Shown one piece after another: positions 1-64,000 of a stretch of 64,000 nt of DNA (within the stretch, counting starts at the first letter, position 1; every line of letters starts with the position of its first letter). The notes under the pieces were generated by a model. That model searched no databases. It had not been told where the DNA came from and saw only the letters and a program-made list of their open reading frames with translations. The stretch lies in contig CM038466.1 in NCBI GenBank assembly GCA_021464415.1, positions 31,712,833 through 31,776,832 of the forward strand, given 5' to 3'. Source of the stretch: Lonicera japonica (lineage: Eukaryota; Streptophyta; Magnoliopsida; Dipsacales; Caprifoliaceae). The position numbers and the translations under genes were made by a program.

Positions 1-1500
1 AAATGCCTGACCCGGATTATGAATGCATTTCTTGATTTCATGTCCCAGACAAGAAAGAATGGATTTTGAGTATTTATCAGATTAACTTAAAGATGTTGCT
101 AATACTAATGATTTTTGAATGTTGAAGAATGTATGTAAGAATCTATGTAATGGAGGTATGAAATATGAATCAACAACACTCACTAGCAATTTGCTGACAA
201 GAATTGTGAAGGAGTGCTTGTACCATGCTCGTGTTATTTTCTGCTGCCAAACACTGCTTTACGGACAGGACTATTAGCATGATATTCATTGTTGTGCCTC
301 TTCGCAACGTCTTAAGCTTTTGGCCAAGCTGGTCTGTAACATGGTACTGTATCAGAGAAGTATCTAGGAGGTCCAAGGTCCAATCCTTGATACCCCATCC
401 CATTTTTTGGATGTTTTTCTGTCTGTTCCCAGCCTAATCCTGTTCTTAGCCTAATCCCGTTCTTATCTGCCCTCTCCACGTGTGAGTATGTGGTAGCATG
501 TTCTATTTCTTCTCTGCCTGATCTTGTTCTTGTCTACTCTCCAGGTACAAGTATGGGGTCGCACGTGAGGGAAGGTGTAACAGAGACGGTTTCCAACAAA
601 AGACAACGCTGGTATATTCATCTCTTTCTCTCCAATGTTTAACATCAGATGAAATGAACTCAACCATTGTCAAACATGTTCTAAACTATCTCGAATCTTA
701 CTGTTGATTTTAGCTGAGATTTAGTTGGCCAACTAGTTTATCAAGTTCAAGCTTGCAAGTTTCAAAATCTTTAAAGCTTGTTGACTTTTTAATGATATCG
801 CAATGGATTGTATGTTTCTTCAATTGAGGGAACAATTTCTTTTTTATCAATGCTTGATTGATTTTGGTTTCTGAATCTCTGATGGTTCCCTGAAGTTAAT
901 ATCTGAATTTTTGGTGCAATAAAAGGCCAGTTTCTGGTACAGTTGTGGGTTGAACATGCTAATGCTGTTAGCTAACAATGTTATGAACAACGGTAGGTGG
1001 TTATAGTGTCCCGTGTGCCATCAATCAGTTTTTAGAACTACAATACTACAATTAAGTCACCCGTTATATGTCTTGAACAAACCAAACGCACCCTTAATTC
1101 GTATTAATCGCAGCTGTTTATGTTGTACACGGGGTTCAGATTCTTCCTATCTTCAATTAGCTTCTGTTTATGCAGTGTATATGTAGGTGTTTATTATTTG
1201 ATTCTCTCGCATACAGTAGGTATAATCTTCAAACAACAAAACTTTGCTACCTTATTTCTGTTGACAATGATTTTGATCATCAATTCATCATCCTATATGC
1301 ATTCATTACTTAAAATTACATATTAAGAACAAAGAAAATCAGGTAATATGTATGAAGCATCATCACATAGAATAGAGCTTTTCTACTAACTCAAAGCCCA
1401 TGGATGAAGTTTAATACAAACTATATTTCATCAGATGATATATTTAAAGCATAATCAATCATTTTTATTTCTGTTTTCCACTTAGTAAAGATCATTCAAA
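1..1500. other. left-edge region without a recognised gene
   Basis: No reading frame here resembles a family I recognise. The first 69 bases are open on the plus strand and end in a stop at about 67-69, so they could be the tail of a gene lying to the left, but the stretch is too short to name. Bases 420-560 contain pyrimidine-rich, intron-like text. The remainder is AT-rich. The last few hundred bases presumably include the 3' untranslated region and flank of the ACC oxidase gene, which ends at 1511 on the minus strand. Confidence 0.3.
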
Positions 1501-1510
1501 CCCCTAGATA

Positions 1511-3392
1511 TTAGTTCTCCTTATCCATTTTCTTCATGTACTCGAATCTTGGACCTTTATCAGCAAACTTAGTTGCCGAATAGAGCTTCAAATAGTCCTT
1601 AAAAAGAAATCCATTGGGATAAAGAAGCTTCTCAGCCGGTGAAATGACCGACTCGCCATTAGGATTATAGAAAGTTGCGATTGAAAGTCTACTCCCATTC
1701 TTATCCACCATCACACGGTGCAAACAACTCTTATAATTCCCATTAGTTATCACTTCAACTTGATCGCCCGTATTAACGAAAATCCTATTGTTCTTTGAAG
1801 GTGGAATCTCGATCCATTCACCATCTTTGAAGAACTCTAGGCCTGGGACTTGGTCGTCTTGGAGCAAGAGGATGATCCCACCAGCGTCAGTGTGCTCGCG
1901 TAGGCCTTTGACTAGCTCAGGCCGTGGGCATTTTGGGTATTTCGCCACTTTTGTTCCAACTGAAGGTACCTTGTTCTTCCCTGCGAATGCTTGTTTGATG
2001 TAGTTTTTGTCTAGGCCAAGATTCTCACTCATGAGTTCGGATAAATTTTCGGCTAGTTTTATTAGCTGATCGATGTATTCCTCCATTGTCTTGCTGCATA
2101 TATATGATAAGTAATCAAGGTGAACTGAATTTAAAAGAAAATTTGGTTTCTGCTTTCAAACTTTTTTGCCACTTAACAGCAGCAACGAAGACTTTTGCTG
2201 CTCAAAAAATCAGCTTTGCACAACATTTGCCATTAAAGACATTTCTGTTGCGGTGATTGATGTTAATATCTCACCTTTTCATTATATTTAAGGTAATTTT
2301 TATAATTTACTTGGGGCAGGGCCGCAGGGGTGATACTTAGGCTTCGTTTGATAACAAGATGGAAAAAGTAAGAAAAATAATGTGTTTGTGAGAAGTTGAA
2401 AAATAAGTTGAGGGATGTGGTGAGATGTTCTCTTGTTATTTTGCTTTTTCCACAGAAAAAATTTCTTTGGGTGGTGGAGAAGAAATTTTTTCCACAAAAA
2501 GTAAGATGATGGAGGACTTCTACTCATATAATTGAGCATGAGATGGAGAGTATCACTGCATCCCGAAACTTATTTTCCAACATATCACACAAATCAATTG
2601 ATTTTGCAATCATTTTCCATCTTCTTATCAAACGCACCTTTAATTTTTTAAAAAGGCTTTGGGGTGAATCCTGTAACTTCAAAGCATTCATAGTTAAATG
2701 TTAGTATACTAGTACAAACGATCAAATCTTGGGCTGGGAAGGGGTGTGGGGGACCTGATACATCACTAAGTAGTGGCAGTGTACCTTGTACTTTCACCTA
2801 AACCTGGAGGTCTCATGTTTGATTCTCACCAACACTTCAAGTGTTGTTGTAGGCATAGGGTGTTGGGAGAAAAGGTATCTACAATAACTTTATAGTCTCT
2901 CTCACCGCGTGATGTTAGAGAAACTATCACGTGATGAGAGAGACAAGACTCCTTTAAACTAGACTTACCGAAGTTCCTCAGAGAGATTGTTGAACTCCTC
3001 GATGTTAGAATTCGGCCTATGCCAAATGAAAAACGCGCTTTCCCAGTCGACATCAGTCGCATTGCCATTGCTATCGAATCTCTTAGCTATATCCGACTCG
3101 TAAAACCTTTCCTTCATGCTCTCTTCATAGTGTTGATTCACTAATTGCTTAACTTTCTCCATCAACTTCTTGTCAATTCCATGGTTTTCAACCTGCAGAT
3201 AATAAAAGCGCATCAATATTGTTACATGTAACTAATAAAGTTTTAAGACTTGATCAAATCTTGAGATGATAAAAATGGGAATTTTGGTACCTGAAAGAAG
3301 CCCCATTTCTCACAAGCATGGTGGAGAAGAGCCATTGTTTTGGCTCTGTTCTTTCCTTCAAGATCACTGAAATCTATCACAGGTATCTCCAT
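1511..3392 (-). CDS. ACO: 1-aminocyclopropane-1-carboxylate oxidase (ACC oxidase)
   Basis: This gene encodes the last enzyme of ethylene synthesis, which converts ACC to ethylene with Fe(II), ascorbate, O2 and bicarbonate as activator. Three exons join in frame: 3392-3291 (102 nt), 3192-2969 (224 nt) and 2093-1511 (583 nt with stop), giving 302 residues, close to the family's usual length. All junctions are GT..AG. The first exon encodes an MEIPVIDF start. The last carries the 2-oxoglutarate/Fe(II) dioxygenase core: LREHTDAGG (iron ligands His and Asp), CLHRVMV (third iron ligand His) and RLSIATFYNP (Arg-x-Ser substrate/bicarbonate motif), with a C-terminal GPRFEYMKK matching the conserved Arg of the ACO tail. 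ACO genes commonly have four exons; here the last two are fused, because GDQVEV runs straight into ITNGNYKS. No broken frame is visible. Which ACO paralogue this is cannot be told from one locus. Confidence 0.95.
2340..2638. mobile_element. Tourist-like MITE in ACO intron 2 (family A)
   Basis: A roughly 300-bp element has terminal inverted repeats with the shared core CGTTTGATAA and matching GAAGATGG/CAAGATGG inner ends. A TTA lies on the left (2337-2339) and another one base outside the right end. This fits a 3-bp PIF/Harbinger (Tourist) target duplication. It lies in the 875-bp second ACO intron. A related copy lies at 17896-18200 with similar interior sequence, including a GAAGAAATTTTT stretch. 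It has no coding capacity. Confidence 0.75.
2765..2835 (+). repeat. tRNA-like sequence, possible SINE head
   Basis: A TAGTGGCAGTG stretch followed about 40 bases later by a GTTTGATTC block resembles degenerate A and B boxes of an RNA polymerase III promoter, as found in plant tRNA-derived SINEs. No poly(A) tail or target duplication could be defined, and it sits in the ACO intron. The call is tentative. Confidence 0.25.
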
Positions 3393-3463
3393 CTCCTTTT
3401 CTCTCTGCTTTACTTTATTAAATGATGTGGAAGATATAAGTGACTTATAAAACTTAGTTTGGT

Positions 3464-3474
3464 GTATTTATAGG
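3464..3474 (-). promoter_or_regulatory. TATA box of the ACC oxidase gene
   Basis: On the minus strand this reads CCTATAAATAC, a canonical plant TATA box. It lies about 72-82 bases upstream of the ACO start codon at 3392, leaving room for a transcription start near 3440 and a short leader. The assignment rests on motif and position only. Confidence 0.6.
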
Positions 3475-5030
3475 CATAATAGGTTAGCAACTTTTAAAAG
3501 ATATTCTTTTACTATATAAAAGTAAGCTAAAATTAATATTCTTTTAGGCAAAAATCAAGATACATAGGGCCATGTACGAAAATTGAAATTGAGGGATTTT
3601 TCTTATACACACGATATGACGCAACACGCATTGAACCTTTACTCCAATTCATTGTATAAATATTGGGATAATTTCATAATACACAAACTTTAATGATAAC
3701 AAGGGCAAGGGCCTACCAAGATTTGATGTATGTCCTTCCCACCAAAACGTATGTGTATGTGTAAATTAATTGATGTCTAAATTACATAAGCAATTTGAAT
3801 TAATTAAATGTGTGTGGTAAATTTAATTAGTAAAATTGTTATGGTTGAAAGTCTGAAAATAAGAGGATCCCTTTGCTTAAACATAGATAACTCGTTGAAT
3901 TGACACGAGTCAACACGGAGTTAGCTGATTTAGGCTTATATTTGGTGAGTTTGATTATTAAATGGTTGAAATATGAGATTCTAAAGGGAGGCAAATTTTG
4001 CATTAAAGCTGCATTTAGAAGGTAAAACTTTGCCCTAATCGGAGACATTCTAAATAATAACTCTAATTCAAAAAAATTAAGAACAATATTAGTGTTAAGT
4101 ATTTATACATGTAACAAGTGACGTGAATCTCACCACAAATTTAGCTTATTTAAGACGTGCTGATTAGTTACCGTCAACCTATCGAGTAGATGGGCATCTT
4201 GCAGGCCTTGAATAGATCATGATCTAAAGTTTGACCTACTCTTTCATTTTTTTTCCTTATAAATCGGACTTCTATATATCGTTACATATTTCTTGCATAT
4301 GCAAAATCTCTATGGTCAGTGGTCGACACCTTCCATAAAAGACATTAGTCAAAATATGTAAAAGATAGTTCGAACACTCTTGACATAAAAAAAAAAAAAA
4401 ATGGCTATGTAGAAGAAAGATAATGATGGACATATTTAGAAATATTTTAATTGGGGACAGTTTGAATAGAAAAATAGGTAGTTAACTGGTAAACTGTTGC
4501 GCGCCTTGAAAATTGCGAAGGACAATAATTGGTCCAAGTTCACTTCACCCCACCATGTGACCCAATCTATTTTTTGTTGAACTTTTAATACACAAAGTTT
4601 TCTTCTTTACTTCATTTGTTAGGAATAATTTCCTCTGATAGTAATTTTCCTCCACTAGAATTCCCCTCATTTTCCTCTCACATATCTATTTTTAACTGTC
4701 AATGAAAATGAACTTTTGACACATTTTAAAATTTTTGGCCTTAGTATCATGTTGGTGTTCTAGCCATTTATTCTCGTAATAAAATAATCGTTGGTTCTAT
4801 TCACATAAACATGGTGTTGAACTTTTTTGTTGTGTCCACCTTTGTTATGGTAGTTTATGATTCTTGATTTATATAAAAATGGTTGTGTTTGTAGAATCAT
4901 TACGTTCTATAAAAAAAAATGTTATCTATTTTATTTATGTATTCTTTTTCGTAAAATACCATTCTTGCAATAAGATCTAAATTTTTGCTGCTAAATGTGT
5001 TTAAACTACGCTCTAACAACCAGACCATTT
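3475..5030. other. intergenic, no gene seen
   Basis: This is AT-rich sequence upstream of the ACC oxidase gene. It presumably includes the distal ACO promoter, but I see no recognisable coding region. An A tract of about 13 lies at 4388-4400. Short open frames, such as 3839-4048 on the minus strand, show no family signature. Confidence 0.6.
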
Positions 5031-5037
5031 ATTATAT

Positions 5038-5289
5038 TTGTTTTATTGCTCGCAATTGCCATGGCCATTCAATTCTTATAAGATTCGTCTTCCGTCGGTT
5101 ATGAAAAGTGTTCTTTTAGCAGAAGCCGAGGCCATTCTTTACGGCCTCTCTGCTGCATCGGCTTTGGGATATCCAAACATCATGGTGGAAAGCAATGATA
5201 TGTCGATTATTCATTTTATTGCTCGTAACATTGAGTTCCCTAATGAGTTGAGCACTATCTTAAATGATATTTCATCTTTAATTTGTTAA
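5038..5289 (+). pseudogene. LINE-type RNase H domain fragment
   Basis: The 83-codon open stretch encodes AEAEAILYGLSAA...LGYPNIMVESN, which matches the RNase H-like domain (RVT_3) at the C-terminus of plant non-LTR retrotransposon polyproteins and derived proteins. The acidic residues Glu (in AEAEA) and the VESND aspartate are the family's metal-binding positions. A stop follows after SLIC. Downstream to about 5430 a diverged tail may continue. No reverse transcriptase core is nearby, so this is an isolated relic of an old LINE insertion, not a functional gene. Confidence 0.7.
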
Positions 5290-8093
5290 TACGGAGTGCA
5301 ATGCAGCAGTTCATAAAATTACATTGGTAGCGTTGTTTAAGTGTTTATCGGAGACCTTAGATAGTCGGACTCCTTATTTTCATATTGGAGTATTCATTTT
5401 GCAATGAATTTTGCTGTTAGATGCTTCTAAAGAAAGTAATGAAAAAAAATATCAACTTGGCTTTACTTTATGCTTTCCTTTATGGGGAAAAACTTTGCCA
5501 TAATTGGTTGTTTCTTGAATCTTCTTAATTTAATTCATCAACCTAAAAAATAATTAAAACTATGGGCAGTTGCTGTTTCACAAAAAAACTACATTGGGCG
5601 CCTTAATTGGATGTATTTGTAAGTTGATGGAGGAGTATTATTATTTGCATTCATTGTTAATTTCCTTTAAAAGGTGATGTCTCTGTCAAATTATTTTTTA
5701 TATTAATTCATCTATTCACCATAGGCGTGGACACCATTAATATTGAGTGTGTCTAGTAATCCACTTATATTTAAAATTGTTTGAATAAATTTGAATTGAT
5801 GTGTATAATTGATACCACTTACATTTAAAGAAAAAATGTTAATATTAGACTGGTATTATTAAAAAAAATATATGCAACCCAATAATATTTTTCATGCCCA
5901 ACTCTTCTGAAAATATCCAAAAATTTTGTCCATTGGGTTGTACTATTTTTGGGCTGACCTACTGTATCCACCAAATTATTTTGAAGATCCCAAATTATTT
6001 TTCTTGTATTAAATGTTCAATCTTCGTGGATAAAGTTATCAACTTTTAATGGTCATGAATGTACGTGGAATGGAATTACATTGTTCATCAACTATTTGTT
6101 GCATAAAATAAGGTAGAATTGAATACTAGATTTCGCAATTAATTAAAAACTACACCTTGTATTTATTTATTATTTTGAAACCGCCCAAAAATTTGACATA
6201 AAACAATTATTGATTGATCGTTGGACCTGAAGCCCACCAATTCATTTGGAAACAAAGAGTCACAGCTTTCCGTAACATGAGAACAAAAGCATTCCTAACT
6301 AATAAATACCCGACTAAATTACATTCCCAAAAATAAAATTAAAAAGTCCTACTCTAATACAAGTAGCTAATGCTATCTTAATCCCTTCAAGTAAGGATTT
6401 GGAAGCTCGGGACCTAAAGTTTGTTTGTCATACAAGACGACCGGGAATTAAGTTCCCAAAATTTGTTCTTGAGCTCAATCAAGCCCCTTAACTAATAGAT
6501 GTTAGTTGGGACTTTTATATTTTGCGATAAATCATCAATATCCTAAAATATAGAACCAATTATGTTTAAGCTCGTCACTTTTATCTTTGTATTTTAAATT
6601 GATATTCGCATTCTTTTTTAAGAAATCTTGAATTGATAATCTTATTTAAAAACAAAATGATAATAGACATATTAAATTTGACAATAAAAAAAGGGATCGT
6701 ATATTCTTAGCTATCGTTTAAGTGCAGATTTGTACTTTTTTTAAAAGTACTAAATTGAAATTAAAAAGTGACAATGACTAAAGGGAAAAAGAAAAAAAAA
6801 ATGCATAAGTTGTGATTACCATGAAATGATAACATATGGCAAGTCAATGTGAGCCGCATAATGATTTATGAACCAATAATGATATAATTGATTTTATGAA
6901 CAAAAAATAATGATTTAATTCATTCTACCTGGTCGCCAATTGGTAGCTTCGCGTCCAAATTCAATTTGTCAAAAGTCAATTCCAAAACCTTTGCTTTCTA
7001 TGTACTAGATTGGAATCTTCGTTTTGCCACAATATAATATGGTATACTAAATTACTGATGATGTTTTTCTAATCAGATATTTATATTGTCAAAATATATA
7101 TATTTTTTTATTATATTATAATATTAATTAGAGAAGTTGTATTATATTTTTTTAATATTGTACATTATCTTAGTTGAGCTAGACTATTAATAGGAATCAT
7201 CCACTTTAACAAAAAGAAAGGAATACTCATTTGGAGGGATAAATGGATAAATTTTGTTATGAAAAATTTGAAGAGATGATCTATACAATAAGTATATCAC
7301 TTTCACGAAATTTTATCTAAAATTTCAATCTAGACTAGTTGTAATGAAAAATTGATATATTTATGCAATTTCGGCCGTTAAAATTTTTGATGATCATCTC
7401 ACCTACTTTTGAGTTTAACTTTTTGATGAAATTTCGTGGAGGTGATCTATTCGTGATATAGATCATTTTTGTAAATTTTCATACAAAAATTCATTTATTT
7501 ACCCTTCAAAACAGGCAACTATAATTACTTTGACAATAGTATCACCTTTCTAAATTTGTACTAGAAAGTAAAACATAATTAATGTTCGCTAATATAATTA
7601 TAATATCATTAGAGCTTAAGTACCTTAATCTTGTACAAACAATTATACATTATGACACTTCAAATCATGTTTTGGTTCAAAATTTTCATCATAAGCATTT
7701 TCTAATGTCGTTATTAATTAACGCACTCACTCTCTCGCATTCATATTTTTATCTGATCGATAAACAGATTATTTTTACAACATAACTTTTTGATACTAGA
7801 ATGAATGAATTAATCGACAAGATTAAATAAATTTTAGAAAAACAAAATCAGATGAGGCACAAATGGATGTATTTAGGTTGGTTGAATCTTACACAAGCAA
7901 AAATGGAGCTTAATATTGTGTTCTTCTCCGAAAAAGGATTACAGTTTCAATTCTTTTAATTCATTTTTGTTTTTTGTTTTTTTTACCGTCGTATATTAGA
8001 CCTATTTCTTGTCTTACGTAGTTTCCACTACTAGGATTTCAAATAAAAGTAAATCTAAAAAGATTATTCCTAATAGAAATAGCGTAATCCGAA
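5290..8093. other. intergenic, AT-rich, no gene seen
   Basis: Both strands are dense with stops. Open frames here, such as 7582-7785 on the plus strand, have low-complexity composition and no recognisable domain. I see no RNA gene or element with definable ends. Confidence 0.6.
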
Positions 8094-8410
8094 AGTATAT
8101 TCTCCACATTAGCGTCGGTTGCGACTTGCTTATGCCAACCCCGAAGGGGCCTCAGCGACCGGAGACACCCAGGGAGTCCAAGTGATTAATCTTTAGTTTC
8201 CATATATCATCGCCTGCCAATAGACCTTCACATGTTTGTCCATGTATTGATCTACCAACTACATTTTCAATACGTACGCGAAATATAATGGCTTGCCTAG
8301 TGCTAACATTGGCGCGCGTAGGACTACCAACTACGTACACTAGCATAAGGAACATGTCTGATCGATGTATCTCCTCTAAAATTTTCGCAAACATCCGAGT
8401 TGAGAGTCTA
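8094..8410 (-). other. compositionally distinct island with unrecognised 80-codon frame
   Basis: This stretch is visibly richer in G+C than its surroundings, with blocks such as CCCCGAAGGGGCC and GGCGCGCG. It holds an 80-codon minus-strand frame at 8152-8394 whose product has mixed composition (MFAKILEEIHRSDMF...). I recognise no family. It may be the remains of a transposable element gene or a captured exon. Nothing shows that it is expressed. Confidence 0.25.
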
Positions 8411-11282
8411 AGGTGAACACCTAAATGAGCTCACTGACTTAAGGCAAATACATCTCATAGCGTTTTTAGCACCTTCTAGATATATTTCATGTGTGACAGA
8501 TACAATTTGTCGACTATATTGTCTATCAATGTGAAACTCCATAAATACATGTTATATATGTCTTCTGTGCAACTCATGGATCTATATAGTCTCAAACTCA
8601 TACTACTAATATGAGTTTTTCTTAACCTTGTAATCTTTGACATATAATTATATATTCGTTCATCATTTGTTTCACCACAGACAAGAATACCTTCATAAAT
8701 CTAGACATAGTCCAATACCCAAGAACATAAAATTAATGCCACTATTAATCGTCAAATATTTTACTTGTACGATAGTTATAAGATACGTAATTTAAATGAT
8801 GGCTTTACGTTTTCTTATTTAATGTCTTAAGTATTAACTTAAGTTTATAACTTTATATATTAGTTTATTTTTGCAACCAAACCTTTTTCACAATGATTAT
8901 ATAAATTTTCTTTCTGAACATTAATACATTGAAATTTTCAAAAAAAAATAAAAATTAATAATTCAACCAATATCTTTTAATTTAATTTCAAGAAAGCCTG
9001 TAGTAAAAGAATTAAACAAATAAAAGGAAAGAAATGTCAAAGATTGTACTTCTTAAAGAAATCTTGCAGTAGCTTGCAAAAATAGGGAGGAAGGTTTGGC
9101 TCTTTTTTTTCTTTCTTTTCTTTCTTCTGTCCTAATTTTCCTCTATACCTTTCGTAATTTAAATTGTTAATTTTAATATTGTGCTTGATCAGTTCCCAAG
9201 AATGAATCCAATCTAGATCAGCTTCTTCATAATTCAGGCTTGAATATTAATATTCCCTCTTATTCTATTTTGACTGTTTTAAAAAATATTAATTAATTAA
9301 AATATATATAGTTAATAGTCAAGTAAACAATTTTTTTTATTACAAGATATAATATATTGATTACTACTTAAAAAATAAAATGTGACTATTAATTTGAAAC
9401 ACTATAAAGAAGTAGAATTACAAATTTGAGACGAAGCAGACTACTTCTTTACCCAAAAAAATTCTAGTATTCCTCAATTATATCACGCGATCGTACTACA
9501 GTTATAATAGGTGAGTGCCACTTAAGCACACATATATTCATTCTTTAAATAATTTTGCTCCTAAATGTACGTGTAATTCTACATGAGTGCCACCTTGGAC
9601 GATGAGTCCTACCTGCAACATATTCTTTAGACTGGAGTACGGCCATGTAGTACTCTTTTTTATGGTTTAGTTATCAAGTGCTAGTAGTTTCTTACCAATT
9701 ATGGCGTGCAATAGTTAAACTTTTTCTTTAGGATGCTTCCAATCGATAGTTCTCTTTTTTTTAAGACACAAACAACCGATTAAATTTTATAATAAAAATA
9801 ATTTATATTTTTGACTATTAAATAAATTAAAATTAATATATATTTTTTTTAAATAAACTACAACAACACAGTTGTATATGAGGAGGGAGTAGTATCTAAA
9901 ATATGTAAATATCCCTATTATGTCATTTGTATTAAATTTAATGTTTTTCCAATAAGTCAATAACTCTCACAAAAGAGTGCTTGCAATAAAAGTTTTGTTA
10001 ACCACATGGGTTGGCAAAATGGCTTATTCACGACCGGATTTCTGTTCTAGTCGATTTATTTAGCGTGAGATTCTTTGTTCGATTTCTCGTAGGTACAAAT
10101 TCTCTTTCAGATTAACGACAAACTTAGACAAACTTAGTTCTGCAAAAAAGAATTAGTCTCACCTCCAATGTTGTGGATACTTCATAGGCTTAAAAAAGAA
10201 AAATGCTTGTTTTTCTTTAAAAAATTTGTTGAACTTTGGTCTATATAAACGGGCTAGCAGGCCCAGCCCTCCAACTAGTTGAGTCCATTGGGTCAATCAA
10301 AAATGTACGGGTTAGAAAATTAGGGTCCAAACTTTTTAGGGCTCGTCCAATAAACTTAATATAGAAGTAAGTCCTACACTCTATTTTTCTTATTACATAA
10401 AGCGATAAATTTATCATACAATTTTTTTTAAAACAATACAACATTTTATATACAAACCATAAATCACAACCACCACCATATATCTACCAATAAGGGTAGA
10501 TTAACAAAAGGTTTAACAATCAAGTCTACAAAGGCTGAATTGGAGACTTCCATGTTACGAGGACATGAAGGATTTAAATGGAAGACAGATCTACATTGTA
10601 TTTGATTATGCGTAAATGTGGTTGGAAAAATTGTTTTATAAGAAAAATATATATAAGTTTATTTAATTGACAATATATTTAAATTTGCACAATTTTTGAG
10701 ATTTTAGAATATATATATATATATATATATAATTTCCTAATTGCCCTTGACTTATTGGGTGCCAAGATCGAAATGGGCACAAATTTTTAGGGCATGTTAA
10801 AACGTTTTCAGCAAAAATGCATTAAAGGGCCTATTTTTAATCGCTAAATCCACGGGAGATCACGTGTCCTTAATTATCTATTTAAAAAAATGTTCAAATA
10901 ACACTAATACGCTTCAATTAAATTAAATTGATAATACCAATTAATCAAGGCTTTACCAAAAAAAAAGAATAAAAAACCCTTCACATTCTATTGACTTTTT
11001 TAAAAAAAAAATATTTAATTTAACAAATGATGACAAACTCAAGTTTGCATTAAATTTTGAATTGCAATTTTTTTCTAAGCTTGTGCGAGCACTCCTTATA
11101 TTTTAGCATATTTTTATGTTTCAATTGTTAGTTGACGGTGGTTTAGAGTCATTTCCATGAGTCTCACTGATAAACCCACCGGATAAGAAAAAAAACACAC
11201 AATGCAAAAGAAAGATTGCATTAAATTTTTCGGATTACAATTTTTTTTAATTTTATGAGAAATTAAGTTTGCAATCTTTTTT
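8411..11282. other. intergenic, AT-rich, no gene seen
   Basis: There is no credible coding sequence. Near 10008-10110 a TGGCAAAATGG block and a GTTCGATTTC block spaced about 80 bases apart could be decayed A and B boxes of a tRNA-derived SINE. A dinucleotide AT run lies at about 10708-10733. Confidence 0.5.
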
Positions 11283-12665
11283 TTGGGGCCTTTTTGTGTT
11301 TAGCCCAATTATTTTAAATTGTTTTGCAATTAGCCCATTCCGAATTAGAAATTAGCAAATAGCCCAAATGATTGGATAACTACTAATTATTTTTTTTGTT
11401 TTAGAAATTATTTAGTTGATTTCTGAGATTACCCTTTTGCTGAAATTTATTTTTAATATTCATAATCTCCTAAATTCTAGCTTCTTGTAATCTAAGGGAA
11501 CAAATAAATATTTAAATATAATTTTTCGGTTGACTAGATTAACACTATTTTAAAATTTTATTTTTAAAAAAAATAACAAAAATATCTAATCACATATGAT
11601 CTATTTTCATTTTGAATTTCAATTTTTTTTACACCTAACTGAATTATCTAATCTAATATGATTAGACATATTATATAGATTGTCTTATTTACATGGTAGA
11701 CATGTTAAATTCTTAGAGCGTAGTTTTAAAAATAGATATATTAACAGGCATATTAATGTATTAGTGTGATACACCAGACTCTTTTGAAAGTAGGCATATT
11801 AATGATGTAGATATATTGACAGTTTGTGAAATAAAGATATTATCAGGCATATTAATGTATTAGTGTAATACACCAAAAACAATCAGAAGCATGCATATTG
11901 GTGTGATACACCAGCAATATTTAAAACATGCATATTAATGTGATACACCAGAAATATTTAAAACAAGCATATTATAATAGTAAGTGTACGGGGGACATCT
12001 CGACAATATATGTCCACAAAATAAATTGATAATGTAAACAAAAACCTACCTAACCATCAATCAACAAAAATAAAAGGCAACAAAGATTAAAAAACCTAAT
12101 GAATTATGAAATAATGTGACAAAAATCTTGATCGAATGACAAGAAAACTTTTTGACATACAAACGTACTTCTGACCAAAGAAGACTATTGTAGCAATGAA
12201 CTAATCAGATGATGAAACTAGAAAATAGTTGTTTTACTTATGGCTTGAGAATAAAACACACCGCCAATAAAATATAAAGACAAAACTTAATGATAAGGAT
12301 TAATCCCATAATCCATTTAATAATGGATATGCTCTGACACAACTACCCATTATCCTATGTTTTAGGTGCTTAACATACTTTGTTTAGTGTAACCGAACTA
12401 AGCAATAAATAAGGAGATATAACTAATCCAAACAACAACCAGCAAAATCACGGAACAACAAAGATTAATCAAGAGAGGGCAAGAGGGTAATATCACGATT
12501 TATAACCATAATAATAATAAAATTAATTTTTAAAAAAAAAAACCGGGCCAAATGCAAAACAATTGGGGTAAAAACAAAAAAGTGGGTTAAATCTTAATTT
12601 TGGAAACGAATTGGGTCTGAGTAAAAACAATCCCATGAAACTGGGCTAAATCCTAATTTTCCATT
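11283..12665. mobile_element. possible decayed element with inverted ends
   Basis: The left end (about 11283-11370) and the right end (about 12540-12665) share, in opposite orientation, a GGGC-AA-TGCAAAACAATT block and repeated TTAGCCCA / TGGGCTAA phrases. This suggests a roughly 1.4-kb non-autonomous DNA element with long imperfect termini. No clear target duplication or transposase was found, so the class is unknown. Confidence 0.35.
11744..11975. repeat. imperfect minisatellite, about six units
   Basis: The phrase GCATATTAATG followed by (TATTAG)TGTGATACACCAG recurs at roughly 11748, 11793, 11847, 11892, 11930 and 11967, with spacing of about 38-54 bases. The last units also share GAAATATTTAAAACA. 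It lies inside the possible inverted-end element at 11283-12665. Confidence 0.7.
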
Positions 12666-12755
12666 TTTTTTTATGATTATTATGTGCTGTTGTTTATTTT
12701 AAAATGTTATAGAACTTCTTTGGTGATTTGCACCAGCTCGTTAAGAAAAACACCA

Positions 12756-12756
<1 letters not shown>

Positions 12757-12786
<30 letters not shown>

Positions 12787-12804
12787 AATAAAATAATAAT
12801 AAAG
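12757..12804. repeat. AAT microsatellite
   Basis: A run of AAT/TAA trinucleotides is interrupted twice by single-base slips. It is a simple sequence repeat in intergenic DNA. Confidence 0.85.
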
Positions 12805-13325
12805 GAGTTAATTCAATTTTTTGGATCGTAACTTTTATATGCTTTTGCGCAAGTTAGTGGTCTTTGTTCTTTAGGGAAAAATAAATAAGAGAATGGTAAT
12901 TTAAGTAATACATAAAATGCTTTTAATAATCAAATAATGCTTCATTTTAAAATATAATTAATAAGTAGGGTTTTACGCAAACAACTTTTAAAAAAAGACT
13001 CTTATTTAAAAAAAAAAATTATTTCTTTAATTTTTCGTAGAAAATATTCCCAGCTAGTGGGTTTGTGGTCCATTTATAAATCCAAAAATCTTAGTTTCTT
13101 CAAAACAAACACGTTTTTTGTCTTTCTTGTATATATTTATAATTATTCTTTGTGATAGGAACAACACAAGCCACAAAACCAATGAGTTGTGACACTTTGT
13201 TGGTCACACAATACACACGTATTATACATATTAAAATTGTAACAACTCGACGCATGTATAATATTATACATTATAAATTAACTTTGATACTAAGTAAATT
13301 TTCGGTGAATTTTACAATTATGTCG

Positions 13326-13517
13326 TAAAATTGGTTGAATGGTTAAGATGAATGTATTTATATAAAAGTTATGGGTTTGAATTTAATTAAAGTAATATAT
13401 CTTTTATTAAAGTAACGAAGGGTTATTGTAATTTCAAGTGCATCGCAAAATATGCAATGGGATTCAAACTCCCAGCCTCCAAGATAGACGTATGCACCTT
13501 AACAACCAAATTTGATC
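13326..13517. repeat. inverted pair of tRNA-like SINE heads
   Basis: On the plus strand at 13330-13390, TTGGTTGAATGGTTAAG and then GGGTTTGAAT follow the layout of polymerase III A and B boxes. On the minus strand, reading 13517 down to 13460, TTTGGTTGTTAAGGTG and then GGGAGTTTGAATCCC repeat the layout. The two heads face each other about 70 bases apart. They are probably old SINE fragments; ends and tails are not definable. Confidence 0.35.
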
Positions 13518-13599
13518 ACACAATTTCAAATGTATTACCCGTCTCTTTGTTGCGCACACATGCAGTGTACCAAGAGTTCAAATTAATAGTATATTAAAA

Positions 13600-14184
13600 A
13601 CACAAGTAAACTCCCGATCCGGCTCCTTTAAAGCGAGAAATTGGACAATTTAGATTAGCTTTCATTAAATAGAGTTCTCACCAGAACATCCTATGGCGAG
13701 AACTCAATAATAATAACCATTCAATTTAAAACCAAGAGTTCAAACTAATACTATAGTATTTAAGTTTAAAAAGTTTCAACTGAGACGCGATTAAAAATAT
13801 TCTTGTTAGGCACTGTAAATAAAAAACTAAAATAGATTTAGGAAAGGTATATAATATTTACCCTTAATATAACAATTCATTAGATTTGTTTATTTTTTAT
13901 TTTTTTAAACTGAAAGTTAATATGATAGAGCCTAAATTAATTTGAAGATTCTTCTTGAGTGCATTAAAGCATGTGTCAAAGGGGCGAGGGTGTTCGGGAT
14001 ATTTATTTCCGTAACTCAATTGTAAATTTGTTGGTCAATCTAACATTAATATAACCTTTCAATTTAATTAATCAAAGCATATATATTAAAATAATAAATA
14101 AATAATTTAGTAAAGATCTATTTATAAGAGCCATTATAAACACTCTAGTTTTATAATAAATTTTAGCCCTGAATTGAAATAATA
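13600..14184. other. intergenic, no gene seen
   Basis: AT-rich sequence with no open frame of note. It leads into the first copy of the 1.9-kb tandem duplication. Confidence 0.55.
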
Positions 14185-14269
14185 TGCTCGCTTAAACTTT
14201 TGTACACCGGGAAACAAAAGTAATAAATAAATAATTAATGATGACAACAAATGCAGCTGTAAGAAGGAA

Positions 14270-14312
14270 GGGGGGGGGGGGGGGGATGGGGGATGGGTGG
14301 AGGGTGGGGTTG
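14270..14312 (+). other. G-run with quadruplex potential
   Basis: About sixteen consecutive G (14270-14285) are followed by GGGGG, GGG, GGG and GGGG tracts with 1-3 base spacers, a layout that can form a G-quadruplex. The second duplication copy keeps a weaker G-rich block at about 16169-16200. Confidence 0.6.
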
Positions 14313-15111
14313 GTTCATAAGGGAAAGGACAAAAGACAGGTTGCAGGGGATATAATTATTGGAGGATTTGTCATAATGAAGAGACAAAAAGGAAAAACCT
14401 AGAAGGTGGAAAGACCAAACTCATTACAAAGACCAGAACAAAAATAAATGAAAATATAAATTTTTGTCACAGCTTACTTTTGTGATAGTAATGGTAAATA
14501 ATAGTACAAGCAAGAGAAGCGGAAAGGTGTGTCTAGAGCTGAGTTTAGTTCAGTAATAGAACCGAAGTTGCGTTACCGACTATCGAACCAATTTTTTGGT
14601 ATAACTAAAACATCAATTGATATCGTACCAATTACGTTTTAGTAATTGAAAATTCGGTTGGTTTGATTATAAATTTTGGTAAAACCGAAAAATTCCAACA
14701 ATGTAGAGAGACAAATTAGTGAACCTTCAAACAAACCGAGTTGGGACCAAATTTTTTTCAAATCATTTATCATTTATCAATCTTTGGGTTTGACTAAATT
14801 AAAGCCCTCGAGAGAATGAGAGACAGTGAGGACTAGAGGTGGACTAGTGGAGTGCGGTGGGAGAAAAGAATCGGAGGTGGAAGGTAGAGGTTCTGATAAT
14901 ATTCACTGAGAATATGAAGAACGAGAGAGATGATTCACATTAGACCTAAGAATTACAATAGGGTAAACCTAGAGAAAGAGATTGGTCTATCGTTGTAAAA
15001 TGTGAAAATAAGTTTATAGAGAAAGAAAACGGAAGGAGATGGATTTATAAATTATGGTGAATTAGTTTTTTTAAGTAATTTCTCTCCTTGTGTATTTTTC
15101 AAGTACAGTTA

Positions 15112-15506
15112 GGTGGCATTTGATAAAAAAATTGAAAACCGGAAAATCTATTTTTTTAGTTCTAAAAACTGTATCTGAAAAAATGTTTTGTGTTTTAATA
15201 TAACACATATGAAAACTGATATTTTTTAATATAGCAATTTTGCCCTTATTTGTTTATTTGGATCACAAAATTTATTTAAATGTAAGAAAGTAAAATAGGT
15301 ATTTTGTACTCTTTAAAATTTAGTTTTCAGTTTTAAGTGGGGAATTTACCACTTAAAACTTTAGATGAAAATTTTCAGTTTTAAGTGGAGAAAATTAAGT
15401 TGAGACTTAATTTTTTTTAATTTTTTTTGTTAACAAACAACTTTAAAACCACTTAAATCTGAAAACTTTAAATTTTCAGATTTAAGTGGTGTTATCAAAC
15501 AACACC
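15112..15506. mobile_element. Tourist-like MITE (family B), first copy
   Basis: This 395-bp element begins GGTGGCATTTGATAA and ends TTATCAAACAACACC, flanked on both sides by TTA, the 3-bp target duplication expected for PIF/Harbinger-type MITEs. It is non-coding. The same insertion occurs at 17040-17434, so it predates the tandem duplication. Confidence 0.85.
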
Positions 15507-16084
15507 TTAGATTAAGACATTAGGGCTTGTCTGCTGGACCTTTTAATTAAGGCTAGTGGGCTGGTGGAAAGTGACCAAGTAAATTAACTTCTTTTTTTTT
15601 TAAATGTCGGTAATTCAGTTCGGTTTTGAAAAAACCGTAATGTAGCGAAAACGGTTCAGTAACCAATTTTCGATTACCGATTTTAATCGGTTCAATTTGG
15701 TTTAGTTTTTCTTGGTCAGTTTTCGGTATAAAATGACAGTCGTAAGTGTATCAGCTTCTTATTCACATTATTACTACATAAATACATATTTTTTAATGAA
15801 GCGAAGTCACCACCAATTATTTGTGGTAGCAAAGTCACTACTAATTTATATCTAATTATGTTTTAAGGAGGCACATTGGAGTGTCTTTGTCTATTTAAAT
15901 GCATACATATACATATATACATGCATCTATTTTATATATATCATTGATTTGAAAAAAAAAATAAAAATTAAAAAAAAATATTAAAATTTAAATTTTATTT
16001 AATAATAAGATAAAAAATAATAAAATAATTAATATAATTTTATAAAAAATTAAGAAATAAGTTAAGCAATGTAATAAAATATAA

Positions 16085-17885
16085 TCTCATTTAAACTTTT
16101 GTATACTGGAAAACAAAAGTAATAAATAAATAATAATGATGACAAAAAATGCAGCTGTAAGAGAGAGAAGGGGGACGTTGAGGGGTGGGGTGGGGTGGCG
16201 TGGTTTGGATATTTCATAAGGGAACGGAGAAAAGACAGGCCGTGTACCCCACCAAACATAGTTTGGAAGGGATATAATTATTGGAGGATTTGTCGTAATA
16301 GACAAAAAGGAAAATCCTAGAAGGTGGAAAGAACAAATTCATTACAAAAAACCAGAACAAAAATAAATGAAAATAAAAATTTTTGTTTCACAGCTAACTT
16401 TTGTGATAGTAATAGTACAAGCAAGAGACGTGGAAAGGTATGTCTAGAGCTGGATTTAGTTCCATAATTGATCGAATCAAAGTTATATTATTGACCATCG
16501 AACTGATTTTTTGGTACAATTAAAATACCAAATGGTACCATATCGATAATGCTTCGATAACTGAAAATTTGGTTGGTTCGGTTAAAATTTTCGGTAAAAC
16601 CAAAAAATCCTAACAATGTAGAGAGACAAATTAGTAAACCCCTAAACAAATCGAGATGGGACTAGAAAATTTTCAAATCATTTATCATTTATCAATCTTA
16701 GGGTTTCACTAACTTAAAGTCCTCGAGAGAATGAGAGACAGTGAGGACCGGAGGTGAACTAGTGGAGTGTGGCAGTGGGAGAAAAGAATTAGAGGTAGAA
16801 GGTAGAGATCTGATAATATTTAGTGAAAATATGAAGAACGAGAGAGATGATTTACACTGCACCTAAGGATTACAATAGGGTAATCCCAGAGAAAGAGATG
16901 GATCTATTGTTGTAAAATGTGAAAAGAAGTTTATAGAGAGAGAGAAAACGGAAGGAAATGGATTTATAAATTATGGTGAATTCATTTTTTAAGTAATTTC
17001 TCTCCTTGCATATTTTTCAAGTACAGTTAGGCGGCATTTGATAAAAAAAATTGAAAACTGAAAATTGAAAAAACAGTTTGTTTAGTTCTAAAAATTATAT
17101 CTAAAAAAATGTTGTTTGTTTGAATATAACACATCTGAAAATTGATTTTTTTTAATATAACAATTTTGCAATTATTAGTCTATTTGGATCACATAATTTA
17201 TTTAAATATGTGTAAGAAAGTAAAATAGATATTTTACACTCTTAAAATTAAGTTTTTTGTTTTAAGCTAGTGAGAAATTTACCACATTAAAATTTTAGAT
17301 GAAAATTTTCAATTTTAAGTGGAGAAAATTAAGTTAGAACTTAATTTTTTTTTGTTGTTAATAAATAACTTTAAAACCACTTAAATATGAAAACTTTAAG
17401 TATTCAAATTTAAGTAGTATTATCAAACAATACCTTAGATTAAGACAATAGAGCTAGTGGGCTGGTGGAAAGTGACCAAGTAAGTTAACTTCTTTTTTAT
17501 TTTATTTTTTAATGTCGGTAATTTGGTTCTGTTTCGGAAAATCGTAATGTAGTTGAAATGGTTCGGTAACCAATTTTCGATTACTGATTTTAATTGGTTT
17601 GATTCAGTTCAATTTTTTTTGGTCAATTTTTAATTTTTCAATATAAAATGTCAACGGTACGTAGGTGTGTTAGCTTCATATTCACACCATTACTACATAA
17701 ATACATATTTTTTAATGAAGCAAAGTCACTGCCAATTTTTTGAGGTAGCAAAGTCACTACTAATTTATATCTAATTATGGTTTAAGGAGGCACATTGGAG
17801 TGTCTTTGTCCATGTACATGCATACATATATATATATATATACATGCATATATTTTATACATATATATATCGTTGATTCAAAATG
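16085..17885. repeat. tandem duplication, copy 2
   Basis: This is the second copy of the 1.9-kb unit described at 14185-15955. A short, very AT-rich spacer (15956-16084) separates the copies. No coding region is present. Short minus-strand frames at 16062-16305 are by-products of the G-rich block. Confidence 0.85.
17040..17434. mobile_element. Tourist-like MITE (family B), second copy
   Basis: The element begins GGCGGCATTTGATAA and ends TTATCAAACAATACC, flanked by TTA on both sides. It has the same length (395 bp) and position within the duplicated unit as 15112-15506. Confidence 0.85.
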
Positions 17886-17895
17886 TTAGAAGTTA

Positions 17896-18200
17896 AACTC
17901 CGTTTGATAATAAATAAAAAATGGTAAGAAAAACAACATAATTTTGTGAAAAGTTGGAAAATTAGTCGAGCGATGTGGTCAAATGTTCTCTTACTTTTTT
18001 GCCTTTTCCATAAAAAAACTTTCTTTGACTGGTGGTGAAGAAATTTTTCACAAAATATAAAGAAGAGTATAGGACATCTAATCATAAAAATGAACATACG
18101 ATGAAGAAGCATCTCGCAACACTCCTTGACTTATTTTTCAACTTCTCACACAAATTAATTAGTTTTGTTATCATTTTTCATGTTGTTATCAAAGAAACCC
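17896..18200. mobile_element. Tourist-like MITE (family A), second copy
   Basis: About 305 bp with TTA on both sides (17893-17895 and 18201-18203). The ends carry CGTTTGATAA and TTATCAAA. The interior resembles the element in the ACO intron at 2340-2638. Small frames across it (17855-18112 minus, 18032-18232 plus) are fortuitous: both family copies yield similar meaningless peptides. Confidence 0.8.
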
Positions 18201-18239
18201 TTAACATTTTTTTACAAAGATTAATTAAATAGTCTAGCC

Positions 18240-20528
18240 ACCTTAATCAAACTTTCACATAACTTTATTGTGTATTAAGTGTCTTTATAGTATTAAGAAT
18301 TCTCAAATATATATACTACAACAAGTTCTAGCTTTAAGTAATCTGGTTTTAATAAATAAGAAATTTAATTTTAGTGGGGAAAGAATGTTGATGCAAAATT
18401 TTATCCACCACATGAAAACATGTGAATAAGAATGTGGATACATAAGATAACACAAAAATAGAGGTGTCAAATTGATTTCAACATCATTGATGTTTATTGG
18501 TATCAAAGGATACACGTTTATTACTTTATTTGTGCATAGGAAACTACTTCTAAAAAGTGAACACATACGTATATTTTGACAAAACAAATATATGTTTGTG
18601 TTTTTCTCAAGCAACTTGATAATTCATGTTTTAAATTTGGCTTGTAATTGAGAAGTTATTAATTATCCTATAAACTTGTCCAAAATGCGCTACAAGTTAT
18701 TATAGTAAAGTCCGTGGTTCCTAAAAAAAGGCAATTTTGAGAGAGACAATATATCTAACACAAATTAAATTTCAAAGAGAAAGCGGACCAATTCGTACAG
18801 ATTTCGACCTTTAATAACGTTTTCCGTCGCTAAAATATAGAGAAGATCATTTTGTCGATAAAAAACAATCGCTAAAGATTTAGTCCATATGAATTAATTC
18901 GTATAGGAAATTTTGTGTATGTATATATATAATCAAATAAAAAGGATTACAATGGAAAAGAAAATGTATGCTGTTAAGTGGTTAGGTCCAAAAGGCAAAT
19001 ATATTTTAGATTCTTCACATGATATTTAGGTTGAGGAAAAAGGTTTTAATTTTGTGGTCCATGGTACAAAATTATTTGCCCACTGGCTGTACTATTTGTC
19101 TGCATTCATTTACATATCCATGGTACATAATTATCCGTTACATCCATGCATATGCTGGCTTTTTATTGAGAGTGACTTTTTTTGTTTTTCTCATTAACTG
19201 GCTCTGCTAAATCGGGTGGGAGAGAGCAATTGCGAAGTTAGGAATTTGAATACGGAGGGTCGAAATTTAAAGTACATGTAAATATTATCAAAAAAAAGTA
19301 TAAAATTTGTTTTTATCAAGCCATTTGGAGTAGGACTTTACAATCGGTTGTCAAAAGTTATTGTAGATTTATGTTCTCTTCCGTGAGTATATATATTAAA
19401 ATTGTATATTTAGTTGATCAAAATTATTATGTGATGAATGAGAAATTGTCACCCATAGACCTACACAGGGGGGGTGCAAATCATGGGAACTTTATTAAAA
19501 CATTGATTTGTTTATAAAGAATTACCTCGTATATGTTTAGTAAGTAATCAATAAAAAGGAAGCTCTCCCTTGCACACATAGGGGGCTGCAAATCATGGAT
19601 CAACAACTTGTTATTCGAAGGTAATGTTACGGGGGTTTCCATTAGCAGAGGACATCATAAAAGAAGTAGAGCACATATAAGAAAGAAGGAATAGTCAAGG
19701 AGCGCAAAACTCTTGAAAATGTAGTTGAAATAGTTGGCTCAGCAAAGCTTTTGATATGCCTGAACTCGCTCATAAGGCGGAAAAAAGCGAAGTCAACATA
19801 TTTGTGCCCCACCCGTGGACATGAATGTCTGCTCAGTTTAGGGCTTTGTTTTACGCCCAGACCAATTTTTCCTTTTCCATGCAAACCATAGTTTCATTGA
19901 TTTTCAGGGCTAATTATCGTAAATAAAGAGAAGTGGCGGAAGGGAAAGAGTGGGTTAATTTAATTTTCAAATAGGCCCCTAAGTATAAAATTGTTCACAT
20001 AAGTCCCTAAAAATATATTTTTTTTCAAATTACCCTATATAGTGAATTTTAAAATAATCAAGGGGGTTCAGTTGACCCCCCCCCTGGTATACGCATACGT
20101 AGGACTTGATAAGAGAGAAAAAGTCTTATTGAAATTTTAGCGATATTTTTTGTCGCTAAAAATATCGCACAAATATTTTAGTGACAAAAAAAGTCTCTAA
20201 AACTCTGGTACGTATGGGAAAGGCACTCCTTGATAAGAGATCCTATTGCTTGTTTCGTCGCAAATGCTCTGATTCGTATGGGAAATGCTTGATAAGAGAC
20301 CCTACTGCCTTACAAAACAAAAACACAAAACGTGAAAATTAATTAAGGTAAAGTGTAGTGCTATTAAACTTACTTTATTTTGTACATTTTTTTTACACAA
20401 AAAATAATAATATCAAAATAATTGGTCAACTGAGAAGGTTTGATTGAGGAAAAGCATATCAAAATAATTTAATCACTAAATTTTAGTTACAAATGTGTGT
20501 GTGTATATATATGTATGCATATATGTAT
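18240..20528. other. intergenic, no confident gene
   Basis: A minus-strand frame of 80 codons at 19642-19884 has balanced composition, but I recognise no domain and there is no supporting splice structure. Two short direct repeats containing TGCAAATCATGG lie at about 19475 and 19588. Fold-back motifs of the TTTTAGCGAC type occur at about 18790-18890 and 20134-20215. A run of C and pyrimidines lies at 20077-20086. Confidence 0.45.
20134..20215. repeat. small fold-back sequence
   Basis: TTTTAGCGATATTTTTTGTCGC is followed by GCGAC/GTGACAAAAAA-type text in opposite orientation, giving an imperfect hairpin. The arms resemble those of the stronger hairpin at 30614-30686 and the block at 18790-18890, so this may be a scattered small MITE family. 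Confidence 0.4.
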
Positions 20529-20712
20529 CAAAATTCTTGTTTATATTCTATGACCCCATATGCGGATTTTGTGATTAATTTTTAGGTAAAGAGTTTGGGA
20601 AGGATGTGGTCGTCTCCGGTGGGTTTTCCGGCCATGGTTTTAAGGTGGGGCTGATTTGTGGAGAGGATATTGGTGGATCCTGAGTTGAGTGAGGATGGTT
20701 GAAGGTGTTGAG
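20529..20712 (+). pseudogene. sarcosine/pipecolate oxidase exon relic, 5' part
   Basis: Read with frame corrections, this stretch gives CLYSMTPYADFVINFLG, GKEFGKDVVVSGGFSGHGFK and then an ILVDPELSEDG-like segment. That is the C-terminal FAD-binding region of plant monomeric sarcosine oxidase / L-pipecolate oxidase (DAO superfamily), where the GFSGHGFK motif surrounds the conserved substrate pocket. At least two frame breaks are visible, one between VINF and LGKEF near 20580 and one after the GHGFKVG segment. No earlier exon was found upstream. The reading resumes after the retrotransposon at 24588, so the element inserted into this relic or into a gene that later decayed. Confidence 0.75.
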
Positions 20713-21012
20713 TGTTAAAGGAGATGATTCCTCTGATCCCTTCTATGCTGGATGATTCCCTTCTATGCTGGATGATTCCCTTCTATGCTGGATTATTCCT
20801 CTTTATTTCCTTTATTCATGTATTGCACTTATGATGTTCCTCTGTAATTATTTATGTATTGTTTTCTTGTCTCCTAGATCTAGTTTTGTTCTTGTATATA
20901 TATGGGCATAGATCCCTTGTAAACTGGGAAGCTTAACAATGTAACCCATTTGGGATCTTGAAGCATTAATATAATTGTTCACTTCTATTTCTATCTTGTA
21001 TAATATTTAACA
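20713..21012 (+). repeat. 5' LTR
   Basis: This 300-bp LTR starts TGTTAAAGG and ends TTTAACA. It contains three tandem copies of a 20-bp unit built on CCCTTCTATGCTGGATGATT at about 20749-20793, and a TATATATA box at 20895-20902 that probably drives element transcription. Its match to the 3' LTR suggests very recent insertion. Confidence 0.95.
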
Positions 21013-21024
21013 TGGTATCAGAGC
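21013..21024 (+). other. primer-binding site (initiator Met tRNA)
   Basis: TGGTATCAGAGC lies immediately 3' of the 5' LTR. It is complementary to the 3' end of plant initiator tRNA-Met, the usual Copia primer. Confidence 0.9.
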
Positions 21025-21127
21025 ATTGTTCGATTTTTCTCACCCAAAATTTGTGGGTTCTACCTTTTCCGGCAGTGGCCTTTTGCCGCCTGCCCGGTTA
21101 ACAATCAAAGAGCTTCCTTCTGTCTTG

Positions 21128-21131
<4 letters not shown>

Positions 21132-21161
<30 letters not shown>
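21132..21161 (+). other. A tract between retroelement leader and captured PYL sequence
   Basis: About 30 consecutive A lie just before the captured PYL leader. Further A tracts lie at about 21956-21989 (interrupted by one C shortly after) and 22178-22196. Such tracts could be remnants of mRNA tails joined during reverse transcription or simple slippage products. Confidence 0.6.
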
Positions 21162-21163
<2 letters not shown>

Positions 21164-21207
21164 AAAGCAAACGAACCTGCCTTCAATCTCTTTCATCCCA
21201 TTGGAAA

Positions 21208-21567
21208 ATGCATACAAATCAACAAAGATCACCTCTTCTACTTCACAGAATAAACACCTCCTCCGGTTGCCTCAAGCAATCTCCACAAAAATCCCCCACC
21301 ACCACCGTCTCTCGGCGGTCTCCTCTACCTTGCTCTACCCCGGTTCCGGAAGCAGTCGAGCGCTACCACATCCACGTGCTGGGGCCCAACCAGTGCTGCT
21401 CCGCCGTGATCCAACAAATCTCCGCCCCCCTTTCCACCGTCTGGTCCGTCGTCCGCCGGTTCGACAACCCCCAGGCCTACAAGCACTTCGTCAAGAGCTG
21501 CCAGGTCACCGTCGGGGAAGGGAGCGTCGGCACTCTCCGCGAGGTCCACGTCATCTCCGGACTCCCT
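21208..21567 (+). pseudogene. captured 5' half of a PYR/PYL abscisic acid receptor
   Basis: The frame opens with MHTNQQRSPLLLHRIN, typical of PYL4-type N termini, and continues through GPNQCCSAVIQQISAP, WSVVRRFDNPQAYKHF, GTLREVHV and ISGLP. The last is the gate loop that closes over abscisic acid. Sequence homology stops there: the latch (HRL), the C-terminal helix and most of the START-like fold are missing. About 40 bases upstream resemble a genuine leader preceded by an A tract. After 21567 the frame continues for twelve meaningless codons into DUF620 sequence before a stop at 21601-21603. It cannot make a working receptor. A truncated protein could in principle still be made from the LTR promoter, but nothing here shows that. 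Confidence 0.9.
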
Positions 21568-21773
21568 CTGTTGCTTCGAATGCCTACAAAAGGTCTGATC
21601 TGAGACTGTTGCTTGGGGTTATGGGTGCTCCTCTCGCCCCGGTGCACGTTAGCACTACTGACCCTTTGCCTCACCTCAGCATCAAGGACACTCCTATTGA
21701 AACATCATCTGCCCAGTACATACTCCAGCAATACACTGCTGCTTCAGGAGGGCTAAAGCTCCAAAACTCCATT
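21558..21773 (+). pseudogene. captured fragment of a DUF620 family protein
   Basis: In the frame one base away from the PYL piece, the sequence reads RTPSVA, KRSDLRLLLGVMGAPLAPVHV, DPLPHLSIKDTPIETSSAQ and YILQQYTAASGG, ending at LQNSI. This is the strongly conserved N-terminal block of the plant DUF620 family, whose biochemical role is unknown. Both ends are cut: the preceding N-terminal sequence is absent, and homology stops at 21773, where unrelated sequence starts. The first ten bases (21558-21567) are readable as either PYL (SGLP) or DUF620 (RTPS), suggesting a template switch at short homology. Confidence 0.88.
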
Positions 21774-21950
21774 CCAGATCCGGTCCTCCGATCACACCAA
21801 CAAACACCTCTCGCCACTTTTTGTATTTAATTACATTCAATCTCCTTCAGCCACTTCGCCGCCGGCAACAGCTCCAGCCTTCACAGCTTGCGCCACGGCA
21901 GCTTCAACTTCCTCAGTCTCTCAAGTGATTGATCTCTGATGATTTCTAGA

Positions 21951-21990
<40 letters not shown>

Positions 21991-22727
21991 AAAAAAAAAA
22001 AATTGTAGAGAGAGAAAGACTGATTGAAAGGAAATGGCAGTGAAAAGGCAATGGGTAGTGCCTCTTGACTGTCTTTGGTGTTGGTTAAAGAAAAAGTAAC
22101 GACCAGCTTTAATTATGTGTGTGCTACTGCTGCAAGCACTACAATCGGTGCTTTAGGGGAAATTACTTTTTTATTTAAAAAAAAAAAAAAAAAAAAGAGG
22201 AAAAGAAAAAGAGGAGTAAATTTGTAAAAGTAGAATTTTTCAAAAGGTTCTGTTGGGTTCCCAGAAATTTTTTTTTCTCTTTCAGTTTGATCTTATACAC
22301 TTTCTGGTTTCATATTTCAGTCCAGAAAAGTTTCAAAAGGTTTTGATATTTGTAGTTTAGCCCCAAAACGTTTTTCGACAGTCGTGGATTCACCGTTTAA
22401 GGTTTCTGATTTTTCCTTTTAGCCCAGAAAGTTTATCCAAAATCAGTCACGCGCGCTCACACGTGACATTTCCACTTGAAGTCATGTTAAGACAATACCA
22501 TAACCGACAACCCGCAAATTCCGTAAACTCCAAACCCTCGCCATCATCAAATGCCGACATCTTTTTGCTCTGACCTCGAAATTCGAAATTCAAATTTCGA
22601 GATCGGCGCCTTTAACCCTTTCACCAGCTTCCTGCCTTTAAAATCAAAACACACCATCCTCACTGCAAATCACCCAATAGCACCATCCTCACTGCAAATC
22701 TCCCATTCAAATCCAATACAAACAGCC
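21774..22727 (+). other. retroelement interior of unidentified origin
   Basis: Between the DUF620 fragment and the LBD frame there is no recognised coding region. A GC-balanced stretch to about 21945 ends in an A tract. The remainder is T-rich, leader-like sequence with a duplicated ACCATCCTCACTGCAAAT phrase at about 22652 and 22682, just before the LBD start. It may be captured 3' and 5' untranslated sequence. Confidence 0.4.
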
Positions 22728-23911
22728 ATGTCGATCAGCATCCGACAGCGAGGTACTCCATGTCCTGCCTGCTCTTTTCGCCGCAGAGCTTGTCCTCCTT
22801 CTTGTGAATCAGTTAAAATCTTTCCAAATGCGTATCATCGTCGAGATTATCACACAATCTTTCCGTTTTCGGGGTAAAAAGTGTTGAATTTTTTTTACAA
22901 CACGTACCGGATCACAAACATCGTGAAACTCTCGATTCGTTTCTCTTTGAAGCTAAGGCAAGAATCCTAAATCCTGCTGGTGGATGCGCTGCCCTCCTTA
23001 CCTCTCTTGATCAAAAGCTTGAGGCTCTGCAGTCACGAATGACGGCGTTGGAGGCTCGACTGGACAGCGAGTCTCCCAGGGTTAATCCGTCATTTTCCTT
23101 TGTCCCTCCTGCAAGTTCCTCAAGGGCCAATCCATCCGACTCCCTTGCTCACCCACCAGGCTCCGTCGCTTCTCCATCCGGCTCTGGTCGACGCCGCCAC
23201 CGTTCGACCGGAAAACTGCCGGAGAAAACTCCAGCCTCCAGGTCATTTGCCTACCCATCCGGCTCCTTTAATCACCCATCCAGCTCCTTTGCCTCTCCAC
23301 CTTGCTCCTTTAACCTTCCTGCAAGTTCCTCAAGGGCCAATCCATCTGACTCCCTTGCTCACCCACCAGGCTCCTTCGCTTCTCCATCCGGCTCCTTTAC
23401 TCACCCATCCGGCTCCTTTGCCTCTCCACCTGGCATCTTTAACCCTCCTGCAAGTTCCTCAAGGGCCAATCCATCCGACTCCCTTGCTCACCCACCAGGC
23501 TCCTTCGCTTCTCCATCTGGCCCCTCAGAGAATCCTCTAGAACCTGGGGTTCTTCCGACCCAGGAATATTTGTTGGAGCATCCTCACTACAAAAGTTTTT
23601 TAAGGCTCCTCTCATCAACCCCTGATATCCGTCTACCAACCGTGAATCCTTCCGAACACGGGGATCCTCTGACAGCAGTAGATATGCCGGCATATCCGAC
23701 TCTGTCAGATTACCAAGTTGCTTTGGATGGTTTCTCAAAGGGGTCTCCTCAAATTAGTTCTGTTGCGGAGGTTGCCGGATTAATGACTCCGGATTGGACT
23801 ACCTTAGGAGATATAGAATACAATTCGCTCTCTGCTTCTAACTTCACTGATATCTTGAATTTTGGTGCTGATGATTCTCAGAATCCATCGTCTTTCTCTT
23901 TTTTTCCTTAA
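22728..23911 (+). pseudogene. captured LOB-domain (LBD) transcription factor frame, one frameshift
   Basis: From the ATG at 22728 the product starts MSISIRQRGTPCPACSFRRR and shows the exact LOB zinc-finger spacing C-x2-C-x6-C-x3-C (CPACSFRRRACPPSC). A one-base loss near 22860-22862 shifts the frame. The other frame then gives the GAS-type FGVKSVEFF, the block RETLDSFLFEAKARILNPAGGC and a coiled LTSLDQKLEALQSRMTALEARL, which fits L-x6-L-x3-L/M-x6-L. It runs open to a stop at 23911. LBD proteins are plant-specific DNA-binding regulators of organ boundaries and other programmes. The C-terminal half has Pro/Ser/Gly repeats. The usual family intron is not seen, consistent with an RNA-derived copy. 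I read it as a degraded passenger. If the missing base is an assembly error, it would be an intact gene of about 390 residues. Confidence 0.8.
23107..23530 (+). repeat. in-frame repeats in the LBD C-terminal region
   Basis: A block encoding PASSSRANPSDSLAHPPGS recurs three times (near 23109, 23318 and 23448), separated by shorter HPSGSF / SPPGSF units. The DNA copies are nearly identical, which suggests recent unequal exchange or slippage during replication of the element. Confidence 0.85.
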
Positions 23912-24270
23912 TAATGTGTGTTCCCTTCCTCCTCTCCCTGTCCAGTCACCTCCGTATCTCATAGACTTGCTTACCATTCACACGACAAATTGCCGGGACT
24001 TGTCCTGGACCACAAATTTAAAACCAACCTTTTGCATCGCCTTCGGGCGAGTCCAAATCCACTCAGCCTGTTATACGTACTGCTCGCGTATTCAGATCAA
24101 GTTTTTATTTCCTCCGAAAATTTCTACACCGGACCTCGCCGTTCTGTCGGCTCCTGTTATTTTCGTTACCGCCGTTCCTTTTGCCGGTCAATCATCAAAC
24201 ATGTCGAACAACCAAAACCAAATTCCATTTTCTCGCATCCAAGCTTCGGATCTCTAAGAGCCTCCTTCAG
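23912..24270 (+). other. retroelement 3' interior, unidentified, possibly captured
   Basis: This stretch is GC-balanced and has long open frames in two registers (23862-24257 and 23918-24325). I cannot match either product to a family. It may be a fourth captured piece or the element's own 3' sequence. Confidence 0.35.
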
Positions 24271-24282
24271 CTTGAGGGGGGG
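24271..24282 (+). other. polypurine tract of the LTR retrotransposon
   Basis: CTTGAGGGGGGG lies directly before the 3' LTR, in the position used to prime second-strand synthesis. Confidence 0.85.
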
Positions 24283-24582
24283 TGTTAAAGGAGATGATTC
24301 CTCTGATCCCTTCTATGCTGGATGATTCCCTTCTATGCTGGATGATTCCCTTCTATGCTGGATTATTCCTCTTTATTTCCTTTATTCATGTATTGCACTT
24401 ATGATGTTCCTCTGTAATTATTTATGTATTGTTTTCTTGTCTCCTAGATCTAGTTTTGTTCTTGTATATATATGGGCATAGATCCCTTGTAAACTGGGAA
24501 GCTTAACAATGTAACCCATTTGGGATCTTGAAGCATTAATATAATTGTTCACTTCTATTTCTATCTTGTATAATATTTAACA
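24283..24582 (+). repeat. 3' LTR
   Basis: This LTR of 300 bp matches the 5' LTR at every base I compared, including the three 20-bp tandem units. It is followed by the TTGAG target duplication. Confidence 0.95.
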
Positions 24583-24587
24583 TTGAG

Positions 24588-24660
24588 TTGGAAGCACTCT
24601 AAGAAAAGAGACAAAGATGAGGAGTTAGAAAATAGGGGTAATTTGGTCTATGCATAGAAT
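24588..24660 (+). pseudogene. sarcosine/pipecolate oxidase exon relic, 3' part
   Basis: Joined across the retrotransposon insertion, the reading EGVELEAL resumes the sarcosine oxidase C-terminal homology. It is soon lost to stops and AT-rich sequence. One copy of TTGAG belongs to the target site. Confidence 0.55.
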
Positions 24661-24708
24661 GGTTGCTCTGGCAAAGTATATTTTGCTCTGGCAATATCAT
24701 TGTCTTAT

Positions 24709-24732
24709 AATAATAATAATAATAATAATAGT
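24709..24732. repeat. AAT microsatellite
   Basis: A short AAT trinucleotide run with one AGT interruption lies downstream of the retrotransposon. Confidence 0.8.
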
Positions 24733-25194
24733 AATAAACTTATTTAAAGTAACCATATTAGATATTTTTGTTATTCCTTGTCATTATTGTTGTGTTGTTA
24801 AATTAGACATCATCATTTACCTTTGTTGAAGTGTAAGCTATCTTAAAAGAAAAAAAAATAATAAAATTAAATTAAAGTGCACCTTTTCAAGTAGGCAAAT
24901 TAGTTAGGTATCGAGATTGATGTTGATTTCTACATATACAAAGATAAAACATGGTAGTGGTGAAATGACATTGTTTCCATTATTCAAGAAAGTGATAAAT
25001 GTATTTACTTAATTCCTTATCTTATTGTTTGTGCAAAATAAATAAATAAATAATAAGAAATGTTCCTATTGTATAAGCACTATCTTAATTTTTGTATATT
25101 AGTACAAATGTTAAAGATGACACCTTGGTCTTAAGCTTTTAATTAGCTTAACAAATTAATCCAATGCTAATTTTGGTTCTCATATAATACTTTT

Positions 25195-25985
25195 TAATGT
25201 ATAATGTGACAGTACCATAAAACTGCTGAGAATGTATGGGCTCCACTTATTTTTTTTTGGGCAATGACATTCCCTCAATTCTTGTATCTTAACTGATTTA
25301 AAAATATTATATGACATGTCACCTAATACTTCAATTGTATCACATTTTTTCTTATATACGTATACTCAATGACACTAATAAATCCACAAAGTAGGGAGGC
25401 AGAGGTTGAATTATCTTGATAGAATGGCCTTGGAGTTGGACTTAAAGGAGCAAGTATAAGCTCTAAATTAGGAACTTTATTCGGTGATATTGACTTCATT
25501 AATGGTATTATTGATTTGTTAGAAGAATTTTTATGAGAAGTTGGTGATGATCCACATGGCCAAGCAGTCGTGGCTTTATTGTGTGAAACTTGTAATTGAG
25601 AGCTATCACTTTGAACATCATGTGAACTTGTTCTTGTGAGATATTGGTCATCTCCATCACCACCATTATTTGTATCGCATGGCTTGGAATTAGACATTTT
25701 AGCTTGAGATTGTGTTGGTTTGTTGATTTCCTCAATCTGTAATGTTTAAGCAGAATTTGTGTTAATATCATAATCGAGAATGATATATCTAAACAACATA
25801 AAATTCTAAGAATTTTATATGGCGTTACGCTGTGTTATTGAATTTATAAATTTATGATGTTCGGATTTTACAAATATACATGTTACTTATTAAAAAAAAG
25901 GAAAACAATTTTGTGAGATCTAATTTATCTTGCATGAAGTAGAATCATTGAAGTATAAGTAGCTGATATTTTTCTTGAAGACGAA
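25195..25985. repeat. duplicated 3' segment of the MYB gene, distal copy
   Basis: This segment aligns by eye with 28500-29340, including the terminal exon, part of the preceding intron and downstream sequence. It is itself flanked by a roughly 75-bp direct repeat (CTTAAGC-TTTAATTA...CAATGCTAATT-TTGGTTCT) at about 25120-25190 and 25990-26060. That suggests further unequal exchange. Confidence 0.8.
25323..25736 (-). pseudogene. second copy of the MYB gene's last exon
   Basis: This copy is open from a preserved splice acceptor (ACAG, exon start 25736) to a stop at 25323, 137 codons, in the same phase as the primary exon at 28687-29067. Both share [35 protein letters not shown] / [11 protein letters not shown] and [11 protein letters not shown]. 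The tail differs and is eleven residues longer. No DNA-binding exon accompanies it. It may be a dead partial duplicate or an alternative 3' exon reached by splicing from the MYB exon at 30736. The intact frame and acceptor keep the second option open. Confidence 0.6.
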
Positions 25986-25989
25986 ACAT

Positions 25990-28490
25990 TGGCCTTAAGC
26001 TATTAATTAACTCAATAAATTAATCCAATGCTAATTGTTGGTTCTTATATAATAACATGGTGATATATATTGACTACGCTTAGAAACGCATAATACATAC
26101 ACCAAAGTGCAAACTAATGATAAATGGGAAAGAAAATTAAAGTAAGTGCACTAAATAAGGGAAAAACATTAAGGATATCCGTAACTATGACATGTCAAAT
26201 AGGATGATCGGACGGTTTAAAATACCACTATAAACTTGGATTTCTACTAAAGATTCATTTAACTTATCAATTATCAAATCTTAGAGTTCACGAGCATATC
26301 ATGAGAAATGTATGACAACACTCATATAAATTGCATTCAATTCTACGTTCTGATAATGAAACTCATGTTCTTCACAAAAGGTAGTTATTCCTTCGTAATG
26401 CTAATGCGTGACAAAAACAAACTATATCTAACCAATTTTAGTTAATATCAAAAGTTTAACTAATGTCTAAGATTTAATTATGCGTATGCATGACATACGT
26501 CAGAACCTTTCTTAAACACTTGCTAAAACTAAAAATGGCAATATTTCGGTACCGATTTCGGATTGATACCAAAATAGCGCTTAAATCTCCTAGATTACTT
26601 GGATAACGAACTCAACTAAATAAGGGATAAGGACCGTCCTATATTAAGCCTCATCAGGGTTTTAGTGTAAAAATTCCTTAATTTGGGGGTTTTGAGGTCC
26701 TTTGTCGAATAATCGAACTAGAATTTTAAAGGTTCATGTTTTTAATGCATGAAAAGCTTACACTTCTATCCAGACTTATTAAATGACCTATAACCTATGA
26801 GAAATTCAAGCCACGGTCATATTTGATCCACAATTACACACTAATTGATCATACTTTATCACGCTTTCATAACGGACCCTGAACTTTGTGTTTACACTAA
26901 CATTATGATGAAAACTAAGCAAAACATGATCAAATTATAGAAAAAATTGCTAAACATACTTTGAAATGTAATAAGAAAGTACGCAAAATTTCAAAGCAAT
27001 CAGAAAACAATAGCATGTGTTAAAGAGAAATCACAGTTTGAACAATTTTTGAAACTAGCAATCTGCCAGCAACGCAAATAGCTTACTAACTTCTAAAAAT
27101 CTTGGAATTTGAATCTCCAAGTCAGTATGGCTTTGTAGAAAATTAAAATACAATCATTTAGATATGTGGATTGTTAAAAATGGATAAGAAACGAAAAGGA
27201 TACAATTAAATTAAAAATATATGAATTCTAAGGTTCTATGCGGAAATTACAACAATAATTTCAAATTTAAACATGAATCTCAATAAGTATTCAAATTCAA
27301 ACATATAATTAAAGAACAATCTAAGCATTAATAATCATTAATTGAAATAAATTAAGAAAAAGATTGAAAGAAAACTTTCGGTTTCGTATAATATCAAAAG
27401 TTAATGCCAATTAGGTTGCACTCAAATTGAAGGAGAACTATTATGTTGTATTAATTAATTATGTGTTCAATACATACCAAAAAGAAATTGAAACTCTCAA
27501 AAATTATCTCTAAGACTCTCTTTGAGTAATACGTGAATGATAAAGGTAAGTGATAATGCTGATTGTGCTATTCTTAAAAGCCCAAGGCAAAACTTAATAT
27601 TATCGATAATTTCAAAATTCAAAAAATTAAACTAATTTTTTAAGTAATTTAAAATACAAATAATCCAAAAGCTAAAAATAGCTTTTATTAACTATCAAGT
27701 TGTTGGTTTGGGAGACTGAATTTTCCGGGTCAAGTTTGAGTCGGTTTGAAAAATAATTAAAAAGAGAACATAAATTAGTTGGGCATGGGATTCAAATACT
27801 GGTCTGAGCATGAGTAGAGAGCTGACCACTTGCCATCTGGGCTAAACATCCCATTCAATTAATGTTTGCACTGTGAATTTATGTATTTTTTTCACGCTCA
27901 AATCTGATCATTTGACGCACTAATCGTATTTATGCCATAACTTTATGCTCTGAATTTCGATTGATACAAGGTTTTCACCTACGCATAACTAACTCAAAGC
28001 TCTAAAACTTCTATATCTAAATTTTTCTTCAAATTCTGCACGGATAAATACCAAATTTGGTTTAAACAGAGGCATTGCGAGCGATGAATCTCTTCTTCAT
28101 TTGAAATTTTTTTGAATTGATTCAAATGACTTTTTTTTCGCTTGGGATTGATTTATCGGCTTTTCTTAGTCTCTTTCATCCACTGAGCTTGGGATTTGCT
28201 TTTGGTTCACTTCTGGAACTCAATTTAGTTTCGAATTTGACCATGACTACTTTTGGGGGATTTTTGCTTCTAGATTCATTCTTGTTCATTTTTATCCTGT
28301 AAAAAGGTTAAAATGCACTAAATTCAAACATACTATCATATTTCATGTTTTAGACTCAAATATTAACAATTTCGGATAATTAGAATCAAATTCATGCATA
28401 TTAAACCATCTAAATATGTATAAAAATGCAATATTTTGGCTTAATCATATATAACAATTACAAAAATACATTTTATATATATAAAGAGAA
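25990..28490. other. region between duplicated MYB 3' exons, no gene seen
   Basis: It is mostly AT-rich with no recognised coding sequence. At about 27800-27870, read on the minus strand, GCCCAGATGGCAAGTGG followed by a TTTGAATCCC block resembles A and B boxes of a tRNA-derived SINE. A 61-codon plus-strand frame at 28117-28302 is hydrophobic and unsupported. Confidence 0.5.
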
Positions 28491-28686
28491 TAATATTTTG
28501 TACTTTTGAAGTACAATGTGATAGTATTGTAAAATTGTTGAGAATGTTTGGGCTCCACATATGACTTTCTGGGCAATGACATAGCTCCACTACTTATTGT
28601 GTCTTAATTGATTTTAAAATATTATATATATGACATGTCATGTAATACTTCAATTGTACCATTTATTTTTCTTATATACATATGAA

Positions 28687-30475
28687 TCAAATGACACTAA
28701 TAGGTCCACAATGTAGGGAGGTAGGGGTTGAATTATCTTGATACAATGACCTTGCAGTTGGAGTTGGACTTGAAAGAGCAAGTGCAAGCTCTAAATTAGG
28801 GGCTTCATTTGGTGAAATTGACTTCATCAATGGTATTATTGATTTGCTAGAAGAAGAATTGTTATGAGAAGTTGGTGATGATCCACATGGCCAAGTAAGC
28901 ATGGCTTTATTTTGTGAAACTTGTAATTGAAAGCTATCACTTTGAACATCATGTGAACTTGTTCTTGTGAGAAATTGGTCATCACCATTACCAGCATTAT
29001 TTGTATCAATTGACTTAGAATTAAACATGTTTGCTTGAGATTGTGTTGGTTTGTTGCTTTCCCCAATCTGCAATGTTTAAGCATAAACTATGTTAATATC
29101 ATAAGTGAGAGTAATTTATCAAAACAAAACAAAATTCTAAGAGTTTTATATGCATTACGCAGTATTATATATTAAATTTATAAATTTATGATGTTTGGGT
29201 TTTACACACACACACACTCACATACACACACATATATGTTATTTATTAAAAAAGGAAAAACATTATTGAAAGACCTGATATATCTTACATGAAGTACAAC
29301 CATTGGAGTATAAGTAACTGATATTTTTCGCTTCAAAATACGCAAGTAGACGAGTGTCATATATCCAGGGCCAATCTTATAGTGGGTTTGCAAGATTGGT
29401 AACCACTGTATAAGGCCCTTTTTAAAGCTAAATGTTTTTACAGCTTCTATAAGCCCAAATATGTTAAAACAAGACATATATACTTCCACTTGCACATTAA
29501 ATTTGCATATATAACATGTTTGGGTCCCACATATTGTATTTATTAAAAAAGACAAAACACTTTTGTAGGATCTAGTTCATCTTACATGAAATGCGATCAA
29601 GTGAGCATGAGTACTAAATATATTTCCTTTAAAATACTTATTTATAAGAATGTCATCTATGGACGGCCAGTCTTGCACACAGCGTGCAAGATTGGCCACC
29701 ACTATGTAAGGCCATTGTAATAACCGAATGCTTTTATAACTTATGATAAAGTCCTAATATTCTAAAGGATCATTACCTTTTGACTAGCTTCCATTTATGT
29801 GCCAATATTCTCCTTTGACACCCAAAATTTACATTAATTTCACTTTGACACTCATTTGGATAGTTTTCATTCAGTCAAATGGTTAAACCGTTAACATTAT
29901 TTTTTAATACTAAAAATACTCATGTGCCTAGATTTAAATGAAAACAAAATTATTTTCACAAGGCCATATTTTACTCGATTCAAATCCAAATAATGCGATC
30001 CACATATGTTTGCAAAGATCTTGCAACATTGATTATATATATAATAATAATATTCAATATTAACCACTTTATATGCCTCTAAATCACTGTCAAAATTGTG
30101 AAAAAAAATCATATTTTTAGAACTAGTTTCACAAAACTTGGGCATGAGTTTTCTCTCAATTTATCCACTGAACTTTAACCAAATTTTAGGTATAGAATCT
30201 ATATATGTACAAAATTTCATTTAATAACGACTCTCATAATAAACAAAAAATTGCACTACATCGTGCATGTATCGCACATAATTAGTGCACTATTCTAAAA
30301 CATAAATACATATATATATATATATATATGAGTCATGTTAATATGTCCCTCTAAGAGCACACGTTACGCACCTATAAATAGAAATAATTAAATTATAACA
30401 TTTATTAAATTACGGACATATTTTTATGGAAATTATTATTATTTCAATTCATAGTATGGACGGACTCATGTCATT

Positions 30476-30510
<35 letters not shown>

Positions 30511-32277
30511 AAATAATAGTCTAAAAGTATGTTATCTATGTCATTTTCGCATGCTGCTATATATCTATAAGTTTGACCATACATGTTAGATAATATTGTT
30601 CGTATGGACTGAACTTTTTAACAATGGATTTTTATCGCTAAAATATTAAGGGAATATTTTTAGCGACGAAAAACCATTGTTAAAAGCTATCCGCACCAAA
30701 AAAATTTGTACGTACATATATATATAAATATATACCATGTCAAAGAGGCTAGAGCGGCGTTTCTTCTTGCGGAGAGTAGGAGATTGTCTAATGAAGTATT
30801 TTTGCGCATGACTGGCAACTTGCGTAGGAGTCCTTGTTGGTACAAAATTTTTAGAAATACCCCTCCAATATCCTTTCCCCAACTTCTCTAATCCACTTAG
30901 AAAGTTTCTGTGTTCCTCTTCTGTCCACGCCACTCCTATCATATATATATACACAAATTAAAAATATTAGACCATATATACACATTTTTAATTAATTTTC
31001 TATTCATCATACATCCACAGAAAATGAAATTATGAATGCAAGGGAAAATATAAAAAATTAAAAGGGGAAAAAAAGGTAATGAAAGATGGACCAATTTGTC
31101 TGACCAACTTATTAAAATGTGGGAAGACTTTTATAAAATGTTAATTAACATATGTGTGCCAAATCAGTTAGCGTATTAAAACTTGGCCAAAATACTCTTT
31201 CTGTCCTAAATTAATTCTTTCACAATTTGTAAAAGAAAGTGTACGTACTAATTTTGGACCAATCAAGTATGTTTTAGAAAAGCGAAATTGCTAAAATAAA
31301 TACTTTAAATTTTTGGAGTAAGTTGAGAAATGGAACTCTGGTAAAATCTCAACGTGCGTGTACATAACAGCTAGCCCCTCGCCCCCTCATGGTGTGAAAA
31401 AAGTAAAATTAGCACAATTTTATGTACTTAACCTAGCTACAATGTACCATTAATTTAGAACAACATTTTAGAGTAAATGTCACGTAGTGTATTATGTGGC
31501 AATATACTAGATGCAGAGGTATGTATTGAGTAAATGTACACTAGACTTATCACATAGGCTTTACATGGCTTTGTTTCTATGAATGCATGACGGTACTTAT
31601 ATGGAAATTCACCATTGCATTTACATGAGGTGTCTTAAATATCTACTAGTCTTTATTTCATCAAAAAAGCAACAAAATAGGAAGAAAAAAAAATATCAAA
31701 ACTGAATGTGATTATATAGATATACATGCACCTAATGATTCTATATTTTTTAGACAAAAGTGTAATTAGGGGTAATTTTAGGGGTGTTATATGTAATTAA
31801 TTGCTCTTTGTCTAACAAACAAATTAATATTTAACAAAACAAAGTGAGAATATAGAAAATAGGAGGGACAAACAAAAGAAAGAAAGGGAAAATTCTTAGC
31901 TTACCTTTCTTCTTCTTTTGAGCTCGACCGACGCTATCGGAGAAATACCCAACAGATGTTTTGATAGAATTATTTTCATTAATGGAAAGCCGCGAAGAAG
32001 TTGAAGGAGAAGGAGATGAATAATTTGGTGGTGGTGTTGGTGAAGAAGAAAGTAAGCAATCCAAGCTAAAACATTTCTTCATTGCAATATTGTTACTATT
32101 AACGTGAGAACAACAAGAAGAAGGGCAAGAAGAAGAAAGTTCAAGTTGCACACCAAAGAGCCTTATTCCATTATTAACAACACTACTACTAGAAGTAGTA
32201 GATATGGTATTTTTGTAAGTGTTGCAAGTTCTTGAATTGTGACCAATTCTCCCACAATATGAGCACTTTCTAACCAT
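28687..32277 (-). CDS. MYB-related transcription factor with CCHC zinc knuckle (SHAQKYF type)
   Basis: Three exons: 32277-31905 (373 nt), 30935-30736 (200 nt) and 29067-28687 (381 nt with stop), about 317 residues, all with GT..AG junctions and matching phases. Exon 1 encodes [18 protein letters not shown], a CCHC zinc knuckle at the extreme N terminus. It then has GIRLFGVQL, matching the R/KLFGV repression motif, and ends in GRAQKKKK. Exon 2 is a single MYB repeat ([20 protein letters not shown] ... [11 protein letters not shown]) with the diagnostic SHAQKYF and a basic [12 protein letters not shown] end. Exon 3 is Ser/Asn-rich with conserved short blocks. The architecture is that of the KUA1/MYBH group, mostly nuclear repressors acting in growth, senescence and sugar or light responses. 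The exact paralogue is unknown. The terminal exon is duplicated 3.3 kb downstream. Confidence 0.92.
29197..29237. repeat. CA-rich microsatellite
   Basis: Interrupted CA/CACT dinucleotide run in intron 2 of the MYB gene. The duplicated downstream copy lacks the expansion. Confidence 0.75.
29280..29770. repeat. diverged direct repeat in MYB intron 2
   Basis: Two roughly 250-300 bp units share CTTACATGAA, a GCAAGATTGG block followed by ACCACT-TAAGGCC, and similar flanks (about 29280-29500 and 29577-29770). The part of the first unit nearest the exon also occurs in the duplicated segment at about 25900-25985. Confidence 0.55.
30614..30686. repeat. long near-perfect hairpin (fold-back element)
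   Basis: Left arm 30614-30647 and right arm 30653-30686 are 34 bases each with a 5-base loop. They pair with only a few mismatches: AACAATGG with CCATTGTT, and CGCTAAAA with TTTTAGCG. It lies in MYB intron 2, about 50 bases from the exon 2 donor. It probably belongs to a tiny MITE family also hinted at near 18790 and 20134. Confidence 0.8.
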
Positions 32278-32514
32278 CTTTTTGCACACAAACCTCAATC
32301 TTTGCAATATTACTTGCTATATAGAGAAAGAGGAGAGAGAGGGGGGGGATTTAATATATAACAATTGTGTTTGATACTACAAATAATGGTGGAATATGGT
32401 TAAGTTGTGTGGTGGGGTTTATGGAAATATTTAATGCATTCCAACAGGAGATGTTTGGATGGATATTCTGTATCTTTTTGATATTTTTCCAACTTGGGTT
32501 GTTGCCTACAAAAA

Positions 32515-32518
<4 letters not shown>

Positions 32519-32567
<49 letters not shown>
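32519..32567. repeat. TC microsatellite upstream of the MYB gene
   Basis: About 24 uninterrupted TC units lie roughly 240 bases upstream of the MYB start codon. They read as GA on the gene's own strand. A purine/pyrimidine-rich block at 32323-32348 lies closer to the gene and may be part of its leader. Confidence 0.95.
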
Positions 32568-32569
<2 letters not shown>

Positions 32570-33050
32570 AAATTAAACGGCTTGGTGCAATAACTAGCTA
32601 GCTAGAATTAAATATGTGTAATGTTAGAGGTAGAAAGGTATACAAAAATTTGTTAGGTATATAAAATTAAATGTATTTAATTGGTCAAGAATTAACTAGA
32701 TATATTTGTAAATTGGTGAATAAAGTAAAACAATTATTTTTGTGAGTGTTATTGTTGTCAACTACGCTTATTATCAGCATAATATACAACTTCTCTAAGT
32801 AATACTATATTCTAACAAAGATAATATTGTTTTGACAATATAATTATCCTCCTTGATCTGTTTGTTGCGTATATATATGTATATTGTCTTTTTACTGTGA
32901 ACAATTTACACTTGTAAAAAAGTTAAAGTGTTGAAATATATTGTGGTTCAATATGTTTGATAAATAGTTAATCTCAACTGAAGTGTTATAATGTGTGGTT
33001 ATGTAAAAAAAAATATAAAGTGTTAATTTTTCCAAGTATAAACACTCTTA

Positions 33051-33523
33051 GGCATTATTTGGTTCAAGGATTTGAGGATTTAGGAAAAGAAGGTCATTAC
33101 TTTCCTTTGTTCAGTAAGCACAAATTCTGAAAATACTTTCTTGACATAGGGAAAAGTAGGGGGAAAATCATTCCACTCAGACCTCATGGGATTGATTTTC
33201 CCTTCTGATTTTCCAACATTTATTATAAAAGTTTTGGATAACAATACCTCTACCTAAATATATTATTGCCAAATTTACTCATTGAATCACTTTCTTTTAT
33301 TTTTATTTTAAAATATAAGTGTATTATTGAAATATTGAAATATTTTTATTTTTCTTTCATGTACTAACCAAACACCAGAAGGAAAATCAAATGATATTTT
33401 TTGAATACTTTCCATACTTTACCAACAAACACATGAAATAAAACCTAACAGGAACTTTAATTTTTTCCACCCCTATAGGAAAGACAAGGGAATTGATTTA
33501 CCTTCTGTAAATCAAATGAGACC
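33051..33523. mobile_element. Tourist-like MITE
   Basis: A 473-bp non-coding element starts GGCATTATTTGGTT and ends AATCAAATGAGACC, with TTA target duplications at 33048-33050 and 33524-33526. The ends suit the PIF/Harbinger superfamily. Confidence 0.8.
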
Positions 33524-34217
33524 TTAGAACAATAGCATATTCATACCTGTTGTCAACAGAGATTAGTTCAACATCTAATATGCACGGGTATACTTTGTGT
33601 TAAAAAAAAATGTGTGGTTAAGCAAAGTGTTACAATAGCACTTCATATTTGTAATGTTCAAAGATATCGCGTGAAAATATTACACGCAAACTAAAGTGTT
33701 ACTTATGAGATTATTTTGGTCTTTCTTCTCAAAAAACAACATTTAAAAATAACTTCAAAAGATATGAACTTGCTCCTATAAAATAAATCAAGATGGATCG
33801 ACTTCTAAATATTTTAATTACTAGGAACATAATTCAATTTCTCCATATTTATAAGGGTGGTATTAACGTGTGTCTTAATGGCATATGTTATGCACATAAA
33901 AATAAAAATAACAAAATTACAATATGCATGAAATTAAGTATATATTCTCATACAAAATGATATATTTTATTTATTTATAATATAATTAGCATGTACCTTT
34001 TAGACACATGTTATTATTTTCTTATTTATAATTTTTTTATAACAATTTTCTTATTTATAATGCAAAAATTGATTTACTTCTTTTGAATTTAATAAATAAA
34101 AAAGTCTTTAGTCATCAACTTGGATAGAAATAAAGCATTAATTAGTCGCTCTTCTTTGGTGTCAAGGTTCGTTTGCTTCGGTTTTTGTATGGACCAGTAA
34201 GTCCAGTTAGTTTGTTT

Positions 34218-34240
34218 GGGTTGGGTTGGGTTGGGTTGGG
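34218..34240 (+). repeat. GGGTT pentanucleotide array
   Basis: Five GGG tracts are separated by TT. This could form a two- or three-layer G-quadruplex. It differs from the plant telomere unit TTTAGGG. Confidence 0.75.
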
Positions 34241-35171
34241 TTTAGACCATTTTCACATTTGCCCCACAATTTTAAGCTAAATTTAAAATTCAACCCATAA
34301 ATCTTTAAGTCAAATCTAATTTTAAGGGATTATGCCTAAAACTACATATTAGAATATGGAGAAAAAAAATATTAACATCTATTTAAAAAAAAAAAAAAAC
34401 TTTTTTCTCACAAAAAAGAAGAAGCCTCCCATTTCGAGCCTGGTTTTTATTTTGCAAATCAAAAATTATAGCAAAATTTAATTTTTTTTAAATCTTTAGA
34501 CCAAACTAATCAATATATTTAAGTAATAAAAATCGACCAAAATCCGGTCGATTTTGTTGTTCCAGTAAGTTTCATATGTCCATTGTCAAAAAAAATAGCT
34601 ATGAATATATAAATTTTATTAAAATTAGTCATTCGATTAAAGCTTTAAAATTAAGACTATATATATATTTTTACTAACTTTTACATGAATCAAAAATACT
34701 TTAGAGCATGGATTTGTCTGAATCATGAAGGGAATCCAGAAACAAGATCACACGTTCAACTTCACCCGCTACTTGTGCATACACGCCCCCTCTTTTTCGA
34801 ATGAAATAACGCTCGTATGAAAAATGTATTGATAATTCTAGAGCAACAGTGCAATTGATATATCTAATATATTAGTTAAAATGTGAATCATTAAGACTAA
34901 CTTAGTGATTAGAATTCACTCCCAACGAAAGTGATGTCTTGACTTCAATATCCACATTAATCTACTCAAAAAAATGGAGATCATATACATTTCAACTATA
35001 TGGCAAAATATTTTAACAAATGTCTAATATTCAATTGAAGAGTGTATTTCTGGGTCAGTCTTTACGGATCGGACTTTTTAACAACAACATTTTGTTATCA
35101 AAACATTGGGGAGATAATTTTAACAACAAAACTTGAATGGTCTATATTTAAGTGGACCAAAAATATGCTTA

Positions 35172-35974
35172 GGTGGCGTTTAGTAAAAAAGCTGAAAATT
35201 GAAAATTAAAATTGAAAATTGAAAACTGAAAAAATTGTTTGTTTAGTTATGAAAATTGTATCTGAAAAAATGTTATTTGTTTGAATATAACACATTTGAA
35301 AACTGAATTTTTTTTATTATGACAATTTTGCCCTTATTATGAAAACTGAATATAACACATCTGAAAATTATCATCTACTATAAAATATACCCCTGATTAT
35401 CCTTTCAAACCCCCTAAGGTAATTAAATATAATACATTTAATTAATTTCCAGCTTAATTATTTAAATACCTTGTCTTCAATCCGCAGCAAAATTTTGCAA
35501 TCGGCAGCTTATATATATATATATATATAAATTTCCAGCTTATACATATATATATAATCAACGATTGGGCGTTGATGGAGAGGGTCATTACGCATAGCAT
35601 TGATGGAGAAAGGCATGAAGAAGAAATGGGCTTCCTCAGGATTGGGCGTAATGAGGGAACTTTGGAGAAGAGCGAGCTTGAATGCGTGCTCACTGAAGTA
35701 ATTACCTAGTTTTGGATCGAAGGTGTTTGGGTGAGGAAGAAAAATGTGAGATGGACATTTTGAGAAAAGAAGAGGGGTAGGATGGACATTTTATACTCAT
35801 TAAAATTAAGTTTTAGATTTAAGTGACAACTTTGTCGCTTAAAATTTTGGATGAAAATTTTAAATTTTAAGTGGTAAAAATTAAGTTGTCACCTAATTTT
35901 TTTAGTTAGTGAATAACTTTATCAACTACTTAAATTTAAAAATTTTAAATTTTTAAATTTAAGTGATAAATTAA
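35172..35974. mobile_element. longer relative of MITE family B, right end interrupted
   Basis: The left end (TTA then GGTGGCGTTTAGTAA, followed by AAAATTGAAAACTGAAAA) matches the elements at 15112 and 17040. The interior is longer, with about 450 extra bases including an AT dinucleotide run near 35510-35530. Its expected right end is not intact before another element starts at 35975. A poor match to the right terminus appears after that element, near 36507-36530, so the second element may have inserted into the first. Confidence 0.55.
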
Positions 35975-36506
35975 GGGTGTGTTTGATTGGGAGTATTTTC
36001 CATGGAAAATATTCATTTTCCACTTGATTTGACAACTTAAGGTGTTTGATTGGCTTTTTTTTCTAGGCAATTGAATTCCCACTTTTGGCTCACACACTTT
36101 CATTTTCCTTGTAAACAAGGAAAATATTTTCTTTGGGGGGGGCTAGTTTTTATTTTCCAGGCAATTGCACGGTTTTCGAGACAACATTTTAAACATTTTC
36201 TACACTAAAAATGCTATAACTTAAACTACAAAATTCAAAATTTAATAAAAAATTTATATTTAAAATCTACTCATCAAGATCAATTAAACAAAATCCATCA
36301 TGACTATAAAATTATGTAAAAAAAAATACCCATAATTTTTTCTACATTAAAAATGCCACAATACAACCAATATTTTCCGGGTAGAAAATTAAGGCAATCA
36401 AACACACTACACTTCATTTTCCATGCAACTCAATTCTAGGCAATTCAATTACCGGTAACTTATTTTCTTTCCATGCAAATTTCACGCTTGCAATCAAACG
36501 CACCCC
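35975..36506. mobile_element. Tourist-like MITE (GGGTGTGTTTGATTGG ends)
   Basis: The left end GGGTGTGTTTGATTGG pairs with the right end CAATCAAACGCACCC. TAA lies on both sides (35972-35974 and 36507-36509), which fits a 3-bp target duplication. It is non-coding, about 530 bp, and about 160 bases upstream of the serine acetyltransferase start codon, so it probably forms part of that gene's upstream region. Confidence 0.8.
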
Positions 36507-36666
36507 TAAGTGTCAAATGAGCAAGGTGTTAGTATGATATGCTCAAGCCGAACGTTAGACAAACCTTTTTCTTGATGACGTGGCAACACATGAGCTTTCC
36601 TCGACTGGAGGTGGATCTTATCAGCGTCCCGTTGTTTCTTACTAAGACCACACGACGTCGTTCCCA

Positions 36667-39600
36667 ATGCCGACAACCGACTTCCCCTCAACATCTCCAC
36701 CGGCGGATTCCGGCAACGAGGCCGGTCTCTGGCTACAGATCAAGGCGGAGGCACGGCTAGACGCGGAGTCGGAGCCGGCACTGGCGAGCTACCTTATACT
36801 CGACGATACTCTCTCACTCCTCTTTGGAGCGGTCTCTCTCATTCCATTTGGGGAACAAGCTTTGCTCCTCCACTCTTCTCTCTACTCTCCTCTACGACCT
36901 CTTCCTCAACACTTTTTCCGAAGATTCCGATCTCCGTTCCGCCACTGTTGCCGACCTACGCGCCGCCCGGTGCCGGGACCCCGCCTGTGTTTCGTTCTCT
37001 CACTGTTTGCTTAATTACAAGGGTTTCCTTGCTTGCCAGGTTAGAATTATTATTAATTAGCGTTTTGATTTTGGACCTAATTATCATTATTTGTAGACAG
37101 GTATACTAAGGAACTTAGCTGAACTTAACTTTACCATTCCTGTAGACTGGTAGGGCAAATTTTCCTACTACCTACACTACCTTACCGCTGTGGATACTCT
37201 AAGAACTCAATTTAGGGCATTAATTATAATTTTATTGGACAATGTTGGTGTCTTGGTGGTTAGATTATATGGACAGCACTAACGCGCACACAACATCTTT
37301 TATTGTAGCTCTAGCTGCTGAAGCTCAAGCTTTATATGCGAAATTACCATTTTCAGATTCCTAGAAAGAACAAAAGCTTGAACCAAATGAAAGCTTAGAG
37401 CTGTATAAACTTGCACAAAGAACACTTTAAGACTGCTATTGGAGGCTTTTAGGGTGTCACTGATATTATGAATGCTTTGAAATTTTACTTCTACAATTTA
37501 CATTTGATTCCGTTTGTTTTGGTTTGATTTTGTTATCGCCATTAATTCTTAGTGAAAGTTCAATTGTTAATTTGTTCTAAGAATGGAACAAAAGAACAGA
37601 ACCCTTTATCTGTTCTGTGCATAGACTTGTATAAAATTTCCTTTCATCCCCTGGAAAGGGAAGAAAGAAATATGAAAGAAAAGAAAGTGAAAATAAGGTT
37701 AGAGAAAGGAAGGCTTACAAGTTTTCGAGCAGTGTCCTAAAAGGAGGCCAGCCACCTTCCTAAGATGAATGGTCCCTACACATTTGATTAATCACGGAAC
37801 GAATTAGGAGGCCTTGTAATCAGGCTGGGCAGATGGAATGAGTTATTTCTTCTTCTTTTTTTCTGTTCTTTTCTTTTCTTCTAATTATTATCAGAAACAT
37901 GAATATTGCATTAAATCATCAAGAGTTTACAACATATGTGAGGAACAAGGAGTCCCTAAAATACAAAGAAAATTATTCCCTCTGTCTCGAATTTGACTTT
38001 GGTACTTTACTACTTTTCTGAGGATGCACTAATTCCAACCAAATCAATTGTCAAGAATACAACTTATTTTCAATTATTTAGGTACATTGATTGTGTCCAT
38101 GAATTTGAGATGGAGGGAATCAAAACTTCAAAGAAAGAGAACCACTCGAAATCTACTGCTTAAAATCTACGAATGACAACCAAATTTCCAACATTCCATA
38201 TACGATTCAACTTACAGTCCCGGCTTTCCGTTGGAGCATATATCGTTCATATCAAAGCAGCCATCCAATTTGGCTGAATATCTGCAACCTGTAAGCCCTT
38301 GACGTTGTTAGCTTGGAGGCCCGTAGTGAAGCATTGAACTTGATCCTTTTTCACACACCATTTTTTCTTCTCTTCCTTATCTTCAGATAATCTCACATTC
38401 CTTTCCCAGCAAATGAACAACATGACAGTGCAACTTTCCAAATCCACAAACCAGTTTTAGTTTTATCATGTTCTAATTCCACCTTCCAGGACAGAAAATC
38501 AGTAGCTTTCTTTGGAAAGACCCAGCTAATCCCTAACTCCGCATATACAAATCCTGGATTCCGTCGCAAAACTCCAACCAAACCACAGGTTGGAATCGTG
38601 ATGAATGGGAATTCAGAATTCCATGAATGAACCAAACAGAATCTAAGTGGTAAATATCCCTCACCTTTACATAAGATGTACCAACTAGGAGATAAACAAG
38701 GGTTTGGCCTTGTCCTTTGTAACACGTCACAGGAACTCACTTTATTATGTGTCCCCAGCCACAAGAGCACCTGAATTTTTTAAGGTATTCCATTTGTCCA
38801 AATCAACTTCGGTTGGCCAAAATTCTGATTAAGAGATGAATCAACAAATGCAAAAAAAAATAAGCAGCACGGGAGAATCCCATCCATTTTCCATATTTTT
38901 CTATCATTATACCCCGGAAAACTTCTTAACAAACTCCACCTTTCCCACGGAAAAGACAAATTCATCAAACTCACTCTCATTCAAATTATAGCGAAACAGA
39001 GAGATTCCAAGATGCAAGGAAATCTGTAGAAGTTTATTTCAAAAAAGACACAAGACCAAAAGAAATAAATAAATTACCAAGGACCGCAATTCCCCCTCAC
39101 TGCAGATTTGGTCCCACCCATTGCCCCTCAAGAAGAAGAACGCACCTTGAAGGATTACTATGTCACCATTCTGCCTCTTTCCTCGAACCCTATGTTGAAC
39201 TTTCTTTCCTCTTTTCTTTTTATTATTACCTTTTTTCACCAGCGCTTTTACCATTGTTTGATGTAAATTCATAGTTTCATATTGATGTGGACCTTTGCTT
39301 TTGGACAGTGGACCTAATGATGGCTATGCTTCATTTGTTTTTGTATTATATTAATGAAAAAGTATGACCAGTTAGAGCCCAGCTGTCTAGGGTGCCTAGG
39401 TACTCTGACTATGGCCACCCGTAGTAGGTCTAGTACCTTTTAGAGCATTGTTTTCAAGAAAAAAAAAAGTTTTATGCCAAAATATAAATACATGCGATTT
39501 TTTTTCCATGAAGTTAAGTTTTCATTGAATTTTTGGATCCCTTTTTTATTTGTGATGTTCCGCTTATATTTTGAAAATTACTTCTTAGCCCGTTAGTAAA

Positions 39601-40955
39601 TGTACTAGTGATCTATCATCTATCTATCTATCTTACCTTTTTTGTGTGCAGTTGAAATTACGAAATTACCTTTTTCTAATACAGGAACATAAATATTGCT
39701 TGAAATGAAATTTGAACCCAGCCATGACCCTTTCATATAAGGGACTTGCATCTTAATTCTTGTCCCCTCAACCAAACTCTATCACGACTTTTAAGTGTAT
39801 TAAAAGACAGCATTTAGAATTACTAGGTATAATATTGAACAAGCATCGAGCGTGCCAAAAGTTAAGAGTTATTTATAAATGTTTTTTATGGTGTCAAAAA
39901 TTTAATACTATATGAGTGTGCACCTAGAGAAGTATACGTGTGTGTATGTATGTTAGTTTTTATAAGTGCTCATATATGAATAATTTTTATTTGTTATAGC
40001 GTACGTATCGATCACAGGCATCTTATACATTTAATTTGCAGGAAAAAAAAAAAAAGGAAGCGCTGTTGAGTTGTTGGCTCTGTGTTTAACTTTGGAGTAA
40101 GTTTTTATGGAAAAGAAGATTGTGGTGGAAATTTGGAAATCAAAAGTATATGGAGCCTCAAAAGTGGTTTATCCGTGCTCGCTTTATATAATAAAATAGA
40201 TGTGTGTGCGCCAAATTTTTCATATTTTCTCTTGTATCCTGTTTGGCACTTAACTGACATACATGTCTATTATTTGTGCTTTAGAGGAACCAAAAATTTG
40301 TTATCCCACATGACCACGTATAAAGTTGTTGATCGGCATAGATGTATGTATGCCAAAATGTTCATATTTTCTCGTACTTGTGAGATAAGATTTAGCTTTT
40401 AGCCGGCATATAGCGAAACTATTCTATCGCCTGTTACTGATAACACTATGTCAATGCAACCAGGCACATCGAGTGGCTCACAAGCTTTGGAACCAATCCC
40501 GAAAACCACTCGCCCTTGCACTCCAATCTCGAATCTCTGACGTATTTTCCGTAGACATACACCCAGCTGCTAAGATCGGCAAGGGCATACTATTCGACCA
40601 TGCGACCGGTGTGGTGGTGGGTGAGACTGCGGTCATAGGCAACAACGTCTCGATTCTCCACCATGTGACCTTGGGTGGGACAGGCAAGGCCGGTGGTGAC
40701 CGCCACCCCAAGATTGGTGATGGGGTCCTTATAGGTGCCGGAGCGACGGTATTGGGAAATGTGAAGATCGGGGAAGGGGCAAAGATTGGTGCTGGCTCAG
40801 TGGTTTTGATTGACGTGCCACCACGGACCACTGCAGTGGGGAATCCAGCGAGGCTTGTCGGAGGGAAGGACCGACCGTCGGAAAATGAGGAGTGTCCTGG
40901 CGAGTCGATGGATCATACATCTTTTATATCGGAATGGTCAGATTATATCATATAG
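36667..40955 (+). CDS. SERAT1;1: serine acetyltransferase, cytosolic type, with one frameshift
   Basis: The enzyme acetylates serine with acetyl-CoA to O-acetylserine, the carbon acceptor for sulfide in cysteine synthesis, and binds O-acetylserine(thiol)lyase in the cysteine synthase complex. Exon 1 is 36667-37039 and exon 2 is 40464-40955 (junction CAG/GTTAG ... CCAG/GCACAT). N-terminal helices read LWLQIKAEARLDAESEPALAS and LERSLSFHLGNKLCSSTLL. Exon 2 holds the left-handed beta-helix: DIHPAAKIGKG, DHATGVVVGETAVIG, NNVSILHHVTLGGTGK (catalytic His) and the tail EWSDYII that docks OASTL. It lacks a transit peptide, fitting the cytosolic SERAT1;1 group. An extra base at 36793-36796, after SEPALASYL, breaks the frame. 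Corrected, the protein would be about 287 residues. Either a recent pseudogene or an assembly error. The 3.4-kb intron is unusual, since the Arabidopsis orthologue is intronless as far as I recall. Confidence 0.9.
37975..38120. mobile_element. Stowaway-like MITE in the serine acetyltransferase intron
   Basis: The ends TTCCCTCTGTCTCGAATTTGAC and GAATTTGAGATGGAGGGAA are inverted relatives of the CTCCCTCCGTCCC terminus of Tc1/mariner-type Stowaway elements. It is about 145 bp and non-coding. Confidence 0.7.
38240..39010 (-). pseudogene. LINE remnant with zf-RVT domain in antisense within the intron
   Basis: Minus-strand frames, joined across small shifts, give NDRKIWKMDG, FVDSSLNQNFGQPKLIWTN, then the zinc-binding zf-RVT segment LLWLGTHNKVSSCDVLQRTR, PNPCLSPSWYILCKGEGE and a downstream LGISWVFPKKATDFL. 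This is the region after the reverse transcriptase in plant non-LTR retrotransposons. Several stops and shifts interrupt it. It lies opposite to the serine acetyltransferase gene and probably explains part of that intron's length. No reverse transcriptase core was recognised upstream. Confidence 0.85.
40113..40235 (+). repeat. dispersed repeat shared with the NDL region
   Basis: A block running GGAAATTTGGAAATCAAAAGTA, then CTCAAAAGTGG, then TTTATATAATA...ATAGATGTGTG closely parallels two units in the NDL last intron (60717-60825 and 60854-60980). The class is unknown. The NDL copy is preceded by a tRNA-like GGTTCGAATCC block, so it may be the body of a SINE. Confidence 0.5.
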
Positions 40956-41428
40956 TACAATTTTATGGGATACTTGGTATGCATACACATATCCTTTTGA
41001 GGCTAGTTGTAAGGAGTTGGATATATTGGTTGTGTAGAGCAGAAACAAGCTTTCTTGGATGACTAATTTTAACGCATACTTCATCTCTCTGAATGGTCTT
41101 GACATTATGCAAATATTCTTACAATTCCTAAATAAAACTACTCTCATGTTGAGAGTTTGTGTTTGACTTTTGCATTTTTTAAGGAAGCTGTAGTTTCAGT
41201 TAAATCGATGGTTAAGAACAAAGCTTGTTTACCATTATGAGATTTGATAATTGATAATCTCCTAAGAAGGAAACTGAACTCTTAATCGGGTACTTATTTT
41301 GTCTCTAGTCAAGAGTTAACCACATTTTTTGGACCGCTTGATATTAAGAGTCTAGTTATTTTTCTTGCCCTTCATTAATACCAAATTTTATGATAATAAA
41401 TAATTTTTATTCTTAAACACAGATTAGG
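40956..41428. other. downstream region of the serine acetyltransferase gene
   Basis: No gene is seen. This presumably includes the 3' untranslated region. A CTAAATAAAACTA stretch at about 41128-41140 could serve as a polyadenylation signal region. Confidence 0.4.
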
Positions 41429-41770
41429 TTGACATCAATGCATTCAAAATTGTTGAAGCAAATACGGATTCATACCAAGTATGAATCCAGGTACTTGCCC
41501 GACACAAGATATGTGCTTCGTGACATTGATCAAGAGGCTAAAGAGCAAGACTTAACGTGTCATAGCGAGCATTTGGCTGCTGCGTATGGGTTGATTAGTA
41601 TGCCTGCAAGAACGACACTTAGGATCATCAAGAATTTGAGTATTTGCGGCGATTGTCATAACGCGATAAAGATCATGTCGAGGATTGTTGGGAGGAAGCT
41701 TAGCGTTAGGGATAACAAGCAGTTTCATCATTTTATGGATGGCAAATGCTCATGTGAAGATTATTGGTAA
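41429..41770 (+). pseudogene. duplicated DYW-domain tail of the neighbouring PPR gene
   Basis: From about 41490 the frame reads [52 protein letters not shown], ending CSCEDYW. That is the C-terminal DYW deaminase-like domain with HxE and CxxC zinc-site residues retained. It is nearly the same as the end of the gene at 44375-45779. The upstream residues (from 41429) are unrelated, and no PPR repeats precede it. Substitutions include GDYW to EDYW. It is the start of a larger duplicated block that continues to about 42735. Confidence 0.85.
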
Positions 41771-42735
41771 TCTTCTTCTTCTAAGATGCAACTACATTAT
41801 CTATTTGGTTATATAACTTTTTAACATTAATGTGGTGGGCAAGAAAATTGAGGTTTTTGTTGATAGAAGAATGGAGATGAACTTTATCCCAATAATATTG
41901 ATCCTATTATTTTATATAAAATTCAAATACTCACTCCTTTTTAAGCCGTCACAGAGAGGGACAGAACTGGAATCTGGCAGAGCAAGTTTCAGTCTAGTTT
42001 AACAAACGAAAAAGATGACTATTAGTTATACATTAAATAAAAGTTTGACTTGTTTTAGTCCACCTCAGCACCACTCTATCTAATTCTGAATCTGCCCTAC
42101 TTCATTTGGTGTTAAGAATCATCTCACCCAGAGTGCATGGAGATTGGCATATAGTGAATTTGTTGGTTTTATTCGTATAAATATATCCGTGGCAAGCAAG
42201 TTTTTGGCAAAAGTATTATTCTCTAATTCATTTTATCTTTTTGGATGCAAGCAAAGTAGCAAACGAAGACAAGAAGAGTAAATAAATATTACAGTTTCCT
42301 AAATAATATCTGGAACTTGGTGGTTTGATTATTTATTAAAATAAAACTGATAATTCCAATTTTTTTTTTATGAAAATAACACTCATATAGGAAATTTTGA
42401 AATTCCTTAGAAATTATGTTACATGAAAAGGGACAGGTTAAAATTTTCCGAACTCATATTTGGTGCTAAACTGAATAGGATATATTTATCTTATTTCTGG
42501 TTTGATGATAAAGTAGTAGTACTTGAATTATAAGGAGAAAGACAAAAGAAAAGGCTAAATCATTTTATGCCCTTGTATCAATGAAAAATTATGCAATATA
42601 AAGACATGAAAGATTGAAAATAATTAAATTTCTACACATTTTCTATGATATAGAAACGCGATAAAGCACACTTTACAAGATTAAATCCAAGAAAAAAAAT
42701 ATGAAGAACAGAATGAAAACAAGAAGCTAATATGG
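41490..42735. repeat. segmental duplication, proximal copy
   Basis: The DYW tail and about 960 bases of 3' flank align with 45495-46090 and then, beyond an inserted element, with 47921-48640. Shared landmarks include TGGTTATATAACTTTTTAAC, GAGGTTTTTGTTGATAG, GCAAGCAAAGTAGCA and TATTACAGTTTCCTAAATAA. Confidence 0.85.
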
Positions 42736-43255
42736 ATTCAAATTTGGTATGATGGAACTGTATGTTATGAGGATTGTGGTAACTTTTCTTGTTTTAATGA
42801 AATGTGCGTGTTGGAAAATAGGGACATAAATAATTTATTGGTTGATTTTCAATAGCATTTTTTATGCGTATAGTAAAGGAATTAAGCAAAAATGAGTATA
42901 TTGTCCATTAAAGTTCTGCGACAATCACAGTTCCTATGATAAATAATTGGACCAAAAGAACACGCGCTGCTTTGTCCCGATTCAGTCTCAGATAATTACA
43001 ATAATTATAACAATAACGTGGTGTAATGAATTTATATTATTCGTTGAATCTGCGATTCAAGAATTGAGATTCTCCTATATGCGAGGACCATATGTTGGGT
43101 GCCAAAATCAGTCAAACAGATTGTTGTCTTACGTTCCAAGTTCAATTTTTAAGATTCATGTCCCGTACACGAATGTTTCGAAAGTTATTTGCCCCTCTTT
43201 GAGCACCCACTCATATGAATCTCAGCTAACCAAGCAAGCCAAGAGTTCATTCACA
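42736..43255. other. intergenic, no gene seen
   Basis: A 112-codon plus-strand frame at 42947-43285 has no recognised domain and runs into the hAT-like MITE. I treat it as chance. Confidence 0.5.
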
Positions 43256-43263
43256 TGTGGGAC

Positions 43264-43618
43264 CAGTGGCGGATCCAAGATTTAGAGTATGGGAGGCCAA
43301 AACACAACATAAAAAATATGATATTTTATAAATTTATTAAGAGGAACTACAGCCACTTAAATTTATTAAATATTTATAATATAAATAATAATGAGTATAA
43401 CTATTGACACTCCATAAAAAAATTAACACTCTAAAATATTTTTTAGAAATAAAAAAATTTATAACAAAATAAAAATGCATAATTTTATTTAAAGAGTGCC
43501 AACAACTATATTTATATAAAAAAATACTAATACTAATGGGGGTTTAAAATATCTTGGGGGGACCCCCGCCCCCCCCGCCCCCCCCCCGCCCCCCCGGTCC
43601 CCCCTCCATCTGCCACTG
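43264..43618. mobile_element. hAT-like MITE
   Basis: A 355-bp element has ends CAGTGGCGGATCC and ...TCTGCCACTG and an exact 8-bp target duplication TGTGGGAC at 43256-43263 and 43619-43626. The body is AT-rich, but the right 65 bases contain extreme C runs (CCCCCCGCCCCCCC...), whose complement could form G-quadruplexes. It has no coding capacity. The minus-strand frame 43489-43683 is an artefact of the C run. Confidence 0.92.
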
Positions 43619-43629
43619 TGTGGGACGAG

Positions 43630-44374
43630 TAGACTGTGCCCATTTCGCATCCTAAGACGAGTGGCCATCATTCGTTTGAGCAAAACTTAGTTACTTCTCA
43701 AGTTTGTTAATCTTCTACTAGGTCATATCATCTTAATTAATTTAGGTGATTATGCATGTTTTTAACTTGACCAAACTCCAATAGGGTAAGTGTTTTTGTG
43801 AACTGGGTTGGATTTAGAATTTTCAAAATAAAACTCACATCCATTTGGCTCGTATTTGAGTTTTCCAAAATATAACCACATACAATTGAATCAAGTTGGG
43901 GTTTGTGCAAAATAAACTTGCTAGACCTACTTATATGGAAAAATTGTTAAATTTACTATAATACACTTATAATAAGCCACTTATATTATCAAAACAATTA
44001 TATTTTTGCTAAAAGTCCAAAATATAGTATTATTTTAAAAAATTATGCTACATACTTTTAATTGTGTATTACCTTAGAATTTGAAAATGGTATCACCCTT
44101 ATAATATCATATATAATAATAATAGTAATTAGAATGAGTTGGATCGGGTCAATAAGATGCGGGTTCAATTCGGCACTATACATACAAGTGAAGAGGATTC
44201 GGTCCGTTTACTCTCCTACATGGGCTGGATTCAGGTTTTGCCAACCTCGCCCCGTTGCCATCCGGGCTAAAATGCCTGATAGTATCATTACTGAAGACGA
44301 CGCCGTTCTTGAGATATTTCTTTCATCTTCATCAGTTCATCAGCTCCACAGTCAGTTTCATTGCCCTCACAGCA
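43630..44374. other. upstream region of the DYW2-like gene
   Basis: No separate gene is seen. It contains the promoter side of the PPR gene. Frames beginning at 44062 and 44255 run into the PPR frame or overlap it and lack support as starts. Confidence 0.45.
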
Positions 44375-45779
44375 ATGGCATCTCTCGCGTCAATCCATCG
44401 TGCTGGAAATTCTATTCTGTCTCCTTCCCACTTCAAGCTTCGCAAATTTCCTTCAACAAACCCTCCTTTCAAATCTCTCTGCTCTTACGCCCCCACAAAC
44501 AACACTGGCCCTAAAGTTAATCAGCGCTCTCAACACAACCCGCAGAGCAAACCCCCCTTTCTCCGCAATAAAAACAACCATTATCAGAATGAGAAGGACA
44601 ATCACCCTCTAACCACAAACCCAAATAAAAGCCCTCCACCACCAAATGTTGATTTGATGGGTTTGTGCAATGAGGGCAAGATTCAAGAAGTGATTGAGCT
44701 AATGTCTAGAGGTGTTAAAGCGGAGTATGGTATTTTTGATATACTATTGAGTTCATGTGGGAATTTGAAGAAGGTTGAGACTGGGAAGAAGGTTCATCAG
44801 TTGTTGATTAGGTCGGATTATAATGGCGATGTGGAATTGGGGTATAAGTTGGTGGAAATGTATGTGAAATGTGGGAGTATGAGAGATGCACGCCGGGTGT
44901 TCGATAGAATGCGTAAGAGGAAAATTGGGGTTGTGGCATTTGATGATAAATGGGTATGCTAATAATGGGAAAGGGGATGATGGGTTGTTGTTGTTTGAGC
45001 AAATGATGAAGTTGGGGTTGCTCCCGAATGGGGAGACTTTCGCTGCAGTTTTATCGGCCTGTGCTAGTGCAGAAGCTGTTGAAGAAGGGTTGATTTACTT
45101 TGAATCAATGAAAAATGAGTTCAAAATTGTTCCGGGGATCGAACATTATATAGGGGTTGTGGATGTTCTTGGTAAATCCGGGCATTTGAATGAAGCTATG
45201 GAGTTCATTGAGAACATGCCAATTGAACCCACTGCTCAAATTTGGGAGAATTTGGCTAATCTTGCTCGAATACATGGAGATATTGAGCTTGAAGACCGAG
45301 CTGAGGAGTTCTTGGCCAAGTTCTTCCCCTCTAGGGCGTCAACAAATAACCTCCCTACACCACTGCCGAAAAAGCACTCTTCAATTAACATGCTTGAAGG
45401 GAAGAATGATAAGATTAACGAATACCGTAACACAAATCCATATAAGGGAGACGCGTATGAGAAACTGAAAGGCTTGAATGGGCAAATGAGGGAGGCTGGG
45501 TATGTGCCCGACACAAGATATGTGCTTCATGACATTGATCAAGAGGCTAAAGAGCAAGCTTTGATGTATCACAGTGAGCGTTTGGCTATTGCGTATGGGT
45601 TGATTAGTACACCTGCAAGAACGACACTTAGGATCATCAAGAATTTAAGGATTTGTGGGGATTGTCATAACGCGATAAAGATCATGTCGAGGATTGTTGG
45701 GAGGGAGCTTATTGTTAGGGATAACAAGCGGTTTCATCATTTTAAGGATGGGAAATGCTCTTGTGGAGATTATTGGTAA
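44375..45779 (+). CDS. DYW2-like short PPR protein with DYW domain, one frameshift
   Basis: An intronless frame starts [15 protein letters not shown] (probably an organelle transit peptide), followed by an Asn/Pro-rich linker. PPR-like repeats read [62 protein letters not shown], then [21 protein letters not shown]. The C-terminal DYW domain reads [33 protein letters not shown] and ends GKCSCGDYW, with HxE and CxxC zinc residues intact. The layout resembles Arabidopsis DYW2 (At2g15690), a short DYW protein that supplies the deaminase to E+-type PPR editing factors in mitochondria and plastids. One extra A in AGGAAAATTGG at 44921 shifts the frame. Corrected, the protein would be about 467 residues. 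Without correction it would lose the DYW domain. Either early decay or an assembly error. Confidence 0.88.
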
Positions 45780-46543
45780 TCTTCTGTTTTTTGGTTAGTT
45801 TGAAGATGTAACTACACTACTCTATTTGGTTATATAACTTTTTAACATTTGGTATATGTAAAAGATTATGCAGCGTTAATGATGGTGGGCAAGAAGAATT
45901 GAGGTTTTTGTTGATAGGAGAATGGAGATATATTTTCATTCCATTATATTGTATATCATGCTTTTGTATGGAATTCAAATACTCACTCTCTATCAATACG
46001 GGTCCTTTCCTTTCCAAGCCTTGTTGCGAGGGGCAGAATTGGAATCTGACAGAGTAAGTTCCGGTCCAGTTTAACAAAAAAGAAAGATAGAATATTAAGG
46101 GTGTTCTTAAATGCACCCACATAATTCGTCTTCTCACCCCACCAAAAGTCAAAGTTACGTTAATTTTAACCTAAAAAATAGTATAAAACCCTTTCTTCTC
46201 ACCCCACTTTCTATACTTTGAAAAAATTGCCACTAATTTGTGTTTTCACCCACTTAAAATTTTAAAAAAACTTTATTTTTTTTCCAACAAACAATCATAT
46301 ACTATTTTCATTTAATTACATATATCTCATAAATGTAAGTTTATAATAAATATTCTTATACTTTTATATTAAGTGTTAGATTTTTATTTTTATTTGCTCT
46401 AGCACAATAACATTTTCAATGATATTTTTCTTAATTTATTCAATCTTTTTATTTGTGCATGCATGTAGAGCTCAATAAAATTCATGTTAAGTTATCCAAT
46501 GTCAAAGTTAAAATTTTTTGTCTTAACATGTGCTTAACATGTC

Positions 46544-46574
<31 letters not shown>

Positions 46575-48640
46575 TGCATGTTGTGCTTTTATTATTTCAA
46601 TATTTAAATTCTTAAAATTACTCGTAAAAAATTATTGAAAAATAAAATAGTTTGGTTAGAAAATCTCTATCATTTTAATATTTTGCAAGGAAATCGTTTT
46701 TTTAGTCTCCAAAAAATTAAACATCTTAGAAATCGAAAGTAACAAAATATTTTAATAAATGACTTATTTTTATAAAAACTATTTTATTTTTCCAATTCAT
46801 TTTTTCCCTTTTCACAAAAGATAACTTTTTTAAAAAAGAAAGAAGAAAATGTTTTTAAGTCGTTAAAAAATCATTTAAGAACAACCAGGGTGAGAAAACG
46901 GATTTTGTGGATGCATTGAAGAACACTTGAAAAAATTCATAACTATTCATTTTTTTCCCTCTAGTTTTTATCTTTCTTCTAGTATTTTTGATAAAAATAA
47001 AATAGATTTTCTAATATTTTTGATGCAGTGAATTAAGACATATTTATATAATATATGAATTAATTATTACTTTTGTTAATTAATTAGTCAACTTCAATGG
47101 CTTCTCCGAACCTTTGCAATCTAACCTAACTTATTACTCCATATAGTTCACATGTACGTTTTAGAGAGAGAGATAGAGAGTTTACGTAAGTATGTATAAA
47201 AAAATGTTAATAAAGAAAAAATAGCTTAAGGGCTTTTCTGGGCTTTTCTTTAATTATAATTAATGTTTAAATTTTCATATATATTATAAAAGAATTACTT
47301 TAATTTTTGTTTTATTTATAATTGTGTTGAAAATAACTAATAATTTTTTCAAAATGCTTAAAAAATAAAGGATGATCTAAATTTAATTGAAAACGGAGAA
47401 AATATTTCAAATTTCTTTTGTATATCAAGCATACTACTATATATATATGGATCAACTTTTGATCTTTTAATGTTTTTGATATAGTGAATTAAAACTTATG
47501 TTTACTTATGTGATAAAAATAAAATTTGTAGACAAATTTAAAATATGAATAATAACTATTTAAGAGTAATGAATAATAAAAGATTATATGAAATATCATA
47601 TATTGTTAAAACTGTATTTATCATAATTAATATTTTGTATCTTCAGAGGTACTATTTAGACAAAAATTTTAATGAAATTTATGAAGAACAATGTAATTTT
47701 TGTTTATTATGTCTTATATTAATGAAAAATTTAATATTATTTAATATTTTTACTTTTAGCGACAAAACTTAATCGTCTTTATATTGTTTTAGTAAACTCA
47801 CCCCACCACTGGGGTGAAGTGCAAGATTTTCTAAAGATTTGATGGGGTGAGAAGAAAGTATTCTCATACTGGAGTAAGAAGACTGATTATGTGGGTGCAT
47901 TTAAGAGCACCCAATATTAATTATACAGAATCTAGTAGAGCAAGTTCCGGTCTAATTTAACAAAAGAGAAAGATAGACTATTAGTCATACATTAAAGTAA
48001 AGTTTAAATTATTTTAGCCCACTTCATCGCTCTGTCTAATTTTGGATCTGCCCTGCTTTCTTTTGGTGTTTATGAGAACGAATGATGTCACCTAGAGAAT
48101 GCATGGAGATAGGCATATATTTAATTTGTCGATTTTATTTGTATAAGTATATACGAGGAAAATTAAGTTTATTATCCTCTTATTCATTTTCTCTTATTCG
48201 AGGCAAGCAAAGTAGCAGACAGAGATAAGAAGAGTAAATAAATATTACAGTTTCCTAAATAAAATCTGGAACTTGGTAATTTGATTATTTATTAAAAAAA
48301 AACTGATAATTCCATTTTTTTATTAAAATAACATTCATATAGGAAAAGACTGAAATTCCTTAGAAATTATGTTACATGAAAGAATCTTATTTGTTAAAAC
48401 CTAATTCAAGAGAGCGATAGTACTTGAATCATACGGAGAAAGACAAGAAAAGGCTAAATCATTTTATGCCCTTGATTCCAAGAAAAAATATGCAATATAA
48501 AACCGTGAAAGATCGAAAAAATTAAATTTCCACACATTTCCTATGATAAAGAAACGCGATAAAGCACACTCGTCAAGATTAAATCCAAACAGAAAAAAAA
48601 TAAGATCATGAAGAACGAGATGAAAACAAGAAGCTTACAC
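45495..48640. repeat. segmental duplication, distal copy, split by an element
   Basis: This is the partner of 41490-42735. It includes the end of the DYW2-like gene. The 1.8-kb element at 46099-47912 interrupts it. Because the proximal copy lacks that element, it probably inserted after the duplication. Confidence 0.85.
46099..47912. mobile_element. hAT-like non-autonomous element with an extra internal end
   Basis: The ends GGGTGTTCTTAAATGCACCC and GGGTGCATTTAAGAGCACCC form an inverted repeat extending about 43 bp. An exact 8-bp target duplication AATATTAA lies at 46091-46098 and 47913-47920. The interior is very AT-rich with no transposase. A third, inverted copy of the terminus lies at about 46880-46930, so an inner element of about 830 bp may be nested with, or have given rise to, the longer one. 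Confidence 0.85.
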
Positions 48641-48824
48641 CATGACTAATGAAAACTAAGCTATGGTTTCACATTTGTGTCATTAAATTATCACAAATTA
48701 GAATCTACACAACCAAAAAAGAATATTATGTATTATGAAATTTCACAACAATTTATTTAGTTTTCTCCCAATTTCTTTTATGGAAGCATTTCAATATAAT
48801 GTCACAACAATCAAATGGATTGCA

Positions 48825-51800
48825 TTAAAGAGGTTTGATCCGATCCTGTGTGGAGATTTCGTCGACAAGCTGAGCAAGGACGCTATGAAGTTCCTCTCCA
48901 TTTCTCCATTCATGAACTTTCGCTTTGACAAGCGAAGGATTATCGTAAATGCAATCCCATAAAGGAAAATCCTTTCTCGGCATCACATGGTCTCCTTCTC
49001 CAAGCTTCAAACTAGGGCAATAATCTCCTCTACCATCTCCAAGGTAGACAAATCTTTTCTTCCCTGTTTTAGATGTAGATGCTAGGATCCGCTCGATCAC
49101 AAGACCCTGTTGTAAAAACCACAATTTGAATATCAATAAATAGAGGAAAAGGTAAAAAATGAAGGATACATGGAAAATAATTAAAATTCGTTTAACAGTT
49201 TTACATGAAATTATTTTCTTTAACAAAAACTTGGTTGTGAAATGGTTTTGGGTTCCATGTAAAGGGGGAAAACACAGGATAAAGCGAGTTGTACCATTCA
49301 AATTAATTCATACGAAAATTAATGCACATAAACACTACTAAAAATGGGTAATATGGAAGTATAAGTCATGAGAAATATGTATAGTCACGTCCCGGTCCAG
49401 TTCATGAAGATATGTCTACTTTGGGCCCGAAATATCACAGTTTCGCTTTTTCCTCAAAGAGGCTTCTTACTATATAGCACATCATTTCACCACACCCATG
49501 CCGTGTGGGATAAACATCCATAGTGTACAGCCTATCAAGATCCAGACCACCAATAAAACTAGGGTTCTTACATGTGTAACCAAAAACACACTATAAGAAA
49601 CAATGAAGTTCCTTATTGTCAACTACAAACAATGCTTTTGGGCTTTTAATAAATTTCATACCCAAGGAAGATTAATTGGGTAATACCATGTGCAGTGTAT
49701 GTCATCAATCAGCAAAAATAGATAAGCAATGATGCCATTACCTAAAGGGCTTGCTGCATATAAATGTATATACATACGCAACTAAATGAAGCAAAGGGAC
49801 GCATCTAAATGAAGCAAAGGGCCATAACAATACAATGCATGAGGTAGTTCAAAAGCAAACAAACTTTGACCTAATATAAAGGTTATATTAGGTCAAAGTT
49901 AAAGTCTCATACATCACTTTTAGCTAATAAGCATGTGAATCATCTCTGACATGCGAAAGTGAAATAACTATGATCCCCACATGTTTTGTGCTTAAAATCA
50001 GGTTATGGTTATTTCTCATGCTTATACATTCATTAAATTATTACTCCCTTTGTTTCAAATTAAGGGTCTAGTTTAACTTTAAAGCATTTTTAAGAAAACA
50101 CTAATTCAACCTAAACAATCGTCGAGATAAAACTTATTGATCGACTGATTATGTATCAAACAGGAAATCAGACTCTTAATTTGAGACATCCCAAAAAGGA
50201 AAGTGGGACTCTTAATCTGAACAAAGTAAGTACTAGTTTACTTTTTGGTGGTTGTGGGGGGTGGGCAAGCGCTAGATATTTATCAATGTTCTAAAAATCG
50301 CTAGGCGTTCCTAGGTCGGTGAGGGGGGGCCTAGCTCCTAGGGGATTAGTCAGGAATTAATCGGTCAAACAATTTTTTATTAAAAACATGATTTTAAATA
50401 ACATAATACTAACAAAACATAATATACCTTTGAAATTAACATTAATATTCCAATAAAATATGCATTCCAAAAACAAAATAAACAAGATCAAACAATCAAA
50501 CCCAAGTGAACATCCCAAAATACAACCGGAGGGGAGAGGAGGAGATGGAGATCGGAGACTAAGAGGAGGAGGATGAGGAGAACGGAATTAGGTGGATTGA
50601 AAGAGGGCTAGCTAACAAACGTGTTTTTTTTTTTTTTTTTTTACATGAAACTACATTGTTTTGAAGGAAAAAAAAAGAGGGAAAAATCCCGCCTAGCCCA
50701 CCTAATCGGCGCCTAGCCCGCCTAATTGGCACCTAATCATGCCGGCGCCTAAACACAAAGGATTAGGCCTAGGCCGGGCGGGGAGGCAACGATTTCCGCC
50801 TAGGCCCGATTTTTAGAACACTGATATTTATATATCACTCACAAAAATGTTCCATTTTGAAATCTGGGAGATTGGATTCAAACCATTCCCCCCACCCCCC
50901 CCAAAAAAATATACAATAGAAAGAAGAAAAGAAACACTACACACAAAAGGCACAAAAAAAAAACTTCATTCACAAATTGGCGTGTCTGATTTGATTTGGC
51001 AAACCACTTAGATCAGTAACAAATTAACACAAAGGTACACAGAGAACTTTGGAAACAAATTTGTGTGTTAGTGCATTGATTTCTCAAACTAATTTGTGGG
51101 AAAAAAGCAACCAAATAACCTTGAGGGACAAGCTTCCTTTTTGATGGATTTCATTCCCACAAAGACTTAACACTACTTTTCTGATTTTAATAACATTTCC
51201 AACCCAAGGGATACTAATTGGGAAGTAAATACCATGTGCGGCATATGTCATCAAAGCTCAATTAGGTGTGCAATGATACCATTACCTAAACGGCCAGTTG
51301 TGTAACAACCCCTACTATTAGTGACCGGTCCGTATGTACCCTTATGTGGCTGTAATGGATCCTGGCAAGCTACACGCTATGGGTGTTCAACCCATGTCGC
51401 CTAGGTAAGGTGAACTGATATACTATATATGCATGTTCACTAGTCCGACCTAGCAAGAAGACTAGTCTTTTGAGGAAAAGCAAACTTTGAGAGCTATGGT
51501 TCCAAGTGGGAAAATATCTTGTTAGGCTAGACCAGGATGTGATATGCTGCATGTACATGCTTCAAAATGAAGCAGCGGACCAACCTAACAATTCAATGAA
51601 CGAAGTAATTCTGAAGCAAACTTCAACCTAATACGGCCTTTATAGTAGCAGTGGTTTATGAGGTAGTGAAAGTGGAAATGATAATGACCATCTTTGTTCT
51701 ATTGTTCAGATCAAGTATAGTTACTTTACATCAAGTATATAACTTGGTAAACATACGTGTGTGTGTGTGTGTATAAGTATCAGACACTTGTTCGAAATTT

Positions 51801-54800
51801 GTCAATGGATTATAATTTATAATTATCCAATATGAACACGATACAAGTACGACCTCCTTATAGAAGTATCCACACGTCATAGCATCATTAATAAACAAGC
51901 CGAAGGGGACCCTTCAGGCCTTCATTAGAGCATAACATAAGATTCTCTACAAAAATCACAATTACTGATCAAAAAGACCAGTTTCACACCTTAATCAATG
52001 GATCAAGAACCAGCAAAACTTCAACAAAAATTAGATGTTTTGTATATCATAATCTTGCTTTGTTACAGTAACTGTTGTTTGTATTATAGTAACCGTATTG
52101 GCTCTGTTATAAGACCAGCCTCTAATTATTTCCAACTTTGGACTAATCTCTAACTTAATCAACAATGAAAAATCTGAATATTTCATGTAAGTGGTACCAA
52201 ATTTCATAAAATCTATAAAAATAAAATAAAATAACCCTTCATTGGAGCGTAATGTAAGATTCTCTGCAAATCACAATTGCTAGATAAAAATAAATAAAAA
52301 AAAAAGAGGCCAGTTTAACACATCAATTAATGGATCAAGAATTAGCCAAACTTTAGGGAAAATTAGATGCTTTATATACTCATGGAAAATGAACAAAAAC
52401 ATGAGAGAGGAAATATATATATATAAAGGATAAACATAATGAAAAAAGTAAAGAGAATACCTTGCACATGTTGGGAGGGCATAGATTGCAACTATGAGGA
52501 GATGAAGCCAAGTCATGATAAGGTGAGATCATAAGCCTGCCTTTTCCATCTTCAGAAGTTGGATTTGAGATTATCTCTGAAAAACAACTAAATACCCCAT
52601 GATGCTTCAATATTGTCTGTATATAAAACATGTTCGCGTCGCTTAGTACCCTTAAGTCGCATCTGAAATACATACATTACATTGCTTCATTAAACTTCTC
52701 GTCAACAAATAAAACTAACTAGTAATAGAAAGTACTCCATCTGTCCGAACTTAAGAATTCACCTTTCCTTTTTGCAACGTCCCAAATTAAAGGTGCAATT
52801 TATAAAATCAAAGTACAACTATGAAGATAGCTAAATAGATTATATTTTAATCATTCATTGATTACGTTGAAGGTAATTGTAAAGACCCTATTGTTGTGGA
52901 CTTGTGGGCATATATGGCCTGGAATGGATGCAGTAGGTCTGTTCACCCTATACCAGCTGGGTGAGATGAACTAATGTGCTATATATGCGTGGTCACTAGT
53001 CCTTCCTAGTAAAAGTCCTTTCAAGGAAAAGGCAAAATCATGAGGGCTTGAGCCCAAAGCAGACAATATCTTAATGGGCTTGTATTGGGAGTGATAGTAG
53101 TGTGTGTTCTTCAAAAAGCGCAAAAGTCCACTACTAACTCTTAATTTGAGATAGAGAAATTACGGAAGCAATGGATATTGAAACATGGGATGATGATGGT
53201 AATGGAAAATACCCAAGATCATGGGCTGATTTAATAGCTGCAATAATCTTTGGATGTAATGGGACTTGTCTTAAACACTCAGCAATGTCTTCAATTGTTT
53301 TCCCCTGTGAGTGCAGCTCCTCCATCATCCTATCCTAAAAAACGTAAATATATGGTTAATAACTAAATATCTACTCCCTCCGTCCCAATTTAAAAGACCG
53401 TTAGTCCTTATTGGAACTTCCCAAATTCAGGGTCTGGTTTCCTTTTCCGAACATAATCAATGTACAAAATCTTGCAATACTAGACAAGTTGTGTGCTTTA
53501 CCATTGATTATGTTAAAATCAGTGTACAATTAAAAATTTGTAAAAGTTTTGGGACTCAGAGAGTATACAATAGTCAGTAATTGCAAAATGTTAGCATGTA
53601 ATTGAAACTTTTTATGTGTATTACTACTAAAGTTATCTTTCCAAAATTGAAGAAAATACATACATTAATTAAGTTAACTTTCCTTTCAATTTATAACAAG
53701 CACTATATACGTATATATGTATGTGTATACACATCTATCTATGTAATCAGGGAAAATGGTATTGGAATCATAAAAATGTATGAGACAAAAGATTGGAGGG
53801 CTTCGATGAAATAAGGCCTTTTAAAAGTTGAGATGAAAAATGTATAAAGAGTAAATTTGACCATTGTGTCTTGATACATTTTGCCACTAGTATATATATG
53901 TGTGCGAGCGCATGCGCGCATGCGCATGCATACGTGTAAAAAAATACTCACTAATGCTGCTACTTAAGAGAACTAGAGAGTTCCAACTTTAAATCAAAGA
54001 GTAAAGATATTAGTCCAAGTTCCAAAGTAAATAAAAATAATTATCCATTGGAGCCTGCCAGGACTGCAGATTCAAGTTTATTTATTTCAGTAAGACTACA
54101 GATAGAAATTTCTATTCAACTAAAAGAACAATTAAAGAATCACAATAATACGCAGTTAAGACTGGCTAACATTTACCTCTCTTAATATTGAATGGAAGAC
54201 TATTCAGCATTGAGAGGTAATGTTTGTTTTACACCCCTAAGTTCAATTTCCAGCATTCAGCATTAAGAGACAAGCCCCCTACTGAATGTTTCTATTCACC
54301 ATTCAAAACCAAATAAATTCAAACAAAAAAATATATACATTTAGAAGTTCTATCCAATAATAATAATAGTAATAATAAAAAAAAGAGAATTGCCAATCAT
54401 TATTAAATATTCAAAATTTAGCGCTAAAAAACAAACTGGCACAACTGAGAAAAAAAAATGTTAAAATTTGGGCATCTTTACATGGTATTATTTCCCTTAA
54501 ATAATTATCTTATTTTTAGGTAAGCCTTCTGTAGTACACCACAATCCCAAATTAATTATGAAAATTAATAGGAACTCTAATCTTACCAAAACAACAGATA
54601 GCAAGATAAATATTAAAAAAGGAAACCCGAGAAGTTAGAATTGTGATCCACATAATTATGCACATAATGCAATCAAAACTTAAAATTAATAGGAACTCTA
54701 ATCTTACCAAAACAACATACAGTCAAGATAAATATTAAAAAAGGAAACCCAAAAGGTTAGAACTGTAATCCACATAATTATGCACATAATGTAATCAAAA

Positions 54801-55271
54801 CTTAACACTAAAAAGTCATCAGTAATTTTGTAAGGACTCAATATTGAAACGCTAAAAATAGAACATAAATGATAAATGATGTGACATCAACGCAATTGGT
54901 AAAATCCCTTCACCGTTGCGCTAATGCCACATTATTAAAATCAATCTTTTGAAGAGACCGAAAGAAAGTAACTCAGAAAACGTGACATCAACGCAGTTGT
55001 TGATAGGAACCATTAACTCTTGCAATGATGCCACGTTGTCGGAATCAAATTTTTGAGTCCTTATGTAATTCTATACTTTTTTGCAGAGGTTAAGAGAGAA
55101 AAAAAAAATGTAGTATTTAGTACCAACCATGAGAGAGGTCCAAGGCAATGTGGGTCGGAGCTGATTGAAAAAATGGGTCAGACCCATCTGGGCAATAACC
55201 CATCTGTCGCTATCATCGTCGATGATCGTACGGTCGAAATCAAAAACGATCACGATCCCGGCCCCGGCCAT
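48825..55271 (-). CDS. HAD-superfamily phosphatase, phosphoethanolamine/phosphocholine phosphatase-like
   Basis: Four exons join in frame: 55271-55128, 53334-53213, 52662-52461 and 49106-48825, 249 residues, all GT..AG. The product belongs to the PHOSPHO1/PHOSPHO2-type HAD phosphatases of plants, as in Arabidopsis PECP1, PPsPase1 and At4g29530. Motif I is VIVFDFDRTIIDDDSD with the nucleophile DxD. Motif II is VLSDANMF, and motif IV is YLGDGRGDYCPS with the acidic metal ligands. A SPHSCNLCPPNMCK segment gives the Cys pattern of the subgroup. These enzymes release phosphate from small cytosolic metabolites, and several respond to phosphate starvation. The exact substrate is not readable from sequence, and it looks closest to At4g29530. 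Introns 1 and 3 are long (1.8 and 3.4 kb) and full of MITEs and local duplications. No frame break is visible. Confidence 0.92.
49862..49900. repeat. perfect 18-bp palindrome with 3-base loop
   Basis: AACTTTGACCTAATATAA (49862-49879) is followed after AGG by its exact reverse complement (49883-49900). It lies deep in phosphatase intron 3. The related repeat near 51615 lacks the second arm. Confidence 0.9.
50042..50232. mobile_element. Stowaway-like MITE
   Basis: It starts TACTCCCTTTGTTTCAAATT and ends CTGAACAAAGTAAGTA, which approximates the CTCCCTCCGTCCC-type inverted terminus with TA flanks. It is about 190 bp, non-coding and within phosphatase intron 3. Confidence 0.7.
50284..50823. mobile_element. 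hAT-like MITE, GC-rich ends
   Basis: The ends CAATGTTCTAAAAATCG and CGATTTTTAGAACACTG form an inverted repeat, flanked by the exact 8-bp duplication ATATTTAT at 50276-50283 and 50824-50831. The subterminal regions repeat GCCTAGG-type motifs, and a T run lies near 50625-50641. It is non-coding and 540 bp. Confidence 0.92.
51302..51560. mobile_element. inserted repeat, class uncertain
   Basis: This block, from TGTAACAACCCCTACTATT to a GATATGCTGCATG region, splits the direct repeat in phosphatase intron 3. It resembles 52869-53130: both share GGTGAACTGA / GATGAACTAA, CTATATATGC-TG-TCACTAGTCC and AATATCTT. The style suggests a small LTR-like or MITE family, but no clean ends were defined. Confidence 0.45.
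51915..52385. repeat. tandem duplication next to phosphatase exon 3
   Basis: Units at about 51915-52055 and 52235-52385 share CCCTTCA, TAAGATTCTCT-CAAA--TCACAATT, CCAGTTT and AATGGATCAAGAA. The second unit ends about 75 bases from the exon 3 donor side. Confidence 0.6.
52869..53130. mobile_element. second copy of the uncertain inserted repeat
   Basis: Similar to 51302-51560. It contains the palindromic GGGCTTGAGCCC and ends close to phosphatase exon 2. Confidence 0.45.
53372..53576. mobile_element. Stowaway-like MITE
   Basis: It begins TACTCCCTCCGTCCCAATTT, the classic Stowaway terminus, and ends in a degenerate GGGACTCAGAGAGTA. About 205 bp, in phosphatase intron 1 close to exon 2. Confidence 0.75.
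53896..53937. other. alternating purine-pyrimidine tract (Z-DNA potential)
   Basis: The tract runs TATATATGTGTGCGAGCG then CATGCGCGCATGCGCATGC and ACGTGT, almost strictly alternating. GC-alternating stretches like CATGCGCGCATGCG are the best Z-forming sequences. It lies in phosphatase intron 1. Confidence 0.6.
54556..54807. repeat. tandem duplication of about 125 bp
   Basis: Two units, about 54556-54682 and 54683-54807, share AATTAATAGGAACTCTAATC, TTACCAAAACAACA, AAAAAAGGAAACCC and ATAATTATGCACATAATG with few differences. A second, more diverged pair follows at about 54865-55050, built on GTGACATCAACGCA and AATGCCAC / GATGCCAC. Confidence 0.85.
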
Positions 55272-55566
55272 TTTTATCGGCTATCAATCTTTCTTTCCTA
55301 CAAATCGGCGTTAACCTTTGTTGTTATTCTTCATTAGACTCTATTACGGAGTATTATTTATAACAAATTTTGAAGTTTTTTTTTTTTTTTTCTTTTAGAG
55401 TAACACAACCGGTCCCTAAACTAAGGTGTGGTTTTACTTTGGCCCATCAAGTTTGAATAGTACTTTTTAGCCCCTCAAATTGTTGCCAAGTTCCATTTTA
55501 ACCCTTCCATCTACTTTCACTTTTAAAGTTGACAGAAAGTAAAAAAATGATGCTGAGCACCACATA

Positions 55567-56250
55567 CACGGGCGGAGGCAAATAAGGGGCAGGGGGTCAA
55601 TTGACTACCCTCTATTTTTATAAAATTCTAATTTTTCAAATTCTTACATGCTTTGAATTATCTCTCTTAAATGGTACATAGATATATTTCATTTGTGTTC
55701 GAGCCTTAATCTTGATGTTTATTCAAATTTTATCAACGACACCTACTCTAGATCTACGTCAAACGAGCACTCAACCAAAAAATTAGACACTTTTTTGAAT
55801 GTTGAAAATTTATGAGTCATTTTTTATTTTTTAATGTAATGTTTAATTGTGGCAGTTGATTGCTTTTTGATTGATTAAAATATCCATTATTTTGAAAATA
55901 TAAAAGGTTCTCCTTTTTTCACATACATTTTTTTACATAAAACAAACCCTAAAAATTTCTATTTAAAAATCAATCACATTCTCTCTCTAACTATGGCCTT
56001 CTTTCATCCAATTTCATTGATTTCTCTTCTGCCGATGGTTATCACAATCATTTCTCGTCATAACCACCATCACCCGCTGTTGCTTCAACACCAAATCCTA
56101 TTTTTTTTATGGTTCTTTCTTTCAGCTGTTCACCAACATTTTCATTGCCGCCATTCGCTTCAGTAGCTTAACTCCTCTTCGTTCTTTTGGTGCAGTAAAT
56201 TTTAAACCCCCCCCCCCACCCCACCCTTTGAAATCTGGGCTCCACCCCTA
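55567..56250. mobile_element. hAT-like element
   Basis: An exact 8-bp duplication ACCACATA lies at 55559-55566 and 56251-56258. The ends (CACGGGCGGAG and CTCCACCCCTA) are imperfect inverted repeats of hAT style. It is 684 bp with no transposase. A C run is near the right end. Confidence 0.85.
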
Positions 56251-56262
56251 ACCACATATTAG

Positions 56263-56705
56263 CCATTTTGAAAAATATTTTTGTCAAATTATCAAAAATT
56301 AACATGGTCCTTCCATGAAAGAACAAAAGGAAAGAAAAACCTTCCAAAATATATATATATATATATCATTTTTATGGATATTTTGGTTTAAATAAGAGTT
56401 TTTTTCATTATCTTTTTGCTCTCTTATGTGCTTTTTTGTGGGAAACGTTAATTTTCAGTAGTTGGACCAAACACCCTTAAAAATGGTCGTATTTTGTCAA
56501 ATTATCATAAACTAACATGGTCCTTCCATGAAAGAACAAAAGGAAAGAAAAACATTCCAATATATATATATGTATATTTCATTTTTACGGATATTTTGGT
56601 TTAAGTAAGAATTTTTTTCCTTATCTTTTTGCTCTCTTATGTGTTTTTTTGTGGGTAATGTTAATTTTTAGTAATTGGACCAAACACCCTTAAAAGTGGT
56701 TGTAT
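56263..56705. repeat. tandem duplication of about 213 bp
   Basis: Two units offset by 213 bases share GTCAAATTATCA, AACATGGTCCTTCCATGAAA, GATATTTTGGTTTAA, TTTTTGCTCTCTTATGTG and GGACCAAACACCCTTAAAA. Confidence 0.9.
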
Positions 56706-58814
56706 TTGATGCACATGACCATTTTTTGTCAATTTTAATAGCAAAAGTGGACAAAAGGGCCGAAATAAAACTTGGTCTTTTGAGGAGCTAAATGATGGTA
56801 TTTGAAGTTGAGGGGAAAAATAGAACTAGCCTCATAATGTAAGGACGATTGATGTAGTTCACCTTTTTTTATATACAGTCTCCCAATAAAGTAGTTGGAT
56901 ATTTTTTTCTACGCAAGAATGGAAGACACGTGGACTATCGGATTTTAAGTACTAGCTCACGGGCGTAGAAGGGAAATTATGAAATTATATCATAAATATT
57001 TAAATTCTAGGTCTTTTTTTAGGTCATTAAATTTCAAAAAAAAATATTTAAAAGTGTTTAACAATAATTACTTCTCAGGTGAAAATATGTATTTTTTTTC
57101 AGTCTAATAATGAGATATTTTTTAACTTTTAAAGTTTGATTGACATTTTTTTTATTTCTTTTTTTTTTTACTTATTTTGCACCAAGCCTAGATCGAAATT
57201 ATTTTTCTCGGAGAAAGTTAAGAATTTGACGGTACTACTTTTATACATCATTAACTAATTTGTACTGTCGAACTAGATGGATTTAAAAATACCTAGAAAA
57301 CTAAACAATCAAATGGTACAAAATATAAAAAACCTTTTTAAAATTAATATTTACTCGGATTAAAATCAAAGCGTTTTCTATTTGTTCAAAACTTTTACTA
57401 GGCCAACTCAAAATGTACTCTAACTATTTTCAAGAACAAACATGTACCTTTATTATTACTCGGTTCCATGTTAAAAAATTCTTAATGCTTAATCAATTTA
57501 TCAAACGAAGCTTATGATAATAAATAAGCTTATGTTAACTACTAAATATATAATGTGCCCATAAGTTGATAAAAAATACTATAAACGATTAAAAACAATT
57601 AGATTTTATGATAAGTTATAAAATCAATGAGTGGTTTGATACGGCATTCTCTATTTTTTCCCTTCATTATATGAAAAAAAAATATTTACTCAGCGCCCAA
57701 ATAATTGAGAACGTTATCAAATCACTATCTATTTTTTTATTATTTTTGATGAATTAAATATTTTTCAGTCTATGTTTCCACTTTTTGTCATAAAAAACAT
57801 CCTTAAAATTAGTAAAAACTAATTGGTCAAACAAATAAGTACTCATTTTAGCTTATATTCTTGTTTTATTACAAGAATAAAGTGTGATTTTTCAATTTGT
57901 TTACAGAGAGGAGAATAAGTAGCTTATTCTTTTGCGTCTTTAGCTTTGTTTTTACAAATTTCGGAGACTTGAAACTCTTTATTCTCGTACTGAATCTCAA
58001 ACATTTGTACGGTAAATTGATTTTGATTAATGAATGATGTTGTGTATTAATTAATAATAACCTCATGCACAAATCTGGCCAAGCAAATCAAGAATATCAA
58101 GGATATCCCTGAAGATAAGTGTTGATGCTATTTTAGGTTTAATAAAATATAAATTTCAGATCCACCCAACCACCAATTACATCTTATTGCCAGTTGGCAA
58201 AGTGCCAAACCCCCCACCATTAGTTGTTGCCTTCATGTGCTGGCACACACCCATTACCAACATCCCTCTCTCCCTGTCTCTCTCTTCTTTAACAAACAAA
58301 TGGAGGGAAAATTTTAGGTGCGGTTCGGTCTGTATAAATTATTATTTTTTATAATGGTTTTATGTTATAAAAAATACTGTTTAAATATTTTTATGATAGA
58401 AAATTATCGTAAAATGATTAATTCATACCAGAAACAGACCTAACAAACAGATTAACCTTTCAAACACATACACAAATATATATTACATCTTGCAAATGGT
58501 ATGAACCGTCCGTATACAAATAACTTTTTATAATTATTTTTTTATCCCTAATAAAAAATGTTTTTAGAGACAAATTTTAAAGATGAGATTTGCACCAGAT
58601 CCTCACCATGTATATATATTTACCATCTATCTACTTGAATTTACTAATGAAATTTAGTAAAAATAATATAACCACTATGAAAGTCATCTCTAGCACATTA
58701 AAAGATTCAATCATCTTTCTCGCAAAAATAAGTCATACCAAAGGTTTTGAAAAATCAAGAATTCAAGAAGAAAAAAAAATGAGAAGGGATAAAACTATCT
58801 TGATCTTACTCCTA

Positions 58815-59692
58815 GGGTGTGTTTGTTGCGCGGGATTAAAAATATGATAAGATTAATTAATTCTATCCAGTGTTTGGTGTCGAAAATGATAGGATAAATA
58901 AATCATATCCTGCATTTAGCGCAAGGGTGGATAGGATATTTTAATCCTATCCTGCGTTTGACGCAAATCGGAACTGGATTGTACTCGGGATTAATTATCA
59001 TTTTATTCCTTTATAATCGAATAAATATATACCACTCCTATAGGTGGTATTATTTTATCCCATGATTGCCAGATAACAAAATGAATATAAAAATTATTTT
59101 TTAATTATTTTAATCTTTTTCTTTACACTTTTTTAGATAATTAAATTTATTAATGAAAATTTTCAACCACCCAAAATTACAATAACTCAACTAATAAATT
59201 TTATTTCTTTTATAATATGATATTTTTATTTATTTTTTTATTAAATGAACGTATTTATAAGAAACTTTAATTTTAGAAAAAGGGTAGCATTAGAATTTAA
59301 AATTGTACTTAATGCCTAATTCGTAAATATTGTATGTGATATAGAACTTTTCTCCCGGAAGAGTTTTTTACGAAACTAATTTATCACTCAAAAAATCGCA
59401 TTAGTTAAACAAATTTGTGAACAACAATTAAAATTGCATATATTTTTAAAAGAAAAGCAACTTTTTATTATATAATATCTAGACTTGTTATCTAAAACTC
59501 CATCAAATGCAAAGTTTATTAAATATTTATCCGACTAGTCATTATCCTGTCCAATCTCGCTTAATCCTTATTCGGCTGATTCATTTCTTATCCTATCCTA
59601 CATAATTCATATTCGACTAATTCCAATTCTTATCCTATCTGACTTTTATCCTATCCTATCCTACCTCCTTATCCGGCGCACCAAACACACCC
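58815..59692. mobile_element. Tourist-like element (GGGTGTGTTTG ends)
   Basis: The left end GGGTGTGTTTGTTGCGCGGG pairs with the right end CGGCGCACCAAACACACCC. The 3-bp direct repeat CTA lies at 58812-58814 and 59693-59695. It is 878 bp and rich in TATCCTATCC / GGATAGGATA motifs in inverted arrangement. No transposase was found. Confidence 0.85.
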
Positions 59693-59699
59693 CTAATGT

Positions 59700-60247
59700 A
59701 TAATGCAAGTCAAAATGTATTAACTCAAATAACCAAATTATAAATCTTAAATGATGTGTCAAAGATCGAGTACAGTGATTACTGTATAAAGTCTATTTAA
59801 AATACTTACCAATCAAATTTCTAACGCGTCATTTGGGATAGTAATTTGGTCATTTAATTTAGTACACTTATCATTACTACAAGTCGAAACTAAACCACAT
59901 ATATATGGGGGGAGAGAGAAATTTGAAATATGCAGATGCAGTTCTGAATTATTAAATCTCTTATCATCGTCATCATCATAAATAAATGTCTTTTTTTGCG
60001 TCATATACAAAATAATACAAGGTCTGGACAAGTTTAGGACTTGACTAAAATTGAATGAATCCAAATCTCTCCTCCGCTATTATGTCCATCAAAGAATTTC
60101 CCTTTCTATTATATCTACACAACTGTATCTACCCTTTCCTTCAAAACAACTCAGGAGAAACAAAGAAAAATTGAAATTTAATAAAGAATTTAAAAAAAAA
60201 AAACTATACGAAATTTTTTGGACCAGAGGAGCAAAGTAGGAAAAATA
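59700..60247. other. 3' flank of the NDL gene, no gene seen
   Basis: AT-rich sequence probably including the NDL 3' untranslated region next to 60248. The ATC/GAT-rich patch at 59955-59978 yields an Asp-rich frame that I regard as chance. Confidence 0.5.
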
Positions 60248-63200
60248 TTATCTGCCTGCATTATGGGGGTGAGGAATGCGGGTCTTAATAGGTTTAAGCT
60301 TCAAGCCCATACTTTCGGGAGAGAGAAGCTCTGGTGCTATGCAAGTTGGGCTGAGAGGGCTCCGGGGACTGTCGCTACTGATCTGGCACGGCCGGTGAAG
60401 TCCATACCCCATTAGAAAATACTCCATTGGTATCAACATTGCTTCAGGCTGCTCTTCTGTCACCATTGATCCACACGCCTGCACCTGCTTGGTTTCCATC
60501 CAAATTTGGTCATTATATGTGTGCGCGTATGTGTGTATGTATGTATGTATGTACTAGCTTACACTGCACATGCAACATGTTTGCGACTTTTATACATCTA
60601 GTTTGAAGAGAATGATCAACGACAATGATAAGTTGCCTAATGCTTGGATGTGTGTTTAACTTTCTAGGTAGTGGTTCGAATCCTGTTGTATTAATATTTT
60701 TTTTATGAATACAAAGATTGCAGGGATAAAATTGGAAATCAAAAATATGATGGGGCCACAAAAGTGGGTAACATCCGTCCGAACCTTATATAACAGCATA
60801 AGTTTGTGCATGTAGGGTTTTTTCACAAGATTAGGGTTAAATTAGAAATTAAAAGTATGAATAACAAGATTGCAGGGTTAAATTAGAAATTTAAAGTATG
60901 ATTGAACCTCAAGAGCGGATAAAATTCATCCCTGCGGCTTTATAAAATAATATAGATTCGTGCAAAGTTGGGTTTTCTCATGCATTCCGTTTGAACTACA
61001 CCATAGCTGTTTGAGGGGTGGGGGAAGCCAGAGGAAACCTTGGTGGAGGCCTAAGGGCATACTTATGTGCAAATCGTTCATCTGACTTGGGTATACGGCA
61101 TCTAGTGGTGAACCCATTAAGACTAAACAAGCTAACTTCATGTAGTATTCGTGTCAAGTTGGCTAGTCCTCTTAAGAATTTACTCAATTTTGAATCTTTT
61201 ACCTTTCATTTGTTCTGAGATTTTGAGTTTCCTAGAATGAGTAATTGGTAGGCTTTTTACTATGTAAAGTTGAGCTTCAGTGGAAGAATTTGACAACAAT
61301 CTACCAATTTATGACTCTCTTGAGATGCTCAAGAGCTCACGTACCTCGACTAAGGCACTATATCTTCTGTCCAGTTTTGCGGTCATGTGAAGAGCCTCGG
61401 AATGAAAAGGAGAGTCCTCCCCAACAAATATTAGCGTTCGACAGTTCAGTCTCTTTAATCCTTCAGTAATGTTTGGTCTCCTACTCATTTCCAAAAACAA
61501 TTTTTTACACAGTTCAGATTTAGAAAATAAAAAATAAAACGCTTCAAAATAAGAAGTATAGAAATAAAATAAAATAAAATCAAGATCTTGCCAATCTAAT
61601 AATCTATACCTATCAATTGCTTGAAGAAAACGCAGAACATTTATGCTCTGCCTCTCATCCAACAACTGAACAAGAAAAAGAAAGAAAATAAACATAAGCA
61701 TAAATAATGCATACTTCAATCAAAAGAAGTTCTAAAACGGAAGCACTTGAAAAAGAACAGATTAGATTGAAGCACTAACTCTTCTGCATGCTTGAACTAT
61801 ATCTGATTCTGGAACTTCTGGATTGCCACGAACTTCCTGATAAAATTTAAAGCATGCCCATTACTCAATTTAATAAACAAATCAATACCCAAAAAACGAA
61901 AATATTAAAGAATGAAAAGGAGGGGAAAAAAAGGATAAAGCATCTTATTCATATAATGTAGAAGAAATAGAATACCTTGCTGAAATATCTGTAGAGCAAA
62001 CACTCCTTCAGCAGACCACACATGCCGTAGAAATATAGCAAATTGGACATTACCTATACAATAAGAGTAATCTTAGAAATGGTGCAGGGATTAATTGGGC
62101 CTTTTTCAGTGTATAAAGGAAGAGCAGGGTTTGTAAAAAGGGAACCTTGTTACACAACCATTCAGTCCAAGAGGGCGCTTTGCATAAAGGGGAAACGAGT
62201 ATCAAACCAAGAACCCGTTCTCGATATTTGATCTGCAAGACATGAACTTCCTCAATAAACCCAAACACACAAAGAGAGAGAGACAGAGATTAAAGAGGAA
62301 ACGTACAGCGAACAGGGTGAGGATGTAAGCCCCTGCCATTACCCCCATGCACATCACTGCACCAAGCCTGAACAAGGTAACATTCATGCCATCATACATA
62401 ATATACAAAAAAACAGAGAATAACTATCTAAAATTATCGAGAAACAAAAGAATAGCAAATAAAATAAATCGATAGTTACATATATACATATCGTCTTAAT
62501 ACAAGCAATACCACAACTATGAAAAATCATATCAGCCTCAATACTGTTTCAAGTCTTGAGGTCAGTATACACATGCAAATACTCACTCCATCCCAAATTG
62601 GGAGTCCACTTTGATGTTTCCATCATTTAAGGAAATGCACTAATTTCAAACTGATCAATGGATCGAGAACACAACTTGTTTACTATCGTGAAATTTGGTA
62701 CATTGTTCATGTCCTAAAAAGGAAGTGGACTCTTACTTTTGGACAAACCAAAAAAGGAATAATGGACTCCTAATTCTGGACGGAGGAAGTAATAAAAATT
62801 AGGTAACTCAATTGCCAAAGCAATGCGAAACTGCAAAAGTAGAAACTAAAACCGATTAAAGCAACACTTGCTTTGGCAATAGCAACAACCTAAACATAAT
62901 TGTAGTGTTCTAATTACCTAAAATAGTTAAGAACTTCAAGGATTTGATCAGTTAAATCATCAACACAAGGCATAGGGTCATCTGGACTAATCGCTGCAGC
63001 TCCTAACTGCAAGAACTCTTATGGAAGTCCCACAAGAGAAACATTATGTGAATAATAACGTTCGACGATAAAGATGCACAATTCTTTTAAAAAAGAAATA
63101 ATCAGTAAATAGAAACAATAGAAATCAAATGCAGACAGTTTAACCAATTCACAGACCTCATGCCCAGGAGGACTGATATGGTATACACAAAAATTATGGA

Positions 63201-63452
63201 GCAGCAGAGAAGCAGCTTCAGGACAAAAGAATAATCCTTGGAAACACGACATATCTGCACCAATAATAAAGAGGAAATAATGATTAACCAAATATACAGG
63301 AAACAAAATAATGTAATCAGTAATCATTATTAAAAAATGAATAATCGCTTACGGTTTAGAGCTAAATCAGGATACGTGATCAGCGCTGGCTTGTCTTGGT
63401 CTCCATAAACAATAACAGACACAGAACCACGGCCAGTCCTGATTATATGTTC
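60248..63452 (-). CDS. NDRG / N-MYC downregulated-like (NDL) protein, 5' end outside the window
   Basis: Eleven exons can be traced on the minus strand: 63452-63353, 63254-63157, 63006-62928, 62367-62307, 62232-62146, 62053-61976, 61836-61780, 61665-61610, 61480-61345 and 60484-60248 join with consistent phases. (This is ten exons; the eleventh, encoding the first about 25 residues, is not seen and presumably lies beyond 64000.) Product landmarks: [110 protein letters not shown] and the tail [12 protein letters not shown]. The fold is alpha/beta hydrolase-like, but NDRG proteins lack the catalytic triad. Arabidopsis NDL1 binds the G-protein beta subunit AGB1 and affects auxin transport. This copy resembles NDL1 most. 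No frame break is visible. Confidence 0.93.
60717..60980 (+). repeat. two units of a dispersed repeat in the last NDL intron
   Basis: Units at about 60717-60825 and 60854-60980 share GATTGCAGGG-TAAA, a block ending in TTATAAAATAATATAGATT / TTATATAACAGCATAAGTT, and TTGGGTTTTCTCA-type ends. A related unit lies in the serine acetyltransferase intron at 40113-40235. A GGTTCGAATCC block at 60676-60686 resembles a polymerase III B box. Confidence 0.5.
62580..62791. mobile_element. Stowaway-like MITE in an NDL intron
   Basis: The ends TACTCACTCCATCCCAAATT and CTGGACGGAGGAAGTA form the standard Stowaway-type inverted terminus with TA flanks. About 212 bp, non-coding. Confidence 0.8.
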
Positions 63453-63459
63453 CTGAGAA

Positions 63460-63624
63460 AATAGTACAAATAGCACATTATGAATCTAACCATAGAGCAG
63501 AATTATAAAAGTCCAATTATATTATTCTTAAAATAAAAAGTCATTTGGTGAAGTATGACTGCGTAGCAATCAATTGCTTTATGTGAATACCCTTCAAGTA
63601 AAAGAAATCTGCGGATTCATGTAA

Positions 63625-63657
<33 letters not shown>

Positions 63658-64000
63658 TAATATTAATAATAATATAAATAATCCAAGAAAGAGCTTGCCA
63701 TGTGCACTGACCACTTTCAGAGCCAGCTTTCTCCAATCAAATGAATATATTTTTTAAAAGAAGATTAAAACAACAAAATAAAGTATCCTAGTTCTCAATC
63801 ATTTGACTCTTAAAAACAATAATAACATTTAAAAGAAGAGGATGGAAAATAGCATAAGTTATATAACACGGACAGATTAAAGTAATTAACAATAATGATT
63901 GCAACTCCTAACCAATAAATAAAGAAAAAAGAAGACAAATTAACTGCCACGTTGTATTCATAACACGAAATGAAGAAATGACAGGTATTACAAGGTTCTC
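63460..64000. other. NDL upstream intron or promoter, with AAT repeat
   Basis: No exon was recognised between the first visible NDL exon and the window edge. An AAT microsatellite runs from about 63629 to 63675. Because the visible first exon begins in mid-domain, this is probably NDL intron. Confidence 0.5.

What the first reader, a model, noticed from the sequence alone, without database searches (positions are those of the whole stretch)
20713..24582. Young LTR retrotransposon whose whole cargo is host gene pieces
Matched LTRs, target duplication, primer site and purine tract define a complete element, yet the interior shows no retroviral-type gene. It shows a PYL abscisic acid receptor half, a DUF620 piece and an LBD frame in series, all in the sense orientation. 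One element combining an abscisic acid receptor, a DUF620 protein and an LBD regulator is, as far as I know, not a described family. It could place new chimeric transcripts under LTR control.
Basis: partly seen in the sequence, partly recalled or inferred. Interest (0 to 1): 0.95.

Follow-up and report, generated by a model that had tools for sequence, protein, structure and literature searches.

The report
Young LTR retrotransposon carrying host-gene pieces
A recently inserted plant jumping element has none of its own genes and carries broken pieces of at least two, probably three, unrelated plant genes between its ends, a rare but already known kind of gene capture.

Summary
The element spans 20713-24582. 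It has two identical 300-bp LTRs, a 5-bp target duplication (TTGAG), a primer site directly after the 5' LTR and a purine tract directly before the 3' LTR. Pfam finds no gag or pol domain in any of the 36 interior ORFs of at least 50 aa. The N-terminal half of a PYL receptor (E 8.4e-27) and a LOB/LBD gene broken by a frameshift (Pfam 0.0028 and 2.1e-10) are real and in sense. The DUF620 piece I recognise only from memory; no tool confirms it.

None of the pieces can make its normal protein. The only A or T runs of 20 or more in the window are three sense oligo(A) tracts inside the element, which fits template switching onto mRNAs. Copy number, donors and an autonomous partner could not be tested: the host-genome search did not complete (16 tries).

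Precedents: maize Bs1 and soybean GmaRetroS15 (three genes each), pepper NLR retroduplication. This gene combination did not appear in two paper searches. New member of a known, uncommon kind.

The parts
20708..20712 (.). left target-site duplication TTGAG
20713..21012 (+). 5' LTR, 300 bp, TG...CA; TATA-like motif at 20895
   Evidence: identical to the 3' LTR; motif scan
20737..20799 (+). 20-bp tandem repeat, 3.2 copies, near the start of the LTR (presumed U3)
21013..21024 (+). primer binding site TGGTATCAGAGC, no spacer after the LTR; fits initiator tRNA-Met
   Evidence: sequence; tRNA complement recalled
21025..21132 (+). unassigned leader
   Evidence: only hits below cut-off in the ORFs covering it (DUF6025 0.044); no similarity above shuffles to the 3' segment
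21133..21161 (+). oligo(A) tract, 29 A
21208..21573 (+). N-terminal half of a PYL abscisic acid receptor, from an ATG 46 bases after the A tract to about ...ISGLP; the C-terminal half is absent; the frame runs 131 aa to a stop at 21601-21603
   Evidence: PDB PYL5 E 8.4e-27, query 6-122 to chain 21-138 of 223; Pfam Polyketide_cyc2 3e-5, just below cut-off
21579..21785 (+). frame resembling the N-terminal part of a DUF620 protein, out of frame with PYL
   Evidence: recognised from memory only; no Pfam match, no PDB match
21786..21953 (+). unassigned segment, C-rich
   Evidence: no Pfam match in the ORFs covering it; composition
21954..22002 (+). oligo(A) tract, 36 A + C + 12 A
22003..22176 (+). 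unassigned segment
   Evidence: no Pfam match in the ORFs covering it
22177..22196 (+). oligo(A) tract, 20 A
22197..22727 (+). AT-rich stretch then C-rich stretch upstream of the LBD start (promoter-like or 5' UTR-like)
   Evidence: composition; interpretation inferred
22728..22877 (+). LBD gene, first part: ATG and CX2CX6CX3C motif; this frame closes at 22875-22877
   Evidence: Pfam LOB profile 1-28, E 0.0028, below cut-off; Ramosa2 chain 8-38, E 0.0015; motif read from the translation, its name recalled
22862..23911 (+). LBD gene, rest in the next frame (frame changes between 22862 and 22868): LOB domain to 23047, then a low-complexity tail to a stop at 23909-23911
   Evidence: Pfam LOB profile 35-96, E 2.1e-10; Ramosa2 chain 44-109, E 3e-6
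23243..23500 (+). two adjacent 129-bp repeats in the LBD tail (91% alike); a weaker third copy (61%) at 23033-23161
23912..24271 (+). unassigned 3' segment with an 18-codon frame (ATG 24201, stop 24255-24257), possibly the remnant of a gag start
   Evidence: one hit below cut-off (DUF6453 0.01); the gag reading is a guess
24272..24282 (+). polypurine tract TTGAGGGGGGG
24283..24582 (+). 3' LTR, 300 bp
24583..24587 (.). right target-site duplication TTGAG

Best explanation
A recently inserted non-autonomous LTR retrotransposon that keeps only the cis signals (LTRs, primer site, purine tract). Its interior was replaced by pieces of unrelated host transcripts, in sense: a PYL receptor half, probably a DUF620 piece, and an LBD gene with sequence upstream of its start. 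Most likely the element's RNA was packaged with host RNAs in particles made by an autonomous relative, reverse transcriptase switched templates more than once (some switches at poly(A) tails), and the hybrid cDNA was later copied and inserted here, inside an old relic that resembles a sarcosine oxidase gene. Shown: anatomy, identical LTRs, no gag or pol domain, PYL and LOB homology, sense orientation, sense-only oligo(A) tracts. Inferred: supply of proteins in trans, template switching, the order of captures, the DUF620 identity. No working protein is expected from the cargo; any effect would be through RNA (chimeric transcripts or small RNAs against the donors).
For: 0 of 300 LTR differences, TSD, PBS and PPT. 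0 of 36 interior ORFs of at least 50 aa carry a retroelement domain. PYL E 8.4e-27. LOB in two adjacent frames with complementary parts of the profile and of the Ramosa2 structure. The three A tracts (29, 36+12, 20) hold the only A or T runs of 20 or more in 64 kb and all lie in sense in the element; outside it the longest is T19. The PYL ATG lies 46 bases after an A tract, as after a short 5' UTR, and the PYL match stops inside the coding region, as a template switch would leave it. One review describes template switching between element RNA and packaged mRNA and says that in theory it can occur several times (passage of PMC5408686). About 72% of retroduplicated pepper NLRs lie in LTR elements without gag or pol coding potential (passage of PMC5664825).
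Against: Intron loss could not be tested without donor genes. The 167 bases before the longest A tract do not look like a 3' UTR (47% GC, 56 of 167 C). The LBD start is preceded by about 530 bases that look partly like promoter, which suits read-through RNA or DNA capture better than a normal mRNA. The A tracts might be slippage products. The LBD tail repeats differ almost evenly over codon positions (3, 4, 5 of 12), so they give no sign that this frame was under selection. DUF620 rests on memory. No second copy was seen.
Confidence: 0.75

Rival explanations
1. Mixed origin: the LBD part is an old resident of this non-autonomous family and only the PYL-DUF620 part is a late capture from mRNA. 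(This overlaps with the best explanation; the odds are not exclusive.)
For: The LBD part has a frameshift and diverged tail repeats, whereas the PYL frame is open from its ATG through the whole match of 122 codons.
Against: The state of the donors is unknown; the frameshift may have been in the donor.
Confidence: 0.3
2. DNA-level assembly: the gene pieces were put together first by another route (Helitron, Pack-type transposon or local rearrangement) and the element then took the block up as DNA or as one read-through RNA.
For: About 530 non-coding bases precede the LBD start and look partly like promoter or intergenic sequence.
Against: All recognised pieces are in sense; sense-only A tracts; the repeat search of 20300-25100 shows one inverted pair only, a 25-nt palindrome at 23668-23709. 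Helitron ends were not searched for.
Confidence: 0.15
3. Assembly artefact joining unrelated sequences between two LTRs.
For: No second copy or read data could be seen.
Against: Matching TSD and signals in the right places at both ends, and the sarcosine-oxidase-like relic seems to continue across the site (likeness from memory).
Confidence: 0.03
4. Ordinary non-coding LTR element; the gene likenesses are chance.
For: Some Pfam scores lie below cut-off (PYL family 3e-5, first LOB part 0.0028); DUF620 has no tool support.
Against: PYL E 8.4e-27; LOB 2.1e-10, above cut-off.
Confidence: 0.01

Closest known systems
Bs1 of maize (review PMC13317346, passages)
   Same: LTR element with pieces of three unrelated host genes (membrane ATPase, xylan endohydrolase, beta-1,3-glucanase)
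   Different: Other genes; Bs1 is reported to give a transcribed and translated chimeric gene, whereas here the frames do not join
GmaRetroS15 of soybean and other gene-carrying TRIMs (PMC4717578, section read)
   Same: Small LTR elements with 5-bp TSDs; GmaRetroS15 carries fragments of three host genes
   Different: Gene-carrying TRIMs there are 1,172-1,449 bp; this element is 3,870 bp; exon-only cargo is shown there but could not be tested here
LTR-mediated retroduplication of NLR genes in pepper (PMC5664825, abstract and passages)
   Same: Host genes inside LTR elements, about 72% of them without gag or pol coding potential, so moved in trans
   Different: Copies of one gene family; here pieces of unrelated genes in one element
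Gene-fragment captures in maize LTR elements (PMC2774510, passages)
   Same: Host-gene fragments inside intact LTR elements (425 elements)
   Different: Under that survey's conditions no element held fragments of more than one standard nuclear gene

Membership tests
LTR retrotransposon | paired direct LTRs with TG...CA ends and target duplication | tested here: met
LTR retrotransposon | PBS after the 5' LTR and PPT before the 3' LTR | tested here: met
   tRNA complement recalled
Non-autonomous LTR element | no gag or pol | tested here: met
   36 of 36 interior ORFs of at least 50 aa without a Pfam retroelement domain
Copia superfamily | integrase before reverse transcriptase, or RT phylogeny | not testable with these tools
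TRIM | very small size (gene-carrying TRIMs 1,172-1,449 bp) | tested here: not met
   3,870 bp (coordinates)
Multi-gene capture element (Bs1-like) | fragments of more than one unrelated host gene | tested here: met
   PYL and LOB; a third, DUF620, from memory only
mRNA-derived retrocopy | intron loss against the donor gene | not tested
mRNA-derived retrocopy | 3' poly(A) | tested here: inconclusive
   three sense A tracts, but the sequence before the longest is not like a 3' UTR
Repeated family with an autonomous partner | further copies and a gag-pol partner sharing the LTRs | not tested
   The genome search busy in all 16 tries

The most novel reading that the evidence does not exclude
The element is a serial collector of host RNAs: at least three successive captures, each leaving its poly(A) tail in place, so that one insertion records the order of template switches and is still young enough to be mobile and to make small RNAs or hybrid transcripts against an ABA receptor, a DUF620 gene and an LBD regulator together.
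Probability: 0.25. Interest if true: 0.55.

Novelty: new member of a known kind. Interest (0 to 1): 0.36.

Why it matters
LTR elements with pieces of several unrelated genes are uncommon: none in the maize survey under its conditions; Bs1 and two TRIMs, one of them GmaRetroS15, are the cases I saw in print. A young one with retained oligo(A) tracts would let the order and kind of template switches be read from sequence. If several copies exist, it could show whether such cargo affects the donor genes through small RNAs. It does not create a visible new protein.

Tried and rejected
Intact chimeric protein: rejected; the PYL frame stops at 21601-21603, the DUF620-like frame is out of register with it, and LBD changes frame between 22862 and 22868. 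A hidden gag-pol: rejected at Pfam sensitivity in 36 of 36 ORFs. Duplicated leader on the 3' side: not above shuffles (score 24, maximum of 200 shuffles 27; the five other segment pairs in that call were not above shuffles either). Selection on the LBD tail from its internal repeats: no sign (3, 4, 5 differences at codon positions 1-3). Exact 30-base LTR piece in prokaryote genome contigs (for contaminants): 0 matches. RNA families in the window: 0. DUF620 by its peptide words in papers: 0 papers; by Pfam or PDB: nothing. Papers with LTR retrotransposon, captured, abscisic acid receptor and LOB domain: 3 listed, none on such an element by title and abstract start; multi-gene LTR capture: precedents only in the listings. 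One PDB search was run one base out of frame for the first LBD part and counts for nothing; it was repeated in frame.
Full report
What is there. Two 300-bp LTRs are identical, begin TG and end CA, and are flanked by TTGAG on both sides (20708-20712, 24583-24587). TGGTATCAGAGC, which from memory fits initiator tRNA-Met, follows the 5' LTR without a spacer, and TTGAGGGGGGG lies directly before the 3' LTR. The LTR carries a 20-bp tandem repeat of 3.2 copies and a TATA-like motif at 20895. With 0 of 300 differences the insertion is young; by a rate used for grasses (recalled, 1.3e-8 per site per year) and an upper bound of three differences it would be younger than about 0.4 million years, but the rate for this plant is unknown.

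Site. Reading the flanks with one TTGAG removed gives frames that look, from memory, like the end of a sarcosine oxidase gene with stops and frame changes, running across the insertion point. Tool support is weak: Pfam DAO E 0.038, below cut-off. The insertion therefore probably fell in an old gene relic. Of ten further ORFs of the window scanned with Pfam, six gave a match above its cut-off (one hexapeptide transferase, three with DYW or PPR domains, one putative phosphatase, one Ndr family protein), one a weak zinc knuckle and three nothing. This reads as ordinary plant gene space. ARAGORN and Rfam found no tRNA and no RNA family in the window.

No element genes. One search lists 43 ORFs of at least 50 aa over 20600-24700; seven lie in the LTRs or flanks. 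The other 36 were scanned with Pfam (8; 10; 9; 9). None matched a retroelement domain. Besides PYL-type (Polyketide_cyc2, Polyketide_cyc) and LOB, the hits were DUF1573, DUF6025, DUF7310, PspB, DUF6453, RbcS, a dynein assembly factor and PPL4 (E 0.01 to 0.21), all below their cut-offs; I take them as chance.

Cargo, piece by piece. (a) PYL. From the ATG at 21208 a 131-aa frame matches PYL5 over its residues 6-122 (chain 21-138 of 223, E 8.4e-27), so it ends at the gate loop (SGLP, name recalled) and lacks the later part. Pfam Polyketide_cyc2 is 3e-5, just below its cut-off. (b) DUF620-like. The frame 21579-21785 reads like the N-terminal part of DUF620 proteins from memory; neither Pfam nor PDB recognises it, and no paper held its peptide words. 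It is out of register with PYL. (c) LBD. An ATG at 22728 opens a frame with a CX2CX6CX3C motif (motif name recalled). Pfam LOB 1-28 matches with E 0.0028, below cut-off, and LOB 35-96 matches in the next frame with E 2.1e-10. The Ramosa2 LOB structure matches the same two parts: chain 8-38 (E 0.0015) and 44-109 (E 3e-6). The parts are complementary, so this is one LOB domain broken by a frameshift between 22862 and 22868. A low-complexity tail with 129-bp repeats follows to a stop at 23909-23911. All pieces are in sense.

What is not assigned. The three frames sum to 1,757 of 3,270 interior bases. The leader, 21786-21953, 22003-22176, 22197-22727 and 23912-24271 are not assigned. An 18-codon frame before the purine tract (24201-24257) could be the remnant of a gag start; this is a guess.

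The A tracts. Runs of A or T of 20 or more occur three times in 64 kb: A29 at 21133, A36 (then C and A12) at 21954, A20 at 22177. All are in the element and in sense; outside it the longest is T19. They suit poly(A) tails kept after switches between packaged RNAs. Against this, the sequence before the longest tract is C-rich and not like a 3' UTR, and the LBD start follows some 530 bases that look partly like promoter. I hold template switching as the most likely route, but a mixed origin is open.

How it most likely works. Transcription starts in the 5' LTR; the RNA has a primer site and purine tract but no proteins of its own, so an autonomous relative must supply particle, reverse transcriptase and integrase. 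During reverse transcription the enzyme switches from element RNA to packaged host RNAs and back. Such switching is described in a review, which says that in theory it can occur several times (passage of PMC5408686); abnormal switching between element RNAs is proposed for wheat relatives (abstract of PMC1950507; passages of PMC13317346). The anatomy is shown; each step of the route is inferred. A useful hybrid protein is unlikely.

What is known. Maize Bs1 carries pieces of three genes (passages; PMC2899935 itself is not held). Two TRIMs carried exons of more than two genes, among them GmaRetroS15 of soybean with pieces of three (section). In pepper about 72% of retroduplicated NLRs sit in LTR elements without gag or pol coding potential (passage). 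A survey of rice and sorghum lists 672 and 1,343 captured genes (abstract). In maize 425 intact elements with gene fragments were found, none, under the survey's conditions, with fragments of more than one standard nuclear gene (passage). So the kind is known and a multi-gene cargo is uncommon. This combination did not appear in my searches (open-licence papers only).

What could not be done. Hence no donor, copy number, partner or intron test. The organism is not identified here; that it is a flowering plant is inferred from the genes.

Verdict. Observation confirmed except for the DUF620 identity and the word 'whole'; interpretation partly supported; new member of a known kind; interest 0.36.

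Noticed in passing
window 14556-15940 and 16471-17859: A stretch of over 1.3 kb is repeated at a spacing of about 1.9 kb; the pieces that the repeat search joined are 81-90% alike.
   Followed up: no
window 15112-15230, 17038-17156, 35199-35317: AT-rich repeat in three places, 74% and 87% like the reference copy, possibly a miniature transposon.
   Followed up: no
window 25345-25820 and 28667-29151: Repeat of about 480 bp in pieces of 80-88% identity, probably a duplicated exon of a minus-strand MYB-like gene (gene identity from memory).
   Followed up: no
window 41490-41776 and 45499-45785: DYW domain of a PPR gene present twice at 91%; the first copy stands in a short ORF of 117 aa.
   Followed up: partly
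window 20540-20712 and 24588-24620: Relic resembling the end of a sarcosine oxidase gene (mostly from memory; Pfam DAO 0.038), with stops and frame changes, split by the element.
   Followed up: partly
window 56279-56704: 213-bp tandem duplication, 92% alike.
   Followed up: no
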